From Fimbriimonas sp. (GTDB taxonomy: Bacteria > Armatimonadota > Fimbriimonadia > Fimbriimonadales > Fimbriimonadaceae), in the NCBI GenBank assembly GCA_029866005.1, contig JARXAE010000021.1:1-64000 (forward strand): a stretch of 64,000 nt of DNA, read 5' to 3'. The translations under genes and the position numbers were made by a program. This document shows, piece by piece, positions 1 through 64,000 of the stretch. How positions within the stretch are numbered: position 1 is the first letter of the stretch; each line of letters begins with the position of its first letter. The notes below the pieces were generated by a model. It had not been told where the DNA came from, made no database searches, and worked only from the letters and a program-made list of their open reading frames with translations.

Positions 1-563
1 AGGTAGGCACCGCAGCCGACCGCCTGCCCAAGATCGTGGGCAATGGTGCGAACATATGTACCACCAGAGCATTCGACCTCGATAACTGCTTTATCCTCAT
101 TGAACTCCAAAAGGTCAATGCGCTCAATGTGGATCTCGCGAGGTTTCCGCTCAATCTCAACCCCTTGCCGAGCATGTTTGTAAAGAGGCTGCCCGTTCAC
201 TTTGACCGCGCTGAACATGGGTGGTAGCTGGTCTTGGGTTCCTAGAAAACTCGGAAGGGCGTTCACGAGGCGAGTCAGGAGGTCGGGAGGTACTGGATGT
301 TCCTCAACAGTCTCGCCTTCTTGATCGTAACTGGCGGTGGTTCTTCCAAAATGGACTTCGGCGCGGTAAACCTTGGGCTCAAGGGGCATGAATTGGAGGA
401 AACGCGTCGCGGGTCCCACAGCAACGACCAAGAGTCCAGTTGCCATCGGATCCAGCGTCCCAGAGTGACCAATGCGCTTGGTCTTGAACCTACCTCGAAG
501 GATAGCGACGACATCGTGGGACGTCATTTCTAGGGGCTTATCGATTAGGATGATGCCAAACAA
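1..563 (-). CDS. truB: tRNA pseudouridine(55) synthase TruB (3' end cut by window)
   Basis: TruB converts U55 of the T-loop of most tRNAs to pseudouridine in the cytoplasm. The frame reads from a TTG at 563 through an N-terminal stretch LIDKP-EMTSHDVV, then the catalytic-loop motif GHSGTLDPMATG, whose Asp is the family nucleophile, and leaves the window in the conserved SGGTYVRTIAHDLG region. About 187 residues are visible. No ATG lies in the correct frame before the conserved N-terminus. TTG at 563 is therefore my start, and it overlaps the end of nrnA by 19 nt. The nrnA-truB order is the usual bacterial one and supports one transcription unit. The C-terminal end and any downstream ribF lie outside the window. 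Confidence 0.93.
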   Translation of the reverse strand, partial: MFGIILIDKPLEMTSHDVVAILRGRFKTKRIGHSGTLDPMATGLLVVAVGPATRFLQFMPLEPKVYRAEVHFGRTTASYDQEGETVEEHPVPPDLLTRLVNALPSFLGTQDQLPPMFSAVKVNGQPLYKHARQGVEIERKPREIHIERIDLLEFNEDKAVIEVECSGGTYVRTIAHDLGQAVGCGAY

Positions 564-1522
564 CGGCGCATTCCCTCGACGATTTGGTCTTCGGCATCGG
601 TCAGATCCGTCTCAAACGTGCAGCCGGCAGCGTTTTTGTGGCCTCCCCCGCCGAACTCGCGAGTCACGGCAGCAACGTCGTAACCGGCTCGTGAGCGAAG
701 AGAAACGCGGATTTTGCCGGGCTTGGCTTCGCGCAGGATGGCAGCTACTTGAACAGTGTCAATGCTGAGAAGCTCGTTAACAAAGCCTTCGGTATCCTCG
801 TCGGTTGCCTTTGCCCATTCAAAGTCACGGTAGCTGAGGCATGACCATGCAAGGCGATCGTCCAGGTCAAGTTTCATCGTTTCGAGGGCGTGACCGAGAA
901 GGCGAGCCGACGAAAGCTGCTTGCTTTGGAAGATTCTTTGGCTTACTGTTTCAAGATCGGCCCCGTTCTCGAGCAGAATTGCGCTGGTGGCAAGAGCGTC
1001 AGGGCTCGTATTTCTGAAACGGAAGGAGCCGGTGTCGGTGACGATTCCTGTATAGAAGCACGTGGACATAGATGTCGTGAGCTCGCCGCCCATTTGCTGA
1101 ACAAGGTGGGTCAGAATCAGCGCGGTAGCAGCAGCAGTCACATCAATGATACGAACATCACCAGGAGCTTGGTGGGGAACGTGGTGGTCGATGACCGTCA
1201 GGCTGGGTAAGTTTTCAAAAAATGGACCCGTGTTACCAAGACGCTCAATGCTGTCCAGGTCGACGATGATTCCGAGATCATAATCACTTCCCTTTGGCTC
1301 CTGCTGAACTCGGCTAACGTTTGGGAGCCACCGAAGATTTCGGGGAGCGCTGTGGTGGCAAAGAACTTCGACGTGTTTGCCCCGTTGCTCCAGAAACTCG
1401 GCAAGACCGAGGGCTGAGCCGAGAGCATCGCCGTCGGGATTGAGGTGAGTGCCAATGAGAATCCGGTTAGCTTCTCCAAGCTGCGCCTCGAACGCGGCGA
1501 TCAGGTCGGTATCGATCCTCAC
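545..1522 (-). CDS. nrnA: Bifunctional oligoribonuclease / PAP phosphatase NrnA (DHH family)
   Basis: DHH/DHHA1 phosphoesterase that degrades short oligoribonucleotides and dephosphorylates 3'-phosphoadenosine 5'-phosphate, using metal-bound Asp and His residues. Visible motifs are HLNPDGDALGS (residues 26-36), VDLD (87-90), DHH (112-114) and the substrate-binding GGGGHKNAAG near residue 292 in the DHHA1 domain. The 325-residue length is normal for the family. The start is GTG at 1522; no Shine-Dalgarno is evident. It lies 14 nt downstream of the glycosyltransferase gene and overlaps truB, so the three genes are probably cotranscribed. The rbfA gene that often precedes nrnA is not present here. 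Confidence 0.95.
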   Translation of the reverse strand: MRIDTDLIAAFEAQLGEANRILIGTHLNPDGDALGSALGLAEFLEQRGKHVEVLCHHSAPRNLRWLPNVSRVQQEPKGSDYDLGIIVDLDSIERLGNTGPFFENLPSLTVIDHHVPHQAPGDVRIIDVTAAATALILTHLVQQMGGELTTSMSTCFYTGIVTDTGSFRFRNTSPDALATSAILLENGADLETVSQRIFQSKQLSSARLLGHALETMKLDLDDRLAWSCLSYRDFEWAKATDEDTEGFVNELLSIDTVQVAAILREAKPGKIRVSLRSRAGYDVAAVTREFGGGGHKNAAGCTFETDLTDAEDQIVEGMRRCLASS

Positions 1523-1536
1523 GAGGGTTGTATACC

Positions 1537-2679
1537 CTACTCAATGAATCGGCGGTTTGGTCCTCGCTCGATTGCGGCCTCGATTGCATCCAACAATTCG
1601 CCTCGGAATCGTTCCTCGGAGAACTTTTCTGCATGAGCTTTTAAAGCATCCGGGTCGTAGGTTTTCTTCTCAAGACGCTGAACAGCGGCGATCAGCTCAT
1701 CAGGAGTTTGTGCGGCAATATGCTCACCAAATTCAGGGAGAACGGTTTCCGATGCTCCGCCTTGGTTGAAGACCACAACGGGTAATCCTGCGGCCATCGC
1801 TTCGACCGGGACGATGCCAAAGTCCTCGTAGGCTGGGAAAAGCACGCCACGTGCGCGACTGAGCAACGCCTTAAGGTCGTCATCAGGCAGGCGGCCTTCA
1901 AAGATGATGTTGTTGTAGCCTTGGGCCATAGCTTTGAGCTGCGGCTCGAACGGCCCGGAGCCAACGATGTGAAGCTTGAAGCCGGCTTGCTTCGCAGCTT
2001 CGATCGCTAGATCGAACTTCTTGTACGGGATAAGACGGCTCCACATGACATACCCCTCGTCATCACTCAAACGAGTGGTGTCGCGCCACTTCTCGGTATC
2101 AACGCATGGGTAAAGAACGTTGTCGACCGGTCGCTTGTAGAACTTCTCAACCCTCGCTCCGGCAGTTCGACTGTTGGCGGTGATGTACGTAAAGTTCTTT
2201 GCGGCTTCGAGATCTAGGCGGCGAAGTCGATCAGCAACTTTTTTCCTGAGAAATCCTTCGCCAACGCGCCCATCAATCTCCGGAACCCAAAGTGCACGGG
2301 CCACCGTGTGGTAGTAGCCAAAATGCACCGCATCTGGCCGGGCTTTGGCGTGGTGTGCGAAAGTGTGGGACACCGACACGACGACGTCATAGTTTCTGAG
2401 ATCAAAACTTCGATACACATCAGCCAGGATCGGCGAGTAGATATGGTGTTTGGACTTAGAAAACGGGAGATTAGTAATCCAGTGGTGCCGAACATCCGCG
2501 CTTTGAGCCCATTTCAGCTTTTCAGCGTTGTATTGCGCGACGTGGATGGGCACCGGAAGGAGCTCGTGCATGACTTTCAGCACTTCCTCGGCACCACCCA
2601 TCACTGTCATCCAATCATGGACGATGCACATCTTGTGCTTCGCCATAAGCTGTTGGGCGCGCAGTTGGTTTGGAGTCAT
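1537..2679 (-). CDS. Glycosyltransferase family 4 (group 1) protein
   Basis: Likely a retaining GT-B glycosyltransferase that builds surface polysaccharide or glycolipid from a nucleotide sugar. The N-terminal Rossmann half begins CIVHDWMTVMGGAEEV, a common GT4 opening with a glycine-rich acceptor loop. The C-terminal donor half carries WSRLIPYKKFDLAIEA, FEGRLPDDDLKALLS and the EX7E-like stretch FPAYEDFGIVPVEAMAAGLPVV. The open frame extends upstream to 2958, but that extra part lacks family similarity and runs under the divergent gene at 2771. I therefore start at ATG 2679 (380 residues); ATG 2646 is also possible. The acceptor cannot be deduced. It heads the nrnA-truB transcript. Confidence 0.88.
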   Translation of the reverse strand: MTPNQLRAQQLMAKHKMCIVHDWMTVMGGAEEVLKVMHELLPVPIHVAQYNAEKLKWAQSADVRHHWITNLPFSKSKHHIYSPILADVYRSFDLRNYDVVVSVSHTFAHHAKARPDAVHFGYYHTVARALWVPEIDGRVGEGFLRKKVADRLRRLDLEAAKNFTYITANSRTAGARVEKFYKRPVDNVLYPCVDTEKWRDTTRLSDDEGYVMWSRLIPYKKFDLAIEAAKQAGFKLHIVGSGPFEPQLKAMAQGYNNIIFEGRLPDDDLKALLSRARGVLFPAYEDFGIVPVEAMAAGLPVVVFNQGGASETVLPEFGEHIAAQTPDELIAAVQRLEKKTYDPDALKAHAEKFSEERFRGELLDAIEAAIERGPNRRFIE

Positions 2680-2770
2680 TTCCACGCATAGTCTATCGGT
2701 TTTGGTGAACTGGTTCAGTAGATTCGCACAACCTTGGAGTTCCAACGCCGGAAATGCCGTAAAGATAGAT

Positions 2771-3274
2771 ATGACCGCACTAGCAGTTAAAGACCACGTA
2801 GGCTTCTCCATCAGAAGCGTCGACTCGCTTGTGGAAGTCGTCAACGTCCTTCGAACCGACACTGACTTGCCGGTGGGCACCGACCTCAGCTTAGAGACTG
2901 CACGAGCGATCAAGTGCGTTTTTGACAATCTCGCATGGAGCGACGGAGAGATGAGCAAGGCTGAAATTCAGCACCTGTTGAATATGATCGGGCAGTTCGA
3001 GTGGCTCCGAAACGCTTACCTCCAAGTCGACGAAGTAGAGCCGTCAGCCAAAGGAATCAACAAAATTCCAAACCTCATCTTCCTTGCTCTCGATCACGAT
3101 GAGCGGCACGGGACACACTATGCAGCAATGTTGGTCAACAGCTTGGAAATGATTGCCTACGGAGTGATTACTGCCGACGGCGTGGCGACGATACCTGAAC
3201 TGGAGCGATTCCGAGAGCATCTTGTATCGATGCGACAGTTCTTGCCGCGTTCACCTCAGAAGCGGAAGTCGTAA
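2771..3274 (+). CDS. TerB-like small cytoplasmic protein
   Basis: A 167-residue protein with no signal peptide or membrane segment. Two segments, WSDGEMSKAEIQ (about residues 57-68) and ITADGVATIPELE (about 138-150), each match the Asp-Gly-x(3-5)-Glu signature of the TerB/DjlA helical repeat, which binds metal in some members. This is a family-level resemblance only; no function is assigned. ATG 2771 is chosen because upstream frame extensions have no protein-like character and overlap the opposing glycosyltransferase. The gene is divergent from the glycosyltransferase, and its last 107 nt overlap the 3' end of the convergent CAP-domain gene. Both reading frames look genuine in the overlap, although its C-terminus (RSPQKRKS) is low in complexity. 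Confidence 0.6.
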   Translation: MTALAVKDHVGFSIRSVDSLVEVVNVLRTDTDLPVGTDLSLETARAIKCVFDNLAWSDGEMSKAEIQHLLNMIGQFEWLRNAYLQVDEVEPSAKGINKIPNLIFLALDHDERHGTHYAAMLVNSLEMIAYGVITADGVATIPELERFREHLVSMRQFLPRSPQKRKS

Positions 3275-4361
3275 AGAACCAAGTTTTCCCAATTTCTTTT
3301 CCATTGTCGTCGGTGGCTTCAACATTTACTCTATATGTGGTTCCCGAGTTAAGAGGTTTCTTGGGCATGATGAAAGCTTCAGCGTTGAGGTGATCGTCGT
3401 ACCCAGGAAAATTCTCGTAGGCAGCGAGTTCGTTGCCTTGAGGATCTGAAATTTTGAATCTCTTGACCACGATTCGTTGGGCGCCCTGTCGAACAAACAT
3501 GATGGGGTACCCGACGAGTTTTGAGCTAGCAGAATGCAATCGAAACGGATCAGGAACTTCAGTATCCTTCCAGAATGGTTGCACGTCTTTCTGACCATCA
3601 GCGGGGGAGAGCACTGTTCTCGGTTCTGGAGAAACCTCTCCATCAATCACCACAGTTCCACCGATAAATCCGCCGCCAACTTTGATGGGTCCTGCATTTA
3701 TCATCGAGGCTCGGTGGTACGGAGCATCAAAGAGACGGTTTACAGCGATCTCAACGTCGGTTGCAGTTGGAACGAGAACCTCCCACGATCCACCTGCGTA
3801 GCCCATGCGTGACAGCCGATCGGCAGGTGTTCGCCCAATGAATCCTGGTCTGCCAGGAGTTTGAATGTGAGCTGCTCCAGGATTTTGTTCTAAGTAGCTT
3901 GCGTGCCCAGTCGCTGCAAGGCATAGCCGGGGATCGATGATCGAGGGTTCAATTCCGATATTCGATCTCACTTCGTTAAAGGCCTCAACGACCGCCACCG
4001 AAGCTTCAGAAGGACTCGGAAGTTCTAGATAGGCTTCAGGCAAGACGTTGAATGACCACTTTTTGTCGAACTTCGCCCAGCCGTTGACCACGATCTGGGC
4101 TTGAACGTGGTGCTCGCCAGGTTTAAAGGGCTCAGCCGGAGTGTAAAGCAGGCTCTTCGCAAGTTTGCTATAGCTTGCCTTCTGTCTCTTGCCGTCAATG
4201 GTGATCGTTGCGCCACTGACAATATCTTCACCCTGGGGCCAGACCTGCCAAACGATGGTTGGTTTAGCCACGAGGAGTTCGTTCTGAGGTCCATGGCTGG
4301 ACATCGTGATGCTAATCGAATCTGATTTTAGCAAAGCAATGCTCGCCAAGATTGTAATCAT
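3168..4361 (-). CDS. Secreted CAP/SCP-domain protein
   Basis: A 397-residue protein starting with a short hydrophobic segment (ITILASIALL) that probably acts as an export signal. A beta-rich domain covers about residues 25-110 (TIVWQVWPQGEDIVSG...). The central part is a bacterial CAP (SCP/PR-1-like) domain: VEAFNEVRSNIGIEP, then LCLAATGHASYLEQN, AHIQTPGRPGF and GGSWEVLV, matching the order of the helix-1 and His-containing motifs in SCP proteins. A further beta-sandwich follows (FISDPQGNELAAYENFPGY). Bacterial CAP proteins are extracellular; their activities are mostly unknown. The 3' end overlaps the convergent TerB-like gene by 107 nt. Upstream it faces the kinase gene across a 107-nt gap holding an inverted repeat. 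Confidence 0.8.
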   Translation of the reverse strand: MITILASIALLKSDSISITMSSHGPQNELLVAKPTIVWQVWPQGEDIVSGATITIDGKRQKASYSKLAKSLLYTPAEPFKPGEHHVQAQIVVNGWAKFDKKWSFNVLPEAYLELPSPSEASVAVVEAFNEVRSNIGIEPSIIDPRLCLAATGHASYLEQNPGAAHIQTPGRPGFIGRTPADRLSRMGYAGGSWEVLVPTATDVEIAVNRLFDAPYHRASMINAGPIKVGGGFIGGTVVIDGEVSPEPRTVLSPADGQKDVQPFWKDTEVPDPFRLHSASSKLVGYPIMFVRQGAQRIVVKRFKISDPQGNELAAYENFPGYDDHLNAEAFIMPKKPLNSGTTYRVNVEATDDNGKEIGKTWFFTTSASEVNAARTVASIQDALGIAPVQVSSPRRRQ

Positions 4362-4381
4362 CGCTTCCCTGCTTGCATTTT

Positions 4382-4406
4382 ACGTTCAAACCCCCTGCTT
4401 GAACGT
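4382..4406. promoter_or_regulatory. Inverted repeat between the CAP gene and the kinase gene
   Basis: Perfect 8-bp arms ACGTTCAA (4382-4389) and TTGAACGT (4399-4406) flank a 9-nt spacer in the short divergent gap. The size and symmetry suit a dimeric transcription-factor site controlling one or both genes. The factor is unknown and no regulator gene adjoins. Confidence 0.4.
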
Positions 4407-4468
4407 CAGAAAACACTGTCTAATGATCAGGTTTGTCCTACAATAAATACGAGCCAAGACTGTCTAGG

Positions 4469-6163
4469 ATGAGCGCACAACCACAAACCCTTGGTCAGTA
4501 CCAAATAATCCGCGAGATCGCGCGGTCAAACGACATCGTATATGAGGCTTATGATCCCCTCATGCATCGTCGTGTGGCACTCAAAGAGCTCTCCATGCCG
4601 GCGGGGTCGACTCCACAGCAACTAGAGGATCGAGTAAGCCGGTTCCGACGCGAGGCACAGGCGGTTGGAAGTCTTAACCATAACAACATCATGACCGTCC
4701 ATAGCTTCAGCGAGGACGCTGGGCGGTACTTCATGGCGATGGAGTTCCTTGACGGGATCACGCTTCGTAAGGAGATTGATAACAAGGGATTTCTTTCGAC
4801 CGATCAAGCGGTTCAAATCGCTTCAGATGTTTTGGCCGGGCTATCGTGCGCCCACGATGCAGGAGTTGTTCACCGGGACATCAAGCCTGATAACATCCAG
4901 TTGACTTCTTCAGGGGTGGTGAAGATCACCGACTTCGGCATTGCTAGGCTCACTTTTCAGCCCAACCTGACGATGGATGGGCAGGTTTTTGGGACGCCCT
5001 CATACATGTCGCCAGAGCAGGTAGTGGGAAAAGAGATCGACCAGCGAACGGATATTTTTAGCGTCGGCGTGATGCTATACGAGATGGTGACTGGAAACAA
5101 GCCGTTTACGGGTGACAACGTGATTGCCATCACGCACGCGATAGTGAACTCGACTCCGGCTCCACCGAGCAATATTCAAATGCCACTTTGGGTGTGCATT
5201 CAGCGTGCGCTGGAGAAGTCTCCGGCGATGCGATACCACAACGCGAACGAGATGCGGCAGGCTTTGCAGGACGCGATTTCGATCCCAAGAGTAGCGCCAG
5301 CACCTCATCAACCGGTTTTCGATCCCTATGGCGCGGCTCCAATGGGACTAGCAGCGCCACCAGTGATTGATCCCTACAATCAGCCCTACACACCTTATGG
5401 AACGCCAAACCCGTATTTTGATCCAGGTCTGAGCCCACCGCAGCCGATGTCGGGTTACGGTCAGCCCATCCAGGGGGGATACAACCCATACGGCGCACCG
5501 ACGCCGCCGCCCTTGATCTCAGCACCTGTTCAATACGGAGCATACAACCCATATCAGCAACCACAACCGGGGCAGTACCAGTTGCCACCGGGGCAGTTCT
5601 ATCCGCCCCCTCCGGGACCTCCACTGATCAGCGCGCAGGCGAAAGAAAAGATGCGGCAACTGTTGATTGCCTTCATAGTATTCGGACTGTTGGCGGCGAT
5701 CTTAGTGGCAGCTTTTGTTACCGTGACAAACTCTATCCAGCAGAGCCAGGCTGCAGCCAAGCGGGAGATCTCGGTCCCAAAAGTCTCGACCGCTCCGGCG
5801 GCGGCTCCGACCTCTTCTCCAACTGATCCATCTATCGCGAGGGAAAGCAATTCGCCAGCCGCAGTGCCAGAGGCACCCGTTGAGACTTACACTGGACCAG
5901 ATCCTCGGGTCATTTACAATGACGCACAGGGAGCAACCGGTGGGGCGGCAAAGGCTCGGTTGTTGGTGGAAGCTGGAAATGCTTACAAAGAGATGAGGCA
6001 GTTTGAGAATGCTTACGACTGCTACCTCGAGGCGTACAACGCGCAAAAGGATGCTGGCGCACCGAACCGCGAGTTGAGGCGGCTGGTTGATTTGATGATC
6101 GACGTGACTCCAGCAGACTCAGAACGGCGGCAGCAACTCTCAGACCTTCGGTCTCAGCTTTAG
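4469..6163 (+). CDS. Membrane Ser/Thr protein kinase with C-terminal periplasmic TPR-like region
   Basis: Hanks-type kinase of 564 residues. The catalytic set is present: VALKEL with Lys39, HRDIKPDN at 135-142, DFG at 155-157 and GTPSYMSPEQ in the activation segment. The phosphate loop is unusual: the GxGxxG segment is replaced by IARSNDIVY (17-25), with no glycine. A Pro/Tyr/Gly-rich linker (about 285-390, repeated NPYG/DPYG-type units) leads to one membrane helix (about 398-420). A Ser/Ala/Pro linker and an alpha-helical TPR-like pair (VEAGNAYKEMRQFENAYDCYLEAY) follow. The topology is a cytoplasmic kinase with an outside sensor or scaffold. ATG 4469 is preferred over TTG 4433. Its last 4 nt overlap the convergent barrel gene. 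Confidence 0.9.
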   Translation: MSAQPQTLGQYQIIREIARSNDIVYEAYDPLMHRRVALKELSMPAGSTPQQLEDRVSRFRREAQAVGSLNHNNIMTVHSFSEDAGRYFMAMEFLDGITLRKEIDNKGFLSTDQAVQIASDVLAGLSCAHDAGVVHRDIKPDNIQLTSSGVVKITDFGIARLTFQPNLTMDGQVFGTPSYMSPEQVVGKEIDQRTDIFSVGVMLYEMVTGNKPFTGDNVIAITHAIVNSTPAPPSNIQMPLWVCIQRALEKSPAMRYHNANEMRQALQDAISIPRVAPAPHQPVFDPYGAAPMGLAAPPVIDPYNQPYTPYGTPNPYFDPGLSPPQPMSGYGQPIQGGYNPYGAPTPPPLISAPVQYGAYNPYQQPQPGQYQLPPGQFYPPPPGPPLISAQAKEKMRQLLIAFIVFGLLAAILVAAFVTVTNSIQQSQAAAKREISVPKVSTAPAAAPTSSPTDPSIARESNSPAAVPEAPVETYTGPDPRVIYNDAQGATGGAAKARLLVEAGNAYKEMRQFENAYDCYLEAYNAQKDAGAPNRELRRLVDLMIDVTPADSERRQQLSDLRSQL

Positions 6164-7020
6164 AACCTAACTCGGAGAGTGACACTGGATTCGACGATTC
6201 TCCCGTTCATTGCCCTGGTAAGGGCTTCCACGGTGACGCCATGTTTGGCATTGTAGGTTCCTCCGAAGCGAATCCAACGTTCGTTGCCTTGCGACAATCC
6301 CACGAGCAACGAGTTTCGGTCTCCGAGGTCGTAACTAAGTGAGAAGTCGGTGAGGTTGAGTGCGTCATCCCCGCCGTTTGGGAGTCGTAGAGCAACGCTC
6401 TCGTACCGAGAAGTCAGGCGACCTGAGCGTTGGTTCCAGTCAAAGCCGAATGCTTGCTGATAGCCTCGCTCTCGGCCAAGCCCTGGACCGAGGGATTGGA
6501 AGAGGTTGAACGCGGTTCCGTTGATTCCCCAATGTGCACCCAGTGCCGCACTAAAACCGTACCCGCGTCCGCCGAGTCGACCAATCACTCCCGCCTGTCT
6601 TCCCTTCCCAGCGTCCACCAGGGCCAGACTGAGGGGGAGGCCCTCAAAGATCAGGTTGGAGTCGACGCGAGCCGCAAGGGCAGTTTCTCGAAGGATTTGA
6701 CCTCCTCCGAAGGGCAGGTATTGCTTCCCAATCCGCCAGCTACCAGGATCCTCAATGTAGTATTCGTCAAAGAACTCGTTGTCGGCGTCATCTCGAATGA
6801 AGCTGAATCTCTGGCTGAGAAGGATGTTGAACCCGAGGGGTGAAAGTGTGCTCAGAGAGATCGTTGAATAGCGAGCGAGCGGAGTGATTGTTCGGAATCC
6901 GACACCATCATTGTTGATGTAACTGAAACTGACATCACCCTTGATGCGGACATCCGGAGCTTGACTCTGGGCAAATTGAGTGCCCAGAATCAGCAGGGTT
7001 ACAGCGAGGAATGTTCGCAT
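6160..7020 (-). CDS. Putative outer-membrane beta-barrel protein
   Basis: A 286-residue protein with a signal peptide (hydrophobic TFLAVTLLILG, then AQSQA). The rest consists of alternating-residue beta strands with turn residues, such as FSYINNDGVGF, NILLSQRFSFI, GFSAALGAHWG and SLLVGLSQGNE. It ends VTLRVRF; a terminal Phe is the classical BAM recognition residue for outer-membrane barrels. I do not recognise a specific family. The predicted strand density is compatible with 12-14 strands, an inference from the pattern only. Its start lies inside the end of hisS (22-nt overlap, same strand), so it is probably translated from the hisS mRNA. Confidence 0.68.
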   Translation of the reverse strand: MRTFLAVTLLILGTQFAQSQAPDVRIKGDVSFSYINNDGVGFRTITPLARYSTISLSTLSPLGFNILLSQRFSFIRDDADNEFFDEYYIEDPGSWRIGKQYLPFGGGQILRETALAARVDSNLIFEGLPLSLALVDAGKGRQAGVIGRLGGRGYGFSAALGAHWGINGTAFNLFQSLGPGLGRERGYQQAFGFDWNQRSGRLTSRYESVALRLPNGGDDALNLTDFSLSYDLGDRNSLLVGLSQGNERWIRFGGTYNAKHGVTVEALTRAMNGRIVESSVTLRVRF

Positions 7021-8258
7021 AGGAACTCGACGACTTTGTCGAAGGCTACCAGTTGCTGATCGCTTGTTTTGAGGTTTTTAACCGACACCTTACTCTGGGC
7101 GAGTTCGTCATCTCCGATGATGATGGCAAAGGTTGCTCCCGACCCATCGGCTTGGCGCATCTGGCTCTTCAAACTGCGTCGATCAAGGTCAAGGCTAATT
7201 GGGAGGTTCTTTGACCTGGCATCTCGAGCAATTGCTCTTGCCACTTGACTGGCGTTTTCTGTTGCTTGGACGATGAAGGCGAGCGGGGCAGCTTGCTTGG
7301 TCTCATGCTCGAGTTTTTCGAGGACGGCAAGGAGACGTTCCATTCCGATTCCGTAGCCGACGCAGGGAGTCGCTTGACCGCCGAGTTGGGTGACAAGGTT
7401 ATCGTAACGTCCACCGCCGAAAACGCTCAGACCAGGTAAGGCAGGGTGCTCATACTCGAAGACGGTTTCGGTGTAGTAGTCCAATCCACGAACGATCTCA
7501 GGTGAAACTTGGTACGGGACTTTGGCTTCTGCAAGAAGAGCTTGAAGCTGATCGAACCTTTGCTTTGAGTCATCCTCAAGGAACTCCAGGATCGACGGAA
7601 GACCTTGCAGAGCTTCTTTTTGCTTAGTATCCTTAGAATCGAGCATGCCAAGCGGGTTCTTCTCAACCTTCGCTCTGGTCACCTCGTCGGCATCTTGGAG
7701 ATAAGTGTTGACGTGATCAAGAATCACCTCTCGGAACTTGGCGCGGCATTCTTGACGGCCAATTGAATTGATCTTGACCGGTGCACCTATGATTCCAAGA
7801 GACTCGAAAAAGCGCATCGCGAGTTCCAAAACTTCTGCGTCAGCATCCGCTGAGCTGGATCCAAGAAGTTCGGCTCCAAGCTGGTGAAGCTCCCTCAGGC
7901 GCCCTTGTCCCGGTCGACCGTAACGATAGCAGGCAGTTACGTACCAGAGGCGAAGATGCGTCCCGGTTGGGCAAAGATTGTGCTCAAGGACGGCGCGAAT
8001 GGCAGGGGCGGTGCCCTCTGGCTTCAGAGCGATGTCCCGGCCGCCCTTATCCTGAAACTCGTACATCTCCTTGTCAACGATGTCGCTCGTTTCACCGGCG
8101 GTTCGCTTAAACAGCTGGACGTCTTCGAAAACAGGAGTTCGGATTTCGCGGTAGCCGTAGAGAGAGGCGATGTGATGGTATGCCGATTCGATTTCTTGCC
8201 AACGCGCCGCCTTTGCCGGAACGACGTCTTCGGTGCCTCGTGGTGCTTGAATCCGCAT
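6999..8258 (-). CDS. hisS: Histidine--tRNA ligase
   Basis: Class II aminoacyl-tRNA synthetase charging tRNA-His in the cytoplasm. The 419-residue length is normal. It begins IQAPRGTEDVVP, the HisRS opening. Motif 1 lies around YGYREIRTPVFED. Motif 2 is CYRYGRPGQGRLRELHQLGAE. The histidine-specific loop is GLDYYTETVFEYEH, and motif 3 is GYGIGMERLLAVLE. A C-terminal anticodon-binding domain follows (LPISLDLDRRSLKSQMRQAD, FAIIIGDDELA). The motif 2 residue after Arg-Tyr is Gly rather than the common Glu, a small departure. It is co-directional with the aldolase gene 121 nt upstream and overlaps the barrel gene downstream. Confidence 0.96.
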   Translation of the reverse strand: MRIQAPRGTEDVVPAKAARWQEIESAYHHIASLYGYREIRTPVFEDVQLFKRTAGETSDIVDKEMYEFQDKGGRDIALKPEGTAPAIRAVLEHNLCPTGTHLRLWYVTACYRYGRPGQGRLRELHQLGAELLGSSSADADAEVLELAMRFFESLGIIGAPVKINSIGRQECRAKFREVILDHVNTYLQDADEVTRAKVEKNPLGMLDSKDTKQKEALQGLPSILEFLEDDSKQRFDQLQALLAEAKVPYQVSPEIVRGLDYYTETVFEYEHPALPGLSVFGGGRYDNLVTQLGGQATPCVGYGIGMERLLAVLEKLEHETKQAAPLAFIVQATENASQVARAIARDARSKNLPISLDLDRRSLKSQMRQADGSGATFAIIIGDDELAQSKVSVKNLKTSDQQLVAFDKVVEFLCEHSSL

Positions 8259-8379
8259 AACTGGGAAACAGTTTACTTAGAGCGTCGGCCCGGTATGACC
8301 AGCGATGCAGAGTAAGGTGTCGTTGGTGACGATCAACACAACTTGTTAAGGGGCGTAAACCAGACCGTGAACAGGTTAG

Positions 8380-9006
8380 CTAGCTTTGCCGGAGGATTCT
8401 CGCCTGGTACATCACCTGTGCGAGGCGCTCTAGAGTTTCCATACGGTTAAAGGCTTCTTCCAGACTTGTTCCGACCGTGGTCGCGCCGTGGCCGGTGAGG
8501 AGAAAAGCGTTGTGATCATTGAGAAACGGCTTAAAACTCTCAGGAACCTCTTCAGTGCTGGGGTTCGCGAATGGGAGGAGAGCGGGTTGCCCCACAACAG
8601 CGAGGCCCTCAGCACTATTACTCAAATCGAGAGGGAGCTCTGCATATGCGTAACTCGTCGCAAAAGAAGGATGGGCATGGACGATCGCGGTCACGTCGGA
8701 ACGGGCGGCGTAAATACCTAGATGCATTTTGATCTCCGAGCTCGCCCGGAGGGAGGGAGCAGAACTACCTTGATCACGGAAGCCAAGCCGGGCCGGTTGC
8801 GAGTTTTGCTCATTTCCCTGACGATCTACCAGAACCAGTTGGTTGGGCTTGAGATGCCCCTTTGCAAGACCCGATGGCGTGCACAGGATGAGGTTCTCGT
8901 CCAACCGGACAGATAAATTGCCTTCGATACCGCCGATGAGACCCCGGACCCAAAGCAGGGCCGCATACTCACAAATCTCAATTCTCAAACGGCTTTCGTC
9001 TTGCAC
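8380..9006 (-). CDS. Class II aldolase/adducin family protein
   Basis: A 208-residue zinc-dependent aldolase or dehydratase-type enzyme of the fold shared by L-fuculose-1-phosphate aldolase, ribulose-phosphate epimerase and methylthioribulose-1-phosphate dehydratase. Visible signatures are GLIGGIEGNLSVR (phosphate-binding Gly-Asn), CTPSGLAKGHL, the catalytic Glu in SSEIKMHLGIY, the zinc ligands HAHP, and the third zinc histidine in LLTGHGATTVG. The substrate cannot be told from the sequence. GTG 9006 is the start. The gene lies 9 nt downstream of the peroxiredoxin-like gene, so they are probably one transcript. Confidence 0.87.
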   Translation of the reverse strand: MQDESRLRIEICEYAALLWVRGLIGGIEGNLSVRLDENLILCTPSGLAKGHLKPNQLVLVDRQGNEQNSQPARLGFRDQGSSAPSLRASSEIKMHLGIYAARSDVTAIVHAHPSFATSYAYAELPLDLSNSAEGLAVVGQPALLPFANPSTEEVPESFKPFLNDHNAFLLTGHGATTVGTSLEEAFNRMETLERLAQVMYQARILRQS

Positions 9007-9015
9007 GGCTCTAGA

Positions 9016-9522
9016 TTATGACCGCGCACGGAGTTCACTGGCAATTTGAGGACCTAGGAGATTGTCAGAAGCGTCGGTTGAGCGCTGCTCAAAGACGACC
9101 TCACCCTCCCTGTTGATGATAAAAACGCCAGCTAGCTGGAACGGATCAGCGTTGGGAATTCCTTCTCGATGCCCAGCCCTCATGGCCGAAATGCCTCTCG
9201 TGATCACTCGTCGGTTTACGAACTGACCAAACGAGGCTCGTCGCAGCCCAAACTGCTGGAATAATGCCTTGGTCGGATCCGAAATCATTATCTGCGGAAC
9301 CCCCAGGCGGCCTTTGAACGCTACCGTCTCCTTTTGGTCACCCATCCCAACGAGGACAATATTGTCGTCCTTGTACTCACGAAGACTGGCCAATTGCTCA
9401 CGGCAAAAAACGCAACCAAAGTGGCGCATGAAGACTAGCGCCAAGGGGCGCTCGGAGTAAAGAGACTCCAAGTTAACCGATTCGCCAGAATCGAGATTGA
9501 CGATGGCATACGGCGCGCGCAC
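9016..9522 (-). CDS. Peroxiredoxin-like (AhpC/TSA-2, PRXL2-type) protein
   Basis: A 168-residue thioredoxin-fold protein. The active-site segment VFMRHFGCVFCREQLASL (about residues 30-47) carries a CxxC in the style of PRXL2/SelL-like peroxiredoxins. DQKETVAFKG, MISDPTKALFQQFGL and GVFIINREGEVVFE match the later strands of redoxin folds. It may reduce peroxides or disulfides; the exact substrate is unknown. The start is GTG at 9522, with AAGGA immediately before it. It sits between the sigma-factor gene (21 nt) and the aldolase gene (9 nt) in the same direction. Confidence 0.83.
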   Translation of the reverse strand: MRAPYAIVNLDSGESVNLESLYSERPLALVFMRHFGCVFCREQLASLREYKDDNIVLVGMGDQKETVAFKGRLGVPQIMISDPTKALFQQFGLRRASFGQFVNRRVITRGISAMRAGHREGIPNADPFQLAGVFIINREGEVVFEQRSTDASDNLLGPQIASELRARS

Positions 9523-9543
9523 TCCTTATCTTACGCCAGCGGA

Positions 9544-10578
9544 CTAGGCGCAATGCGCCGAATCATCCAACAATTCCCTAAGCGGCTTGATGCGAGAAGG
9601 GTGCTTCAGCTTCTTCAATGATTTTTGCTCGATTTGGCGAATACGCTCTCGAGTGACGTTAAAGTGGCGGGCGACATCCTCAAGCGTACGTGGGTTTCCA
9701 TCCACAAGTCCGAAACGTAGCATGATGACCCCTTTCTCTCTTTCTGTGAGAGTGTCCAGCACGGATTCAATTTGATCCCGAACAATGTTTTTGAAGGCGG
9801 ATTCCATTGGCGTTTCTTCATCTTTGCTCTGGACGAAGTCGCCAAGGCCAAGATCGTCGTGGTCACCGACTGGCGCATCCAAGGAAATCGTGTTGACGGT
9901 TGCACGCTGAAAGTCGATGAGCCGCTCAGGAGTGATGTTGAGCTTGTTGCTGAGCTCGCCGAGAGTGGCATCACGTCCGAGTTCCTGCTGAAGCTGACCG
10001 GCAACCTTCATCATCCTATTGACTGCTTCAAGCGTGTGGACAGGCACCCGGATCGTACGTCCGTGATCGCAAATGGCACGTGAAATGGCTTGGCGAATCC
10101 ACCAGGTTGCGTAGGTGCTAAATCGGAACCCTCGTTCGGAATCAAACTTCTCCACGGCCCGGATGAGACCCATGTTGCCCTCCTGAATGAGGTCTTGAAG
10201 TGAAAGCCCGCGACCAACAAACCTTTTTGCCACGCTGACCACAAGACGGAGGTTCGATTCGATCAGAAGTTGCTTGCAATCGGTACAACCGTAGGCAGCG
10301 TGCTGAGCAAGCTCAAGTTCCTGGTCGCCCCGCAGAAGAGCGATACGACCGATGCGCCGAAACCACATGTGCACAGAGTCTTCAAAGTCATCCTGTTGCT
10401 CGCCAAACAACGGAATCGCCTCGCCCTCCTCGTCCAATACAACGGGCTTTTGACGCTCCAAATTTGCGAGTGCGATTCTTCGAGCTGGGCACCTGACTGG
10501 ACGCTTTGGCTCGATCGTCGCGATGGTAAGTATCCCCTCTTGTCCTAACATCGCAGATGATTCCAATACGGTTCCCAT
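9544..10578 (-). CDS. rpoD: Primary-type sigma-70 factor (RpoD/SigA)
   Basis: RNA polymerase promoter-recognition subunit, 344 residues. Region 1.2 is [22 protein letters not shown]. Region 2 contains [40 protein letters not shown] and [19 protein letters not shown], which bind the -10 element and core enzyme. Regions 3 and 4 follow, with [16 protein letters not shown] and the helix-turn-helix [27 protein letters not shown] that reads -35. Region 1.1 is essentially absent, as in short SigA-like factors. Region 3 reads [12 protein letters not shown], where many primary factors have DxxRTIR. Its position after dnaG supports the primary role; a close paralogue elsewhere cannot be excluded. Confidence 0.9.
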
Positions 10579-10638
10579 GTTACGAAAAATCTGTCGAAAA
10601 ACAGTGAATTTTGTGGAACTTTTCTGTAAGATTTACCG

Positions 10639-12378
10639 TTAGTTGCCTCGGCCTGTTCGATGAGTTTTGAGGGAGTTGCGTTTTGCAGTGAGCTCTTTTC
10701 GCTTTTGGGCTGCCACCTGATTGTTGGGGTCTGCCAAGAGAACCTCCTCTTCAGCCCGGATCTGGGTTGTCAAGAGTTCGATCCGGAGCAGCATCTCAGC
10801 GCTTTTAATGACCTCATCAGTGCGCTCTTGCTGAGGGATCGAAGCGTCGATTTCGAGAAGAATTGCTTGGAGATCCTCAGGAAGTTCATCGAATTCGGAC
10901 GCTTCTTTTAAAGCGAGAACCAGAAGCCGTGCGGTACCCGTTTGCCAGAGTTCTTGCTCCTCAATGAGAGGCTTGATGAGCGGCCTTCGCTCTGGTTCGA
11001 GCCAAACAACGAGTAGAATTTGCTCGGCCTTTTGCAGGGAACTTGCTGATCGCTTGATCTTCGGAGCCGCTGGAAGTTCTTCATTTTTGATGCCCTTTTG
11101 CGCGGCTCTTCGGTGCTTGTTCACCTCCCTTCTCAGCGCAGCGGCAGCGGATTGAGCGTTGGGAATCGCAGGGTGTTGCCCGGCCAGGCGAAGTATGTGG
11201 CGCTCCAGGTCAAGCTCCGTGATAGCTTTGGCGAGGACAAGCGGAATTTGCTCCCAGAATTCGTCACTGAGGATGCCAAGCCGAGACTCAAGAAGGCGAA
11301 TCTCGAAGTCGAAAGGGCTTTCCGCTTTCGTAACGGCTTCTTGGACTGCTTCCGCTCCTTTTTGCCGCAAGAGAGTGTCTGGGTCTTCGCCCTGGGGCAT
11401 CAGAGCGATGCGGCATTGCAGACCCACTTCGCCAAGGATTTCCACCGCGCGCATTGCCGCCTTCTCGCCAGCTTTATCGGCGTCGTACAGAATGGTAACT
11501 TTGTCACAGAAGCGCTTGAGTAGCTTGGCGTGGTCCTCGGCGAGTGAGGTACCGAGGCTAGCAACTGCTTCTTTGACTCCAGCCCGGTGGCAAGCAATTA
11601 CGTCAAGGTAGCCCTCGACGAGCACCGCGTGGCGCTCCTTCATCATCCGATCACGGGCTTTGTGGAATCCATAGAGCACGCGGCTCTTTCGATAGAGCGG
11701 TGTGTCCGAGGAGTTGATGTACTTCGGCGTTCCGTCGCCCAGAACTCGGCCACCGAAGCCAACGAGATCGCCCCGGTCATCGCGGATTGGGAACATGAGT
11801 CGACCGAAGAATTTATCGGTGTATCCATTCTGTTGGTCGCCTTGAACAAGGAACAGGCGCTCAGCCTCAACCAGTTGGTGGCCATCCCTTTTGAGTTGGC
11901 TAACAAGTCCCTCGCGAACGGAGGGGGCATAACCCAGTTCCCATTCGTCGATGACAGATTGCGGAATGTCTCGATTATCGCAGTAGGTCTTTGCCGTCGA
12001 GGATTTTCCAAGCTCGTTCCGATAAAAGATCAGCGCCGACTGCATGGTCGCAAGCCACCCTTCTCGCTCGGATTTATCTTGAGTTGGACCGGAGTAAGAC
12101 GTGAGCTTGACACCAGCTTGATCGGCTAGGAGCTGCAACGCCTCGCGGAATTCGAGTCCTTGCGTCTTCATTGTCCATGTGAAGACATCCCCTTTCTCAC
12201 CACACGAGAAGCAGGTGTACCTGCCAAGGGCGGGGTTGACATAAAAAGACGGGGATTTGTCGTCGTGAAACGGACAAAGCCCCGTGTAGTTCTTGCCAGA
12301 ACGTTTGAGACGAACGCGCTGAGAAACGAGATCGACGAGGTCGATACGTCGCCTTATCTCATCGCGATCGTCATTCAA
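10639..12378 (-). CDS. dnaG: DNA primase DnaG
   Basis: Makes RNA primers for replication. The 579-residue protein has the N-terminal zinc-binding domain with CPFHDDKSPSFYVNP and CFSCGEKGDVF (C-x2-H...C-x2-C). The TOPRIM core includes RLMFPIRDDRGDLVGFGGRVLG, VLVEGYLDVIACH with the catalytic Glu, VASLGTSL and the DxD in ILYDADKAGEKAA. The C-terminal third is a helical helicase-interaction region. The start is TTG 12378, 7 nt after the upstream stop and preceded by AAGG; no ATG matches the conserved N-terminus. The dnaG-rpoD pair, 60 nt apart, is the core of the classical macromolecular-synthesis operon; rpsU is not here. Confidence 0.96.
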   Translation of the reverse strand: MNDDRDEIRRRIDLVDLVSQRVRLKRSGKNYTGLCPFHDDKSPSFYVNPALGRYTCFSCGEKGDVFTWTMKTQGLEFREALQLLADQAGVKLTSYSGPTQDKSEREGWLATMQSALIFYRNELGKSSTAKTYCDNRDIPQSVIDEWELGYAPSVREGLVSQLKRDGHQLVEAERLFLVQGDQQNGYTDKFFGRLMFPIRDDRGDLVGFGGRVLGDGTPKYINSSDTPLYRKSRVLYGFHKARDRMMKERHAVLVEGYLDVIACHRAGVKEAVASLGTSLAEDHAKLLKRFCDKVTILYDADKAGEKAAMRAVEILGEVGLQCRIALMPQGEDPDTLLRQKGAEAVQEAVTKAESPFDFEIRLLESRLGILSDEFWEQIPLVLAKAITELDLERHILRLAGQHPAIPNAQSAAAALRREVNKHRRAAQKGIKNEELPAAPKIKRSASSLQKAEQILLVVWLEPERRPLIKPLIEEQELWQTGTARLLVLALKEASEFDELPEDLQAILLEIDASIPQQERTDEVIKSAEMLLRIELLTTQIRAEEEVLLADPNNQVAAQKRKELTAKRNSLKTHRTGRGN

Positions 12379-12384
12379 CTAACC

Positions 12385-13386
12385 TTACTTCTTGCCTGCA
12401 GAGACCACGATTCCGGTGACCACGTGAGGAGTCTTTCCTCCAAGTTGGGTCAATCGGAAGGCGACCCGGCTTCGGGTAAGGAATCGGATAGTGAAGTTGC
12501 TACCAGCGAGATCGTAGCCATCGGGCTCGTTCGCTGGAGCGTACTTGTTCATCACGGTTTGGAACGTGTTTCCAAATCCGACGCCTCGCTTGGTAGAGAT
12601 GTTCTTGTTAACAAGACCGATTGCTTCGATTTGAAGGACTCGGTTGAACTTGTCAATGATGAACGCAAGCTTAGTCCCGTTTTTGGTGTACTGCCAGCGT
12701 GTAAAAGTGGTGGACTCAGACGCGGTGTTTCCACCACCAGCAGGAGCTCCGCCAGGAGTGGCTCCCTGCGGAGCTCCAACACCTTCAGCTCCACCTCCAG
12801 ATGGCGGCCGACCACCACCGGCGACACCAGGACCCTTCGGTGGAAGTCTTGTCCCTTGCCGCACGTCTACAGGCTGCCCAAAGTTTCCTACCGCTGGTTT
12901 CCAAAGTGCGCCATCGCCCATTGCGTCGCTCGGGAACAACTCAAAGTTACCGAGACCAGGAGGCAAAATTGAATCTGCTGTGGGCGATGCAGCACCACCT
13001 CCGCCGCCTGGACGTCCAGGGGCCCCACCGCCGCCGCCTGAAGGACCGCGAGCTCCACCGAATCCGCCTGGAGGTCCACCTTCGCCACCACCTGTCGCGG
13101 CCGCTCCGCCAACGGTAATCGCACTAATGGCTTCAGGATTACCGTAAACTTGGAGCACCTTGAGGCCGCTGTCGTAGAGGTTAATTCCTGCAAGCCCCGT
13201 CTCTGCGCCCGTTCCCCGAACTGCATATCGGACTTCGCCGGTTGACTTCTTGGCGGTCTTGCCTTTCGACTTAACTTTGGTTCCGTCGCCAGCCTGAGCT
13301 TCCTGCCCACTGCCTAGCAACACGACCGCAAATGCGGCGGAAAGTGCAATAAATTTCGACTGTTTCAAATCTGTTCTGGCCTCCAA
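12385..13386 (-). CDS. Secreted Gly/Pro-rich protein of unknown function
   Basis: A 333-residue protein with a signal peptide (FIALSAAFAVVLLGSG, cleavage likely after AQA). A conserved-looking domain opening (GINLYDSGLKVLQVYGNPEAI) is followed by a long Gly/Pro/Ala region (about residues 95-225) with runs such as PGGFGGARGPSGGGGG. The C-terminal globular part (FTRWQYTKNGTKLAFIIDKFNRVLQIEAIG) resembles small beta-rich lipoprotein-like folds in which a value is tracked against a reference, but I cannot name a family. The product may sit in the periplasm or envelope. It lies 6 nt upstream of dnaG on the same strand, so dnaG may be read from this gene's promoter, which is unusual for a secreted protein. 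Confidence 0.75.
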   Translation of the reverse strand: MEARTDLKQSKFIALSAAFAVVLLGSGQEAQAGDGTKVKSKGKTAKKSTGEVRYAVRGTGAETGLAGINLYDSGLKVLQVYGNPEAISAITVGGAAATGGGEGGPPGGFGGARGPSGGGGGAPGRPGGGGGAASPTADSILPPGLGNFELFPSDAMGDGALWKPAVGNFGQPVDVRQGTRLPPKGPGVAGGGRPPSGGGAEGVGAPQGATPGGAPAGGGNTASESTTFTRWQYTKNGTKLAFIIDKFNRVLQIEAIGLVNKNISTKRGVGFGNTFQTVMNKYAPANEPDGYDLAGSNFTIRFLTRSRVAFRLTQLGGKTPHVVTGIVVSAGKK

Positions 13387-13464
13387 ACCTAAAAAGACTT
13401 CGTGAAGTCCCTGGTTCGGAATTATAGACGATGCTTCCTGGCAATTGGTGACACCTCGGATGAA

Positions 13465-13485
13465 AATCCCAAAGATTTTGGGATT
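13465..13485 (+). promoter_or_regulatory. Hairpin in the trxA upstream region
   Basis: Arms AATCCCAAA (13465-13473) and TTTGGGATT (13477-13485) enclose a 3-nt loop about 50 nt before the trxA start. There is no U-tract, so a terminator is unlikely. It could be a leader hairpin or an operator. Confidence 0.3.
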
Positions 13486-13534
13486 GGAAAGGTACGCTCA
13501 TGCGTATTCCCTATTGGAGATATTGAGAAAGACA

Positions 13535-13861
13535 ATGGCAGCAGACCTCGCAATCAACACCGCAGCCGAGTTCCAGGAGAAGGTCCTGAACTCCGACGTT
13601 CCCGTCCTCGTGGACTTCTGGGCACCTTGGTGTGGCCCGTGCAAGCAGATCGGCCCGTCGGTTGAAGAACTCGCCACTGAGTACGCAGGAAAGGCAAAGG
13701 TCTTCAAAGTTGACGTTGACGTCAATGGTGAAGTCGCCCAGAACTACGGCATCATGAGCATCCCTGCCCTCTTGGTTTTCAAGGGTGGCAAGGTCGTCGA
13801 CAAACAAGTCGGCGCAGCTCCTAAAGCGGCACTCGCTGGTCTAATCGACAGAGCACTTTGA
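13535..13861 (+). CDS. trxA: Thioredoxin
   Basis: Classical 108-residue thioredoxin that keeps cytoplasmic protein disulfides reduced using electrons from thioredoxin reductase. The active site is [13 protein letters not shown], with Cys33 and Cys36. The cis-Pro loop [13 protein letters not shown] and the buried Asp in [10 protein letters not shown] are present. ATG 13535 follows GAGAAAGAC and gives the normal thioredoxin N-terminus; the frame is open further upstream but that part is not thioredoxin-like. It stands alone and ends in a strong hairpin terminator. It faces the E1-like gene tail to tail. Confidence 0.97.
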
Positions 13862-13879
13862 GCTAGGAAAGGGCTGATC

Positions 13880-13919
13880 AGTGAGCGGTGAGAATGTTTC
13901 TCACCGCTCACTTTTTTTG
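13880..13919 (+). terminator. Strong hairpin terminator shared by trxA and the E1-like gene
   Basis: The 15-bp perfect stem AGTGAGCGGTGAGAA (13880-13894) pairs with 13898-13912 around loop TGT and is followed by seven T. The stop codon of the convergent E1-like gene (13908-13910) lies inside the 3' arm. Any termination of that gene through this hairpin would need the structure to form within translated sequence. Confidence 0.9.
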
Positions 13920-14639
13920 TGCGTCGGTCGAGCAGATCGGGCAGACCGGATTTCGCTTGACTCCAAGCGTTCGAAAGTTAGACCGGAGCAAATCTGCGGT
14001 CAAGAGTTGGCCGCCAATCACTTCACCTAGAATGATTCGGAGCACCTGCGCGGCCTGAGTCGCGCCGACCCAGCCGACTGCCGGTCCGATTACCCCGGCT
14101 TCATCACAACTGGGCGGAGCGGGTTCATTGCCAAAAACACACTCCCAGCACGGACCATTCGCACCCGAAGCTAGTACTGATCCCGCCCAGCCAACTGCCC
14201 CACCATAAACCCATGGTATCGAGGTCGCAACACTAAATGCGTTGATGATCCTCCTTGGCTCTAGCCGATCTGTTCCATCCAGGATCACAGATGCTGTCGA
14301 TGCGAAATGACCAATGCTGTTGGCATCCAGAGCCACGTTTGCGGGGAGGACTTCGACGAGCGGATTCATCCTTGAGAGAACTCGGGCAGAAACCATCGCC
14401 TTGGACTCGCCAATGTCTTCAACACGGTACAGCAATTGACGACCAAGGTCTGGTTCGTCAACGACTCCGGGGTCCATGATGACGATTCTCCCCACGCCTG
14501 CTCGCACCAGCCAGGGCAGCGAAGCACACCCGAGACCACCGACCCCAACGGCCAAAACGGTCGCTTCGGCTAGAAGCTTTTGACCTTTCTCGCCGACTTC
14601 TGGCAATTTCATCTGGCGAGAATAGCGACCTTGGTGCAC
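13908..14639 (-). CDS. E1-like adenylating enzyme (ThiF/MoeB/HesA family)
   Basis: A 243-residue single-domain E1-like enzyme. Such enzymes adenylate the C-terminal Gly-Gly of ubiquitin-like sulfur carriers or modifiers. Features in order from the GTG start: RYSRQ (5-9), the usual ThiF/MoeB opening; GVGGLG nucleotide loop (32-37); IMDPGVVDEPDLGRQ; ILDGTDR; zinc pair CWEC (Cys164, Cys167); likely catalytic Cys178 in PPSCDEAGVIGP; and second zinc pair CPIC (Cys233, Cys236). All the expected residues are present and there is no rhodanese domain. GTG 14639 is chosen because the longer frame to 14759 would overlap the divergent ubiquitin-like gene, whose ATG is 44 nt away. No thi or moa gene is nearby, so that neighbour is the likely partner. 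Confidence 0.92.
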   Translation of the reverse strand: MHQGRYSRQMKLPEVGEKGQKLLAEATVLAVGVGGLGCASLPWLVRAGVGRIVIMDPGVVDEPDLGRQLLYRVEDIGESKAMVSARVLSRMNPLVEVLPANVALDANSIGHFASTASVILDGTDRLEPRRIINAFSVATSIPWVYGGAVGWAGSVLASGANGPCWECVFGNEPAPPSCDEAGVIGPAVGWVGATQAAQVLRIILGEVIGGQLLTADLLRSNFRTLGVKRNPVCPICSTDAQKK

Positions 14640-14683
14640 AATACTGATTGTTACCTTTTCTGATCCGAGCGGAGCTACTGACG

Positions 14684-15043
14684 ATGAAAATAGCCTTCTT
14701 TGACGAGACAACCACGGGAGTTCGGTCGGAGGGACCGACAGTTCAGTTTGAATTCCCAAAAATCACGGTTCGGACGCTCATCGAGAGCCGAATACAGTCC
14801 GAGGTAGATCGCCGGAGCCAGGACATTCCAATTCAAAAGCGGATTGTGAATCCGGTCAAAAAGCCGCTCTCGATCAAGGTCAACTTTGAGACTCAGATCA
14901 AGGCGGCTTGCGAGGCATTCGATCGCGGGCAACTCATCGTTCTCCTTCCTGGACGACAGGCGCAGGCTCTCGATGAGACTCTAACATTGGAAGATGGGGA
15001 TGAGGTGACCTTCCTGCGGCTAGTTCCGTTGATCGGGGGATAA
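14684..15043 (+). CDS. Ubiquitin/MoaD-like protein with C-terminal diglycine
   Basis: A 119-residue acidic-basic mixed protein. It opens with a beta strand (MKIAFFDE) and has a charged helical middle (TLIESRIQSEVDRRSQ). It closes with DGDEVTFLRLVPLIGG, which matches the last strand and exposed Gly-Gly tail of MoaD/ThiS-type beta-grasp proteins (MoaD ends in a similar DGDEV...GG pattern). Gly118-Gly119 are the final residues, so no processing would be needed before adenylation. It is longer than ThiS or MoaD (about 65-90 residues); the extra part is in the middle. ATG 14684 has CGGAG upstream. Its stop lies 5 nt before the DUF4132 gene. The carrier or modifier role is inferred from the tail and the neighbouring E1. 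Confidence 0.8.
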   Translation: MKIAFFDETTTGVRSEGPTVQFEFPKITVRTLIESRIQSEVDRRSQDIPIQKRIVNPVKKPLSIKVNFETQIKAACEAFDRGQLIVLLPGRQAQALDETLTLEDGDEVTFLRLVPLIGG

Positions 15044-15048
15044 ACAAG

Positions 15049-17307
15049 GTGTTCGACTTAATCAAACAAAAGTTAGTCATCACCGAGTTTCTTGTTGGCT
15101 GGAAGCGCAGGATGGATAGCCCTCTACATCGTTGGGAAATCCACGAAGACTATGCAAAAGCGTGTTTAGAACTCTCCCCAGAAATGCAGTCCCGGGTAGC
15201 AGAGCACCTGTTGCAGGTTGTCAAAAGTGCAAAGTACAACTCGACAGCAGAGTGCTTCCCTTGGCTGAGAGCAAAACTCGAACCTGAGATTCTTGTCCGA
15301 TTTTGTGATGCACTTATTGAGAAAGGTAACGTTGGCGATGAGAGCCTTGACACTTTTCGGTCAATCTGGAAGCGGATCTCCCCGAATGAAGCACAGCGGC
15401 TCGGAAAGCTGACCCTCCAAAAACTACGAGACACAGGATGGGACATCCATCACCGGAGAATGGTCGCGGCGGCGGAGCAAGCAATTGGTGGGAAACGGGC
15501 GGTTATCGAGTCGTGGCAAGAGCCTGTCTTTGCCGAGGAGAGCATTGCCCCTCTCGTACAGCATGCCCTTGCATACTCTGGCGCCACACCGACCAAGAAA
15601 TGGCTCAAAAGTGCGGGGGCCATCGCCGAAAAGACAAGTTTTCAGCCTTTGCATCAAGCCCTCGATGCAGCCTTGTTGGAAATCTCCCGCCAGCCCAACC
15701 AGGTGAACCCCGAGATTGCTGAGCAGATGAGAGGACTGGTGGTGTTTCTCAGTTTCTATCCCTCGCAAGAGTCCGCACAGTTGCTGGGTCGCGCATTACG
15801 AGTCTGCTCGGACAAGATTGGCGGGCAAGGGGCCAGATGCGCAAAAGGATTTGGCGGGGCAGTTTGGGCGTTGCAAGAAATGGGGACATTCGATGCACTC
15901 GCAGCCCTAAGTCTCGGCAAGGCCAAGGTCAAGACCCAGACGATGGCAAATCAAATCGAATCAGCGCTTGCCCAAGCCGCCGCGGCGCAAAACATCACCA
16001 TTGCAGAACTCGAAGAGCGAATTGTTCCAGACTTCGGACTCGACGCGAACGGAGTCGCCAAGATCGATTTAGGCGAAGAGCGGGCGGAACTCCGTTTAGA
16101 CGCCTTGGCAAGAGCCTCCATCCATTGGTTCGGCGCAACCAAAGAACTCTCGGCTCCAAGCCAGGCGATGAAGAGTGGGTTTGCCGACGAGGTTGCCTTT
16201 TTCAAGCGGCAGAAGAAGGAATTAGAAGCAACAGTTTCCGCCCAGAAGCGGCGTCTGGATCGCCAGATGATCAGCCAGCGGCGGATACCGCTCGATCAAT
16301 GGCAAGAGAACTACCTGGAGCATCCTGTGATGCGAGTTCTGACGAACAGGCTCATCTGGGAATTCAAACACGGCGAGCAGCTGACCTTAGGCTTCTCGGA
16401 CCAGGCTCCATCGGGCGGCAAAGTAACGGTCAAACTATGGCACCCGATTGATTCGACGGAGGAGGAGTCGCAAGATTGGCGCGATGCAGTTATTTCGAGG
16501 GAGATTGTTCAACCGTTCAAGCAAGCATTTCGAGAGCTATACGTTCTGACGCCGGCCGAGGAGCGGACGAATACCTACTCCAACCGATTTGCTGCCCAGG
16601 TTATCCGTCAGCACCAAGCCGTCACTCTGATGCGGGATCGGGGTTGGAAGGCGACATTGCAAGGATTCTTTGACGGAGGTTGGGGTTACCCGCAGAGGAT
16701 GCTCGAAGAGTGGCTACTAGTGGCAGAATTCTTCGTTGAAATAGCTGGCGAAGACATGACGGAAGCCGGGATAGCGACCTATATCACGACTGACCAAGTT
16801 CGGTTCACTAGGGATAACGAACCGCTGGAGTTGATACGGATTCCCCCCGTGGTCTTCAGTGAGATTTGCCGAGATGTTGATCTGTTTGTAGGAGTATCGA
16901 GCATTGGTAACGACCCCGAGTGGACGGATCGGGGAAATCAAGGATTCACTCAGCAGGCGTGGCACAATTCTTCCTTTGGAGACCTCAACCAACTCGCGAT
17001 CACTCGAAAACAGGTTCTTGAACGGCTGCTGCCGCGTTTGGCAATTGCGAGTGTTGCCCATCTGGAAGATAACTTCTTGATCGTCAGGGGGACTCACCAC
17101 TCTTACAAAATCCACTTAGGTAGCGGAAACATCTTGATTCAGCCGAACAACCGGTATCTGTGCATCGTGCCAAGCGGCAAAGACTCAACCGCAGGAATCT
17201 ACCTTCCCTTCGAAGGAGATCGGACGCTGGCGGTGATTCTGAGCAAGGCGACAATGCTGGCTGCGGATAACAAGATCACCGACCAAACGATCTTGCTCCA
17301 ACTCTAA
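15049..17307 (+). CDS. DUF4132-type (MolR/YehI-like) large protein
   Basis: A 752-residue cytoplasmic protein. The N-terminal half is helical and repeat-like (HEAT-like character, about residues 30-330). The middle matches DUF4132: AQKRRLDRQMISQRRIPLDQWQ, HPVMRVLTNRLIWEF, KLWHPID and REIVQPFKQAFRELYVLTPAE (about 395-530). The C-terminal 150 residues match the region typically following DUF4132: VDLFVGVSSIGNDPEW (near 609), RKQVLERLLPRL, and YKIHLGSGNILIQPNNRYLCIVP (near 686-708). The molecular function of DUF4132 proteins is not established. GTG 15049 is 5 nt after the diglycine-protein stop, with GGGGGAT upstream, so they are co-translated. No WGR domain is seen. Confidence 0.85.
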   Translation: MFDLIKQKLVITEFLVGWKRRMDSPLHRWEIHEDYAKACLELSPEMQSRVAEHLLQVVKSAKYNSTAECFPWLRAKLEPEILVRFCDALIEKGNVGDESLDTFRSIWKRISPNEAQRLGKLTLQKLRDTGWDIHHRRMVAAAEQAIGGKRAVIESWQEPVFAEESIAPLVQHALAYSGATPTKKWLKSAGAIAEKTSFQPLHQALDAALLEISRQPNQVNPEIAEQMRGLVVFLSFYPSQESAQLLGRALRVCSDKIGGQGARCAKGFGGAVWALQEMGTFDALAALSLGKAKVKTQTMANQIESALAQAAAAQNITIAELEERIVPDFGLDANGVAKIDLGEERAELRLDALARASIHWFGATKELSAPSQAMKSGFADEVAFFKRQKKELEATVSAQKRRLDRQMISQRRIPLDQWQENYLEHPVMRVLTNRLIWEFKHGEQLTLGFSDQAPSGGKVTVKLWHPIDSTEEESQDWRDAVISREIVQPFKQAFRELYVLTPAEERTNTYSNRFAAQVIRQHQAVTLMRDRGWKATLQGFFDGGWGYPQRMLEEWLLVAEFFVEIAGEDMTEAGIATYITTDQVRFTRDNEPLELIRIPPVVFSEICRDVDLFVGVSSIGNDPEWTDRGNQGFTQQAWHNSSFGDLNQLAITRKQVLERLLPRLAIASVAHLEDNFLIVRGTHHSYKIHLGSGNILIQPNNRYLCIVPSGKDSTAGIYLPFEGDRTLAVILSKATMLAADNKITDQTILLQL

Positions 17308-17352
17308 GCCCAACCTCGCGTAGATCGCAACCGTACATACTTAAAATTACCT

Positions 17353-18975
17353 ATGAGTGAAATTCCTCCGTCGCCATCCGAGTCATCTGTCGGTAACGGA
17401 GTCGGGCGGGCGGGGACGATTATGGTGGTTTCGCTCTTACTAAGCCGGGTGCTGGGTCTGGTCCGCGATTCAGTCATCGCGGGGATGTTCGGCCGAAACG
17501 CCTTCACTGACGCTTACCGACTTTCATTTCAGATTCCGGATCTGCTTTTCATGCTCGTTAGCGGCGGAGCGCTGAGCTCGGCATTCATTCCGGTATTCAG
17601 CGAGTACTGGCACACCAATCGACAGAAGGATGCCTGGAAAGTTTTCAGTGCGGTCCTTACGATCATGTCCGTGATCGTGTTTGCGTTCATCGTCATCAGC
17701 GGAATTTTCGCTCTTCCGCTAGCTCATGCGGTAGCCCTAGGCAAGGCCAAGACTGATCCTGAATTGTTGCCGCTCATCGCCCACATGAGCCGGATTTTGC
17801 TCCCGGCACAGTTTGCTTTCTTTATTGGTGGCCTGATGATGGGGACGCTGTATGCGCGCAAGGTGTTCTCCATTCCAGGCTTGGGACCGAACATCTACAA
17901 CATCGGCATCATTTTCGGCGCCGCGGTTCTTGGGCGGTTCATTGAACCAGGCGTCATAGGGATGTGTTATGGAGCAACGGCAGGCGCCATCATCGGCAAT
18001 CTGATCGTTCCGTTCCTAGTGATTCGGCGGATGGGGATGGAATTCAAACCTTCATTCGACATCCACCACGAGGGAGTTCGGAAGGTGTTCAAGCTCGTGC
18101 TGCCAGTGATTCTGGGACTCTCACTGCCGAGCGTTTTCAGCATGATCATGCAGTTCTTCGGAAGTTACTATCCAGAGGGCACAAACTCTACCCTGGACTA
18201 CGCGAACAAGCTGATGCAGGCACCTTTGGGGATTTTTGGACAGTCGTTAGCGTTGGCGGTTTTTCCAGTTTTGACACAGTTCCGAGCCGAAGACCGGATG
18301 GATTTATTCCGGCGGCAGTTGGATTCCACGATGCGGACAGTGATGTACTTAACTGTTCCGGCGAGCGTTCTGATGGCGATGCTCGCACCCCAAATCGTGT
18401 CGGCATTTTTCAAGCAAGGCTTGTTCAAAATCGAGGACGTGCCTCCCGTAGCTCTTTGTCTCCGACTCTTCTGCATCGGAATCTGGGCTTGGTGCTTGCA
18501 CCCGGTGATCATGCGTGCGTTCTACTCCATTCAAGACACGAAGACTCCAGTCGTCATCGGGACCGTAACAACGGGGATTTTCGTTCTCTTGATCCTCGCG
18601 TTAAGAGGTCCTATGGGATATCTGGCACTGCCGCTTGCGGGTTCGATTGCGCCAATGCTGATGGTTGTGATGATGGCGATGGTTCTCACTCCACGCATCG
18701 GCGGAATCGATATAAAGGGCCTAGCCCAGACGCTCGCGAAGGCGTTTGTCGGCTCACTTTCGGTTGTCGTTGTGGGAGTCATCGTGGCAAATACTTCACT
18801 CGGTTCCTTAGACCAAGGGAAGATCCCCACCCTACTGATTACTCTTGGGGCGTTCTTGGTGGCCATGTGGGGTTACTACTTCATCACCAAGGCTCTAGGA
18901 ATGCCGGAGTCGGCTTATGTTGAGCGAGCAATGGCGAAGATCAATCGTCGGCGGACGGCGAGCGGTGAGCGATAG
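17353..18975 (+). CDS. murJ: Lipid II flippase MurJ
   Basis: MATE/MVF-family integral membrane protein that moves lipid II from the inner to the outer face of the cytoplasmic membrane for peptidoglycan synthesis. The 540-residue length and multiple hydrophobic segments fit the 14-helix fold. Signature sequences are SRVLGLVRDSVIAGMFG, TDAYRLSFQIPDLLFMLVSGGALSSAFIPVF, the mid-protein GLSLPSVFSMIMQFFGSY and AFYSIQDTKTPV. ATG 17353 is preceded at 5 nt by TAAAAT, a possible -10 box. It heads a plus-strand series of cell-wall genes. Confidence 0.95.
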   Translation: MSEIPPSPSESSVGNGVGRAGTIMVVSLLLSRVLGLVRDSVIAGMFGRNAFTDAYRLSFQIPDLLFMLVSGGALSSAFIPVFSEYWHTNRQKDAWKVFSAVLTIMSVIVFAFIVISGIFALPLAHAVALGKAKTDPELLPLIAHMSRILLPAQFAFFIGGLMMGTLYARKVFSIPGLGPNIYNIGIIFGAAVLGRFIEPGVIGMCYGATAGAIIGNLIVPFLVIRRMGMEFKPSFDIHHEGVRKVFKLVLPVILGLSLPSVFSMIMQFFGSYYPEGTNSTLDYANKLMQAPLGIFGQSLALAVFPVLTQFRAEDRMDLFRRQLDSTMRTVMYLTVPASVLMAMLAPQIVSAFFKQGLFKIEDVPPVALCLRLFCIGIWAWCLHPVIMRAFYSIQDTKTPVVIGTVTTGIFVLLILALRGPMGYLALPLAGSIAPMLMVVMMAMVLTPRIGGIDIKGLAQTLAKAFVGSLSVVVVGVIVANTSLGSLDQGKIPTLLITLGAFLVAMWGYYFITKALGMPESAYVERAMAKINRRRTASGER

Positions 18976-19028
18976 GCAGTTGCCAAAGCCGCTCTTCACT
19001 GCTAACCATTTCGCTGTAAACTACCCGC

Positions 19029-20252
19029 ATGATTACCGGCACCATTGCCGTTTCCATGATCCTTGGCCAGCGTGGTTGGGGTACTGCACTGGACGACCCA
19101 AAGTTAAAAGGTGCGATCGTTGGGGCGGTCGTGACAGATACCAACGGCAGGGTGCTGTTTGAGCGCAATGGCACGACCCGGTTAATGCCAGCAAGCAATC
19201 AAAAGCTCGTAAGCGCGGCATTTGCGCTCAAGACTTTTGGAGCACAAAAGACCTGGAAGACGCAGATCTGGTTGGATTCAATGGTGGCTTTGGTATCGGC
19301 CGAAGGAGATCCTCTGCTGACCCCGGATCGACTCGCGGCAGCTAAGGAACAGTTTGCCAAAAATAGCGTGGTCGCGGTTCAGCTATGGCAGGCTTATCAG
19401 AACGAGGTTCCAGATTCCTGGCAGGTCGGCGATCTCCCGAACCGATACGCGCCAATCATTCATGCCTTGACATTCGAAAAGGCTGGGGTTGAGTTGTGGT
19501 TTACCGGAAAAGGACCTGTTTTCAAACCGTACACTCCCCGGATCGAAATTGTTGAGAATGACTTCATCAAGCCGAAGTTTGCCTACAATGCGCCCCTGGC
19601 ACAGCTGTTGGTACGCGAAGCTCCGGCAGATCAGTCAAAGGCAACGGACACCCTAAGCGATCCTGATCCGTCTTCGTCGGTGCTCGACTACCTCGCAGGC
19701 GGCACCAGCTATAAACGCGAGAACCTTTCAAAACGCCCAGAAGTCAACCGGGAACCAGACGTCACCCTGGAGAGCCCACCGCTCTCGGAGATTGCCAAGA
19801 CGTGCTTACAGAAGAGTGATAACTGCCTGGCAGAGCACCTCTTGACCAGCTCAACGAACGGACAAACCAAGAATCTGGGCGACTGGCTAACAAGCATCGG
19901 ATGGGAAAGGAACTCGTTCAAGGTCGCCGACGGCTCGGGCCTTAGCCGCAAAAACAACGTCACTGCCGCAAACATTGCTAAGCTCCTCAGGTGGAGCTAT
20001 GACCAACCAACCCGGCAAATCTGGCTGGATTCACTGGCCAGACCGGGCGTTGGCACGCTTGCCAATCGGCTTAAAGGCACTACCTTTTTTGGAAAAACTG
20101 GCACACTTGACATGGTGAGTTCGCTCAGTGGTTATGTAAAGTGCAAGGACGGTTCACTTAAGATCGTTTCCGTGATCGTTAACCACTACGGTTGCACCAC
20201 GGGCGAGACGCAGAGCTGCATTGATAGGTTTATTGAAAATGTTAGGGGATAG
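19029..20252 (+). CDS. dacB: D-alanyl-D-alanine carboxypeptidase, PBP4/DacB family
   Basis: Penicillin-binding S13-family serine peptidase that trims or cleaves peptidoglycan peptide bridges outside the cytoplasmic membrane. The three active-site motifs are visible: SxxK as ASNQK (Ser56, Lys59), SDN (263-265) and KTG (356-358). The 407-residue length and the large insert between SxxK and SDN are normal for PBP4. The N-terminus (ITGTIAVSMILGQRG) is a short hydrophobic segment probably used for export. The gene lies 53 nt after murJ, and TGTAAACT sits just before the start. With murJ, murQ and the sugar kinase it points to peptidoglycan turnover. Confidence 0.92.
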   Translation: MITGTIAVSMILGQRGWGTALDDPKLKGAIVGAVVTDTNGRVLFERNGTTRLMPASNQKLVSAAFALKTFGAQKTWKTQIWLDSMVALVSAEGDPLLTPDRLAAAKEQFAKNSVVAVQLWQAYQNEVPDSWQVGDLPNRYAPIIHALTFEKAGVELWFTGKGPVFKPYTPRIEIVENDFIKPKFAYNAPLAQLLVREAPADQSKATDTLSDPDPSSSVLDYLAGGTSYKRENLSKRPEVNREPDVTLESPPLSEIAKTCLQKSDNCLAEHLLTSSTNGQTKNLGDWLTSIGWERNSFKVADGSGLSRKNNVTAANIAKLLRWSYDQPTRQIWLDSLARPGVGTLANRLKGTTFFGKTGTLDMVSSLSGYVKCKDGSLKIVSVIVNHYGCTTGETQSCIDRFIENVRG

Positions 20253-20277
20253 CACACAATCGGCATGGAGCTTGCGA

Positions 20278-20592
20278 ATGAGGAACGCTATGACACTGGC
20301 GTTCCCGACGAAGAGCGTTTTTCTACTGATGACCATCGGCCTTGTTGACCTTGTTTCAACGGCCGTCTTACACTCCAAAGGGATGATCGTTGAGCTCAAC
20401 CCGCTGATGCGAGTTTTCATCTTGCAGTCCGAATGGCTGTTTGCTTTCGTGAAAGGTCTCACCATCGGGATCGCCTGGGCGACCCTGGCTTGGTATGCAA
20501 AGCAGAACAAGGATTTCGTCAACAAAGCTTGCACCGTTGGTTCAGCAATGTATGTGCTGATCTGGTGCACTTGGTTCTTCGGCGCCGCCTAA
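20278..20592 (+). CDS. Small membrane protein, DUF5658-like
   Basis: A 104-residue protein with about three hydrophobic helices (VFLLMTIGLVDLVSTAVL, FAFVKGLTIGIAWATLAWYA, TVGSAMYVLIWCTWFF). The motif DLVSTAVLHSKGMIVELNPLM, with Glu-Leu-Asn-Pro-Leu-Met after the first helix, is the hallmark of DUF5658-type membrane proteins. No function is known for that family. ATG 20278 has ATGGAG upstream and follows dacB by 25 nt, so co-expression is likely. ATG 20290 is an alternative start. Confidence 0.75.
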   Translation: MRNAMTLAFPTKSVFLLMTIGLVDLVSTAVLHSKGMIVELNPLMRVFILQSEWLFAFVKGLTIGIAWATLAWYAKQNKDFVNKACTVGSAMYVLIWCTWFFGAA

Positions 20593-20663
20593 CGAACTCA
20601 ACATTGTTGCCGAAAAGGTTGACTCGCAACTTGTAACGTGCCAAAGCGTCACAATATCTGCAA

Positions 20664-22352
20664 GTGAAACGAACCACATCATTGTGCCTGTTGCTCAGCG
20701 CACTCCCACTCTTCGCTTCTGCGGACGTCAAGTACAACGTTCGCGTCAATCCGGCGGCTAAGAATTTGTCCGTCCGGATGCAAATCGACGGAGCGAAGGA
20801 GAGCGAGACGGTGCGAATCCCAGCGTGGTGTCCAGGCTTCTACTTTCTTCTCGACTACGAAAAGGCCCTTTTTGATGTGAACGTCGTCAACTTGGCTGGA
20901 CAAAAATTGGTCACGAAGAAGCTCGACTCTCGCTCAATTCAAATTGCTAATCCAACCAAAGAACCGGTGGTGATCACCTACCGAATCCAGGGTAATGATG
21001 CCGGAATGGGCTTCTTCCGAACTCACGTCCGGGCGACGAACGCATTCATTAACGGTCCATCTGCGTTTCTCTATGCAGATGCGCACATGACCGACAAGCA
21101 CTCTGTGAAATTCAATGTGCCGTCAGGATGGGACATTGGCACAGCGATGGATCACGATGGCCAGGGAAACTATTCGTCGGCTGGTTATGATGAACTGGCG
21201 GATCATCCGATTCAACTCGGGCGTTTCGTGCGCCGGTCGTTTAAGGTCGAGGGAATACCGTTCGAAGCGATTTGGGTTGGTGATCCAGCTCCGAGGTGCG
21301 ATGTTGACGCCGAGACTGAGCGTCTTCGACGCGGAAGCATTCCGGCGATCAAGATGATGAAAACAGTGCCATTCAAGCGGTACCTGTATCTCATTCACCT
21401 GGAGGTTGGCGATTTCGGAGGCGGGCTAGAGCATCGGGCTTCAACGACGATTGCCGTAGGAAACTCCCAAACCGTGCACTTGGACGAATTAGCGACCCAT
21501 GAGTACTATCACTCTTGGAACGTCAAGCAGATTCGCCCCAAAATCCTTGGGCCGTTTGACTACTCGAAGCCTCAGCGGACGGTAAACCTGTGGTTCTCCG
21601 AAGGAGTCACAGACTATTACGCAAAGCTCCACGCCTTTCAGGCCGGGCTAACCAGCGAATCTCAGCTCTTGGACGGTTTACGAGACGAAATTCGGACCGT
21701 TGAGCGAAGTGAAACCCGCAAGAAGATGACTCTCGAGGAGGTGTGCTTCAATACTTGGGAAGATACCGGCTTCGGTGGATTTGGTGACCTCAGCTTTTAC
21801 AACATGGGCCTCGTCGCCGGGTTCGTTTTGGACGCGTCGATTCGACAGGAGACCGAAGGCAAAAAGTCACTAGACGACGTCATGCGGATCGCATTTGATC
21901 GATACGCATTGCCAAAACCCGGGTTCGAAGAAGGTGCCCTACGGGACTTAGTGGTTGAGGTTGGCGGTGTGAAACTGGGTCCGATTTACGACACATTGAT
22001 CCGTTCGAAAGGCAAAGATCTTCCCTATTCGCAATTGGAGCATTTGGGACTGAGGCTCACGATCCCGGGCAAAGAGTATCTTGACGCACCATTCGTGGTG
22101 AACGAGGCCGGGACAATCATCAAGGTAATTGGCACGGAAACCGCGCTGTTGGATGGAGACAATCTCATCCTCATCGAGCAAGAAGGGACCGACTCTCTGA
22201 AAGTGACGGTGAAGCGTGGTGGACAAGAGAAACAGGTTATCGTGAAGGCACGAAAGTTCAAAGCAACTGACATGCGGCTGACTCGAAACATCCTGGCAAC
22301 CCCAGCACAATTGGCTCGCCGTGCCGAGTGGCTCAAGGGTTCCGGCGGGTAA
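20664..22352 (+). CDS. M61-family metallopeptidase (glycyl-aminopeptidase type)
   Basis: A 562-residue secreted zinc peptidase. The start is GTG 20664, followed by a signal peptide (SLCLLLSALPLFASA). An N-terminal beta-sandwich includes IPAWCPGFYFLLDYE, matching the M61 beta-domain. The catalytic motif HEYYHSWNVKQIRP begins at His279, with the third zinc ligand in WFSEGVTDYYA (Glu313). The YNMGLVAGFVLDASIR segment follows. M61 proteins normally end in a PDZ domain; here the C-terminal part (VVNEAGTIIKVIG, GDNLILIEQEGTDSLKVTVKRGG) looks like a reduced PDZ-like remnant. The substrate is unknown. Confidence 0.9.
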   Translation: MKRTTSLCLLLSALPLFASADVKYNVRVNPAAKNLSVRMQIDGAKESETVRIPAWCPGFYFLLDYEKALFDVNVVNLAGQKLVTKKLDSRSIQIANPTKEPVVITYRIQGNDAGMGFFRTHVRATNAFINGPSAFLYADAHMTDKHSVKFNVPSGWDIGTAMDHDGQGNYSSAGYDELADHPIQLGRFVRRSFKVEGIPFEAIWVGDPAPRCDVDAETERLRRGSIPAIKMMKTVPFKRYLYLIHLEVGDFGGGLEHRASTTIAVGNSQTVHLDELATHEYYHSWNVKQIRPKILGPFDYSKPQRTVNLWFSEGVTDYYAKLHAFQAGLTSESQLLDGLRDEIRTVERSETRKKMTLEEVCFNTWEDTGFGGFGDLSFYNMGLVAGFVLDASIRQETEGKKSLDDVMRIAFDRYALPKPGFEEGALRDLVVEVGGVKLGPIYDTLIRSKGKDLPYSQLEHLGLRLTIPGKEYLDAPFVVNEAGTIIKVIGTETALLDGDNLILIEQEGTDSLKVTVKRGGQEKQVIVKARKFKATDMRLTRNILATPAQLARRAEWLKGSGG

Positions 22353-22364
22353 TCTAGGCAAGAA

Positions 22365-23261
22365 ATGAGTGTTTACGTCGGCCTCGACTGCGGGGGATCT
22401 TCCAGCCGTGTCTTGGCGATGGACGAAGAAGGAAATGTACTCTTTCAGGGTCAGAGTGGAGCCGCGAATCTTGTTTCGACCCCCGAAGGGCGACTCCGTC
22501 GCAATCTGACCAACGCATCAAAAGGGTGCCCGAAGCCAGACTATGTTTGCGGATGCTTCGCCGGGCTCATTAGTCCCCAGACCCGTGAACGCGGGATCGG
22601 AATCCTCCAGGACACCTTTGGCGTCCCTGCTGTCTTCCGGGCAGAGCCCGACTATACGGCTGCGCTTTACGCTTCACCGGAAGCCGATGTCTGTGTGATC
22701 TCGGGAACGGGTTCTTTAGTCTGCTCGCGCAACAATGGAAAGATCGTCAAGAGCGGAGGTCGCGGGTACATTCTCGGTGACCAGGGTTCGGGCTATTCCT
22801 TCGGTAGGGATGCGCTCATGCACTTCTTGCAACATCCGGAGCAATCCACGCGCTACCTAAGAGATCAAATTGAAGATGTTTTCGGCTCTCTTGAGGAATC
22901 GGTCTTAGTGACGGGAGTTTACAAAGCACCCTCTCCTGCAACAATCCTCGCTCGGTTGGTCAAGGCGGTCGGGCACGACGCTGCCGAAGGTCAGGAGTAC
23001 GCGACAAACAGTGTCCAGAAGCACATGGGTGACCTTGCCAAGCTCGTTTCAAGCCATGTCAAAACGCATCAATCAGAGTCGAAACAACTTTCGATTTCCC
23101 TCGCGGGCGGAGTTTGGAAGGCTTCTGCCCAGTTCAAAGATGCGTTCTTGAATCACCTCAAAGAGGAACTCCCACAGATCGAATGGGAGCTACACCGACT
23201 TCTTCGTCCTCCGCTCTACGGCGCTGTAGAGCTAGCAAAAGAACTAAATCATGGGAACTGA
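22365..23261 (+). CDS. BadF/BadG/BcrA/BcrD-type sugar kinase (probable GlcNAc/MurNAc kinase)
   Basis: ASKHA-fold ATPase/kinase of 298 residues. Phosphate motif 1 is YVGLDCGGSSSRVLAMDEEG, and the second nucleotide loop is VISGTGSLVCSRNNG. GRGYILGDQGSGYSFGRDAL is the typical N-acetylglucosamine kinase segment. The adenosine loop is ISLAGGVWKAS. The gene overlaps murQ by 11 nt. BadF-type kinases such as clostridial MurK phosphorylate both MurNAc and GlcNAc. The overlap suggests this enzyme makes MurNAc-6-phosphate for MurQ. That substrate is inferred from context, not from the sequence. Confidence 0.88.
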   Translation: MSVYVGLDCGGSSSRVLAMDEEGNVLFQGQSGAANLVSTPEGRLRRNLTNASKGCPKPDYVCGCFAGLISPQTRERGIGILQDTFGVPAVFRAEPDYTAALYASPEADVCVISGTGSLVCSRNNGKIVKSGGRGYILGDQGSGYSFGRDALMHFLQHPEQSTRYLRDQIEDVFGSLEESVLVTGVYKAPSPATILARLVKAVGHDAAEGQEYATNSVQKHMGDLAKLVSSHVKTHQSESKQLSISLAGGVWKASAQFKDAFLNHLKEELPQIEWELHRLLRPPLYGAVELAKELNHGN

Positions 23262-24057
23262 ATCTCGAAACCCCCGGTCGTACGGCCTTGACAAAATGAA
23301 TGCGCGCGAAGTCGTGCGCTTGATGAACGAAGAAGAACACACCGTTTTTCGAGTTATGACCTCTGCTGAGGAGGCAATTGCCGTCGCCATTGAGCACGCG
23401 GCGAAGGCTTTTAGAGAGGGCGGGCGTATCTTCTATATCGGCTCCGGGACGAGTGGTCGGATTGCCACTGCAGATGCTGCCGAGATGCCACCAACATTCG
23501 GGATCGATCCCGAACATTTTGTTGCCGTTGTGTCAGGAGGTGCTGTCGCAACAAGTCAAGCAGTAGAGGATGCCGAGGACGACCCTGCCGCCTCGATCCA
23601 AGCCCTCAACCTCATGGGATTGAACCCAAAAGATATTGTAATTGGCATCGCTGCTAGCGGTACGACGCCATTCGTTCTAAGCGCGATCAAGCATGCTCGC
23701 CAGAAAGGCGTCTGGACGTGTGGAATTGCCAACAATAAAAGCACACCCGTTTTGGCAGAAGCGGAGCACGCGATTCTCCTCGACACCGGTCCAGAAATCT
23801 TGACTGGCTCAACGCGCCTGAAGGCGGGAACCGCGCAGAAAATGTGCCTCAACCGTATCTCCACGGGCGCAATGGTTCTCAACGCAAAGGTCATCGAGAA
23901 CTTGATGGTCGATGTAAAGGCGAAGAATATCAAACTCCGTGACCGGTGTGTTAGAATCGTTTGCGAACTCTCGACGGCGACTCGTGATGAGGCCGAAGAA
24001 GCTCTCGAAGCAAGCGATTGGAGCATCCGTCACGCACTCGATCGCCTCCGACCTTAA
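23251..24057 (+). CDS. murQ: N-acetylmuramic acid 6-phosphate etherase MurQ
   Basis: Cleaves the lactyl ether of MurNAc-6-phosphate to GlcNAc-6-phosphate and D-lactate in peptidoglycan recycling. It begins GTESRNPRSYGLDKMNAREVV, the MurQ signature. The SIS-domain sugar-phosphate site is FYIGSGTSGRIATADAAEMPPTFG, followed by SGGAVATSQAVEDAEDD, which carries the catalytic Glu region. GIAASGTTPFV and GSTRLKAGTAQKMCLN complete the fold. At 268 residues it is somewhat shorter than the usual 300. It overlaps the upstream kinase by 11 nt, which suggests coupled translation. Confidence 0.96.
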   Translation: MGTESRNPRSYGLDKMNAREVVRLMNEEEHTVFRVMTSAEEAIAVAIEHAAKAFREGGRIFYIGSGTSGRIATADAAEMPPTFGIDPEHFVAVVSGGAVATSQAVEDAEDDPAASIQALNLMGLNPKDIVIGIAASGTTPFVLSAIKHARQKGVWTCGIANNKSTPVLAEAEHAILLDTGPEILTGSTRLKAGTAQKMCLNRISTGAMVLNAKVIENLMVDVKAKNIKLRDRCVRIVCELSTATRDEAEEALEASDWSIRHALDRLRP

Positions 24058-24083
24058 GGTCTGACAGGTACCCTAGAACGATC

Positions 24084-25265
24084 ATGCACGACGTTGTGAT
24101 TGTTTCGGTTGCTCGCACTCCAGTTGCCTCTTTTCAGGGAGCGTTATCAGACTTCTCTGCTCCAAAGCTCGGAGCATTGGCAATCGCAGGAGCCCTGTCC
24201 CGAGCCGGCCTGACCGGTGCAGACGTTGACGAAATTATCATGGGCAACGTGCTCTCCGGAGGCCTTGGACAAGCGCCGGCGCGCCAGGCGGCAATCTACG
24301 GCGGACTGCCCGATTCAGTTCCCTGTCTGACCATCAACAAAGTTTGTGGCTCAGGAATGAAGGCGGTAATGTTGGCCGCGCAATCAATCGCACTTGGCGA
24401 TTCTTCGGTGGTTGTTGCCGGCGGAATGGAGTCCATGACCAATGCCCCATACGTGCTGGACAAGGCGAGGGCAGGTTACCGAATGGGCAACGGCGTACTC
24501 GTCGATACGATGATCAATGACGGCCTTTGGGATCCTTACAACAACTGCCACATGGGTAACTGCGGCGACTCCACAGCTGCCGAGCTTGGCTACTCACGAG
24601 AGCGGCTGGATGAGTTTGCCGCCGAGTCCTTCGCCCGTGCAAAAGCTGCGCAGGCAGCTGGTCGATTTGACGACGAGATTGTTCCTGTCTCAATTCCTCA
24701 GCGTAAGGGCGATCCGCTGGTTTTTGAGAAAGATGAGCAGCCTGCTAAGGGTGGGGACTTGGCGAAGCTGGCCACGCTGCGGCCCGCCTTCAGCAAAGAC
24801 GGAGTGACCACGGCTGGCAATGCCAGCTCAATCAACGACGGAGCGGCGGCACTGGTTATGATGTCCGCCGAGGAGGCATCCAAACGAGGCCTTAAGCCCC
24901 TCGGACGAATCGCAGGATACGCAACTCACGCTCAGGAGCCGACGAAGTTCACCACCGCGCCAGCGGCGGCAATTGAGAAACTAATCTCCAAGGCAGGAAT
25001 AGCCTTGGCCGATGTCGATGTGTTTGAGATTAACGAAGCCTTCGCAGTGGTCGCACTAGGCTGCGCCGAGAAAGTCGGGATTCCGCTGGACAAGTTGAAC
25101 GTCAACGGCGGAGCCGTTGCTCTTGGTCACCCAATCGGAATGACGGGCGCTCGGCTCGTCATGACTTCCCTCCTTGAGCTTCGCCGTCGAGGTGGCAAGT
25201 ACGCCATTTCCACGCCTTGCATCGGCGGTGGAGAGGCAACCGCGGTGCTCGTCGAAGCACTCTAA
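24084..25265 (+). CDS. Acetyl-CoA C-acetyltransferase (thiolase)
   Basis: Biosynthetic-type thiolase of 393 residues that condenses two acetyl-CoA to acetoacetyl-CoA or runs in reverse. The acyl-accepting Cys88 lies in INKVCGSGMKAV. The loops NINEAFAV-type (EINEAFAVVAL), NGGAVALGHPIGMTGAR with the catalytic His, and CIGGGEATAVLVE with the second Cys are present. ATG 24084 gives the normal N-terminus (DVVIVSVARTPVASF). The upstream frame extension overlaps murQ and is not thiolase-like. Whether it serves acetoacetate, polyhydroxybutyrate or isoprenoid synthesis cannot be told, as no partner gene adjoins. It ends at a hairpin shared with rho. Confidence 0.94.
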   Translation: MHDVVIVSVARTPVASFQGALSDFSAPKLGALAIAGALSRAGLTGADVDEIIMGNVLSGGLGQAPARQAAIYGGLPDSVPCLTINKVCGSGMKAVMLAAQSIALGDSSVVVAGGMESMTNAPYVLDKARAGYRMGNGVLVDTMINDGLWDPYNNCHMGNCGDSTAAELGYSRERLDEFAAESFARAKAAQAAGRFDDEIVPVSIPQRKGDPLVFEKDEQPAKGGDLAKLATLRPAFSKDGVTTAGNASSINDGAAALVMMSAEEASKRGLKPLGRIAGYATHAQEPTKFTTAPAAAIEKLISKAGIALADVDVFEINEAFAVVALGCAEKVGIPLDKLNVNGGAVALGHPIGMTGARLVMTSLLELRRRGGKYAISTPCIGGGEATAVLVEAL

Positions 25266-25274
25266 CACAAAAAC

Positions 25275-25309
25275 GGGTGAGGTTGTTCTCGTCAAGAACA
25301 ACCTCACCC
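25275..25309. terminator. Hairpin between convergent thiolase and rho genes
   Basis: The 15-bp stem GGGTGAGGTTGTTCT (25275-25289) pairs with 25295-25309 around loop CGTCA. Flanking A-rich and GTGTTG sequence gives no strong T-tract on the plus strand; on the minus strand a CGTTTTTG run follows. It is likely a bidirectional terminator that mainly ends rho. Confidence 0.75.
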
Positions 25310-25317
25310 CGTGTTGA

Positions 25318-26727
25318 TTAAACGGCCGCGCTGGTGCGCTGGATGACGCTCTCAATAAACGCCGCATTGTTCGGCGTTCGCTTGATGAGCTTGATGAACT
25401 GCTCGGTAGCTTCCATCGAGTTCTGCTCTTTGGCCATGAGCCGGCGAAGCTGAACAACACCTTGGTAGATGTTCGGATTGAACAGAAGTTGCTCTTGTCT
25501 TGTAGAAGATCTTCGAACGTCAATCGCCGGCCAGATGCGTCGCTCGGAAAGCTCGCGGTCGAGAATGATTTCGCTGTTGCCAGTTCCCTTCAGTTCCTCG
25601 AAGATCGACTCGTCCATCTTGGATCCGGTATCCACCAGAACCGAAGCGATGATCGTCAGCGAACCACCTTCTTCGATGTTCCTCGCCGCGCCGAAGAATC
25701 GGCGAGGGCGATACAACGCGGATGGGTCGAGACCACCGGTGAGCGTTCGACCGGACGGGTTAATCGTCAAGTTTGAAGCCCGAGAAAGTCGAGTCAATGA
25801 GTCGAGCATAATCACGACGTCGCGACCGCTCTCCACAAGGCGCTTGGCTTGCTCCATACAAAGCTCGGCAACCCGCATATGGTTCTCAGCAGGTTCGTCG
25901 AAGGTGGACGAAATGACCTGACCGCGAACGGATCGGCGCATATCGGTGACCTCTTCGGGTCGCTCGTCGACAAGAAGCACCATCAAAAAGACTTCAGGGT
26001 GATTTGCCGCGACTGCGTTCGCAATCGACTTCATCATCGTCGTCTTTCCAGCCTTCGGCGGCGAAACAATCAGGGCACGTTGACCTTTTCCGATCGGAGA
26101 GATCAAGTCAACAATCCGGGTCGGAATGTTGTCTGGGCTGGTTTCCATGACGAGCCTTTCGTCAGGAAACAGCGGGGTCAGCTCATCAAAGTTCTTTCGC
26201 GGCTTGGCGGTAAAGGTTGTGATGCCTTGGTTGTTCACCGACTCAACTCGGAAAAGTCCCCGATATCGCTCGCCTTCTTTCTGCGGCTTGCAAAGACCGA
26301 ACAGAATGTCGCCCGCTCGAAGACCCATTTTCTTGATCAGAGTCTGACCAACGTAGGTGTCTTCAGGAGATGGCTGATAGGTGTCCTTGCGAAGGAAACC
26401 CCATCCGTCGTTCATGATCTCAAGAATGCCTTTCGCGTAAATGGCATCCTTTTCGGCATTGACCTTTACGAGGAGCGCTTCGATGACCTCGTACTTGAGG
26501 AGGTCAGCAGAAATCTTGTGTTTTTTGGCGAGCTTCAGAAGCTCAGCCGGAGGCATGTCATCGTAATGGCTAAAATCTGTTTCCGGTAACAGTTCCGGAT
26601 CGATCTGCGTGTCGCCCTTTGGTAGCCCTTCGGTCGATTGGCGTGGACCTCGACGGCGTCGGTTATTGTTGTTATTGTTTCCGCCAGCGGCACCTGCGCC
26701 TTGGCGTTGTCGGAATGTAGGGTTCAT
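25318..26727 (-). CDS. rho: Transcription termination factor Rho
   Basis: Hexameric RNA-dependent ATPase that ends transcription at Rho sites. The 469-residue protein has a low-complexity N-terminal tail (six Asn followed by RRRRGPRQ). The Rho-N and RNA-binding cold-shock-like domains carry EGILEIMNDGWGFLRKD-type sequence (GILEIMNDGWGFLR). Walker A is SPPKAGKTT. Walker B sits in DVVIMLDSLTRLSRA, and the R-loop/Q-loop is in NIEEGGSLTIIASVLVDTGSKMDE. The basic-plus-Asn tail is typical of Rho in several phyla and may extend RNA contact. hpt lies 48 nt upstream on the same strand. Confidence 0.97.
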   Translation of the reverse strand: MNPTFRQRQGAGAAGGNNNNNNRRRRGPRQSTEGLPKGDTQIDPELLPETDFSHYDDMPPAELLKLAKKHKISADLLKYEVIEALLVKVNAEKDAIYAKGILEIMNDGWGFLRKDTYQPSPEDTYVGQTLIKKMGLRAGDILFGLCKPQKEGERYRGLFRVESVNNQGITTFTAKPRKNFDELTPLFPDERLVMETSPDNIPTRIVDLISPIGKGQRALIVSPPKAGKTTMMKSIANAVAANHPEVFLMVLLVDERPEEVTDMRRSVRGQVISSTFDEPAENHMRVAELCMEQAKRLVESGRDVVIMLDSLTRLSRASNLTINPSGRTLTGGLDPSALYRPRRFFGAARNIEEGGSLTIIASVLVDTGSKMDESIFEELKGTGNSEIILDRELSERRIWPAIDVRRSSTRQEQLLFNPNIYQGVVQLRRLMAKEQNSMEATEQFIKLIKRTPNNAAFIESVIQRTSAAV

Positions 26728-26775
26728 AGACGTATATCAGTCCGTTGAGTGGGATAGGGGGGATTCACGAAGACC

Positions 26776-27309
26776 TTAGTCTTGGTGATAGACAGCGATG
26801 TAAGGCAAGTTGCGATACCGCTCGTCGTAATCTAGTCCATATCCTACCACAAATTTATCAGGAATCTCGAAGCCGAGAAATTCTGCGTTGACATCGACAA
26901 TCCGCGCATCCGGCTTGCTCAGCAAAGTGCAAATCTGCAGCGACTTCGGCCGCCTTACAGCAAGGAGTTCCCGAAGGTGCGCCAATGTACGACCCGTATC
27001 AAGAATGTCTTCAACGATAACCACGTCACGACCCTCAATAGAACTGTCCAGATCTTTCTTGATCTGCACGATTCCCGAACTTGCCATTTCTCCATGCCAG
27101 CTACTCACTTGCATGAATTCGAGTTGGCATTCGCAATCTAAAGCCCAGAGAGCTCGGCTAAGGTCAGAGAGGAAGTGAACGGAGCCTTTGAGGATGCCTA
27201 GAAGAATGATCGGCTGGTCAGCAGCAGTTACGGAAGCGACTATTTCTGCGGCCATCTCCTTGGTACGGCGAGCAACCTCGGCTTCGGAGATCAGGACCTC
27301 AAGACTCAC
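26776..27309 (-). CDS. hpt: Hypoxanthine phosphoribosyltransferase
   Basis: Purine-salvage enzyme converting hypoxanthine or guanine plus PRPP to IMP or GMP. The 177-residue length is normal. The PRPP-binding motif is VVIVEDILDTGRTLAHL. The N-terminal loop GILKGSVHFLSDL and the base-recognition part DKFVVGYGLDYDERYRNLPYIAVY are characteristic. GTG 27309 is the start (SLEVLISEAEV). The gene precedes rho in the same direction and is divergent from the LytM peptidase gene, with 52 nt between their starts. Confidence 0.94.
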   Translation of the reverse strand: MSLEVLISEAEVARRTKEMAAEIVASVTAADQPIILLGILKGSVHFLSDLSRALWALDCECQLEFMQVSSWHGEMASSGIVQIKKDLDSSIEGRDVVIVEDILDTGRTLAHLRELLAVRRPKSLQICTLLSKPDARIVDVNAEFLGFEIPDKFVVGYGLDYDERYRNLPYIAVYHQD

Positions 27310-27361
27310 CCTGTTAATTTACCCGGGAACTCGCGGGTTCAAACAGGGTACTAATAAGGGC

Positions 27362-28204
27362 ATGGGATGCTTAATACCGGCGATGATCGCTGCACAGACG
27401 TGGGCGTCCTATGGGAAATTTCCGCCTCCCGTCGCCCCCTACACCAACGCTCCTTTGCCCACAGGGATGGCAGAACTGAAGATCATTTTTCCAGTCGTCG
27501 GTCAAGTCGATTGGCGCGACAACTATAACGAAGGGCGCGGTTCATTCCGGCATACAGGTGTAGACATACGGGCTAGGAAGATGACCCCCGTTGTTGCTCC
27601 GTTCGACGGAGTTTTTGGCAAGAAGGTCAACTCGTTTTGGGTGTACGGCGACAACGGCTGGAAGTGTCTCGGAACTCATTTGAATAACGATTCTCCTGGA
27701 ACAAATGACAACCAATCAGACCCTGATTACATGTTCTCTCCGGTTCTTAGACATGGCGATCGGGTGAAGGCTGGGCAGTTAGTCGGCTATGTTGGGGATT
27801 CGGGGAAAGCAACCGGACCTCATCTGCACTTCGAACTGTACTCAGGGGAGGGGCTGCGAAACCCGACGAAAGCGCTCCAAGGCGGAAGGAAGCTGATCAC
27901 TCCGCTCTCGGAGATCCCTCGCCAAGAGGACAAGCCTGATGCCAAGCAGGAGCGATTCGAAGTTTGCAAGCGGAATTGGGTTGCCGAAACTGGAGCATTC
28001 TACGGCGTTCTGCACGCGAAGCAGTTTGATACCGGCAGAGTGCTGATCAATACCGTTCCCCGATTTGTAACATTCAAATTCTCCAAGGAACTGATCAACT
28101 TAACGGATCCCGCGGCTTGGCCAAATGACCGTTCGGCTTCGATTTATTTCGCCCGCGAAGGTGAGGAAGTTCGGATCGTCAAAGTCGTGCCTCCGGCCGA
28201 CTAG
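27362..28204 (+). CDS. M23-family (LytM) peptidase domain protein
   Basis: A 280-residue protein with the LytM/M23 zinc peptidase fold: HTGVD (His64, Asp68) and HLH at 154-156 in GPHLHFELYS supply the metal and catalytic residues. YVGDSGKATGPHLHFEL is the standard C-terminal M23 motif. The N-terminus (CLIPAMIAAQTWAS) is a short hydrophobic segment that could be an export signal or, given the Cys, a lipoprotein-like signal, though no clear lipobox is seen. A C-terminal extension of about 110 residues (from roughly residue 175) is beta-rich and unassigned. The protein may cut peptidoglycan crosslinks or act as an activator. Confidence 0.87.
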   Translation: MGCLIPAMIAAQTWASYGKFPPPVAPYTNAPLPTGMAELKIIFPVVGQVDWRDNYNEGRGSFRHTGVDIRARKMTPVVAPFDGVFGKKVNSFWVYGDNGWKCLGTHLNNDSPGTNDNQSDPDYMFSPVLRHGDRVKAGQLVGYVGDSGKATGPHLHFELYSGEGLRNPTKALQGGRKLITPLSEIPRQEDKPDAKQERFEVCKRNWVAETGAFYGVLHAKQFDTGRVLINTVPRFVTFKFSKELINLTDPAAWPNDRSASIYFAREGEEVRIVKVVPPAD

Positions 28205-28245
28205 TTTCTTATCCAGGAATTCCAAATCAACCCGATAAAAGGTTA

Positions 28246-28905
28246 ATGGTCAAGTCATGGTCCGAGGGTTCAGCGCCTCCCAATTTTAAGGTGATTCATG
28301 TCAATCCAGAATACGAGTGCTACATAGATCACTCGACAACCATAATAGGAAAGATTGAACTTGGACGATTTACCTATATCTCGAACAACGGTTTTCTATT
28401 CGGAAGGTCTCAGATTCGAATAGGCTCATTCTGCTCTATCGGACCACATTTTCACTGCGCGACTCACGAGCAACACCCAATGCAGTTCGCAGCAAGCTAC
28501 CCAATGTCTCAGGCTATTGGAGTTCCGCTCACTAGAGGAGACGCAAAGGGACTAGATCCAGTTGGCAATGTTATCGACGATTATCCAGTTACCATCGGAA
28601 ACGATGTTTGGATAGGCGAGCAGGTGACCCTCTCCGCTGGAATAACGATCGGCGACGGGTGTGTTATCGGAACAAAATCCCTCGTCACCAAGGACGGCAT
28701 CCCCTACGGAATCTACGGCGGAACTCCAGCAAAGCTCATCCGAATGCGGTTTCCTGACCAAATCGTCGAGCAACTCCTGGCCCTAAAGTGGTGGGAGTGG
28801 TCACTTGCAAAACTTAGAGCAAATGCGCACTTCTTTGAGATTGACCTGACACAGTTTGAAGGAACATTAACCGACGAGATTCAGGAAGCACCCAAAGCTG
28901 CCTGA
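28246..28905 (+). CDS. Left-handed beta-helix (hexapeptide) acetyltransferase, CatB/Vat-like
   Basis: A 219-residue acyltransferase with isoleucine-patch repeats (IGKIELGRFTYI, IRIGSFCSIGPHF, VTIGNDVWIGEQVTLSAGITIGDGCVIGTKSLVTKD), which build a left-handed beta-helix. The His in PHFHCATHEQHP lies in the loop where the catalytic histidine of xenobiotic acetyltransferases is found. YGGTPAKLIRMRF and the WWEW C-terminus are typical of the CatB/Vat group. The substrate may be an antibiotic or a sugar; genome context does not say. It is a single gene following the LytM peptidase by 41 nt. Confidence 0.87.
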   Translation: MVKSWSEGSAPPNFKVIHVNPEYECYIDHSTTIIGKIELGRFTYISNNGFLFGRSQIRIGSFCSIGPHFHCATHEQHPMQFAASYPMSQAIGVPLTRGDAKGLDPVGNVIDDYPVTIGNDVWIGEQVTLSAGITIGDGCVIGTKSLVTKDGIPYGIYGGTPAKLIRMRFPDQIVEQLLALKWWEWSLAKLRANAHFFEIDLTQFEGTLTDEIQEAPKAA

Positions 28906-28943
28906 GCCTTGACTTTCACTTAAATCAAAGTGATAATGGATCG

Positions 28944-29456
28944 ATGCAATACTTTGTGACGGGTACCGACGGGAACGAATATGGACCTGTTGATCTGTCC
29001 ACTTTGCAAGAATGGGTCAAGGATAATCGGGTTGTTCCTTCTTCGAAGATCCGCAATGTATCGAACGGTATGGTGTTGCAGGCGAGCACGATGCCAGAGG
29101 TCTCTCATCTGTTCCCTCCTGCTCCAGTTCCTTCGCTAGGAGCCGTCGCCCCGATGGCCGGATACGAGAACCGACCCAGTTACGCACAGCAAGATATGAC
29201 CGCGCAGATGATGCGCAACTACAGCGACCAGGGACTGAAGCCTTTCTGGATCACCATTGGTCTCTCAGTTGCCACTTTGGTGGTCGGGGTCACCATCGGG
29301 TTTCTCGCAATACTTCTCGGGTCCTATGCAATCCAGATGGGCTGGAAGGCAAAGGAAGAGTCCCAGCAGGGTGGACTTGCGGCCTTCATCATTGCCATCG
29401 TGTGCACCGTGATCGCGCTTGTAGTTCGATTCGTTGTGGGCCCAATCTTCCGTTAA
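28944..29456 (+). CDS. GYF_2-like domain membrane protein (first of a tandem pair)
   Basis: A 170-residue protein. The N-terminal 50 residues (YFVTGTDGNEYGPVDLSTLQEWVKDNRV) match the GYF_2 domain: a Gly-Pro-Val/Leu turn followed by a helix and a Trp. A Pro-rich linker follows, then two membrane helices (ITIGLSVATLVVGVTIGFLAILLGSYAIQMGW and AAFIIAIVCTVIALVVRFVVGPI) separated by a Lys/Glu-rich loop, as in DUF4190-type proteins. GYF_2 domains are thought to mediate protein contacts; no specific role is known here. It is followed 6 nt later by a paralogue. Confidence 0.78.
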   Translation: MQYFVTGTDGNEYGPVDLSTLQEWVKDNRVVPSSKIRNVSNGMVLQASTMPEVSHLFPPAPVPSLGAVAPMAGYENRPSYAQQDMTAQMMRNYSDQGLKPFWITIGLSVATLVVGVTIGFLAILLGSYAIQMGWKAKEESQQGGLAAFIIAIVCTVIALVVRFVVGPIFR

Positions 29457-29462
29457 GAAAAC

Positions 29463-29924
29463 ATGGCCTATGTCTTAGTTGGAAAGGATGGAAATGAGTA
29501 CGGGCCAGTCGAGCTCGAAACTCTCATCACGTGGGCATCCGAGGGACGCGTAACACCTCGCGCAACCGTCAGAATCACTCCTGGCGGTGAGACCGTACTT
29601 GCCCATTCCATTCCCGAACTCGGGCTAGTGGATCAGCCTCCGAAAACAGTTGAACCTCCCGTAACAGAGTACGCCGAGTACCCGCGGGTCACAGAAGTTC
29701 CCCTCCAAAAACCTTCCAAGGCGGGTCTCGTTTCGATCACGTTTTGGAGCGTCCTCTCGGTGTCTCTGATCCTCTTCACTGATGGCTACGGGTACATCAT
29801 GGCGTTCCTCGGCGTCATCGACATGTACCAAGCCTGGCGACGAAAAGATCCGTACCTCGTTGGAATTCTAACGATTGGCGGGATCGCTATGGTCGTGGCA
29901 ATTGCCGGCTTACTACTTCGATAA
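29463..29924 (+). CDS. GYF_2-like domain membrane protein (second of a tandem pair)
   Basis: A 153-residue paralogue of the preceding gene: YVLVGKDGNEYGPVELETLITWASEGRV repeats the same GYF_2-like opening almost residue for residue. The membrane part differs, with hydrophobic segments around ITFWSVLSVSLILFTDGYGYIMAFLGVIDMY and LTIGGIAMVVAIAGLLLR. A conserved domain coupled to a variable anchor implies duplication followed by divergence. It is probably in one operon with its neighbour. It abuts the convergent pdxH gene with no space between stop codons. Confidence 0.76.
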   Translation: MAYVLVGKDGNEYGPVELETLITWASEGRVTPRATVRITPGGETVLAHSIPELGLVDQPPKTVEPPVTEYAEYPRVTEVPLQKPSKAGLVSITFWSVLSVSLILFTDGYGYIMAFLGVIDMYQAWRRKDPYLVGILTIGGIAMVVAIAGLLLR

Positions 29925-30524
29925 CTAAGGCGCGAGGCGTTCAATTCTCCAGCCATCGTCAGCCCTTTTATAGCGGAACCTATCATGGAGACGCGATGGA
30001 CGACCTTGCCAGAACTCAAAGGTGTGGGGCACCAGACGGTAGCCGCCCCAGTGATCTGGTCGCTCCGTTCCCGCGGCCTCAACCCTTGCCTCCAGTTCGT
30101 CGCGATTTGCCACAACTTGGCTTTGCGGACTCGCCGCACTTGCTTGGCGGCTGCCCGGTGGCCGTGAATCAAAATACGCCTGCGATTCTTCCGAAGTGAC
30201 CTGCTCCACATCACCTTCAACACGCAACTGCCTTTCTAGGCTGCCCCACCAAAAGGTCATGGCAGCATGCCGGTTCAAAGTGAGCTCACCACCTTTGCGG
30301 GAAAGGTAGTTGGTGTAAAAAAGCAGACCCTGGTCGATGCCCCGCAGGAGCAACATGCGACCACTCGGCTTTCCGTCCGAAGTGCTGGTGGAAAGACAGA
30401 ACGCCTCAGGCTCAATGACGCCCTGCCGACGAGCAGTTTCGAGCCATTCTCGGAACAGCTGGAATGGGTCCGGCTGCAAGTCTTCTTCGCGTAACTCTCC
30501 CTTGGTGTAATCGCTTCGGTCCAT
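29925..30524 (-). CDS. pdxH: Pyridoxamine 5'-phosphate oxidase
   Basis: FMN-dependent oxidase forming pyridoxal 5'-phosphate from pyridoxine or pyridoxamine 5'-phosphate. The 199-residue length is near normal. Motifs are EPEAFCLSTSTSDGKPSGRMLLLRG (FMN site), FYTNYLSRKGGEL, FWWGSLERQLRVEGDVE, SRPPGSRQASAASPQSQ and the terminal RFRYKRADDGWRIERLAP, which ends in the family's Leu-Ala/Ser-Pro. ATG 30524 leads into DYTKGELREEDLQPDPFQLF, the normal N-terminus. It is divergent from the glycosylase gene over a 34-nt gap and convergent with the GYF_2 pair. Confidence 0.95.
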   Translation of the reverse strand: MDRSDYTKGELREEDLQPDPFQLFREWLETARRQGVIEPEAFCLSTSTSDGKPSGRMLLLRGIDQGLLFYTNYLSRKGGELTLNRHAAMTFWWGSLERQLRVEGDVEQVTSEESQAYFDSRPPGSRQASAASPQSQVVANRDELEARVEAAGTERPDHWGGYRLVPHTFEFWQGRPSRLHDRFRYKRADDGWRIERLAP

Positions 30525-30558
30525 GTGATATCTCCTGGTTCCTTAGTATCCTTATACG

Positions 30559-31401
30559 GTGCCAGAGCTGCCAGAAGTTGAAACCGTTCGCCGTATCTTT
30601 GATCGTGTTCTGACCGGGCAACGGATCGTTGACGCTGAGATTGCCGAGGACTCCATCGTGCTGAAAAAAACTCCGGCGGAAGTTGTTCGGGAGGCAATCG
30701 TTGGAAAAACGGTTACTGGAACGGGACGGATCGGCAAATACTTCTGGTTGGAACTGGATACCAAACCCTGGCTCTTTGGGCATCTCGGGATGGCAGGATG
30801 GGTCCGAGAAATTGGAGCCTCGACGATCCGACTCCGCGAGCATGGACAGGCTCCTATGGAAGATGCCGATGGACGTCCTAAGTTCCTAAAAATGCTCCTG
30901 ACCGCCGAAGACGGCGGCCAAGTTGTGATGACTGACGGTCGTCGGCTAGCGCGAATATGGCTTTGCTCGTCTCCGTCAGATGATGCGGCAATCTCAAAGT
31001 TAGGGCCAGATTGCTATGCCTCCCTTCCCTCTCCTGCTACTATTTTTGAATCCGTCGCACGTCGCTCCGCACCCATCAAGGCTCTGCTCTTGGATCAATC
31101 GCTGTTCTGCGGTGTCGGCAACTGGATCGCAGATGAAGTGTTGTATCTAGCGGGCATTCGTCCTTCCCGGCACGGAAAGACTTTAACCATCGAGGACTGT
31201 ACGCGGCTTCACGCCGCCCTCCAAGACGTCATCTCGCACGCCGTCGAAGTCGGTGCGGACAAAGATAAGTTCCCCTCCACTTGGCTCTTCCACTACCGTT
31301 GGGGCGGTGCAAAAGGGGATGAAGTGATCGACGGACAGTCAATCATCCGCGAGCAGATCGGCGGACGAACGACTGCCTGGGTTCCTACCCGGCAGGATTA
31401 G
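30559..31401 (+). CDS. mutM: Formamidopyrimidine-DNA glycosylase (Fpg/MutM) with a zincless finger
   Basis: Base-excision repair glycosylase/AP lyase for oxidised purines, 280 residues. GTG 30559 encodes the initiator followed by Pro-Glu-Leu-Pro-Glu-Val-Glu, with Pro2 the nucleophile and Glu3 the general acid. GRIGKYFWLEL holds the conserved Lys. GVGNWIADEVLYLAGIRP is the helix-two-turn-helix. The C-terminal domain ends in GGRTTAWVPTRQ, which aligns with the beta-hairpin of the zinc finger, but none of the four zinc cysteines is present. A zincless finger also occurs in NEIL1, Nei-like and some eukaryotic Fpg proteins. The catalytic residues are intact, so activity is likely. It is divergent from pdxH. 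Confidence 0.93.
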   Translation: MPELPEVETVRRIFDRVLTGQRIVDAEIAEDSIVLKKTPAEVVREAIVGKTVTGTGRIGKYFWLELDTKPWLFGHLGMAGWVREIGASTIRLREHGQAPMEDADGRPKFLKMLLTAEDGGQVVMTDGRRLARIWLCSSPSDDAAISKLGPDCYASLPSPATIFESVARRSAPIKALLLDQSLFCGVGNWIADEVLYLAGIRPSRHGKTLTIEDCTRLHAALQDVISHAVEVGADKDKFPSTWLFHYRWGGAKGDEVIDGQSIIREQIGGRTTAWVPTRQD

Positions 31402-31403
31402 CC

Positions 31404-31433
31404 CTTTGGGAGTGCGCTCGCGCACTCCCAAAG
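31404..31433. terminator. Hairpin between convergent mutM and glyA genes
   Basis: A 13-bp perfect stem CTTTGGGAGTGCG (31404-31416) pairs with 31421-31433 around loop CTCG. There is no long T-tract on either side. It lies 2 nt after the mutM stop and 5 nt before the glyA stop, so it probably ends both transcripts. Confidence 0.75.
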
Positions 31434-31438
31434 ACGCT

Positions 31439-32695
31439 TTAAACCAAATGAATGGGGAATCGCTTGGTGAGTTCGATCGTCTTCGCTCGAACCGCTTTGA
31501 GTCCGTCCTCATTGTCGTGAACCCTTAACGTCTGTGCGATGAGCGCAGCGATCTCCGACATCTCCCCTTCTTTCATTCCTCGGGTTGTAACCGCAGGAGT
31601 GCCGAGACGAATTCCGCTCGTTACAAATGGCTTTTCAGGATCGAAAGGAATTGAGTTCTTATTCGTTGTAATCGCCGCCTCATCAAGTGCAATTTGGGCG
31701 ATCTTTCCGGTGACTCCATAAGGTCGCAGGTCAATCAACATCAGGTGCGAATCAGTTCCTCCCGAGACAACTCGAAAACCCTCATTCTCCATCGCCTTCG
31801 CCAGGGCTTTGGCGTTGAGAGCTATCTGCTTCTGGTACTCCTTGAACGAAGGTTGCAGAGCTTCTCCAAAAGCAATCGCCTTGGCGGCGATGACGTGCAT
31901 CAGCGGACCACCCTGAATTCCTGGGAAGACCGACTTGTCAATCTCCTTTGCATACTGCTCCTTACAGAGGATCATTCCGCCCCTTGGACCCCGGATTGAC
32001 TTGTGGGTCGTGGAGGTAACAAAGTCACAATGCGGGACTGGGGAATCGTAAATGCCACCTGCGATCAGTCCCGAATAGTGAGACATATCGCACATGTGAA
32101 GCGCGCCTACTTCGTCGGCGATCTCTCGGATTTTGGCAAAGTCGAACTGGCGAGAATACGCCGTCGCTCCACTGACGATCATTTTCGGCTTGGTTTCAAG
32201 AGCCGACTTGCGGAACGCGTCGTAGTCGATGACCTCGCTACCTTCGGCAACGCCGTAAGGAACGATGTTATAGAACATGCCACTGAAGTTCACATGGGAA
32301 CCGTGGGTGAGGTGTCCGCCATGAGCGAGGTTCATTGCCATCAAGGTGTCGCCGGGCTTTAGGAAGGCGAAATAGACCGCCATGTTCGCTTGTGCTCCGC
32401 TGTGCGGCTGAACGTTCGCATGCTCCGCACCATAAAGCTCCTTCACACGGTCGATCGCGAGCTGCTCAATCTCATCGACAACCTCGCACCCACCGTAGTA
32501 TCGCTTGCCTGGGTAACCCTCGGCGTACTTGTCGGTCAGGACGGAGCTCATTGCCTCACGAACCGCCAAAGACGCAATATTCTCCGAAGCAATCAGCTCA
32601 ATGTTTTCCTCTTGGCGTAGTTCCTCCCTTTGGATCAGGCCATAGATCGTGGGATCGGCTTGCTCAAGAGGAATGCGGTGAGGATGCTGAGGCAT
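31439..32695 (-). CDS. glyA: Serine hydroxymethyltransferase
   Basis: PLP enzyme interconverting serine and glycine with tetrahydrofolate, the main supply of one-carbon units. The chosen start (ATG 32695) gives 418 residues. The PLP-lysine site is [18 protein letters not shown], with the Lys in TTHKS. The N-terminal [39 protein letters not shown] and [33 protein letters not shown] are diagnostic. The next upstream ATG (32728) overlaps the deacetylase gene and is not conserved. AGAGG lies 1 nt before ATG, with CATAAT just ahead of it, so the transcript may be near-leaderless. Confidence 0.96.
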
Positions 32696-32711
32696 GCCTC
32701 TATTATGACGG

Positions 32712-33596
32712 CTAGCGACCGTCTGCAACCAGATTCACGGCGATAGGATTGACGTCTACATAAACCGGATTTGGCAGGTTTTTCATCATATCGGCGCACG
32801 ATTCGAACTCGTAGCCTTGAGCCCGAACAGCGTCGATCATGGGACCAAGCGCTTCGGCAGTGATTGGGTTGTCGTGAAGCAGGATAATCATGCCAGGCTT
32901 CAGCTGCTTGGTCACGTAATCAATAATGCGCTTTGGAGTTGTTTTGGGCAACTTCCGAAGCTCTGGGGTGAGTTCATAGTCTGGGACAGTGCCCACAAAG
33001 TCTTTCGCTCCGATCCCCCAGTGCACCATCACTTCGCCCTTCTGCTTCAAAACATCAATGACCGTATTCGAGAAGCGCATCCCCGGCGGGCGGAACAGGG
33101 TCATCTTCTTGCCGATTGCGTTTTGAACCGCGACGTCACAGGCATGAATCTGGTCAAAAACCTTTTCGCGACTCAGCTTGTCGAGCCTCACATGATCGTA
33201 AGTGTGGTTGCAGATCTCGTGCTTGTCGGCATCAATCATGCGGACAAGGTCGGGGTTTCCATCCACCTGTTTACCCACCAAGAAGAACGATGCCGTGACA
33301 TTCTTGTCCTTAAGAGTCTTGAGCAGCTTTTGGCATGACAGTGGGTAAGGACCATCATCAATCGTGAGTGCAACCGTCTTTCGCTCTCGATTTCCACGGT
33401 AGAAAATACGGCGATCGGGATTGAAATAATCCTTACCGGCAAAACGATCCGCCCAGTAGACCGGCGACACCGCGCTCGAAAGAGCTACGCCCTCATCGCG
33501 TCGAACTCGAAATGCGTTCAAAACGAAACCAGCCACAACAAGTCCGAAGACCGTTGCGGCTGTAATGTAGATTCCCTTTCTCTGCATCTGGCGCAT
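32712..33596 (-). CDS. Polysaccharide deacetylase (NodB domain), membrane anchored
   Basis: Carbohydrate esterase 4 protein of 294 residues. An N-terminal membrane helix ([19 protein letters not shown]) suggests it is anchored outside the membrane. The NodB motifs are present: [11 protein letters not shown] (catalytic Asp pair), CNHTYDHV (metal histidines), RPPGMRFSN and ILLHDNP near the end. The target may be peptidoglycan or a surface glycan N-acetyl group. It overlaps no gene; rpmE lies 21 nt upstream and glyA 16 nt downstream on the same strand. Confidence 0.92.
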
Positions 33597-33617
33597 GAGC
33601 AGGTGGGACTCCGTTGT

Positions 33618-33863
33618 TTACTTCTTGGGCGCGTTGCCGTATCGTCGCATAAACTTCTCAACGCGACCTGCGGTATCGACCAGCTTCTTCTGACCCGTAT
33701 AGAATGGGTGGCTAAAAGCGCTGATTTCGCAGTTGATAACGTAGTGATCGACACCGTTTACCGAACGTACGTTGGCGGTTTTGGTGGTCGATGTTCCGAT
33801 CCACTCATGCTCGCCGTCTACAAAAAGAACCGGATAGAGTGTTGGGTGAATTCCTTCCTTCAT
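33618..33863 (-). CDS. rpmE: Ribosomal protein bL31
   Basis: Large-subunit ribosomal protein of 81 residues linking the two subunits. KEGIHPTLYPVLF and the FSHPFYTGQKKLVDTAGRVEKFMRRYG end are diagnostic. Only one Cys is present (in VINCEISAF), so the C-x2-C zinc site of the 'C+' form is missing; this is the 'C-' type. The frame extends to 34004, but ATG 33863 is chosen for length and has GAGG 6 nt upstream. It begins a minus-strand series with the deacetylase and glyA. Confidence 0.93.
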   Translation of the reverse strand: MKEGIHPTLYPVLFVDGEHEWIGTSTTKTANVRSVNGVDHYVINCEISAFSHPFYTGQKKLVDTAGRVEKFMRRYGNAPKK

Positions 33864-33970
33864 GATAACCTCGAATCTCCTATGATACCTTAATTCAAAA
33901 ACAGTGTGGTTTACCCCGCAGGTTCCCGAAACTATTACTGTGGTGCTACGAGCACCTGTCAAGATTGCCG

Positions 33971-34777
33971 ATGAACTCGTTGCAAGCAACCCCGCTCCCG
34001 CCAACTGCGGCCATGCTGTTGATTCAGCATGAGCATCATGACGCGCGGACTTTGCTCACAGTTCTCGCCTCAGACGTGATCGTCACCAAAACAACGCGCA
34101 CAATCTGTGAGTTCCTCGGATTCGAAAGCAACATGCCTCTGATCATTCAGCGGGCGGGACCAGCGGCTTTAGCTCAACTGGCTATTGCGGCTGACCTTTG
34201 GATCTCTGGATCTCGAGTGAGAAGCGCTGTCGTCAGCGGATCCCAAATGTCACTCGGATGTCTTGTCATCGGTTGCTTAGCTCCCATGGCGCTGGAGCAA
34301 GATTTAACTCTGACCGACGCCGAACTTCAAATTAGGGCTGCGTCTTTCGCAATGTTCTCTTCCCTTTCGATCGCACTCGTCGCAAGACAGTTCCCGGAAG
34401 AGTTTGACGCGGCGGCGTCAGTTGCTCGAATGCGCCAGATCCCAATCGCCAATGCATTCCAAACGGTTAACGGAGAGTCGATTCATTCGGCCGCCGGACG
34501 CCTAGCCTCAGCTTGGAACCTGACCCGCGAACTTACTATCGCCTTGCGAGGTCCTCAAGACTTTGACCTTGACGACAAGGAGCGGCTCATTATCGGTGCG
34601 ACTGAAGTTGCAACCATGGCCGCGCAGAGCGCGGGTGTGAGCGTCGAGCCTTGGCCGTATCTGATGCCCTCAGAAAGCATCGAGCAAATCGCCCTCATCC
34701 AAGCAATGGGCATGCGCGCAAAGCGTGTCGCTCTCCGCCTCACCGAGGAGCTGGAACAGCTCCGCGGCGCGGCGTAA
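33971..34777 (+). CDS. HDOD-like helical protein (low similarity)
   Basis: About 268 residues, mostly alpha-helical, with no signal peptide. The opening (ATPLPPTAAMLLIQHEHHDARTLLTVLASDVIVTKTTRTICEFLGFE) follows the HDOD pattern: a Leu-Pro-Pro start, then a helix with Asp-Val-Ile and a small-residue helix. Later features such as the HDOD core motif HE/HDxxH are not seen. It may be a divergent, non-catalytic HDOD signalling protein. TTG 33965 is an alternative start 6 nt upstream. It is divergent from rpmE. Confidence 0.5.
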   Translation: MNSLQATPLPPTAAMLLIQHEHHDARTLLTVLASDVIVTKTTRTICEFLGFESNMPLIIQRAGPAALAQLAIAADLWISGSRVRSAVVSGSQMSLGCLVIGCLAPMALEQDLTLTDAELQIRAASFAMFSSLSIALVARQFPEEFDAAASVARMRQIPIANAFQTVNGESIHSAAGRLASAWNLTRELTIALRGPQDFDLDDKERLIIGATEVATMAAQSAGVSVEPWPYLMPSESIEQIALIQAMGMRAKRVALRLTEELEQLRGAA

Positions 34778-34786
34778 GTTGAATGA

Positions 34787-35770
34787 TTAGTCACGAGCCC
34801 AGAACATTGGGCCAGCAGATTCCTGTATGACCGACTGCTTCAGCACATCGAGAGCCTTTCGGAGTCCTTCCATCGGCGACATGAGACCATCTTCATGCTC
34901 AATTGAAAGCACATAGTCGTAGCCACCCATTCGAAGTTCGGAGCAGAACTGCTTCCACCATTCGACGCCGTGGCCGTAGCCAACCGAGCGGAAAACCCAG
35001 CTTCGACCATTGATGTCTCCGTAGGACTTGGCGTCCAAGTTGCCGTTCAAAGCGGAAGTGTAGTCATTGATCTTCGTGTCCTTCGCGTGGACGTGATACA
35101 GCGCGCCCTCTTGTGCAAGCTGCCGAACCGCCGCGATGGGGTCAATTCCCTGCCACCAAAGGTGGCTAGGGTCGAAGTTTGCCCCAATCCACTCGCCGTC
35201 TGCACCGATACCGTTTCGAAGCTTCAGAAGCGTGTCATTTGAGTAGCAAACGAATCCGGGGTGCATTTCGATTGCAAACTTAACGTTGTGCTGCTTCAGA
35301 AAAGCGGCTTGTTCTTTCCAGTAAGGGAAAACGACATCGTTCCACTGGTACTCCAAAATGTCGCGGAACTCATCTGGCCAAGCGCAGGTGACCCAGTTGG
35401 GGTTCTTCGCTCCGGCAGCGTCTCCTGGGCAGCCGCTGAACCCGTTGACGACAGGAACTCCAAGCATGGAGGCAAGTTTCACACCGTTGACAAAAGCGTT
35501 ATGATGATCTTCAGCAATGCTCTTCACCGGGTGAAGCGCGTTACCGTGGCAGCTCAGTGCAGAGAGCATCAGACCACGGCTCTCGATCTTCTTGAGAAGT
35601 GCATCGCGATCGGCTTTGCTCTCGAGAAGCTTCGCAACATCGAGGTGACCGGAACCGGGATAGGCTCCACAACCGATTTCGACGGCCTGGATGCCCTCGG
35701 CAAGGCAGGTGTCAAGAGCTTCGTCGAGTGGCTTGTCGCCAAACAGCGCGATAAACAGACCTATTTTCAT
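34787..35770 (-). CDS. Sugar phosphate isomerase/epimerase (xylose isomerase-like TIM barrel)
   Basis: A 327-residue AP endonuclease 2-type TIM barrel. KIGLFIALFGDKPLDEALDTC opens the barrel, with EIGCGAYPGSGH, LSALSCHGNALHP, FAIEMHPGFVCYS (metal Glu), GANFDPSHLWWQGID (metal Asp and His), YHVHAKDTKIND and YVLSIEHEDGL as the usual strand-end motifs. These bind a divalent metal, and a keto-sugar or sugar acid is the likely substrate. A perfect inverted repeat covers the region up to and including the start codon. No catabolic gene cluster adjoins. Confidence 0.9.
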   Translation of the reverse strand: MKIGLFIALFGDKPLDEALDTCLAEGIQAVEIGCGAYPGSGHLDVAKLLESKADRDALLKKIESRGLMLSALSCHGNALHPVKSIAEDHHNAFVNGVKLASMLGVPVVNGFSGCPGDAAGAKNPNWVTCAWPDEFRDILEYQWNDVVFPYWKEQAAFLKQHNVKFAIEMHPGFVCYSNDTLLKLRNGIGADGEWIGANFDPSHLWWQGIDPIAAVRQLAQEGALYHVHAKDTKINDYTSALNGNLDAKSYGDINGRSWVFRSVGYGHGVEWWKQFCSELRMGGYDYVLSIEHEDGLMSPMEGLRKALDVLKQSVIQESAGPMFWARD

Positions 35771-35806
35771 CTTCGCCCGTGAGTTTATTCCCTTTCGGGC
35801 GAAGAT
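35769..35806. promoter_or_regulatory. Inverted repeat over the isomerase start codon
   Basis: Arms ATCTTCGCCCG (35769-35779) and CGGGCGAAGAT (35796-35806) are perfect 11-bp complements with a 16-nt spacer. On the minus strand the inner arm runs into the ATG at 35770. It could form an mRNA hairpin that hides the ribosome site, or act as an operator. No T-tract is present. Confidence 0.45.
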
Positions 35807-35818
35807 TGGCGGTTTGGA

Positions 35819-36010
35819 TTAGAGGGTTTGCAAAACTTCGATGATTGCTGCGAAGTTAGGCAGGTCGCCAGGCGTAGGAGTCTCTTCTGAATACCGGATG
35901 ATCCCCGCCTTGTCGATTACAAAAGCGGCCCGCTTGGAAGCCGGGCCAAGACCGGCGAGGTCAGGAAGAACCTTCCGGCACGGGGAATCAAAACCAAAAA
36001 CGCCACTCAA
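35819..36010 (-). pseudogene. Truncated peroxiredoxin (C-terminal remnant)
   Basis: The 63-codon open frame encodes LAGLGPASKRAAFVIDKAGIIRYSE and a closing PNFAAIIEVLQTL. This matches the last third of AhpC/TSA-type peroxiredoxins, especially the Arg-Ala-x-Phe-Val-Ile-Asp-Lys strand. The resolving and peroxidatic cysteine part is missing; the only Cys (SPCRKVL) is not in the active-site context. The only possible start is a TTG inside the 30-bp palindrome at 35996-36025. I read it as a decayed gene whose 5' part was lost, abutting the PEP-CTERM gene's terminator. It could also be a fragment transcribed with the isomerase. Confidence 0.7.
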
Positions 36011-36025
36011 TTGAGTGGCGTTTTT
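35996..36025 (-). terminator. Perfect palindromic terminator after the PEP-CTERM gene
   Basis: A 30-bp perfect palindrome, with arm AAAAACGCCACTCAA and its complement. It forms a long stem with flanking A and T tracts and lies 17 nt beyond the stop of the PEP-CTERM gene on the minus strand. The A/T ends give a U-run in either direction. Confidence 0.88.
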
Positions 36026-36042
36026 GATATCTCTGATGAGAC

Positions 36043-36768
36043 TTACTTGTTTCGGCGTCGTCGAGCAAGCCCAAGAAGACCGAGTCCAAGAGCAGCCATC
36101 GATGCAGGCTCAGGAACGACAGCGTAGCGCCCCTTTGCAGGTTCCAGGATGAACTGGGTTGTGTTCCAGGTTGCATTGGAAGTGAACGAGATGTTGCCGC
36201 CTTCACTAAATCCAGGTCCAATGTTCGTATTGCCCCAGGTTCCCTCCTCTCGGAACTTGAAATCGATCGTTGTGTTTGGAGCCAAGAACGTGTTTGGCAG
36301 TTCTGCAGTTGCGTAACGACCGTTACCAAGGTAGGTCATCGAAATCGGTGTGCTGAAACCGTTAAAGGAGCCCATGACTTCGAAATTCTTCGAATACTGG
36401 TTGTCCATTTCGAAACCGAGTCGGTGCCCTGTTGCCGGCATCCAACCCTCAGCAAGGTCTGTATTGTCCGTCGCATCTGGATCCAGAACAACTTTCATAG
36501 AAGTTGCGGTTGCGTTGACCCTGGAGTTATTACCGTAACCTCCGGACCAGCCGGCACCGTTGAAAGTCTTGAACTCATAGTTCTGTCCAATGGTTAGTCC
36601 AGTGAACGTAGCCTCATAAAAACCGGTTGAACCATTAAAAGCCATCGCGATGGATGAGCCAAGTCCGGGTTCACTCCAACCTACAGGAGCCCCTGTCAAG
36701 TAATAAGTCTGCGCCGTACCGACTGCAGCCGTCAGGACGAAAAGTCCGCCAATTAAAAATCGCTTCAT
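36043..36768 (-). CDS. PEP-CTERM-sorted secreted protein
   Basis: A 241-residue exported protein. The signal peptide is FLIGGLFVLTAAVGTAQ. The body is beta-rich and resembles a carbohydrate-binding or surface module: YYLTGAPVGWSEPGLG, YEATFTGLTIGQNYEFKTFNG, FEVMGSFNGFSTPI, NTTIDFKFREEGTW. It ends VPEPASMAALGLGLLGLARRRR, the PEP-CTERM sorting signal, comprising Val-Pro-Glu-Pro, a hydrophobic helix and an Arg cluster. This tail is cleaved by an exosortase and leads to surface or exopolysaccharide association. No exosortase gene is in the window. ATG 36768 has GGTGA upstream; a full promoter lies at 36816-36845. Confidence 0.92.
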   Translation of the reverse strand: MKRFLIGGLFVLTAAVGTAQTYYLTGAPVGWSEPGLGSSIAMAFNGSTGFYEATFTGLTIGQNYEFKTFNGAGWSGGYGNNSRVNATATSMKVVLDPDATDNTDLAEGWMPATGHRLGFEMDNQYSKNFEVMGSFNGFSTPISMTYLGNGRYATAELPNTFLAPNTTIDFKFREEGTWGNTNIGPGFSEGGNISFTSNATWNTTQFILEPAKGRYAVVPEPASMAALGLGLLGLARRRRNK

Positions 36769-36815
36769 TGCCAATTCACCGTTGAAAGAATCCGAGAATA
36801 CGAATTCACAAACGG

Positions 36816-36845
36816 ATTATAACACAACTCTAACAAAACGCTCAA
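36816..36845 (-). promoter_or_regulatory. Promoter of the PEP-CTERM gene
   Basis: On the minus strand, TTGAGC (36845-36840) and TATAAT (36821-36816) are separated by 18 nt. The predicted start point near 36809 gives a leader of about 40 nt with a GGTGA ribosome site. Confidence 0.6.
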
Positions 36846-36886
36846 AGTTTCTGCTGGTAATTTTTACAGTTTTCTAAATCACCCTC

Positions 36887-36916
36887 TTGACAAGAACATG
36901 TAGACATCTGTGTAGT
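36887..36916 (+). promoter_or_regulatory. Promoter of the DinB-like gene, near-leaderless
   Basis: TTGACA (36887-36892), an 18-nt spacer and TGTAGT (36911-36916). The start codon at 36927 is only 10 nt beyond the -10 box, so the leader would be about 4 nt and contain no Shine-Dalgarno. Confidence 0.5.
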
Positions 36917-36926
36917 TCGCATCGTT

Positions 36927-37382
36927 ATGAACGTCATCGACTTCATCATTCAGGACACTGAACGAAATTTCGCCAACTTCTTCGAAAACTGCCGCAAGGT
37001 TCCCGCCGATAAAATGGACTGGAAGCCACTCGACACTGGTCGCTCGACCCTCGACCAAGCTCAGGAAGTCGCACTCTGCCCACTCTGGGTGCCCGGACTT
37101 CTGGCTGCGAGAGGATTTGATCCATCCATCTTTGGCGGTTTCGAAGAAGCCAAAGCGACTCTCACCGATCTCGCTGCTTGCGAGGCAGCCGCTAACGAGA
37201 ACATGAAGAAATTCAGCGAAGCCGTGAGAGCATTCCCAGAAGCTGAATTCCAAACCGAAGTCGAGTTCCCCTGGGGCAAATACACCTTCCTCCAGACGAT
37301 GACCTTCGCGGGTTGGAACGCAACCTATCACATGGGTCAGGTCAGCTACATCCAAACCCTGTACGGCGATCAGTCAATGTGA
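36927..37382 (+). CDS. DinB-like four-helix protein
   Basis: A 151-residue protein with the DinB/YfiT four-helix pattern: IDFIIQDTERNFANFFENCRKV, then MDWKPLDTGRSTLDQAQEVALCPLW, and the late WNATYHMGQVSYIQTLYGD that matches the last metal motif. DinB proteins bind a metal through three His. Here the second helix has GluValAla instead of the usual His, so one ligand appears missing. The function of most members is unknown; some are thiol-dependent transferases. ATG 36927 is at the predicted transcription start. Confidence 0.75.
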   Translation: MNVIDFIIQDTERNFANFFENCRKVPADKMDWKPLDTGRSTLDQAQEVALCPLWVPGLLAARGFDPSIFGGFEEAKATLTDLAACEAAANENMKKFSEAVRAFPEAEFQTEVEFPWGKYTFLQTMTFAGWNATYHMGQVSYIQTLYGDQSM

Positions 37383-37383
37383 A

Positions 37384-37743
37384 TCAGGCTCGGCACTGAC
37401 GGGTCAGCTTCTGATTTATCCAATGGAACGTGATCAGAAGCGCTCCGCCTAGAACCGAGAACACCCATCCTGGCTCATTTTTATGGGCCAGGAAAATCAT
37501 CGCAATTCCACAAAGAAACAGGACGGGTGGATGCCACGAATGGTGTAGCCGGTAGCCCCTGACAACTGCCCAAAGTCCGAGAGCAACCGTGGAACCGATA
37601 AAAAGGAATTCGAGAATCGGGTTTCCCACAAAGCCTAATCCCGCCGAGGAAAGAACGCCAAGAGCCAAACCCGTGAGGGCGCAGTGAACAGCGCAAGCAA
37701 AGCTTGCGACGGAACCAAGTTGATCAACATTGGGCCGATTCAC
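37384..37743 (-). CDS. MerC-family small membrane protein
   Basis: A 119-residue protein with about four hydrophobic helices (FACAVHCALTGLALGVLSSAGLGF, ILEFLFIGSTVALGLWAVVRGYRLHHSW, VLFLCGIAMIFLAH, VFSVLGGALLITFHW). DQLGSVASFACAVHCALTGL matches the first helix of MerC-type mercury uptake proteins, including the Cys-x3-His-Cys motif. The second Cys pair typical of active MerC is not clear. The start is GTG 37743. The open frame upstream to 37830 runs into tRNA-Arg and is rejected. TATAAT is 6 nt before the GTG, suggesting leaderless translation. No other mer gene is nearby. Confidence 0.7.
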   Translation of the reverse strand: MNRPNVDQLGSVASFACAVHCALTGLALGVLSSAGLGFVGNPILEFLFIGSTVALGLWAVVRGYRLHHSWHPPVLFLCGIAMIFLAHKNEPGWVFSVLGGALLITFHWINQKLTRQCRA

Positions 37744-37785
37744 ACACAGATTATACCCTAAGGGGGTAACCGGTTGGGAGGATAT

Positions 37786-37861
37786 TGGCGCGCTCGAGAG
37801 GACTCGAACCTCCGACCTCCGGCTCCGCAAGCCGATGCTCTATCCACTGAGCTACGAGCGC
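37786..37861 (-). tRNA. tRNA-Arg (anticodon GCG)
   Basis: A complete cloverleaf folds. The acceptor arm GCGCTCG (5' end at 37861) pairs with CGAGCGC; D-arm GCTC/GAGC; anticodon stem TCGGC/GCCGG around loop TTGCGGA; T-arm GGAGG/CCTCT with TTCGAGT. The discriminator is G and CCA is encoded (37788-37786). The anticodon GCG would read CGC and CGU. Most bacteria read these with A34 modified to inosine (ACG), so G34 is less common. Confidence 0.95.
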
Positions 37862-37888
37862 GTTAGGAAAGAGATAATACCTCAATCA

Positions 37889-40402
37889 CTACGCGGCGAG
37901 GTCGTTGCCGTTGTGCGCCAAGAGGACGAGATCTTCAAGTGGCAACGGCTTGCTGAAGAAGTATCCCTGGCTGAATTCCACCTGTTTTGCGGCAAGGAAC
38001 TCATACTGCGGTTCGGTCTCAATGCCCTCGGCAACGATCTGAAGATTGAGCGCCCGGGCGAGACGAATGATGGTTCCAATCACCTCTTCTTGCTTCTTAT
38101 CTACTGCAATTCCATCGACAAACCTCTTGTCAATCTTCAGAATATCAAAAGGAAGGCTCGCCAGCGTAGCCAGCGACGAGTAACCGGTTCCAAAGTCATC
38201 AATCGCCAGGCTGAAGCCACGGTCCTGAAGCTGAACGAGCATCGCTAGACATTCACCGGCATCGTGCATGATCGAGGATTCAGTCACCTCAATAATGAGG
38301 TTCTTCGTGGTGATCCCCCATCGATCAACCGCTGCACTGAACGCATGGAGTGTTGTTGTGTTCTTCAACTGACGCAGAGAAAGATTCATGCTAATCGCAA
38401 AACTCTCGTCGCGGGTCAGCTCAATGACCTTCTTGATCGCCTTTGCGGTCTCGTCAAGAACATAGTTGCCAAGGTCGTTGATAATGTCTGATTCTTCCGC
38501 AATGGGGATAAACGTCGCCGGAGAAACCTGCCCAAAGCGGCTCGAATTCCACCTGAGAAGCGCCTCAGCTTTCACCAGGCGTTTCGTTCGGTTGCAGTAG
38601 ATCGGCTGGAAGACAAGGTGAAACTCGCCATCGGTTAAAGCCTGCCTCATGGCAGTTTCCAGTTCGACCCGCATTTTGGCCCGGAAGCTCATCTCTGGCT
38701 TGTAGATCACCGGGTAGATCGACTGATTTTTCCGAGCATTCTCCAACGCAAGGTTGGCTTTTCGCAATATTCCTGTCGCGGTCTCACCATCCTCGGCTTG
38801 GACGTAGCCGATTCGGCACATTTTCGCAATCTCGACTCCGTCAATGTGGATTGCCTTTTGGCAGAGTTCGTCAATCTTGCCGACAATCCAAGACATCGCG
38901 TGAGTGTCGGGAACGATAACCACAAAGTCATCTCCTGCAAGCCGACCCACAATCCCAGCCGATGCGACTCCTTCGGATAACGTCGCACCAAATGCTTTCA
39001 AGAGCTTGTCTCCTATCTCAGCACCCCACGACTCGTTAATGTTGCGGAAGTTGCTGATCTCTATCCCGACGACGCCCATCCGGGGGGACTCACTGAGGAA
39101 GAACGAGATCACTTCATGGATCTTCGTGCGATTGATGAGACCTGTAACCGTATCAAAAAATGCCAGCTGTCGGACTTCTTCGCCTCGCGCTCTCGTTTCA
39201 GAGATATCGCTGACAAAACCCTCGAGTGAAATCGTGCCGTCAGGATTATAGGCAAGCATGAGTTGCTCAGAGAACCAATATGAGTTGCCATTGTCACGGC
39301 AAATCCTGTATTCCGTCGAAATAGTCTCTGACTTCTTAGCGACTGCTTCTTTGACTGCTCTCTGCCAAAGCTGCTCATCTTCGGGATCGCGCAAAGTCTC
39401 CCAAAGATAGTCAAATGTGTCACCCGACGCAATTTGGTGCTCAATCCAAGCAAACGGAGATTGATGCTTAAGCATCGCCGCCCAACTGAGTTTTCCGTCG
39501 TGGATCTTTGCGTGTCCCATCCAAACAAGGCACCCCGCGGCATTTAAGGTTCGGACTAGTGACTCATTCAGTGCCTTTGCCTCTTGTGCGGTGGCGGCCA
39601 AATTCTCTTCAGTTCGCCCCAGTTTTGAGCTTTGTTCAGAAACCGTTACTCGAAGACGTCTAACAATCATTCCCGCAATGACTCCAAGGAGAAGACTAAA
39701 GGCAAACGCCCCGAAAATGCCGACTTCAAAAGACGCCTCAAGGTCTTCTAGGTCGTGCGCAAGGGGTGCGTTCTTAACGTCAAGACAAACCGCTGCCACT
39801 GGTTTTCCATTTCTACCAAGAAGAGCTGCGTAACTTCGCAGAACATCGGCACCTGGCTCTTCTAGAACGATTTGGTCCAGGGAAGGTCTTCCGGTTTTGA
39901 GGGTTAAAAGAAGATTCGCACTCGGCTTATCGATCGACTCCCCAATCTTCGCCTGCAAAATCTGGCGTCCATCCTCGCGTCTGGCAGTGGGACCCGGATC
40001 AACCACGTAAGTTACACGACCCTTGATGAGTCTGACAACAAATGCATTTGCTAAGCGAGGATCTCTAGCAATGAACCGACGGAGCGAAGTGAGCGTTTGT
40101 TGGTAAGAAGGTTTCGGCTTGTCGGCTTCTGTCCAAACCGTCTTGAGCTTCACCGGATTGACGCTCTTGGCAAGCAGTCCCCCGGTCAGAATTCGCATTT
40201 CGTTATAGCTTGTGATGATTCTGGACCTGGCCGCCTTCTTTACGCCCATGCCAGCAATAAAGCCACTTGCGAGGCTGACAGTGAACACAAACAAGCCAAA
40301 CCGAACCGCTACGCCAAGTGCCCCCCGCCCTTCAGCAGGTTTTGCAGACAGACTGACCTGAGTCGAATTCTTCTTCGTCCCTCGGCCGATTTTCCCTCTC
40401 AT
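37889..40402 (-). CDS. Membrane GGDEF-EAL protein with PAS domain (cyclic-di-GMP phosphodiesterase candidate)
   Basis: An 837-residue signalling protein. A membrane helix near residue 40 (VRFGLFVFTVSLASGFIAGMG) and another near residue 230 (IFGAFAFSLLLGVIAGMIV) bracket an extracytoplasmic sensor region. A PAS-like domain (LSWAAMLKHQSPFAWIEHQ ... EGFVSDISETRA) follows. The GGDEF domain has AGDDF in GRLAGDDFVVIV in place of GGDEF, so cyclase activity is doubtful. The EAL domain looks intact: KAEALLRW, EVTESSIMHD, DDFGTGYSSL, KIDKRFV and VAEGIET. A c-di-GMP phosphodiesterase that may use its degenerate GGDEF domain as a GTP sensor is likely. It sits next to flhA on the opposite strand, which fits motility control. 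Confidence 0.92.
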   Translation of the reverse strand: MRGKIGRGTKKNSTQVSLSAKPAEGRGALGVAVRFGLFVFTVSLASGFIAGMGVKKAARSRIITSYNEMRILTGGLLAKSVNPVKLKTVWTEADKPKPSYQQTLTSLRRFIARDPRLANAFVVRLIKGRVTYVVDPGPTARREDGRQILQAKIGESIDKPSANLLLTLKTGRPSLDQIVLEEPGADVLRSYAALLGRNGKPVAAVCLDVKNAPLAHDLEDLEASFEVGIFGAFAFSLLLGVIAGMIVRRLRVTVSEQSSKLGRTEENLAATAQEAKALNESLVRTLNAAGCLVWMGHAKIHDGKLSWAAMLKHQSPFAWIEHQIASGDTFDYLWETLRDPEDEQLWQRAVKEAVAKKSETISTEYRICRDNGNSYWFSEQLMLAYNPDGTISLEGFVSDISETRARGEEVRQLAFFDTVTGLINRTKIHEVISFFLSESPRMGVVGIEISNFRNINESWGAEIGDKLLKAFGATLSEGVASAGIVGRLAGDDFVVIVPDTHAMSWIVGKIDELCQKAIHIDGVEIAKMCRIGYVQAEDGETATGILRKANLALENARKNQSIYPVIYKPEMSFRAKMRVELETAMRQALTDGEFHLVFQPIYCNRTKRLVKAEALLRWNSSRFGQVSPATFIPIAEESDIINDLGNYVLDETAKAIKKVIELTRDESFAISMNLSLRQLKNTTTLHAFSAAVDRWGITTKNLIIEVTESSIMHDAGECLAMLVQLQDRGFSLAIDDFGTGYSSLATLASLPFDILKIDKRFVDGIAVDKKQEEVIGTIIRLARALNLQIVAEGIETEPQYEFLAAKQVEFSQGYFFSKPLPLEDLVLLAHNGNDLAA

Positions 40403-40504
40403 GGCGTATCGAAATTTGAGCTAGAGCACAAACCAGTGCCTTGGCCCACCTTACGTATTCCACAACGGGCTCCCAGTTACCTAGAGAAATAACAGTATTT
40501 CCAG

Positions 40505-40516
40505 GTTCCATGGAAC
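40505..40516. promoter_or_regulatory. 12-bp palindrome between the EAL gene and flhA
   Basis: The perfect palindrome GTTCCATGGAAC lies in the 232-nt divergent gap. A single short palindrome is weak evidence for an operator; the rest of this gap shows no clear promoter to my eye. Confidence 0.25.
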
Positions 40517-40634
40517 AGAGACTTGTCCGCTCCTCCCGATCGATCTGAATCCCTCAGGCAATTACCGGTTTTGCCCTCCAAAAGTGCGGCTGGCATCCAA
40601 TAACTCCAATACGGGCATCCTTTGCCTCAAGCCA

Positions 40635-42698
40635 ATGCAAGTCGTCGCTAAGATTCTCAAACATACCGATATCCTCGCCGGAATCGGTCTCCTTGTCATC
40701 GTCGCGATGCTCATGCTCCCGATGCCCGGCTGGATGCTTGATCTTGGTCTGGTCGTAGCGCTCGGAACCTCGGTGATGATTCTCTTGACAACGGTCAACA
40801 TCACCGACCCCCTGCAGTTCAGCTCGTTTCCGCCCCTTCTGGTCATCACAACCCTTTTTCGACTTGCCCTATCGGTTGCCGCAACCAAACTCATCCTTGG
40901 TTCCGGGCAAGCCGGGCACGTTATCGAGACGTTCGGAAACTTCGTCATGGGTGGCGATTTTGTCGTAGGATTTGTCGTCTTCTTAATCCTGATGATCGTG
41001 CAGTTCGTCGTCATCACGAACGGTGCCGGACGGGTTTCAGAAGTCGTCGCTAGGTTCACTTTGGACGCAATGCCCGGTAAGCAGATGGCAATCGACGCCG
41101 ACCTCGCCGCTGGACTCATTGATGAGGACACGGCGAAAGCCCGAAGAAAAGGGGTCAAGCAAGAGGCAGACTTCTACGGTGCGATGGATGGTGCTTCCAA
41201 GTTTGTAAAAGGCGATGCCGTAGCTTCCCTTCTCATTATCGCTATTAACATCATCGGCGGTTTCGGAGTCGGTCTCTTCAAAGGTCAGAGTGACGCGATG
41301 ACGATCCTAAAGACGTACGCTTTGCTCTCCGTTGGTGAAGGTCTCACCTCGCAGATTCCCGCGCTTCTGATTTCCTCCGCAAGTGCTCTTCTTGTCACTC
41401 GAGCTGGCCAAGAGCGAACCATGGGTGGGCAGGTTGCCGCCCAGTTCTTTGCTCAGCCTAAAGCTCTGGCAGTCAGCGGCGGAGCGTTAGCCGCTTTCGG
41501 ATTAATCCCTGGCTTCCCGGCAACCCTGTTCATGGGTGCCGGCGGATTTCTCTACGGACTTTCCTGGCTTCTCAAGAAGAACCCTCGACTTATTGATGCC
41601 TTCGACGCTCCAAAAGAGGAAAAGCCAGCACCACCTCCGGCACCAGTGCCGACTGGACCCGAAGCCGCCCTTGCCCTTCTCCACGTTGACCCGATTGAGA
41701 TTGAAATTGGCTACGGACTCACAAAGCTTGCTGACATCAAAGCCGGCGGCGACCTCAGCGAGCGAGTCGGAGCAACCCGACGCCAGATCGCATCTGAGCT
41801 GGGCTACGTCATGCCATCTGTTCGCATCCGAGATTCCATCCAGTTGGAATCGAACAACTACGTTCTCAAGATTCGCGGCGAAGAAGTCGCAATGGCGACC
41901 GTCATGCCCAACCTGAAGCTCGCCGTAAACAGCGGTGGTGCAGTGGAATCGATTGCGGGAATCCCCGGCAAAGACCCCGTCTTTGGACTGGAAGCCCTCT
42001 GGATCGAACCCGATCAGGCGGAGCTCGCCGAGCGAGTCGGCTACACCGTTATCGATCCCTCGTCGGTCATTACAACTCACCTTTGTGAAGTCATCAAGCA
42101 GTATTGCCCTGAGCTCCTCAATCGACAGGACGTCCAAACGCTCATCGACGAAGTTCGCAAGTCAAATCCCGCCGCCGTTGATGAGCTCATGCCCGATCTG
42201 CTCACGATTTCGGATGTTCAAAAAGTGCTCCAGCACCTCCTCGGCGAGCGAATTCCGATTCGAGATATGGTCACGATTATCGAGACCCTTGCCGACTTTG
42301 CTCGAAAAACGAAGGATGTCGAGCAGCTGGGCGAAATCGTTCGATCTTCGATTGCACGAACGATTACTCGACAGTATCTCGACCCTGAGGACAAGCTCCT
42401 CTGCCTCACTCTTGAGCCCGCCCTGGAGCGCACTCTATCCGAGAAAGTCAGCCTGACGGGAAGCGGTTCAACCCTCGTACTGGACCCGGATCTTCAGAGT
42501 CTGGTCATTCAATCCCTCAAGATCGAATACGACCGGGCAACCATGCAAGGACATCAGCCGGTTCTGCTATGCGGTGCCCAGCTAAGGCTTGCGATGCGTC
42601 GGTTCCTTGATCGACACCTGCCAAACCTCCCGGTTCTCGCCTACAGCGAAATCTCTGCGAAAGCCGAGGTCGAGTTCATTGGGCAAATCGCCGCCTAA
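40635..42698 (+). CDS. flhA: Flagellar biosynthesis protein FlhA
   Basis: Core component of the flagellar type III export gate. ATG 40635 gives 687 residues. The N-terminal part has about eight membrane helices (ILAGIGLLVIVAMLMLPMPGW, GDFVVGFVVFLILMIVQFVVI, LLIIAINIIGGFGVGL and others). The FHIPEP loop RFTLDAMPGKQMAIDADLAAGLIDEDTA is conserved. The C-terminal cytoplasmic domain (EIEIGYGLTKLAD ... RRFLDRHLPNLPVLAYSEI) binds chaperone-substrate complexes. The frame is open for 17 codons upstream; these have no FlhA character. It is isolated from other fli/flh genes, though fliD and cheA are 18 kb away. It overlaps corA by 4 nt tail to tail. Confidence 0.96.
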   Translation: MQVVAKILKHTDILAGIGLLVIVAMLMLPMPGWMLDLGLVVALGTSVMILLTTVNITDPLQFSSFPPLLVITTLFRLALSVAATKLILGSGQAGHVIETFGNFVMGGDFVVGFVVFLILMIVQFVVITNGAGRVSEVVARFTLDAMPGKQMAIDADLAAGLIDEDTAKARRKGVKQEADFYGAMDGASKFVKGDAVASLLIIAINIIGGFGVGLFKGQSDAMTILKTYALLSVGEGLTSQIPALLISSASALLVTRAGQERTMGGQVAAQFFAQPKALAVSGGALAAFGLIPGFPATLFMGAGGFLYGLSWLLKKNPRLIDAFDAPKEEKPAPPPAPVPTGPEAALALLHVDPIEIEIGYGLTKLADIKAGGDLSERVGATRRQIASELGYVMPSVRIRDSIQLESNNYVLKIRGEEVAMATVMPNLKLAVNSGGAVESIAGIPGKDPVFGLEALWIEPDQAELAERVGYTVIDPSSVITTHLCEVIKQYCPELLNRQDVQTLIDEVRKSNPAAVDELMPDLLTISDVQKVLQHLLGERIPIRDMVTIIETLADFARKTKDVEQLGEIVRSSIARTITRQYLDPEDKLLCLTLEPALERTLSEKVSLTGSGSTLVLDPDLQSLVIQSLKIEYDRATMQGHQPVLLCGAQLRLAMRRFLDRHLPNLPVLAYSEISAKAEVEFIGQIAA

Positions 42699-43666
42699 AG
42701 CCAGTCTTTGCGCTTGAACATCCAAACGATGCCCGCGCTCAGCGCGAACATGAGGAACAGAGCAAGGGGATAGCCCGCGTACCACTCCAACTCGGGCATG
42801 TGCTTAAAGTTCATGCCATAAATGCCGGCAACCAGGGCACAGGTCATCAAGACCGTTGAGATGACGGTCATCTTCTTCATCACCATGTTGAGGTTGTTCG
42901 AGACGGTTGAAAGGTGAATATCAAGCAGGCCCGTCAGGGCCTCACGGTTAGTATCAACCAACTCGGTCAACCGCAGAGTATTGTCAAACAGATCGTGGAA
43001 GAAGGGCTCCATCTGATCGGTTACAAAATCTAACTCGCGCCTTAGCAATGAGTTCATCACATCCCTGAATGGGCCCAGTTGGCGACGCATGTGAAGCATC
43101 CTCTTCTTCACAACCAGCAATTCGCGGAGCTTGTCAGTACGCCCAGTGTAGATCTCATCCGAGATTCTGTCCACCTCGTCCTCCATCGCATCAAGCCTCG
43201 GAAAGTAGTCATCCAGAATGGAATCGAGCAGTGCAAAAAGAACGTATCCGACTTCGGCACGACCCAGCGAGAGCTTCGCCTTCCAGCGAGTTGCCATCTG
43301 CTGAACACACGGAATTTCTACGTGAGAGACCGTGACAAGCGTCTTTCCGTGAACGAAGAATCCGATCTCGTCGAACATCTCCTCGCCAGCCTCATCCTGC
43401 CCAACGACCGCCGGTGCAACGAGAAAGATGTGATCCTCGAATTCCTTTAACTCCGGTCGTTCGTCGCGCCCGACGGCGTCCTCAATCGCGACGGGGTGGA
43501 AGTCAAAGTCTCTTTCTAGCAGAGCGCTAGTAGCGGCTGCATCCTTATCAAACAGATGGATCCAGGTGACCTCTTCGGCCTGCCTAAACCGGGCGACGCC
43601 CTCCTCGTAGCTGATCTCCTTGACGGCGCGGTCGGCGGAGATAGCTAGGACGAGGGCATGGTTCAT
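42695..43666 (-). CDS. corA: Magnesium/cobalt transporter CorA
   Basis: Pentameric Mg2+/Co2+ channel of 323 residues. A large N-terminal cytoplasmic domain has a mixed alpha/beta fold (VTWIHLFDKDAAATSALLERDFDFHPVAIEDAV) with long stalk helices (LFALLDSILDDYFPRLDAMEDEVD). Two C-terminal membrane helices surround the selectivity motif Gly-Met-Asn in IYGMNFKHMPEL. The C-terminus is Lys-rich. It is co-directional with the upstream 1,092-residue protein gene, whose stop is directly adjacent (43667). Confidence 0.95.
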   Translation of the reverse strand: MNHALVLAISADRAVKEISYEEGVARFRQAEEVTWIHLFDKDAAATSALLERDFDFHPVAIEDAVGRDERPELKEFEDHIFLVAPAVVGQDEAGEEMFDEIGFFVHGKTLVTVSHVEIPCVQQMATRWKAKLSLGRAEVGYVLFALLDSILDDYFPRLDAMEDEVDRISDEIYTGRTDKLRELLVVKKRMLHMRRQLGPFRDVMNSLLRRELDFVTDQMEPFFHDLFDNTLRLTELVDTNREALTGLLDIHLSTVSNNLNMVMKKMTVISTVLMTCALVAGIYGMNFKHMPELEWYAGYPLALFLMFALSAGIVWMFKRKDWL

Positions 43667-46600
43667 TTAGAGCTTCCGGATTCGTATGTTCTTGTACGCC
43701 ACAAGATCGCCGTGGTCTTGGAGCACGATGTGTCCGGAAGTGTACTTGGCATATTCTGGCCAGCCCTTGAACTTGCTCTTGCCAAGCCGCTCAAGGAAGT
43801 CTGGTGATCCGACTTCGTACTCCACGATCTTCACTCCGTTCAGCCAGTGCTCAACGTGAGCACCCTTGTAAATCACCCGCAGGTGATTCCATGTGTTCGC
43901 CGGATTAACCATCTTTTTGGCAGGGGCGTAAAGACCGTATGCGGAGCCAGCGGAGGTCAGCGGATTCTTACCGTCTTTATGCTTTGCATCATCAAGGACT
44001 TGGCACTCCGTAGCCGTCTCATAACTCGCCCCTCGAGTCTCGCGCGAGCGAAGCATGATGCCGCTGTTTCCACCCGCCTGAACCCGCCAGTCAAGCCGTA
44101 GTTCGAAGTCGCCGTACTGCTCCTTCGTCGTCAGATCTCCGCCTTCGAGCCCAGGAATGAAGACAAGAGCCTGATCGGCAACTTGCCACCCCTTCGGAAC
44201 TCCCTCACCGCGATACTTGCGCCACTTCTCGATGTTCTTGCCGTCAAACAACAACTCGAATCCCGCCGCTTTCTCCTCTGGACTAAGACTATTGAAATCC
44301 GACGCAGCTTCGCTCGGCGCAACCTTGCCAACCCGGTTCGGAATCACGTTGACCGTGCTCCAAGCCTCGTTTGCCCACATCATTTGTCCGTCCGCTCCGC
44401 GTAGTGACATAGGAAGTCGGAAGTAGACAACATCTTCCGGCTTCACCCCAGAAAACTCCAAGAACACCTTCGTTCGAGTCTTGTTCCAAGTCACCGATTT
44501 GACCGGGAGTCGCTCTTCGCCAACCTTTGGACCGCCGTACTCAATGGTCGGAACATAGTGCCAGTGGCGCACTTCCCACTCACTCAAAATCTCCGGCAAC
44601 AGGTTGTCCTGAACAGGCTCTGTGAACTCGATCTCCGCACCGTTCTGCGCGGGCAAAACCTTAAGCATCTCAAAGGTCATCTTGCCGTTGTAAGCAAGTC
44701 GCTGGAGGCCGTAGCGCTCCTTCCCTTCCTGGCCCCAGTTACCGGTCGAGCCGATTCCGCCGACGTACATCGCCTTATCAGGACCCACGACAACTCGGTT
44801 GATTCCCGCCTCAAGGCCCTGAGTCAAACGGAAGACGGTGCCTTGATACCGACCGTTCACCTTCTCCAAGAAGATTCGGCGAAGACCACCATACGTGACG
44901 TCTCCGGCCATCATCTGACCCTTGTACGGACCGTATTCAAACGGACCAGGCTGGCTTACCGAGTTTCCGATTTCCCCCTGCGGGAACCAAACCGCTGGAG
45001 CCAACTCCTTGATGCCTTTCAGCGCCTCAAACTCAACGGAACGGTTTCCGTAAAACGCGCCAGGAATCACTTCGAGCAACTTGCAAGAAGGCAACCAGTC
45101 GCCCTGGTTGTCGGTAATGAAAAGCTCACCTTTACCGTTCATTCCGGTGCCGTTCGGTGTCCGAAGACCGCGAGCAATGAACTCGTAGTCTCCCGTCTTG
45201 ATGTTGGTCTTCATCACCCGACCGCGATCAAAGTTCTGACCATCCGTACTCCGTCCGCCGGTGTTGATTCCGAGCGCAAGATTCGTATAGAGATAGTCGC
45301 CTTTCCGGTTGAAACCGAAGGTGAACTCGTGGAAGTTTGGCGTCACGCCAAACCCGCTACTCAGAGCGTAATACTCGTCGATAATGCCGTCTTTATCGGT
45401 GTCACGGAGCCGAGTGATCTCCTGCTTTTGAGCAACAAAGATGTCGTTACCAATCACCTCGATCCCAAGCGGCTCAGACAATCCAGCCGCAATTCGCTTC
45501 ACGACAACCTTCGAAGGATCACCTGTCTGAACACCTTCAATGTCATAGACCGCGCCGTCCGGATCCCAGGTGCAGAGCACCAGGTGACCGTTCGGTCGGA
45601 ACGAAAGGCCACCCACGCGGGGGTTGAAGTCCTTTGGTCGGGGCGTTGTCAAATCAAACGAAGGGTGGACACTGACTTCGGGTCGCCCGTCTCCCGGTCG
45701 CTGAGGGAAGATTGCATCCATTACCTTCTTGAATCCAGGAGCGACGACCCCGACCTCATCGGCAACCGTCTCCAGATTCTTGTTGGTGATCCGCTTCCAC
45801 TCGGTCTCCTCCGCCAGCTTCCAATCCAGCGTCAACAGAGCCGGTCCCTCATTCTGGAAGTAGTCAATCCGCAGCGGATACAGCCCCGGCTCAAGGTCCA
45901 TCGAACCTGTCGCCTGCTCACCCAGGTGCATCCCGTCAAAGTTGATGATTCGCTCACCGTTCACGAACAGCCGCGCGCCGTCATCAACATTCATTCGAAA
46001 CTCGTAAAGCGCTCCCTCGGTAACTTTCAACCATCCCGTGATTGATACCAAGAAGTGCTCCTTCAGCCCAAAATCCTCGTTTTTGAGATCAACATTAGGA
46101 ATCTGCCGACTGATGTTTGGAGTCTGATTCGGAACCAGGGTCGGAATCTTTTCGAACGGAAACTCGATCTGATACGCCCGGTAAGACAGCCCTGGAGCAT
46201 GGACGTCGTCCTTCTGGATGTTTCCCTGTCCCTGCGTGCCTTCTTCAACAGGATCAAGACTCGCTTCGATACCATCGTCATCACTCGGCGGCAACCCCAG
46301 AACGGGGTCAAACAACACGCTCCAATTCGTTTTTGCACCGATGCCCATCCAGGCCTCGCGATCACCTTCCGGATAGGACCGACCGTTCATGAAAAAGGTG
46401 TTTTTGCTCGCAGATCGACCGTAGGTCAGAACCTGGATGTTTGCAGTAGGAGCCGATGAAGTGAATGTTCGGGATAACCCCACCGGGCGATCACCTCGCC
46501 GCAGGAGACCGGGCTCCTCGGTAACCGTTACCGTTTTGCCGTTCACCGGCAGTTCATAAACAAATTGAACTCGATTGCCCTTCAGCATCCGGTGGCCACG

Positions 46601-46945
46601 ATAGCGTGGCTTGGTCTCCTTGCCGTCAACTTTCCAAACTGTCGCGTCAAGTTTGCCACCCAGAATTTCGCCACCCTTCGAAGTGGGATTTGGTCCGTGA
46701 ACGGTTGTGTAAACCGCCCCTTCAAAGTTCACATCGCCCTTCCAGAACTTGTACAAGCCGCAGTTGGTCGCATCATAAGCGATCCAAAAATCCTTCGCAA
46801 GCGCAACCGTTGCGATTCGAGCTCGCTCATCCAGAACCGAGCGAAACACCCAAACATCCCTCGGCGGAATGTTCTTTGCAATAACATCAGACTGGATTCG
46901 GCTGGGGCTGAGGGCAAGGGCAATCAGCGAGGCAAGCACGGGCAT
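43667..46945 (-). CDS. Secreted PA14 / beta-propeller / DUF1080 multidomain protein
   Basis: A 1,092-residue exported protein. The N-terminal signal-like segment (VLASLIALALS) is followed by a c-type-like or unassigned beta domain. A PA14-like module (FLVSITGWLKVTEGALYEFRMNVDDGARLFVNGERIIN, about 300-390) comes next. A six-bladed glucose/sorbosone-dehydrogenase-type propeller runs about 445-740 (NPRVGGLSFRPNGHLVLCTWDPDGAVY, LSEPLGIEVIGNDIFVAQKQEITRL, ARGLRTPNGTGMNGKGELFITDNQGDW). The C-terminal DUF1080 (3-keto-disaccharide hydrolase) domain is FELLFDGKNIEKWRKYRGEG through AYKNIRIRKL. DUF1080 proteins cleave or bind sugar derivatives, so polysaccharide use is a reasonable guess. corA follows directly. 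Confidence 0.88.
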   Translation of the reverse strand: MPVLASLIALALSPSRIQSDVIAKNIPPRDVWVFRSVLDERARIATVALAKDFWIAYDATNCGLYKFWKGDVNFEGAVYTTVHGPNPTSKGGEILGGKLDATVWKVDGKETKPRYRGHRMLKGNRVQFVYELPVNGKTVTVTEEPGLLRRGDRPVGLSRTFTSSAPTANIQVLTYGRSASKNTFFMNGRSYPEGDREAWMGIGAKTNWSVLFDPVLGLPPSDDDGIEASLDPVEEGTQGQGNIQKDDVHAPGLSYRAYQIEFPFEKIPTLVPNQTPNISRQIPNVDLKNEDFGLKEHFLVSITGWLKVTEGALYEFRMNVDDGARLFVNGERIINFDGMHLGEQATGSMDLEPGLYPLRIDYFQNEGPALLTLDWKLAEETEWKRITNKNLETVADEVGVVAPGFKKVMDAIFPQRPGDGRPEVSVHPSFDLTTPRPKDFNPRVGGLSFRPNGHLVLCTWDPDGAVYDIEGVQTGDPSKVVVKRIAAGLSEPLGIEVIGNDIFVAQKQEITRLRDTDKDGIIDEYYALSSGFGVTPNFHEFTFGFNRKGDYLYTNLALGINTGGRSTDGQNFDRGRVMKTNIKTGDYEFIARGLRTPNGTGMNGKGELFITDNQGDWLPSCKLLEVIPGAFYGNRSVEFEALKGIKELAPAVWFPQGEIGNSVSQPGPFEYGPYKGQMMAGDVTYGGLRRIFLEKVNGRYQGTVFRLTQGLEAGINRVVVGPDKAMYVGGIGSTGNWGQEGKERYGLQRLAYNGKMTFEMLKVLPAQNGAEIEFTEPVQDNLLPEILSEWEVRHWHYVPTIEYGGPKVGEERLPVKSVTWNKTRTKVFLEFSGVKPEDVVYFRLPMSLRGADGQMMWANEAWSTVNVIPNRVGKVAPSEAASDFNSLSPEEKAAGFELLFDGKNIEKWRKYRGEGVPKGWQVADQALVFIPGLEGGDLTTKEQYGDFELRLDWRVQAGGNSGIMLRSRETRGASYETATECQVLDDAKHKDGKNPLTSAGSAYGLYAPAKKMVNPANTWNHLRVIYKGAHVEHWLNGVKIVEYEVGSPDFLERLGKSKFKGWPEYAKYTSGHIVLQDHGDLVAYKNIRIRKL

Positions 46946-47016
46946 TGCTCAATTTTCGCACACCGAACCCGGTGAATTCGCGGGTGCTGAAGTATGTCCG
47001 CCAAAGTTGCGACAAA

Positions 47017-47790
47017 TTAGGGCAACGTGCCAGCCAACAGCTGGTCAACGATCTCGTCCTGATCGTATTGCCGCGGAACTGGCTTAAGACCAGTGACCAA
47101 GCAATCTCGGTTATCGAAGATAAAGCACCCGCCCTCCCAAAGCGACTCCTCCTCAGGAATCTCTTCGAGATATTTCAGGATTCCGCCCTTCAGGTGATAG
47201 ACCTGTTCAAACCCCTTAGCGAGCATAAAGGCCGTGGTCTTCTCACACCGAATTCCGCCCGTGCAGAACATCGCGACCTTCTTGTGCTTAGACTGATCCA
47301 GGTTCTTCTCAACCCACTCCGGAAACTCGCCGAACGAGACCAGCCGAGGATCAACCGCACCCTTAAAGGTCCCTTCGATGTACTCGTACACGTTGCGCGT
47401 GTCGAGCACCATCACGTCTGGGTCAGAAATCAAATCGTTCCAGTCCTTAGGCTCCACATACCGTCCGACCATCTCGCCCGGATTCGCGAGCGGGTTCCGC
47501 ATGGTGATGATCTCCTTCTTGAACTTCACTTTCAGCTTCTTGAAAGGAATCTCCTCGTGCTGAGAGTCTTTAAATTCGAGGTCAGCAAATCGCGGATCGG
47601 CGGTGAGGAAGGACCAATAGGCAGCCATTCCCTCGGAAGTCCCGCTAACCGTGCTGTTGATCCCTTCAGGAGCAACCAGCACGATCCCTTTCAGGCCGTT
47701 CTCTTCCGCAACGGCAAAAATTTGGTCACGCAGAGCCTCGCCGTCGGTGACTTCGACAAACTTGTAATAGGCACGAACAACGAACTGCAT
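47017..47790 (-). CDS. trhO: tRNA uridine(34) hydroxylase TrhO (rhodanese domain)
   Basis: Hydroxylates U34 of certain tRNAs in an oxygen-dependent reaction that leads to 5-methoxyuridine or its derivatives. The 257-residue protein has the acylphosphatase-like N-domain (GLKGIVLVAPEGINSTVSGT), the conserved middle KEIITMRNPLANPGEMVGRYVEPKDWND, and the rhodanese domain with VLDTRNVYEYIEGTFKGAVDP and active-site loop FCTGGIRCEK (Cys176, Cys182). The C-terminal Cys-rich tail seen in many TrhO proteins is short here. The start ATG has GAGGGG before it, and TATAAT is 9 nt upstream. Confidence 0.92.
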   Translation of the reverse strand: MQFVVRAYYKFVEVTDGEALRDQIFAVAEENGLKGIVLVAPEGINSTVSGTSEGMAAYWSFLTADPRFADLEFKDSQHEEIPFKKLKVKFKKEIITMRNPLANPGEMVGRYVEPKDWNDLISDPDVMVLDTRNVYEYIEGTFKGAVDPRLVSFGEFPEWVEKNLDQSKHKKVAMFCTGGIRCEKTTAFMLAKGFEQVYHLKGGILKYLEEIPEEESLWEGGCFIFDNRDCLVTGLKPVPRQYDQDEIVDQLLAGTLP

Positions 47791-47816
47791 GACCCCTCTA
47801 TTATAGCGAACCCGCC

Positions 47817-48209
47817 CTAAACAGAGACCGCTTCGATCCAGCCCTTCAGGCTGTAGTAGCTGGTCACCCGGGTGATCTTCCCTTCCGCAACTTCGAAGAG
47901 CGCCGCCGCTGGAATCGAATACTCCTGCCCGCGTGCCTCAACAAGGGGACCATCGGTCTTCAAGTAAGTCCCGCTACAAGTAAATTCCGCTGCCCCACGG
48001 TCGCCATCCACCATCACGCACAGATCGCTGATGTGCTCTCTATAGCAGTCGTCCATATGCGCCTTAAACGCCCGGAACTTCTCAATCCCCACCTCAGTCG
48101 GCCCTTCGTTGATGACGTGCACCACATCATCACTCAAAGTCGCCAGCATCGCGTCGGCGTCATGGGCGTTAAAAGCGTCGAAATAAGCACGAATAAGCTG
48201 TTCGGTCAC
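47817..48209 (-). CDS. SnoaL/ketosteroid isomerase-like (NTF2 fold) protein
   Basis: A 130-residue cone-shaped NTF2-fold protein. TEQLIRAYFDAFNAHDADAMLATLSDDVVHVINEGPTEVG is the classical SnoaL-like opening, followed by FKAHMDDCYREHISDL, GDRGAAEFTCSGTYLKTDGPLVEARGQEYSIPAAALFEV and GKITRVTSYYSLKGWIEAV. These folds include isomerases, cyclases and binding proteins. No substrate can be assigned. It is co-directional with trhO, 26 nt upstream of it. Confidence 0.85.
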   Translation of the reverse strand: MTEQLIRAYFDAFNAHDADAMLATLSDDVVHVINEGPTEVGIEKFRAFKAHMDDCYREHISDLCVMVDGDRGAAEFTCSGTYLKTDGPLVEARGQEYSIPAAALFEVAEGKITRVTSYYSLKGWIEAVSV

Positions 48210-48231
48210 TGAAGCAAGTTTACCGGCTGGG

Positions 48232-48260
48232 TTGACAATTAGCCTGAAGCGGACTAGAAT
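48232..48260 (+). promoter_or_regulatory. Consensus promoter abutting a start codon (leaderless type)
   Basis: TTGACA (48232-48237), a 17-nt spacer and TAGAAT (48255-48260). The ATG of the next gene is 6 nt after the -10 box, at the predicted +1. A leaderless mRNA is expected. Confidence 0.72.
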
Positions 48261-48266
48261 CGCCTA

Positions 48267-48755
48267 ATGAGCCTCTCTCTCGCTGTTTTCCTAACCCTTG
48301 CCGGTTCCAAGCCCAATTGGGTTCCAAACAATCTGGCCGGTTATGCGATTGGATTTGGATCGGAAGGCTCCCAGATTCAGAGGAAGGACCCAGAAAATGG
48401 CTATTGGATCGGTCGAGGAATCGACTGCGATGGAGCACACGTTGTTGTGATCCTTACGAGAGACACCAAGATGTTTCGCAACTTCTCCCCTCTCCAGCCC
48501 GGAGATGTCCAGATCGCAAAACTTCGAAATCTTGGAACGGATAGAGGAGTCACGATCGGAATGACCGAGAACCAAGTGTCAACAAAGATCGGCAAGCCCC
48601 AACAGCGCAAGTTGGACGGTCCCTACGTTCGAACTTCGTACAAGTGGAAGAACGTCAAAAATGGCGAGGGCTACATCTACAGCCAAGAGCTAGTGTTCAA
48701 AAAAGGCAAACTCATCGAGATCTCAGTCGGGCGAGAAGCTGTGCCAGGTTGCTGA
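48267..48755 (+). CDS. Small secreted protein of unknown function
   Basis: A 162-residue protein. The N-terminus (LSLAVFLTLAGS) is hydrophobic and probably an export signal. The body has mixed polar strands and ends VGREAVPGC. A stretch GVTIGMTENQVSTKIGKPQQRKL resembles the helix-Gly-strand unit of SmpA/BamE-like or YjgB-like folds (GMTENQVxxxIGKP). That resemblance suggests, but does not show, an outer-membrane-assembly-related fold. It has a strong promoter but no Shine-Dalgarno. No neighbour suggests a pathway. Confidence 0.62.
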   Translation: MSLSLAVFLTLAGSKPNWVPNNLAGYAIGFGSEGSQIQRKDPENGYWIGRGIDCDGAHVVVILTRDTKMFRNFSPLQPGDVQIAKLRNLGTDRGVTIGMTENQVSTKIGKPQQRKLDGPYVRTSYKWKNVKNGEGYIYSQELVFKKGKLIEISVGREAVPGC

Positions 48756-49195
48756 GCTAGATTCTGATCTGAACAGTCAACTTAACCTCCCGGAGCGAGG
48801 TCCCACCCGCCTGGGGGTACGGGTGCCAAGGCAGCTTCGTTCCCAAAGCGAAGGCGGCGGGAACGGAGATGTCTTGGGAGGGGTGCGGCACTGGGCCGAC
48901 GGGTGGAAACTCGCATTTTGACATCAACAGTGGTTGACAACACCCCAAAAACTTCGCCTAGTAAGTGATGAATAAATTTCGGAGTTCGCGATGCACGTCG
49001 CGCTTTCGCTTTTGCTCACGGAAGCCTCCCGAACGCGACTGCCCTTTACTGCCCAACATTCGGACAAATTCGATCAAAATCGAACCTAAACTGCCCAATA
49101 AACTCTCCACATGCTGTCCCCACTTGTCCCCACCAAAAACACAAAGCGAGCAGATCGTTGAACCTAACTCCCCACCAAAATGCGTCGCAGTTCTC
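48756..49195. other. Noncoding gap of about 440 nt
   Basis: No convincing gene is present. The short frame on the minus strand at 48757-48948 has low-complexity composition (SQDISVPAAFALGTKLPWHPYP-like) and no start context. Pieces of the region are inverted-repeat rich near 48800-48830 (CACCCGCC ... GGGTG). A pyrimidine-rich section of CCCCAC-type repeats runs at about 49115-49180 (TGTCCCCACTTGTCCCCACC). It may hold remnants of a short repeat element. Confidence 0.45.
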
Positions 49196-50557
49196 TCACT
49201 TAATCGTAACCTGTCGACTCAAAACCGCCCGTCCCTCGCTGTCCTTCAGCTCAAGCTTCACAAACTTCGCATCCGCCGGAACCTCGAATTCACTCCCCAT
49301 CTCCAACCGCTTCGCAGCCCCGACCCCAAAGGAAGCCGAGACGCTTGCAAATGCGTCGTAACTCCGGATCCAAACCCGACACTTGCTCCGACGAGCCACG
49401 ACCGAAGGTGCCGGTCGCCAGGCAACCGGAGCCGAAGAACCGACCACGCTCAAGAAGTGCGAATCAGCGATCGCATTCTTGTACCCCTCGGCCACCGCAG
49501 GGTTATCAAGGAGAGAGTAGTTGTTGAGTTGACGGTCGCCTTTGGCATACTTCAGCGCATTGAAACTCAGCCAGCTTGCCGCCTTCAACCGTGGATAACG
49601 AAGCGGAACCGTTCGGAAGAACTCCGCAATCTTCTGCGTCGCAAACGCCGGCTTGTCGGCTCCGTCGATCGAAGCCCGGTGCGAAGCCGCCCACTCCGCA
49701 ACCATGATCGGATGCGCGGCGGAATATCGGTTGTAGATGTAGTCGAGCGAATCCGTCGGGAACCGCCAATCCGCGGCTCGAGACCGATCCGAATCGTTAT
49801 AGATCACCGAATAGAAATTGACCCCCACCCAGTCAACTGCTTCTGGCCCCGGATAGTAATCAGGAATCGGCTGCTCCGGAATCGTGTTGGGACACCAAAC
49901 CATGATCGCATTCGGCGCAATCGTCCGAACGACATCTGCCACCAACCGGAACTTCTCCCGATAGAGCGCCGGATTGCCGTGATAAGGAGTCCAACTCCCA
50001 TTCATCTCGCTGGCGAATCGAACGAAGACCGGGATGTCGCTCTCGCGGATATCTTTTGCGAACTGTTGAAGGTAACGATCATCGCGCACCTCGCTGAGGG
50101 ACCCCGGTTCCCAGGCAATCTGCAGCGCGGCACCTGCCTTCTTGAGATCGAGTGCAAAAGCCGTCGGAAACCCGACGCCGTACTTGCGGTACATGAAGAA
50201 CATCGCGTGCTTCTTGCCGATGAGATTGTTAAAGCTCTGGGGGTAGCGAGTCGCGTCTTCCCGCTCGATGTTCGCACCGAGGTACATCCCAGAGGCGGGT
50301 TCGCCCCTCGCAAGCTTGGTTTGCGCAACCGGCTCGGCGGTGTAGATTTCAAGCTTAGATCCGTACCGATTCCCTCGTTCGCGTAGCACCTTTCCGGCGT
50401 TGGAGTCGCCCAGTTTGTCGTAACCTTCAGCAGCTTTGAAGAACGCTTCAGAAGCCGGCTGAAACTGCTCTTTGGCGAGGAATGCTTCGGCCTTCGCCTT
50501 CCAAACAGCTGGGCCCTGAGGAGAAATCAACAGCAACGACAGACCATGAACCACCAA
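49196..50557 (-). CDS. Glycoside hydrolase, GH26-like beta-mannanase fold
   Basis: A 453-residue protein. The catalytic domain (about residues 85-370) has the GH26 pair: acid/base Glu184 in VRFASEMNGSW and nucleophile Glu288 in MVAEWAASH. Supporting motifs are GMYLGANIE, WEPGSLSEV, YHGNPALYREKFR, IMVWCPN and DWVGVNFYSV. GH26 enzymes cleave beta-1,4-mannan or related glucans. A helical segment of about 50 residues (KAKAEAFLAKEQFQPASEAFFKAAEGYDKLG) precedes it, TPR-like. A C-terminal beta-strand-rich tail (residues 400-453) may be an interaction or carbohydrate-binding module. A weak signal segment (LSLLLI) is at the N-terminus. Confidence 0.86.
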   Translation of the reverse strand: MVVHGLSLLLISPQGPAVWKAKAEAFLAKEQFQPASEAFFKAAEGYDKLGDSNAGKVLRERGNRYGSKLEIYTAEPVAQTKLARGEPASGMYLGANIEREDATRYPQSFNNLIGKKHAMFFMYRKYGVGFPTAFALDLKKAGAALQIAWEPGSLSEVRDDRYLQQFAKDIRESDIPVFVRFASEMNGSWTPYHGNPALYREKFRLVADVVRTIAPNAIMVWCPNTIPEQPIPDYYPGPEAVDWVGVNFYSVIYNDSDRSRAADWRFPTDSLDYIYNRYSAAHPIMVAEWAASHRASIDGADKPAFATQKIAEFFRTVPLRYPRLKAASWLSFNALKYAKGDRQLNNYSLLDNPAVAEGYKNAIADSHFLSVVGSSAPVAWRPAPSVVARRSKCRVWIRSYDAFASVSASFGVGAAKRLEMGSEFEVPADAKFVKLELKDSEGRAVLSRQVTIK

Positions 50558-50735
50558 AAGGTATGGACGTTTGGAAGAGTTAGTTGGACTCTAAACTGGG
50601 ACTCTAAGCCGCGAGTTTCGTCGAAGGCTGCGATTCAAATATTTCAACACTGACAACTCTTTCAGCCGTTTCAGTGACTGATTGTGCTGAGAGTTGATGA
50701 CGGGTAGACTCCCACCACAGTAGGAACTAATAGGA

Positions 50736-51884
50736 ATGAGCGACTTAGCTAACAAATATCCCAACTACAGCCCTGGTCTTGAAGGTGTGATTGCTGGAAT
50801 CAGCACCATCTCCGAGATCGATAGCGATCGCAGTTCGCTACAGTACCGTGGTTATGACGTCCACGACCTTGCCGAAAAAGGTTCTTACGAAGAGTGCGCC
50901 TACTTGCTGATCAAGGGCAAGCTGCCCACCTCGGCGGAACTGAAAGAGTTCACCGAGTTGCTCGTCGCAGAACGAGAAATTCCTGCTTACGTTTATGACG
51001 TGATTAAGGCTCTGCCGAAGAACACTCATCCCATGGACTTGGTGCGCACGGCTTACTCAGCCCTCGCTCCATCGGACCCCGACTATAAGAGCGAACCAAC
51101 CGACCACGAGGCGAATGTACGAAAGGCGATCCGCATCGTTGCAAAGGCTTCGACAATCGTTGGCAATGGGCACCGAATCAGAAACGGTCATGAGCCGCTG
51201 AAGCCTAAGCCAGAGCATTCTATCGCGCAGAACTTCCTCTACCTTTTCAGTGGCGAAGAGCCCAAAGCGAAGACTGTTGAGGTCATGGACGCTTCCCTGT
51301 GCCTTTACGCTGAGCACGGCTTTAATGCATCGACGTTTGCAAACCGAGTCACCGTCGCGACCCTTTCTGATCTTTACAGCGGAGTCGTCACCGGAATCGG
51401 AACTCTTCGCGGTCCGCTGCACGGCGGCGCAAATGAGGAAGCAATGCATATGATCCTTGAAATTGGCTCACCCGACAAAGCTCAAGCTTGGATCGACGAT
51501 GCCATCGAAAACAAGAAGAAGATCATGGGATTCGGCCACCGCGAATACAAGAAGGGAGATAGCCGCGCCTTCTACATGAGCAAGGTTGCCAAAGAACTCG
51601 GTGAGGAACAGGGGAATACAACTTTCACCGAGATCGCCAATATTCTCGAAAAGACGATGGCGGAGCGGAAGAATATCTTCCCTAATGTTGACTTCCCTTC
51701 GGCTTACGCCTACTACCTCCTAGAGATTCCGATTGACCTTTACACACCGTTGTTCGTGGTCGCGCGACTTGCAGGTTACACTGCGCACGCGATTGAGCAG
51801 TTGGACAACAACCGACTGATCCGACCCAAGGTCATTTACGAAGGCGATACGAATCTCCCTTACGTTTCTATCGAGAATAGATAA
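50736..51884 (+). CDS. gltA: Citrate synthase
   Basis: Condenses acetyl-CoA and oxaloacetate to citrate at the entry of the TCA cycle. The 382-residue length fits the dimeric, Gram-positive/archaeal-like type. The catalytic residues are His229 (GPLHGGANEEAM), His268 (FGHREYKKGDSRA) and Asp319 (NVDFPSAYAYY). The N-terminus is ISTISEIDSDRSSLQYRGYDVHDLAE, typical of citrate and methylcitrate synthases. It is unaccompanied by prp genes, so a citrate role is more likely than methylcitrate. ATG 50736 has AGGAACTAATAGGA upstream. A possible promoter TTGTGC-17-TAGACT precedes it, and a strong terminator follows. Confidence 0.95.
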   Translation: MSDLANKYPNYSPGLEGVIAGISTISEIDSDRSSLQYRGYDVHDLAEKGSYEECAYLLIKGKLPTSAELKEFTELLVAEREIPAYVYDVIKALPKNTHPMDLVRTAYSALAPSDPDYKSEPTDHEANVRKAIRIVAKASTIVGNGHRIRNGHEPLKPKPEHSIAQNFLYLFSGEEPKAKTVEVMDASLCLYAEHGFNASTFANRVTVATLSDLYSGVVTGIGTLRGPLHGGANEEAMHMILEIGSPDKAQAWIDDAIENKKKIMGFGHREYKKGDSRAFYMSKVAKELGEEQGNTTFTEIANILEKTMAERKNIFPNVDFPSAYAYYLLEIPIDLYTPLFVVARLAGYTAHAIEQLDNNRLIRPKVIYEGDTNLPYVSIENR

Positions 51885-51900
51885 CCGCGGTTGAAGCAAA

Positions 51901-51940
51901 CACAAAAAGGCCGCTCTCGTCGGAGAGCGGCCTTTTTGTG
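51901..51940. terminator. Bidirectional terminator after citrate synthase
   Basis: Perfect 18-bp arms (51901-51918 and 51923-51940) surround loop GTCG, starting CACAAAAAGG and ending CCTTTTTGTG. The A and T tracts allow termination in both directions, for the synthase and for the large minus-strand gene ending at 51949. Confidence 0.92.
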
Positions 51941-51948
51941 TAGATGAG

Positions 51949-53676
51949 TTACTTGATGCCCCAAAGAGCCTTCATCTCATCCGGATTGAGCCGGAAGTCG
52001 TTCCAGGGGTTGTAACCTACGATGTCACCCTTGTTGCCCGCGTTAAGTCCGGTCATTTCACGGCAACCCATGCTGACCGAGCTCCAGATGAAGATTCGTC
52101 CAAGGTTCTTGGAAAGATTCTTCTGAACAACATCTCGTTGATAAAGTTCATTGCGGATCGCAACAAGAATCTCTTTTCGAGTAGGCGGTATCTGGGTCGG
52201 AAGCAAAGGTGAGAACTTTCCACCCTGAACTCGACATGTCTTGGCGGTCTCACGAACTTGATCCAGAGTCATGTTCGCAAAGTTGATATTGGCACCGTTT
52301 GAATCCTTCATGTTTGCGTCGAAAGGAGCCGCTCCAAGATCGCCGTTGATGAAGTAAGTCTCAGTCACATCTACAACTTTTGTGGCAGCAGGCATTGGAA
52401 GGCTAGCTATCATGTCTACGCCAAGTTCAAGATCGGTAACCCATCGCTTCGCATACTCAGCGGCAGTTTCCCAGCGACCCCACTGAGGATCTTGAGGGCC
52501 AAAGTGCAACAGTTCACGTCCGTCGCCGGTTGTCATTCCGAAGTCGTTCTTGAAAAATCTCCATCTAAGAACGGGGGAGCGGAAGTGCAGCGCTCGGCGT
52601 CCACACTGCTGAGACCATTTGAATCCGTTCATTTCCTTGCCGTAAGAGAGAACTTCATTTACCCCTGGGGAGAAAGCTCCGCTGTTTTGGAAATTCATCA
52701 GCTTTCCACCCACGTAGTTGCCACTGATCTGGTTGGCATTCTCGTTCAAAAACGAAAAGGCTGGCATAGTAAGCGGATTGGTCCCGAATGAGGCTGGAAT
52801 TCCCAGCTGTGCCCGTACAGCGGGACTAACACCATAGTTGATACCGACAGAGAATCCTTCATTAACTCTTCCCAAGCCATCCCATGAGCCGATCTTGGCA
52901 AATTGGGATCCCCCGGGGTGACCAGTGCCAGGTTCATTTCCGATTTGGAATCCGATTTTTTGCACAAAATTGAGCGACTGACCGGCAGTACCATACTTTT
53001 GGCGAGCTTGCACCGCGGCGGCATCATTGACGAGGTTCACGTACTTCTGAAAGCTGTTCTTAAGGTAAGGCATCATCGCCGGCTCGGGTCGCCACCAGTC
53101 TCGATCTTTAGGTGGTTTCGTCGTGACAGCAGTCTGCAGCGGTTTTCCAGATGGGTCTACTGAAATCCTTGTCCATGAGTCACTCGCTCCTGTATGAGCA
53201 TTGATACCAGGAGCGCAAACCAAAAGCAAATTGAGCGTGTCCGCAACATTCGAATTTCGATACATCAGCCGACCGACTAGACCCTGAGTTAGACGATCTT
53301 CCTGGAGCCCGACTTTGTCGAAAGGATTATAAAAGTGGTGATTCAAGGCAGACTCAAGACGCAACCAAGTATTTGCTGGCAACATGTCGGTAACTTCGAG
53401 CATTTCTGCCCAGGGGGCACATCGGGGGTCGTTGAAGGCAAATTTGCCATCCGTAAGTGCTACTTGCTGAGCACTCATGATGCCTGGATCATTGTGTGAG
53501 CGAGCGCCTTGCTTAGCTTCCATAAACTTTGGAATTCTAAATTGGGTCATTGGCGCATTGCCGGATGGAGCAGGAGCTTGAACACAGAGTCCAAAACGGC
53601 TGGCAAACCATTCTGGAGTCTGGGCATGAGATGCGGCACAAACTGAAACAAGTGCGATAAGCGAGGTTCTTTTCAC
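51949..53676 (-). CDS. Large secreted protein of unknown family
   Basis: A 575-residue protein with a signal peptide (RTSLIALVSVCAASHAQ). GTG 53676 is the start; the longer frame adds no recognised sequence. It is rich in Trp, Asn and Gly, with FQIGNEPGTGHPGGSQF around residues 255-270. In TIM-barrel glycoside hydrolases, Asn-Glu-Pro often ends beta strand 4 with the acid/base Glu. Other segments (SWDGLGRVNEGFSVGINYG, WRFFKNDFGMTTGDGREL, VVDVTETYFINGD) suggest a large alpha/beta fold. A second catalytic Glu is not identified. No family is recognised, so any glycosidase role is a guess. Confidence 0.62.
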   Translation of the reverse strand: MKRTSLIALVSVCAASHAQTPEWFASRFGLCVQAPAPSGNAPMTQFRIPKFMEAKQGARSHNDPGIMSAQQVALTDGKFAFNDPRCAPWAEMLEVTDMLPANTWLRLESALNHHFYNPFDKVGLQEDRLTQGLVGRLMYRNSNVADTLNLLLVCAPGINAHTGASDSWTRISVDPSGKPLQTAVTTKPPKDRDWWRPEPAMMPYLKNSFQKYVNLVNDAAAVQARQKYGTAGQSLNFVQKIGFQIGNEPGTGHPGGSQFAKIGSWDGLGRVNEGFSVGINYGVSPAVRAQLGIPASFGTNPLTMPAFSFLNENANQISGNYVGGKLMNFQNSGAFSPGVNEVLSYGKEMNGFKWSQQCGRRALHFRSPVLRWRFFKNDFGMTTGDGRELLHFGPQDPQWGRWETAAEYAKRWVTDLELGVDMIASLPMPAATKVVDVTETYFINGDLGAAPFDANMKDSNGANINFANMTLDQVRETAKTCRVQGGKFSPLLPTQIPPTRKEILVAIRNELYQRDVVQKNLSKNLGRIFIWSSVSMGCREMTGLNAGNKGDIVGYNPWNDFRLNPDEMKALWGIK

Positions 53677-53797
53677 ACCCGGTTTCTGCCCGGATACCAA
53701 CCCGAATTTGCAGTGAGAGATACCAGTATGTGAACCTTTGTAGGCTCGAACCTGGCATTTCTACGACCAAACCCGCCTCCGTTGGCACAAATAATGC

Positions 53798-54190
53798 TTA
53801 AGCTGGGAGCCCCTCGGCTGCGCGCCGCGCATCCAACTCAGAAACATCGAAGCAAAGTCTTTTCTTAGTGGGAGATTTAGCATCGATCACTCGCCAAACA
53901 GGCACTTCCTCGCCAGATTCATGGGCGGCCTCCGCGACAATCCTCAAGAAGATTCCGGCACAGAGCGGGCAGGTTGTGTCCGCTCCGTTCCGGGAAGCTA
54001 AATCGGCTCGCATCTCCTTTGTCGTTCGACTTTTGCCTCGCGGAATTGAAAAGATGTATTCCTTTACCATGGAGGGTGTAGGGATCAGTAGCTTTGCACC
54101 CACAGGAAAGCCCCCAAAGGGCTTTTCTAACAGTTTCACTTCGGACCTCATCTCAAGGTTCATTTTCTCGATCCAAGTCTTCTTTGCCAT
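53798..54190 (-). CDS. MGMT/alkyltransferase-like protein without the alkyl-acceptor site
   Basis: A 130-residue protein. SIPRGKSRTTKEMRADLASRNGADTTCPLCAGIFLRIVAEAAHESGEEVPVW matches the winged-helix C-domain of O6-alkylguanine-DNA alkyltransferases in overall plan. The segment where those proteins carry Pro-Cys-His-Arg reads Thr-Cys-Pro-Leu-Cys here. The Arg finger and Trp-Arg-Val-Ile segment (PVWRVIDAKS) are similar. I interpret it as an alkyltransferase-like (ATL-type) DNA-binding or RNA-binding protein. It is monocistronic and divergent from sufT. Confidence 0.65.
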   Translation of the reverse strand: MAKKTWIEKMNLEMRSEVKLLEKPFGGFPVGAKLLIPTPSMVKEYIFSIPRGKSRTTKEMRADLASRNGADTTCPLCAGIFLRIVAEAAHESGEEVPVWRVIDAKSPTKKRLCFDVSELDARRAAEGLPA

Positions 54191-54246
54191 CTTGATTCAG
54201 AATATACACCGTTGCTCAGTGATCTCCCCGCCCGCTCTGACGTAGA

Positions 54247-54630
54247 ATGTACGATATGCCCAAACCCGTTGCAGTGCGCGAAGAGCCGAACGAGATGGCA
54301 TCACCGAAGATGAACACGATTCAGAAAAGCCTATTTGAAGCGGAAATTATCGAGCAGATTCGCACTGTGTTCGACCCCGAAATCCCGATCAATGTCTACG
54401 ATCTGGGTCTCATCTACGACATCCAAATCGACGACGAAAAGAACGCGCATATTATGATGACGCTCACTTCTCCATCTTGCCCCGTAGCAGGTTCGCTCCC
54501 CGGAGAAGTCGAAACTGCGGTGCGAAATACCGACGGAATCGGCAAAGTCTCGCTCGAACTCACCTGGGATCCGCCCTTCACAATCGAAATGATGAGCGAA
54601 GAAGCAAAGCTCATCCTGGGGCTCGACTGA
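54247..54630 (+). CDS. sufT: SufT-like MIP18/DUF59 Fe-S assembly protein
   Basis: A 127-residue protein with the MIP18 (DUF59) core: IRTVFDPEIPINVYDLGLIYDIQID, with the conserved Asp-Pro-Glu and Asp-Leu-Gly-Leu-Ile-Tyr, then MMTLTSPSCPVAGSLPGEVE with the functional Cys, and ELTWDPPFTIEMMSEEAK. Such proteins aid maturation of Fe-S proteins. It starts an operon with an Rrf2-type regulator (stop and start overlap as TGATG) and an A-type carrier. ATG 54247 is the first of several in-frame Met codons; the true start could be downstream. Confidence 0.92.
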   Translation: MYDMPKPVAVREEPNEMASPKMNTIQKSLFEAEIIEQIRTVFDPEIPINVYDLGLIYDIQIDDEKNAHIMMTLTSPSCPVAGSLPGEVETAVRNTDGIGKVSLELTWDPPFTIEMMSEEAKLILGLD

Positions 54631-55109
54631 TGAAGTTTTCAGCGCAAGAAGAGTACGGTCTTAGATGCCTCATACAAATCGCTCGGGCTGGGCGGCCGCT
54701 CACGATTCCTGAGATTTCAGATCTTGAGGGAATAAGCTCAACCCACGCCGCAAAGACACTAATGATCCTTCGCAGAGAAGGATTTGTTGTTGCGAGCCGA
54801 GGACAGTCGGGTGGCTACTCATTAGCGAAAAGTGCCTCAGAAATTGCAGTGGGAGACGTGCTCTCAGCGATCGGCGGAAAGCTGTACGACGCCGAATTCT
54901 GTCGCAAACACGCTGGTGCGTTGGACATTTGCACTCACGCTGTTGATTGTTCCGTACGGTCGCTCTGGCAAATTATTCAAGGTGCCGTCGATAGCGTCTT
55001 GGACAAGGTCACCCTACAAGACATGGTGGCGACAGAAGCGAAGTCAAACGTCACCCTGCATCTCGAAGGGCGCCACCGCCCACAACTCGCAGGCACTTCC
55101 ACGGAGTAG
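54630..55109 (+). CDS. Rrf2/IscR-family transcriptional regulator
   Basis: A 159-residue winged-helix regulator. KFSAQEEYGLRCLIQIARAGRPLTIPEIS starts the DNA-binding domain, with HAAKTLMILRREGFVVASRGQSGGYSLAK as its helix and wing. Cys91, Cys101 and Cys107 in AEFCRKHAG...CTHAVDC match the three Cys that hold a [2Fe-2S] cluster in IscR, followed by SVRSLWQIIQGAV. Loss of the cluster would report low Fe-S supply. Its operon position between sufT and an iscA-type gene supports regulation of Fe-S biogenesis. The start codon overlaps the upstream stop. Confidence 0.94.
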   Translation: MKFSAQEEYGLRCLIQIARAGRPLTIPEISDLEGISSTHAAKTLMILRREGFVVASRGQSGGYSLAKSASEIAVGDVLSAIGGKLYDAEFCRKHAGALDICTHAVDCSVRSLWQIIQGAVDSVLDKVTLQDMVATEAKSNVTLHLEGRHRPQLAGTSTE

Positions 55110-55117
55110 AAAGCACC

Positions 55118-55456
55118 ATGTTCCCAATCGCAATCACAGATTCAGCCTTAGCCCAAATCAAGCGGATCGTGGCAAAAGACGGTCGTGAGGGAGTCTTCCT
55201 GCGGCTCGGGGTTAAAGGCGGAGGCTGTAGCGGCTTCGAATACCGAATGGAACTTGACACAGTTCGACGACCGATTGACCTCGAACTAGTCATTGACGAC
55301 GTCACGGTTGTCTGCGACAGCAAGAGCGCAAAGTTTCTAGAAGGCTCGACCTTCAACTACACCGGCAACCTCATTGGCGGCGGCTTTCAGTTTGAAAACC
55401 CGAACGCCGCCCGTTCCTGTGGTTGCGGAACCAGCTTCACGCCGAAATCAGCCTAG
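55118..55456 (+). CDS. A-type Fe-S carrier (IscA/SufA/HesB family)
   Basis: A 112-residue Fe-S cluster carrier or assembly scaffold. Cys37 in GVKGGGCSGFEYRM, with Cys101 and Cys103 in ARSCGCGTSF, are the family's three cluster ligands. FPIAITDSALAQIKRI is the usual opening. It follows the Rrf2 gene by 8 nt, so sufT, rrf2 and this gene form one operon. The other suf genes (sufBCDS) are not in the window. It overlaps the convergent serine-hydrolase gene by 4 nt. Confidence 0.95.
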   Translation: MFPIAITDSALAQIKRIVAKDGREGVFLRLGVKGGGCSGFEYRMELDTVRRPIDLELVIDDVTVVCDSKSAKFLEGSTFNYTGNLIGGGFQFENPNAARSCGCGTSFTPKSA

Positions 55457-56760
55457 CGGATCGTCATCCCCACGATAAGCCCGCCCTGTACAGCAATGTT
55501 CAAGGTCATTTTTGTTTCTCCCAGCATCAGTCTGTATGAGCGACGGACATCCTTGTCGCCCTCGGACTTGATCAACACAAAATCGCCTAGCTCTCCCATT
55601 TCCGCGAACTGTTTGGAGCTAGAGATAAGGACAGAAACAGGTACTTGCTTCAAAAACTCATTGCTGAAATCACTTTCGTTGACAGAACCTTTCAGCAGGT
55701 TCACAAACATCTGGCGATGCTTCGCCGTGAGTTCGGGCATCGTGTCCACAGTCATCGGCGGGATGGGTTTGGGATAAAAATGTTCGATCACTTCGTTGCT
55801 GAGAATGCTCCGGCTCCGATGTTCGTGGTTGGCCAAAACGATCACCGTCGTGCCATCGACGGCCCGATCAATCATGGTCGAAAAGCCCGGGATACCGCCC
55901 TCATGAGCATAGCTGTAGATTTTTCCGTTCTCGTATTTCGGATGCCAACCAAACCCGTAGGGTTCCTTCAACTTCACCGTCGTCGGGTCTGGGTTAAACA
56001 TCAGCTCCTTCTCTGCAGTTGTAAAAAGTCTGGTGCCCCTGAGAGCAATGTCCCATTGAGTCATGTCCGCCAATGTCGTGACAAGGGCACCCGCGGAGTA
56101 TGGCCAGTCCATGTTCATCTGGAAGCTCGGCTTTCCGTTCTCACCGAAGCTTTCGACGACCTTAAACCGCCTTTCCGATCCTGTTGATCGCATTCCGGCT
56201 GGTCGTAGTAGATATGCTTCGAGAGCGCTATAGTAGTCCTTCTTCGTAGTTCGCTCAATTAGACAACCCAGCAAGGCATAAGCCGTGTTGTTATAGCTGT
56301 ACCTGGTGCCAGGTGCGAAGTCCATCTTCTCGTCCCTCACAAGCTGCCAGATTCCATCCGGGTTTACGGCCTTTTGCATTACGAAAGCAAACTTCTTTGA
56401 GTTGGTATAGCTTGGAATTCCGCTGGTATGGGTCAGCAGTTGTCGAATAGTCACGGGATGCCAGTCCGTCGGCGTATCTGGCATAAGCTTGCCAAGCGTG
56501 TCTTCGTACGCAAACTTCTTTTCCCTGACTAGCCTGACGATCACACCTGCAGTGAACTGTTTTGTTATCGAAGCGAGACGATAGTGTCCGTCATGATTTG
56601 GAGTCGAGCCCTTGCCATAGGTCTTCAGATGGACCACCTTTCCGTCTTTCACCACGGCAACTCCAACACCTAGTAGCCCTTTTTCAAGGTGCTTCTGGAC
56701 GATAACGTCAACCGGATTACCCTGAGCTAGAACGAATGAAAGCGCGACACTGGTGAGCAT
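55453..56760 (-). CDS. Beta-lactamase-fold serine hydrolase (class C/AmpC-like)
   Basis: A 435-residue exported hydrolase. A signal peptide is present (LTSVALSFVLAQG). Ser-x2-Lys is in RLASITKQFTAG, and the Tyr-x-Asn motif is in YSYNNTAYALLG. HEGGIPGFSTMID occupies the place of the KTG-like motif. These match serine beta-lactamase-related proteins, including esterases and D-aminopeptidases. The C-terminal 100 residues form a lipocalin-like beta-barrel domain. It is not clearly a true beta-lactamase. It lies tail to tail with iscA and next to tRNA-Ser. Confidence 0.9.
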   Translation of the reverse strand: MLTSVALSFVLAQGNPVDVIVQKHLEKGLLGVGVAVVKDGKVVHLKTYGKGSTPNHDGHYRLASITKQFTAGVIVRLVREKKFAYEDTLGKLMPDTPTDWHPVTIRQLLTHTSGIPSYTNSKKFAFVMQKAVNPDGIWQLVRDEKMDFAPGTRYSYNNTAYALLGCLIERTTKKDYYSALEAYLLRPAGMRSTGSERRFKVVESFGENGKPSFQMNMDWPYSAGALVTTLADMTQWDIALRGTRLFTTAEKELMFNPDPTTVKLKEPYGFGWHPKYENGKIYSYAHEGGIPGFSTMIDRAVDGTTVIVLANHEHRSRSILSNEVIEHFYPKPIPPMTVDTMPELTAKHRQMFVNLLKGSVNESDFSNEFLKQVPVSVLISSSKQFAEMGELGDFVLIKSEGDKDVRRSYRLMLGETKMTLNIAVQGGLIVGMTIR

Positions 56761-56850
56761 TGCGAGTCAATACGATTGCGAATTGCGAATGAGTTGCGCG
56801 AAATTTGCCATAATAGTTACTTAGGCCTGTTTCAGGTCTTGACCTTGTGC

Positions 56851-56938
56851 AGAGCGGTGTCCGAGTGGTCGAAGGAGCACGATTGGAAATCGTGTAGGCG
56901 GAAACGTCTCGAGGGTTCGAATCCCTCTCGCTCTGCCA
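56851..56938 (+). tRNA. tRNA-Ser (anticodon GGA)
   Basis: Class II tRNA with a long variable arm. The acceptor AGAGCGG pairs with TCGCTCT; the anticodon loop is TTGGAAA with GGA at the centre; the variable arm region is TAGGCGGAAACGTCTC; the T-arm is GAGGG/CCCTC with TTCGAAT; discriminator G; CCA encoded at 56936-56938. It reads UCC and UCU serine codons. Confidence 0.97.
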
Positions 56939-56948
56939 GCTACCTACC

Positions 56949-57503
56949 ATGCTGGTACACGAACTTCAGCTCATTCGAGAATCACTCGACTCTCGCATCA
57001 GAACAGGCAAGCTCGCCCTAGAGACTCCCTCAGATCAGGAACTTGTTCTCGTTCCCCAAGTCGAAGACTCATTCGCGATTCAGATCACTTTCAGTGCACC
57101 AGATGACATCAAGGTGTCCTTGGAACCCTGGCACGAGCATGTGAGTTCGGTCGAACAGGCTACCAACTTGGCCATTTGGCTTCTCACACCTTATTACCGA
57201 GTTGTCGCGATGTACGCTGGCGGTGGGGCGGTCAGGACTCACCTCGAAATTTTTCGAGATGAAGGATGGGATGACATGTTGGGAATCTACTTCATGAATC
57301 CTGAGGAGGGCTTACCAGAACCCGACGAGATCAGAATCCGGCAACAGGCTGTGTTCTTGGACTCAAACTTTTTAACTTACTATCCCCAAGCCGAGCTTGA
57401 CGCCGCCGGTTACCCGGTTGGAACCCTGCTTGGCGAGACCATTTACCAACAGAGAAGTGGTGAGTGGCACCCGACGAACGTGCCCGACCTGCCGCAAAAT
57501 TGA
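56949..57503 (+). CDS. Conserved-looking protein of unknown function
   Basis: A 184-residue, acidic, soluble protein with no signal peptide. It begins with a helical stretch (HELQLIRESLDSRIRTGKLAL) and continues with beta-rich segments (FAIQITFSAPDDIKVSLEPWHEHVSS, YYRVVAMYAGGGAVRTHLEIF). It has Trp, Tyr and Pro patches and a C-terminal tail (SGEWHPTNVPDLPQN). I do not recognise a family. It starts 10 nt after tRNA-Ser, so it may be cotranscribed with the tRNA. The convergent dGTPase-like gene follows 15 nt later. Confidence 0.68.
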   Translation: MLVHELQLIRESLDSRIRTGKLALETPSDQELVLVPQVEDSFAIQITFSAPDDIKVSLEPWHEHVSSVEQATNLAIWLLTPYYRVVAMYAGGGAVRTHLEIFRDEGWDDMLGIYFMNPEEGLPEPDEIRIRQQAVFLDSNFLTYYPQAELDAAGYPVGTLLGETIYQQRSGEWHPTNVPDLPQN

Positions 57504-57518
57504 GAATATCCGATACAG

Positions 57519-58583
57519 TTACGTCTCCCAGGCGAGTGGAATGTGAAGTCTTTGATAGGTTTCGATAGCGAACCGATCAGTCATCCCGGCTACATAGTCC
57601 ACCGCCCCTTGGACCCCATCGTAGCCCTCTGGCAAGGTTCCAGCTCCGAGAAAGTGAACAAACAGGTCTTGAACCAGCTTCTCTGCTTTCGTCACATCGG
57701 GATACAAAACTGGGTATCGGAGGTACACGTTGTCGAACATCCACTCTTTCAGCCCATTCATGGCCGTCAGATATTCGTCGGAAATTCTCACGAACGGCTG
57801 ATCAACGCTCTGTTCAATGACATCTCTGACCAGGATTCCGATCCGATCCGAATACCGCGTCCCGAGCACATCAAACTCCGCCGGCACACATTCGATAATC
57901 CCTGAGCGGACAGCGTCGTCAATATCGTGATTTAGGTACGCAATTCGGTCGCTGAGCCTCACAACCGCTGCTTCCAATGTCGAAATCTGTTCACCATCCG
58001 CATCGCTAAGGTCCTTGCGCCCTTTGCTATGACCATCGATTCCCTGCCGAACTTCTTCGCTGAGGTTCAAATTCTCCAGCACATCGACAATCCGTAACGA
58101 CTGTTCATAGTGCCGAAATCGCCTCGGAGCTCCGGCGCCGGCCTCTAGCGGCAGAGCCTCCTGATCCGCTTCACTTCCCTGCCCCTTCCAGTAAGCCGCG
58201 ATTGCTTCGTCGAGAGCTCGCTCACCTGCATGCCCAAAAGGTGTGTGTCCGACATCGTGACCCAGCGCAATCGCCTCGATCAGATCCTCGTTGAGTCTGA
58301 GGGCTCGTCCGATGGTTCGAGCAATTTGCGCGACTTCGAGAGTGTGAGTCATCCGCGTCCGGTAATGATCACCTGCGGGGTCGATGAAAACTTGAGTCTT
58401 GTGCTTAAGCCGACGAAACGCCTTGCTGTGCAGAATTCGATCTCGATCCCGCTGAAAGCAAGTTCGAACTAAGTCTTGCTCCTCGTCAACAACACGTCCA
58501 CTTGAATCTCGCGCGAGACAAGCCAAAGTCGACAACGCGGAGACTTCTCGGGTTTCAATTTGCTCACGAATCGTCATCGGCAT
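57519..58583 (-). CDS. Deoxyguanosinetriphosphate triphosphohydrolase-like protein (HD domain)
   Basis: A 354-residue HD-domain hydrolase. The N-terminus (REVSALSTLACLARDSSGRVVDEEQDLVRTCFQRDRDRILHSKAFRRLKHKTQVF) is the dGTPase-like opening. The metal site comprises the His in TRMTHTLEVAQIA and the His-Asp pair in ALGHDVGHTPFGHAGE. HYEQSLRIVD and RIAYLNHDIDDAVRSG follow. Type 2 family members hydrolyse dNTPs and usually need an activating nucleotide, so nucleotide-pool control is probable. The gene precedes no obvious partner. Confidence 0.92.
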   Translation of the reverse strand: MPMTIREQIETREVSALSTLACLARDSSGRVVDEEQDLVRTCFQRDRDRILHSKAFRRLKHKTQVFIDPAGDHYRTRMTHTLEVAQIARTIGRALRLNEDLIEAIALGHDVGHTPFGHAGERALDEAIAAYWKGQGSEADQEALPLEAGAGAPRRFRHYEQSLRIVDVLENLNLSEEVRQGIDGHSKGRKDLSDADGEQISTLEAAVVRLSDRIAYLNHDIDDAVRSGIIECVPAEFDVLGTRYSDRIGILVRDVIEQSVDQPFVRISDEYLTAMNGLKEWMFDNVYLRYPVLYPDVTKAEKLVQDLFVHFLGAGTLPEGYDGVQGAVDYVAGMTDRFAIETYQRLHIPLAWET

Positions 58584-58617
58584 CGGTTACAGACGACTGA
58601 GAACCTCGCTGTGCCGC

Positions 58618-60891
58618 TTAGTTCGAGGAATTAGAAGATGCAAACAGTTGAGCAAGAGCATTTCCTTGGCTCTTCATCGAGTTCATACGCGACTCCATCG
58701 CAATAAACTTCGCCTTCAGATCGTCACTCTTTTGCGTGGCCCTCTGGTTGATTCGGTCGATATCTTTTTGGAGGTCGTCCGCTTGCCGCTTAAAGACATC
58801 CTGCCCAGAAACCGCCAGTCCATTCAGCGAGTCGGTAAAGGTTTTCAAAGCCTCGTTGATAGATCCCGAAAGACCGCGTACGTAACTCATTGAACCAACC
58901 GAACCAGTTGTGACTCCCGTATATTGGATCTGAAGCCCATTCGCTACCGTGTTCCCTGTTGCGCCGGTTAAGAACTGACCGCTACCGGTCGCCGCTTGGC
59001 CCGCGATGGTTCCCGCTATATCCAGTCCATCGACTAATGACCCAGCACTGAAGCCAACTCCCGAGTTGGTTCCGAGTGGCGACTGATTGCTGACTAAGCT
59101 GAACCGCCCGCTGGTTCCGAATTTCTTGCTATCAACCTGCAATTTGCCCCCATTATCGCTGGCGATCACAAGATCCTTGAGCCTTGAATCACTGTTGATT
59201 TTGCTGACAATGTCACTCATCGTGGCTCCGACATCAATGTTCAGAGCATAGTTTGAGCTTCCGAACAGCCCGCCACTAAAAGTTAGAATCTCGGAAACCG
59301 TGTTGGCACCCGTTTTGGTAGTGGCAGCCACGTAACTCGTCTTCGTCGCCGCCTGTGTAATGTTGATATCGTAAGGTACAAGCGCAGATGGTTTTGCCGT
59401 TGAAGCTGCCGAGACAAACGTCAGCGCGTTGTTGGCGCTTGATCCCGAGTTTTGGAAGATCTTTCGGACGCCTTCTGGATCCTTCTGGAGCGCAGTCTTG
59501 AAGGCTGAAGTATCGAAGTCGATCGTTCCCTTTGAGTTCAAACGCATTCCGATTGAAGCCGCATTTCGATAGTCCCCGGTCGCCCCTTCAATGTTGTTGA
59601 ACAACGAGACGGTGAAGGTTGAAAGGAATTGCCTGACCGTAGAATCGCCAAAAAGTGGTCCAGTAGCAAACGTCTTGTCATCGAACTGGCTGTACTGATC
59701 GATGAAAGCTGCTGTTTCGTTGAAAGACGTAATGAACGATTGCACCCGATTCGAAATCGTGTCCGCATCGCTCGACATACTAATCGTTGACTTTTCAGGC
59801 GTCGTAACATTAGCTTTCAGCAAAGTCAGCGAAGCGCCTGGGATGACACTCTTAATGCTATTGGTTGAGGAGGTGAGGCTCACTCCGTCGATCGTGTACG
59901 CAGCATCCTGTGCCTGAACAAGTTCATTGGCGGCACCGCTCTGGAGAATTCCGAGAGCCGACAAAGTGTTACCAGTGTCGGTGAATGTCGGTGTGGACGA
60001 AGGATTCTTGATTTCAAGTCGATACTTTGTGGAGCCGTTCTCGGTGATTGAGACGACCGAGGCGGTCGCACCGGTAGAAGCGGCGTTGATCTTATCTGCA
60101 ACTCCTTGCAGGGAATCCGTTTGGAGATTCAGTGTCACCGAAACGCCATTAATTTGAACTGTTTGGTCGGTTAGCCCAGTCGCGCCCATGAGCGTCCCCA
60201 GCGCAGTCGTGGACGCGGTGAGCTTGGTGCCAGCAGCACCGTTACTAATCGACTCACGGATACTCGATGTAGCGTTAAGTACTCCAAGCGTGTTCAATAT
60301 GGATCCAGTGACATCGGAAAGCTGGGGTTTGCCAGTAAGCCCGGTCGTGCCAGACGTGAAAGTAAGGTACGCGTTATTCGTTCCTCCGTCTATGACGGAT
60401 GCCGTAACACCAACCCCGAGCGTATTCACTTTCTGGGCAATCGTAGTGATCGAATCAGTAGCTTCAACTGTCACGGCCTTCCCGTTCACATTAAACGATC
60501 CGGTGTAGCCGAGACCAGCGATCGCACTTGATTGCGCACCGCTTGAGAGCTTTTGAGATTGGGCGAGTTTGGAGACGGTGAGGTTGAACGAACCCGCGAG
60601 GGTCGCTCCTGGTTCGACGGTGACTGAAGCAACGGCATTATCACTTGACGAAGCTGTAATGGCCGAGAATGTCCCCAGCGTTGTCAGCTGGTTCCCTGCA
60701 GATGCAATTCCTGTAATCTTTGTGGCGAACTGACTGTAAAGCTCTGCGCGGTCGCGGAGGGTTTTCTGCTGCGCAGACATCCGCTGGATAGGAGCCTTTT
60801 CGATACTAACGAGTTGCGAAACAATGCTGTCCGTGTCAAGACCGCTACTCAATCCGCTGAATGAAATCCCGTTTGTACTCGAAACTGCCAT
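58618..60891 (-). CDS. fliD: Flagellar hook-associated protein 2 (FliD, filament cap)
   Basis: Filament-capping protein that chaperones flagellin addition at the tip. The 757-residue length is longer than the 450-500 seen in enterics and reflects extra Ser/Thr/Gly-rich outer domains. The N-terminal part (FSGLSSGLDTDSIVSQLVSIEKAPIQRMSAQQKTL) is the FliD_N signature. The C-terminal coiled segment (INEALKTFTDSLNGLAVSGQDVFKRQADDLQKDIDRINQRATQKSDDL) is FliD_C. The internal part repeats beta-rich units with ITDxT/TGLTG-type sequence. It is downstream of the HDOD and cheA genes on one strand, with a 14-nt gap. Confidence 0.93.
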   Translation of the reverse strand: MAVSSTNGISFSGLSSGLDTDSIVSQLVSIEKAPIQRMSAQQKTLRDRAELYSQFATKITGIASAGNQLTTLGTFSAITASSSDNAVASVTVEPGATLAGSFNLTVSKLAQSQKLSSGAQSSAIAGLGYTGSFNVNGKAVTVEATDSITTIAQKVNTLGVGVTASVIDGGTNNAYLTFTSGTTGLTGKPQLSDVTGSILNTLGVLNATSSIRESISNGAAGTKLTASTTALGTLMGATGLTDQTVQINGVSVTLNLQTDSLQGVADKINAASTGATASVVSITENGSTKYRLEIKNPSSTPTFTDTGNTLSALGILQSGAANELVQAQDAAYTIDGVSLTSSTNSIKSVIPGASLTLLKANVTTPEKSTISMSSDADTISNRVQSFITSFNETAAFIDQYSQFDDKTFATGPLFGDSTVRQFLSTFTVSLFNNIEGATGDYRNAASIGMRLNSKGTIDFDTSAFKTALQKDPEGVRKIFQNSGSSANNALTFVSAASTAKPSALVPYDINITQAATKTSYVAATTKTGANTVSEILTFSGGLFGSSNYALNIDVGATMSDIVSKINSDSRLKDLVIASDNGGKLQVDSKKFGTSGRFSLVSNQSPLGTNSGVGFSAGSLVDGLDIAGTIAGQAATGSGQFLTGATGNTVANGLQIQYTGVTTGSVGSMSYVRGLSGSINEALKTFTDSLNGLAVSGQDVFKRQADDLQKDIDRINQRATQKSDDLKAKFIAMESRMNSMKSQGNALAQLFASSNSSN

Positions 60892-60905
60892 GTAAACCTA
60901 CTCCA

Positions 60906-61787
60906 TCAAGCTGCAACCATTCCGTAAAGCTTGCTAGCCTCAGCTACCTTCTTCCGCACTTGCTCCTGAATCTGTTCGAGAACTTCGTCAGAAAGGCCCA
61001 AAGCCTCATAGATCACAGGGTCAATTCCGCTAAGAGGTGCCGTATCCTGGCCGTAGTAAACGTGCTTATGCATCCAGTCAGCAAGGTGCAAAGTCGCGAG
61101 AGCTCTGTCCACATCTGGTTCAAAGGGACCTTCATGCCATCGAATGCTCTGAACGATCTGATCGGGAAGCCCCCACTTCTCGGCGATCATCGCACCGATG
61201 CCAGCATGGCTTTCACCCAAAAAGTGAGCTTCGACTTCTTCGTATGAGACTCCCTCTTTGAGAGCCTTCTTTACCATCTTATCGTAGACCGACTTGAAGT
61301 TGCAGAAAATGAACATACGACCAATGTCGTGCAAAATCCCAATCGTGGACAGAGTTTCAATCGACTTCTTGTCAACGCCAAGCTTATGACCAATCGTTTG
61401 GCAAGCAGCAGCAGTAGCAAAGCTATGCTCCCAAAACCTACGCGCGCCTTCCGGGTCCACTGGATTCTTGCTACTGAATGCGGCGATTGATCCTACAGAA
61501 AGAGTAATCGTGCGAACCTGTTGAATTCCGAGGATCATAACCGCCTGACCAACACTCGTCACCTGACGCGAGATGCCGTAGTATGCAGAGTTGACGATTC
61601 GCAAAACCTTGGATGCCAAAGCTTGGTCACCAGCGATGATTTCGTCAATGCGGTGTAAGTCGGGCTCCGTCTTATTGGTTTCATCCAAGACCTTTGCGAC
61701 CGCCGTCGGCAACGGTGGAAGCTCCTTGAGCGATTGCTCAAGGCGCTTACGAATAACCAATGCTTCTGCATCAACAACCATTTTCAA
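60906..61787 (-). CDS. HDOD-domain signalling protein
   Basis: A 293-residue protein with the HDOD domain: SLKELPPLPTAVAKVLDETNKTEPDLHRIDEIIAGDQALASKVLRIVNSAYYG (classical opening), EHSFATAAACQTIG, and ILHDIGRMFIFCNF as the degenerate HD pair. HDOD proteins lack the phosphodiesterase metal site and act as scaffolds or regulators in motility and biofilm signalling. It overlaps cheA by 17 nt and lies 14 nt before fliD, so the product is expected to work in the same chemotaxis/flagellar circuit. Confidence 0.93.
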   Translation of the reverse strand: MKMVVDAEALVIRKRLEQSLKELPPLPTAVAKVLDETNKTEPDLHRIDEIIAGDQALASKVLRIVNSAYYGISRQVTSVGQAVMILGIQQVRTITLSVGSIAAFSSKNPVDPEGARRFWEHSFATAAACQTIGHKLGVDKKSIETLSTIGILHDIGRMFIFCNFKSVYDKMVKKALKEGVSYEEVEAHFLGESHAGIGAMIAEKWGLPDQIVQSIRWHEGPFEPDVDRALATLHLADWMHKHVYYGQDTAPLSGIDPVIYEALGLSDEVLEQIQEQVRKKVAEASKLYGMVAA

Positions 61788-63834
61788 ACCCTCGTGTTAC
61801 TTCTAAAACCGAATTGACATCGACAATCAAAGCGACCCGCCCATTGCCAAGAATCGTTGCCCCCGAAATCCCGGGTAATTCTCCACAATATTTGCTGATC
61901 GACTTGATCACGACCTCTTGTTCTCCTAGAAGTCGGTCCACAACCAAGCCAACTTTCTGCTCAGCCGAACCTACCACTACGACGTAGTTATCGGCAGATT
62001 CTTTCGTGAAACTTCCAGGAACTTTGAAAACATTTCTAAGTTTCAGGATCGGAACTGTCTGACCCCTTAAGATGATCACTGGTTGGCGACCAACTTTAGT
62101 GATTGGCTGGGCATCAATGGCCAGCGTTTCAATGATCGATCCAATAGGCATGACGTAATCGACATCGCTCACCCGAGACAACAATCCGCCCATAATCGCA
62201 ACAGTCAATGGCAGTTTCAGAATAAACCTGGTACCGACACCGACGGTGCTCTCAAGGTCGATCAGACCTCCCATAGCCATGATGTTGGATCTTACGATGT
62301 CCATTCCGACACCTCGTCCGCTTACGTCGGTGACTTCCTTTGCCGTACTGAAACCGCTGTGGAAAATGAGCATCTGAGCATCTCGATCCGAAAGCCGAGA
62401 GGCTGCTTCAGCCGACATCAGACCCTTCTCTACGGCCTTCGCTCGGAGTCGATGAGGATCTATTCCGCGACCATCGTCGATGATTTCAACCCAGATCGCA
62501 TTATCTTTGTGCTTCGCTGTGAGTCGAACGGTTCCCACTTCCGGCTTGCCAACTGCAATCCGCTCCTCAGCGCTGGACTCAAGACCATGATCTACGGAGT
62601 TCCGGATCATGTGAATCAATGGGTCGCTGATCCCCTCGATGACGCTTCGGTCAACCTCAGTCTCGCCACCCTCGATGACCATCTCAACCTTTTTTCCAAG
62701 ATTTCGCGACAGATCGCGAACCAAACGTGGGAAACGTTGGAACACAGTATCAATGGGAAGCATACGAGCCCGCATGATTTCCTCTTGAAGCTCGCTCGTG
62801 ACTCGTCCGATGTGTCCGACAGTCTCGGCTAGCGATTCAACTTCTTCGCCGGAAGAGGCCTTTGCAGCAATGTTTGCACCGATCTGGCTTAAACGGGTTC
62901 GGTCGATGACCAACTCACCAACAAGGTTCATCAAGTTATCGAGAAGTGAAACATCGACCCTGATCGTCTGACTTGATTCCCGCTTAGCCTCCGGTGCACG
63001 TCGGTCAGCTTGCCGACGATCGTTGCCACGCTCCACCATCGTCTCCATGACCGCTGGAGTATTCTCCGGTTGTACTTTGATACCTTCATCAGCTGGCGTG
63101 TATGGTGTTACATCGACCGATTTGACTTCTCCGATCGCCGACAAGCTCTTGCTGACATCTACTGGGTTTGCGTTTAGAGCTACAAGAAACCGGGCCTCGA
63201 AGTCAAACTCCTCAGCCTCAAGCTTCTCTTGGACAGGATTTGCCCAAAGGATTTCCCCACAGCCATTGATCGCGCTGATCGCCATGAACATGCGCACGTA
63301 TTTCATTCCGCACGTCTCGTCAAGTTCGACTCGGATCTCGTAGATGCCGGCCAGGGTCGGGAGCGCATTAAGTGTCTTTATAACTTCTGAAGGCCAAGTA
63401 ACGACTTGCTTCTTCGTACTCTTCGTGGCCGACACTCCCCCACTCGCTCCTGCAGCGAACGCATTGAGCATATCAACCAACTCTGGATAGGTCGCAATGT
63501 CTTGACCCGTTTCCGCCAACATCTCTTTACCGCCCAACATGATGTCAACGGTTTGAATTAAGCAGTCCGCAATCTCAGGTGTAACCACCAGAGAGCGATC
63601 TCGCACCTTGAACAGAACATTCTCAAATTCGTGGGTAAGGTCTGCGTAATTTGCAAATCCCATCGCACGACTGGAACCTTTGATAGTGTGTGCAGCTCGA
63701 AAGATCGATCCGATCCGATCATCAGTCGGGTCAGCCTGAAGCTTTCCGATTTCAGCCTCGAGAATCGTTAGTTGTTCCTCGGTTTCCTGCAAAAACAGGT
63801 CGAGGTACTCGTTCATATCAACGCCGGCACTCAT
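61771..63834 (-). CDS. cheA: Chemotaxis histidine kinase CheA
   Basis: Kinase receiving input from chemoreceptors through CheW and phosphorylating CheY and CheB. The 687-residue protein has an Hpt domain with the phosphorylated His49 in RAAHTIKGSSRAMGF. The dimerisation region contains VDVSLLDNLMNLVGELVIDRTRL. The ATPase domain has the N box HMIRNSVDHGLES, the G1 box IIDDGRGID and the later FSTAKEVTDVSGRGVGMDIV. A CheW-like regulatory domain closes (ILKLPLTVAIMGGLLSRVSD ... GATILGNGRVALIVDV). The P2 region is atypical, with no clear CheY/CheB-docking motif; a sequence such as YEIRVELDETCGMK may replace it. ATG 63834 overlaps the cheW stop. Confidence 0.96.
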   Translation of the reverse strand: MSAGVDMNEYLDLFLQETEEQLTILEAEIGKLQADPTDDRIGSIFRAAHTIKGSSRAMGFANYADLTHEFENVLFKVRDRSLVVTPEIADCLIQTVDIMLGGKEMLAETGQDIATYPELVDMLNAFAAGASGGVSATKSTKKQVVTWPSEVIKTLNALPTLAGIYEIRVELDETCGMKYVRMFMAISAINGCGEILWANPVQEKLEAEEFDFEARFLVALNANPVDVSKSLSAIGEVKSVDVTPYTPADEGIKVQPENTPAVMETMVERGNDRRQADRRAPEAKRESSQTIRVDVSLLDNLMNLVGELVIDRTRLSQIGANIAAKASSGEEVESLAETVGHIGRVTSELQEEIMRARMLPIDTVFQRFPRLVRDLSRNLGKKVEMVIEGGETEVDRSVIEGISDPLIHMIRNSVDHGLESSAEERIAVGKPEVGTVRLTAKHKDNAIWVEIIDDGRGIDPHRLRAKAVEKGLMSAEAASRLSDRDAQMLIFHSGFSTAKEVTDVSGRGVGMDIVRSNIMAMGGLIDLESTVGVGTRFILKLPLTVAIMGGLLSRVSDVDYVMPIGSIIETLAIDAQPITKVGRQPVIILRGQTVPILKLRNVFKVPGSFTKESADNYVVVVGSAEQKVGLVVDRLLGEQEVVIKSISKYCGELPGISGATILGNGRVALIVDVNSVLEVTRGFENGC

Positions 63835-64000
63835 TCGTTCACTCCAATCAAGCTGTTCATGTCAACAATCGAAATCAAGGTGTCATCGAGATTCACGATT
63901 CCGCGAACCATCTCGCTAAGAATTGAATTCGCTTCCGAAACCCCTTCCTGGACATCGCTTTCGGTGATCGTAATCACCTCAGCAACGTCATCCACCAAAA
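63831..64000 (-). CDS. cheW: Chemotaxis coupling protein CheW (5' part outside window)
   Basis: Partial gene, C-terminal 56 codons visible. LVDDVAEVITITESDVQE, ILSEMVRGIVNLDDTLISIVDMNSLI match the final strands of CheW, including the conserved ILxxVD-type end. It links chemoreceptors to CheA. Its TGA stop (63833-63831) overlaps the cheA ATG, so translation is coupled. The start lies beyond the window. Confidence 0.87.
   Translation of the reverse strand, partial: LVDDVAEVITITESDVQEGVSEANSILSEMVRGIVNLDDTLISIVDMNSLIGVNE

Follow-up and report, generated by a model that had tools for sequence, protein, structure and literature searches.

A putative ubiquitin-like module in Fimbriimonas sp. composed of an E1-like enzyme, a Gly-Gly beta-grasp protein and a DUF4132 protein

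Gene organisation of the locus

The window (the whole stretch of DNA analysed, 64,000 nucleotides from Fimbriimonas sp.) contains, between trx and murJ, three genes encoding an E1-like enzyme, a ubiquitin-like protein (UBL) and a DUF4132 protein. The features of this locus are the following:

13880..13912, plus strand: terminator with a 15-bp stem, 3' of trx; it marks the left boundary of the insertion and overlaps the E1 stop
13908..14639, minus strand: E1-like adenylating enzyme of the MoeB/ThiF type (243 aa; GTG start at 14639, stop at 13908), divergent from the UBL and DUF4132 genes
14106..14108, minus strand: codon of E1 Cys178, at the position of the catalytic-loop cysteine of ThiF/MoeB according to the alignment with both proteins
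14640..14683, no strand: divergent intergenic region of 44 bp from the E1 start to the UBL start, with presumed promoters
14684..15043, plus strand: UBL, ubiquitin-like beta-grasp protein (119 aa; ends LVPLIGG-stop; no Pfam family)
15035..15040, plus strand: codons of the UBL C-terminal Gly118-Gly119, directly before the stop
15049..17307, plus strand: DUF4132 protein (752 aa; GTG start 5 nt past the UBL stop)
17161..17163, plus strand: codon of DUF4132 Cys705 (YLCIV), proposed thioester acceptor; invariant with a Gly-Gly UBL, missing without it

The preliminary description had reported an E1-like enzyme with both CxxC pairs and Cys178, a divergent 119-residue protein with the LVPLIGG end and a DUF4132 gene starting 5 nt behind it; the enzyme is present exactly so, and the coordinates given above confirm the other two readings. 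A sigma-70 consensus was not found in the 44-bp region between the divergent genes.

In the two closest relatives (G001 and G018) trx and murJ are contiguous and the site is empty; therefore, the three genes were gained or lost together, as a single unit. These two genomes also lack a comparable ThiF protein.

The E1-like enzyme

The E1 matches PF00899 with E=2.2e-57 (194 bits, against a cut-off of 28.1) and it can be aligned over its full length with ThiF (1zud, E=4e-39) and MoeB (1jw9, E=1e-36). Its motifs are Arg8 (RYSRQ), GVGGLG at 32, DLGRQ at 64, GESKA at 77 and DGTDR at 121; the CxxC pairs correspond to Cys164/167 and Cys233/236, and Cys178 occupies the loop position. The criteria for the ThiF superfamily (domain above the cut-off, GxGGxG loop and the Arg, Lys and Asp of the ATP site) are thus met by this protein. 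Nevertheless, it remains below the NCBIfam equivalog cut-offs for MoeB/ThiF, with scores of 179 against 275 for TIGR02356, 149 against 377 for TIGR02355 and 173 against 266 for NF004281. It contains no rhodanese domain, and an E2 is neither fused to it nor encoded nearby.

This enzyme is the sole PF00899 (ThiF-family) protein in the genome. Thiamine and molybdopterin genes had previously been noted as absent from the surroundings of the locus; in the whole genome, ThiS/MoaD and MoaE were not found, and ThiG gave matches only at background level.

The ubiquitin-like protein

The AF2 model of the UBL is a confident prediction (pLDDT 82.4), not an experimental structure, and it shows the strands and the helix of a beta-grasp protein in the expected order, that is, a beta-beta-alpha-beta-beta-beta core followed by a flexible C-terminal tail. 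With a VIA-align Z of 8.0-8.9, the model matches ubiquitin, SUMO, MoaD and the Caldiarchaeum ubiquitin; the first three account for nearly all of the best-scoring structures, and in several of the structural alignments its tail is superposed on that of ubiquitin. At the sequence level the tail has a weak profile match to MoaD/ThiS (P 0.0018, versus 0.12-0.67 for reversed and shuffled controls). The protein is outside the ThiS/MoaD family PF02597, for which no match was obtained; among 19 relatives, one gave E 0.15.

An initial locus scan with the UBL of the window as the sole query found no relatives, and the whole UBL alignment is too divergent to yield search patterns. Two patterns were used to collect 82 UBL genes; the first Gly was included in one of them and the last Gly in neither. 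Gly-Gly is the exact C-terminus in all 82, from many phyla, although it has been lost in four divergent UBLs with the tails AGA, AGL and SGRLW, all of them from one long-form subfamily. The lack of a beta-grasp fold or of a conserved Gly-Gly end had been named beforehand as results that would refute the module, and neither was found.

Distribution and gene neighbourhood

The UBL gene is placed directly upstream of a DUF4132 gene in about ten phyla, and 310 such loci were found in one scan. The earlier mention that other bacteria, too, encode small Gly-Gly proteins next to DUF4132 was thus correct, and the arrangement is very widespread; DUF4132, proposed as the constant partner, is a near-constant one (about 74 of the 82 UBL genes examined), with an orphan UBL in G008. 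Because the pair recurs in this way and its Gly-Gly terminus is kept, chance co-occurrence is excluded. No relatives were found on viral contigs, and no phage record contains the Deinococcus DUF4132 protein.

The linkage with E1 is less uniform. E1 adjoins the pair in three Armatimonadota and forms UBL-DUF4132-E1 operons in Bacteroidota (Pedobacter and Flavobacteriales), and the linked enzymes of the two phyla constitute two separate E1 clades, those of Bacteroidota being without CxxC pairs and without a rhodanese domain. A survey in which E1 was never linked to the UBL would have been the third refutation; the link stands, in two phyla through separate E1 lineages and within a single insertion here, but an adjacent E1 is the exception (6 of about 98 loci). 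Since most loci have none, most bacteria with the pair would depend on a housekeeping MoeB/ThiF enzyme encoded elsewhere. Two genomes (G144 and G036) have a separate housekeeping E1 besides the linked one. Among the neighbours of the pair, ThiF is the only recurrent partner-like gene; neither genes for E2, JAB or a deconjugase nor those for rhodanese, cysteine desulfurase or sulfur assimilation are found repeatedly in its vicinity.

The DUF4132 protein and Cys705

The DUF4132 protein is organised as a HEAT-like solenoid (about 1-324), the DUF4132 core (373-533) and DUF7737 (652-752), with Pfam matches to PF13569 (E=8e-42, 143.6 bits) and PF24879 (DUF7737; E=2.8e-38, 130.5 bits) over a cut-off of 27. 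The sequence-profile search gave no solved structure. Foldseek and VIA-align searches with the model returned only helical-repeat matches, in the N-terminal part; an E2/E3 fold is not among the matches listed, the C-terminal domain having been barely probed.

The main new observation, as far as the compared sequences allow, is that Cys705 is invariant in the DUF4132 proteins that follow a Gly-Gly UBL (87 of 87 readable genes) and absent where Gly-Gly has been lost, namely following the UBLs that end in AGA, in the genome whose UBL ends in AGL and following the Bacteroides UBL that ends in SGRLW. Among the YehI-like DUF4132 genes without a UBL, none of those that could be read encodes it either. 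The Cys-less proteins sit in separate tree groups; the covariation is based on only four non-Gly-Gly UBLs, and no more than two changes of the Cys state are required by the branches with strong support. The loss of Gly-Gly does not follow the loss of E1 exactly, as had been considered: two of the non-Gly-Gly genomes have no E1, but one with an AGA tail (G216) has it, and therefore the Cys link alone was kept as the main signal.

Other residues of the core, such as His465, Gln492, Arg495, Glu496 and Tyr498, are conserved even where no UBL is present; an ancestral activity that does not need the UBL is therefore probable for DUF4132. DUF7737 had been regarded as specific to the UBL-linked proteins when a local model failed to align it in YehI-like proteins; this idea was dropped because Pfam detects DUF7737 there too.

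Comparison with known systems

Urm1-Uba4 and SAMP-UbaA also combine a small Gly-Gly protein of the beta-grasp fold with an E1 of the MoeB type, without E2, and they are linked to stress; here, however, there is no rhodanese domain, a large DUF4132 protein whose Cys co-varies is the dedicated partner, and conjugation has not been shown. ThiS-ThiF and MoaD-MoeB share with the present locus the full-length E1 homology, the tail motif and the fold, whereas the partner genes for thiamine or molybdopterin are missing, the E1 falls under the equivalog cut-offs and the UBL is longer than ThiS/MoaD (119-160 aa, with an extra helix). The Bil, type II CBASS and 6A-MBL operons likewise encode an E1 and follow a Ubl-type logic, but no E2, JAB or cyclase is present here and the Bil/CBASS/E1-E2-JAB criterion is not met; the PADLOC E1-E2 models match the E1 solely over the shared nucleotide-binding core, and no PADLOC model matched the UBL or DUF4132.

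The same gene pair has been described as DR_A0165/DR_A0166 of Deinococcus radiodurans, where the gene for a Gly-Gly UBL (ending TALAGG) immediately precedes that for a DUF4132 protein in which the Cys is present (FLCIV); this is a long form that also contains DUF5724, and no E1 lies beside the pair. DR_A0165 is reported to be induced by gamma rays and H2O2 and DRA0166 by mitomycin C (PMC9650054, PMC8533742); likeness to MoaD/SAMP1 was also noted in PMC9650054, and DR_A0165 has been published as binding many proteins. The pair was described as Deinococcus-specific and not recognised as belonging to an E1-linked family (PMC9650054, PMC8533742). MolR/YehI from E. coli shares the DUF4132 core (it was matched in the PF13569 control), whereas the YehI-like proteins examined (Armatimonadota, about 900 aa; E. 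coli sequence not included) have neither an adjacent UBL nor an equivalent of Cys705. In the literature found, no link is drawn between DUF4132 and ubiquitin-like proteins, and nobody has shown activation or conjugation; the parts consulted of a survey from 2006 on Ub-like gene neighbourhoods in prokaryotes (PMC1779556) contain no mention of the pair.

Proposed mechanism and alternative explanations

The best explanation of the locus is a self-contained ubiquitin-like activation cassette, a proposal to which we give even chances. The E1 would adenylate Gly119 of the UBL with ATP, and the activated UBL would be handed to the DUF4132 protein, where Cys705 in the DUF7737 domain would most likely hold it as a thioester. 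DUF4132 could then be the transferase that attaches the UBL to further proteins, in the manner of an E2/E3 but with a new scaffold; alternatively, it could itself be regulated by carrying the UBL. ATP activation, thioester transfer, its direction and the targets are all inferred, without biochemistry.

The MoeB/ThiF affiliation of the E1 and the MoaD/ThiS-like tail are also compatible with a sulfur carrier, whose C-terminal thiocarboxylate would be made by the E1 and used by DUF4132, Cys705 accepting or relaying sulfur as in ThiS/MoaD/TtuB or in Urm1-like persulfidation. The enzyme-like invariant residues of DUF4132 would suit this reading, and Urm1 couples conjugation with cysteine persulfidation (PMC12645042). 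We consider it unlikely: the pair has no recurrent sulfur genes around it, the linked E1s of Bacteroidota lack both CxxC pairs and rhodanese, and neither MoaD nor the Moco partner MoaE is present in the genome of the window. It is similarly doubtful that the UBL is only a non-covalent subunit or regulator of DUF4132, comparable to TmoB or YukD in their complexes, with E1 as an occasional add-on. The almost constant pairing with E1 usually elsewhere would fit, and so would the lineages in which the pair persists with AGA, AGL or SGRLW tails, in two genomes without E1; nevertheless, Gly-Gly is conserved as a free end across phyla, its loss goes with that of Cys705, and E1 entered together with the pair in a genome without another carrier.

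The accidental vicinity of an unrelated housekeeping MoeB/ThiF gene is strongly disfavoured and seems very improbable. Divergent transcription and the abundance of ThiF-family enzymes would allow it, but the relatives with the empty trx-murJ site have no comparable enzyme, neither MoaD/ThiS nor MoaE is present in the genome, G144 and G036 have a separate housekeeping E1 in addition to the linked one, and the linkage recurs in Bacteroidota. The three-gene ubiquitin-like module is supported, because the tests of fold, Gly-Gly conservation and E1 linkage all failed to refute it, its function being an inference.

Implications

As the Deinococcus pair is reported to be stress-induced, analogy suggests a role of UBL-DUF4132 in the stress response. 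A wider proposal, which we hold only as a rather speculative possibility, is that DUF4132/DUF7737 could be a new class of ubiquitin-like transferases, unrelated to the known E2/E3 folds, which in many bacterial phyla would accept on Cys705 a Gly-Gly modifier handed over by a MoeB-type E1 and pass it to cellular proteins under stress. The genome of the window, with one E1, one carrier and one DUF4132 protein, is unusually clean for testing the module, and a physiological assay exists because DNA damage and oxidative stress are already reported to induce the D. radiodurans homologue. If the module works as proposed, a large and so far unrecognised ubiquitin-like family would be added to bacteria, and the widespread DUF4132 proteins would gain a partner for biochemical work and a residue that can be tested.

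The E1-DUF4132 locus of the window

The preliminary description reported an E1-like adenylating enzyme of the MoeB/ThiF type (E1) with both CxxC pairs and Cys178, a small, candidate ubiquitin-like protein (UBL) and a DUF4132 gene starting 5 nt downstream of it. This arrangement, which spans 3.4 kb, is confirmed in the window sequence:

14639 (GTG start) to 13908 (stop), minus strand: E1-like gene, 243 aa
44 bp: divergent intergenic DNA between the E1 and UBL starts
14684-15043, plus strand: UBL gene, 119 aa, C-terminus LVPLIGG
15049-17307, plus strand: DUF4132 gene

The E1 contains the GxGGxG loop, the ATP-site motifs and the expected cysteines (CxxC at 164/167 and 233/236, plus Cys178), and ThiF and MoeB of known structure can be aligned along its whole length. 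It is a family member orthologous to neither, because its score is far below the curated cut-offs of both MoeB and ThiF.

Fold and distribution of the UBL

No Pfam family covers the window UBL. Its AlphaFold2 model, built with 19 relatives (pLDDT 82), consists of strand-strand-helix-helix-strand-strand-strand followed by a loose tail. Almost every match listed by Foldseek is a ubiquitin, SUMO or MoaD structure, with modest E-values (best 2e-3); VIA-align gave Z 8.7 against MoaD (5mpo) and mostly Z 8.0-8.4 against ubiquitins, typically with rmsd 1.8-3 across 68-78 residues. In a profile comparison, the final strand and the Gly-Gly aligned with MoaD/ThiS of the same phylum at P 0.0018; the controls, one reversed and ten shuffled, gave P 0.12-0.67. 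The beta-grasp fold proposed earlier is borne out by this model, from which the 119-aa protein is predicted to be ubiquitin-like.

The UBL is present in 18 of the 291 genomes of the window's phylum, and scanning the genomes of bacteria and archaea yielded 310 loci, 80 of which were kept and read. They come from Bacteroidota, Planctomycetota, Actinomycetota, Cyanobacteriota, Acidobacteriota, Verrucomicrobiota, Chloroflexota, Nitrospirota, Gemmatimonadota and others. All 82 UBL genes end exactly in Gly-Gly (of the two search patterns, one included the first tail Gly and neither the second), and 74 of the 82 are followed by a same-strand DUF4132 gene starting within about 1 kb, mostly tens of bases. 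The family is widespread and tied to DUF4132; the preliminary description had suggested that such pairs occur in other bacteria. No recurrent partner-like family except ThiF was found in these neighbourhoods.

Some loci depart from this pattern: an orphan Gly-Gly UBL in a genome without any DUF4132 (L023 9179-9571, G008), three consecutive UBL matches in a Verrucomicrobiia MAG (L115 8471-11320), and one UBL followed by three successive DUF4132 genes in Hymenobacter (L132 10460-18425).

Linkage of the E1

The proposed linkage between the E1 and the small protein was also upheld. The E1 adjoins the pair in three Armatimonadota (window, G144, G036). Among Bacteroidota, Flavobacterium sp. H122 and two species of Pedobacter have touching genes in the order UBL-DUF4132-E1. 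Across 346 surveyed genomes from the order to which Flavobacterium sp. H122 belongs, the top E1 match after the query was again in the same operon; the next ones examined were not. The linked E1s of Armatimonadota and Bacteroidota form separate groups in the tree and therefore the linkage had at least two origins. In the two closest relatives of the window genome (G001 and G018), which have no comparable ThiF protein, murJ directly follows trx; in the window exactly E1, UBL and DUF4132 lie in between. The window genome (97% complete) encodes one ThiF-family protein and neither ThiS/MoaD nor MoaE; its ThiG matches are weak, 50 to 90 residues long, and similar ones occur in most genomes tested. 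Since ThiS/MoaD and MoaE are missing and ThiG matches are only weak, the E1 has no other known carrier to serve. It belongs to the UBL-DUF4132 module.

Cys705 of DUF4132

The DUF4132 protein is predicted to begin as a HEAT-like solenoid and to continue into an alpha/beta part, and Cys705 (YLCIV) lies in the C-terminal DUF7737 domain. This residue is present in 87 of 87 readable DUF4132 genes following a Gly-Gly UBL, in four Deinococcus plasmid genes and Novosphingobium, and in UBL-type paralogues without a directly adjacent UBL. It is missing from all readable YehI-like proteins (resembling E. coli MolR/YehI) without UBL, and from the Bacteroides plasmid protein that follows an SGRLW-tailed UBL. 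Where the UBL tail is AGA (G090, G216), the position holds Val or Phe; in G095, with tail AGL and the UBL on a different contig, it holds Leu. No real E1 was found in the G090 and G095 genomes; G216 has one. The tree needs five changes for the Cys-less rows, with long-form ones (those with an extra DUF5724 part) in three places, and strongly supported branches force only two in total. His465, Gln492, Arg495, Glu496, Tyr498 and other core residues are conserved in all these groups, so general decay explains the loss poorly. As far as the alignments indicate, Cys705 tracks the Gly-Gly tail.

Other forms were recorded. The long form (L209, L229, L036, L288; about 1630-1740 aa) is paired with a divergent UBL peculiar to it, which is 135-177 aa long and has LAGG, LAGA or LAGL as its tail. 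In the three long-form proteins checked against Pfam, DUF5724 precedes DUF4132 and DUF7737. The Bacteroides finegoldii plasmid (L292 3892-9409) carries the SGRLW-ending UBL without Gly-Gly, then a long DUF4132 without Cys. Other Armatimonadota families (L211-L224) have YehI-like proteins of ~900 aa with neither UBL neighbour nor Cys705 equivalent. An Acetobacter plasmid DUF4132 without UBL or Cys (L295 5338-8136) groups with the UBL-linked type; it is possibly a further joint loss, on a very long branch.

Members in Deinococcus radiodurans

DR_A0165 is the UBL and DR_A0166 the DUF4132 of this species; the pair lies on plasmid 3 (L288 3324-8611) with a thioredoxin gene directly upstream. Mitomycin C raises DRA0166 in an IrrE-dependent manner, and its operon is on the DdrO target list (PMC8533742), whereas no DdrO motif was found for DR_A0165 in another study (PMC9650054). 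There, both gamma rays and H2O2 raised DR_A0165, cells without it survived H2O2 better, it bound thioredoxin, and 157 co-immunoprecipitated proteins were common to all four sets; its resemblance to MoaD/SAMP1 was noted and it was considered Deinococcus-specific (PMC9650054). Both proteins are published as stress-induced, and their membership of a bacteria-wide family was not recognised there. Nothing joining DUF4132 with ubiquitin-like proteins was found in the papers searched, which excluded subscription papers.

Possible function of the module

The UBL could be a sulfur carrier, or its role could be purely non-covalent; both remain possible. The evidence does not discriminate between a DUF4132 that modifies other proteins and one that is itself the regulated target. 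The ubiquitin-like module proposed in the preliminary description, although its function is unproven, gains support as a hypothesis from new independent evidence. Ubl conjugation independent of E2 exists in Urm1 (PMC12645042). In the simplest reading, all chemical steps of which are inferred, the E1 would activate the UBL tail and the activated UBL would then be handed over to Cys705 of DUF4132.
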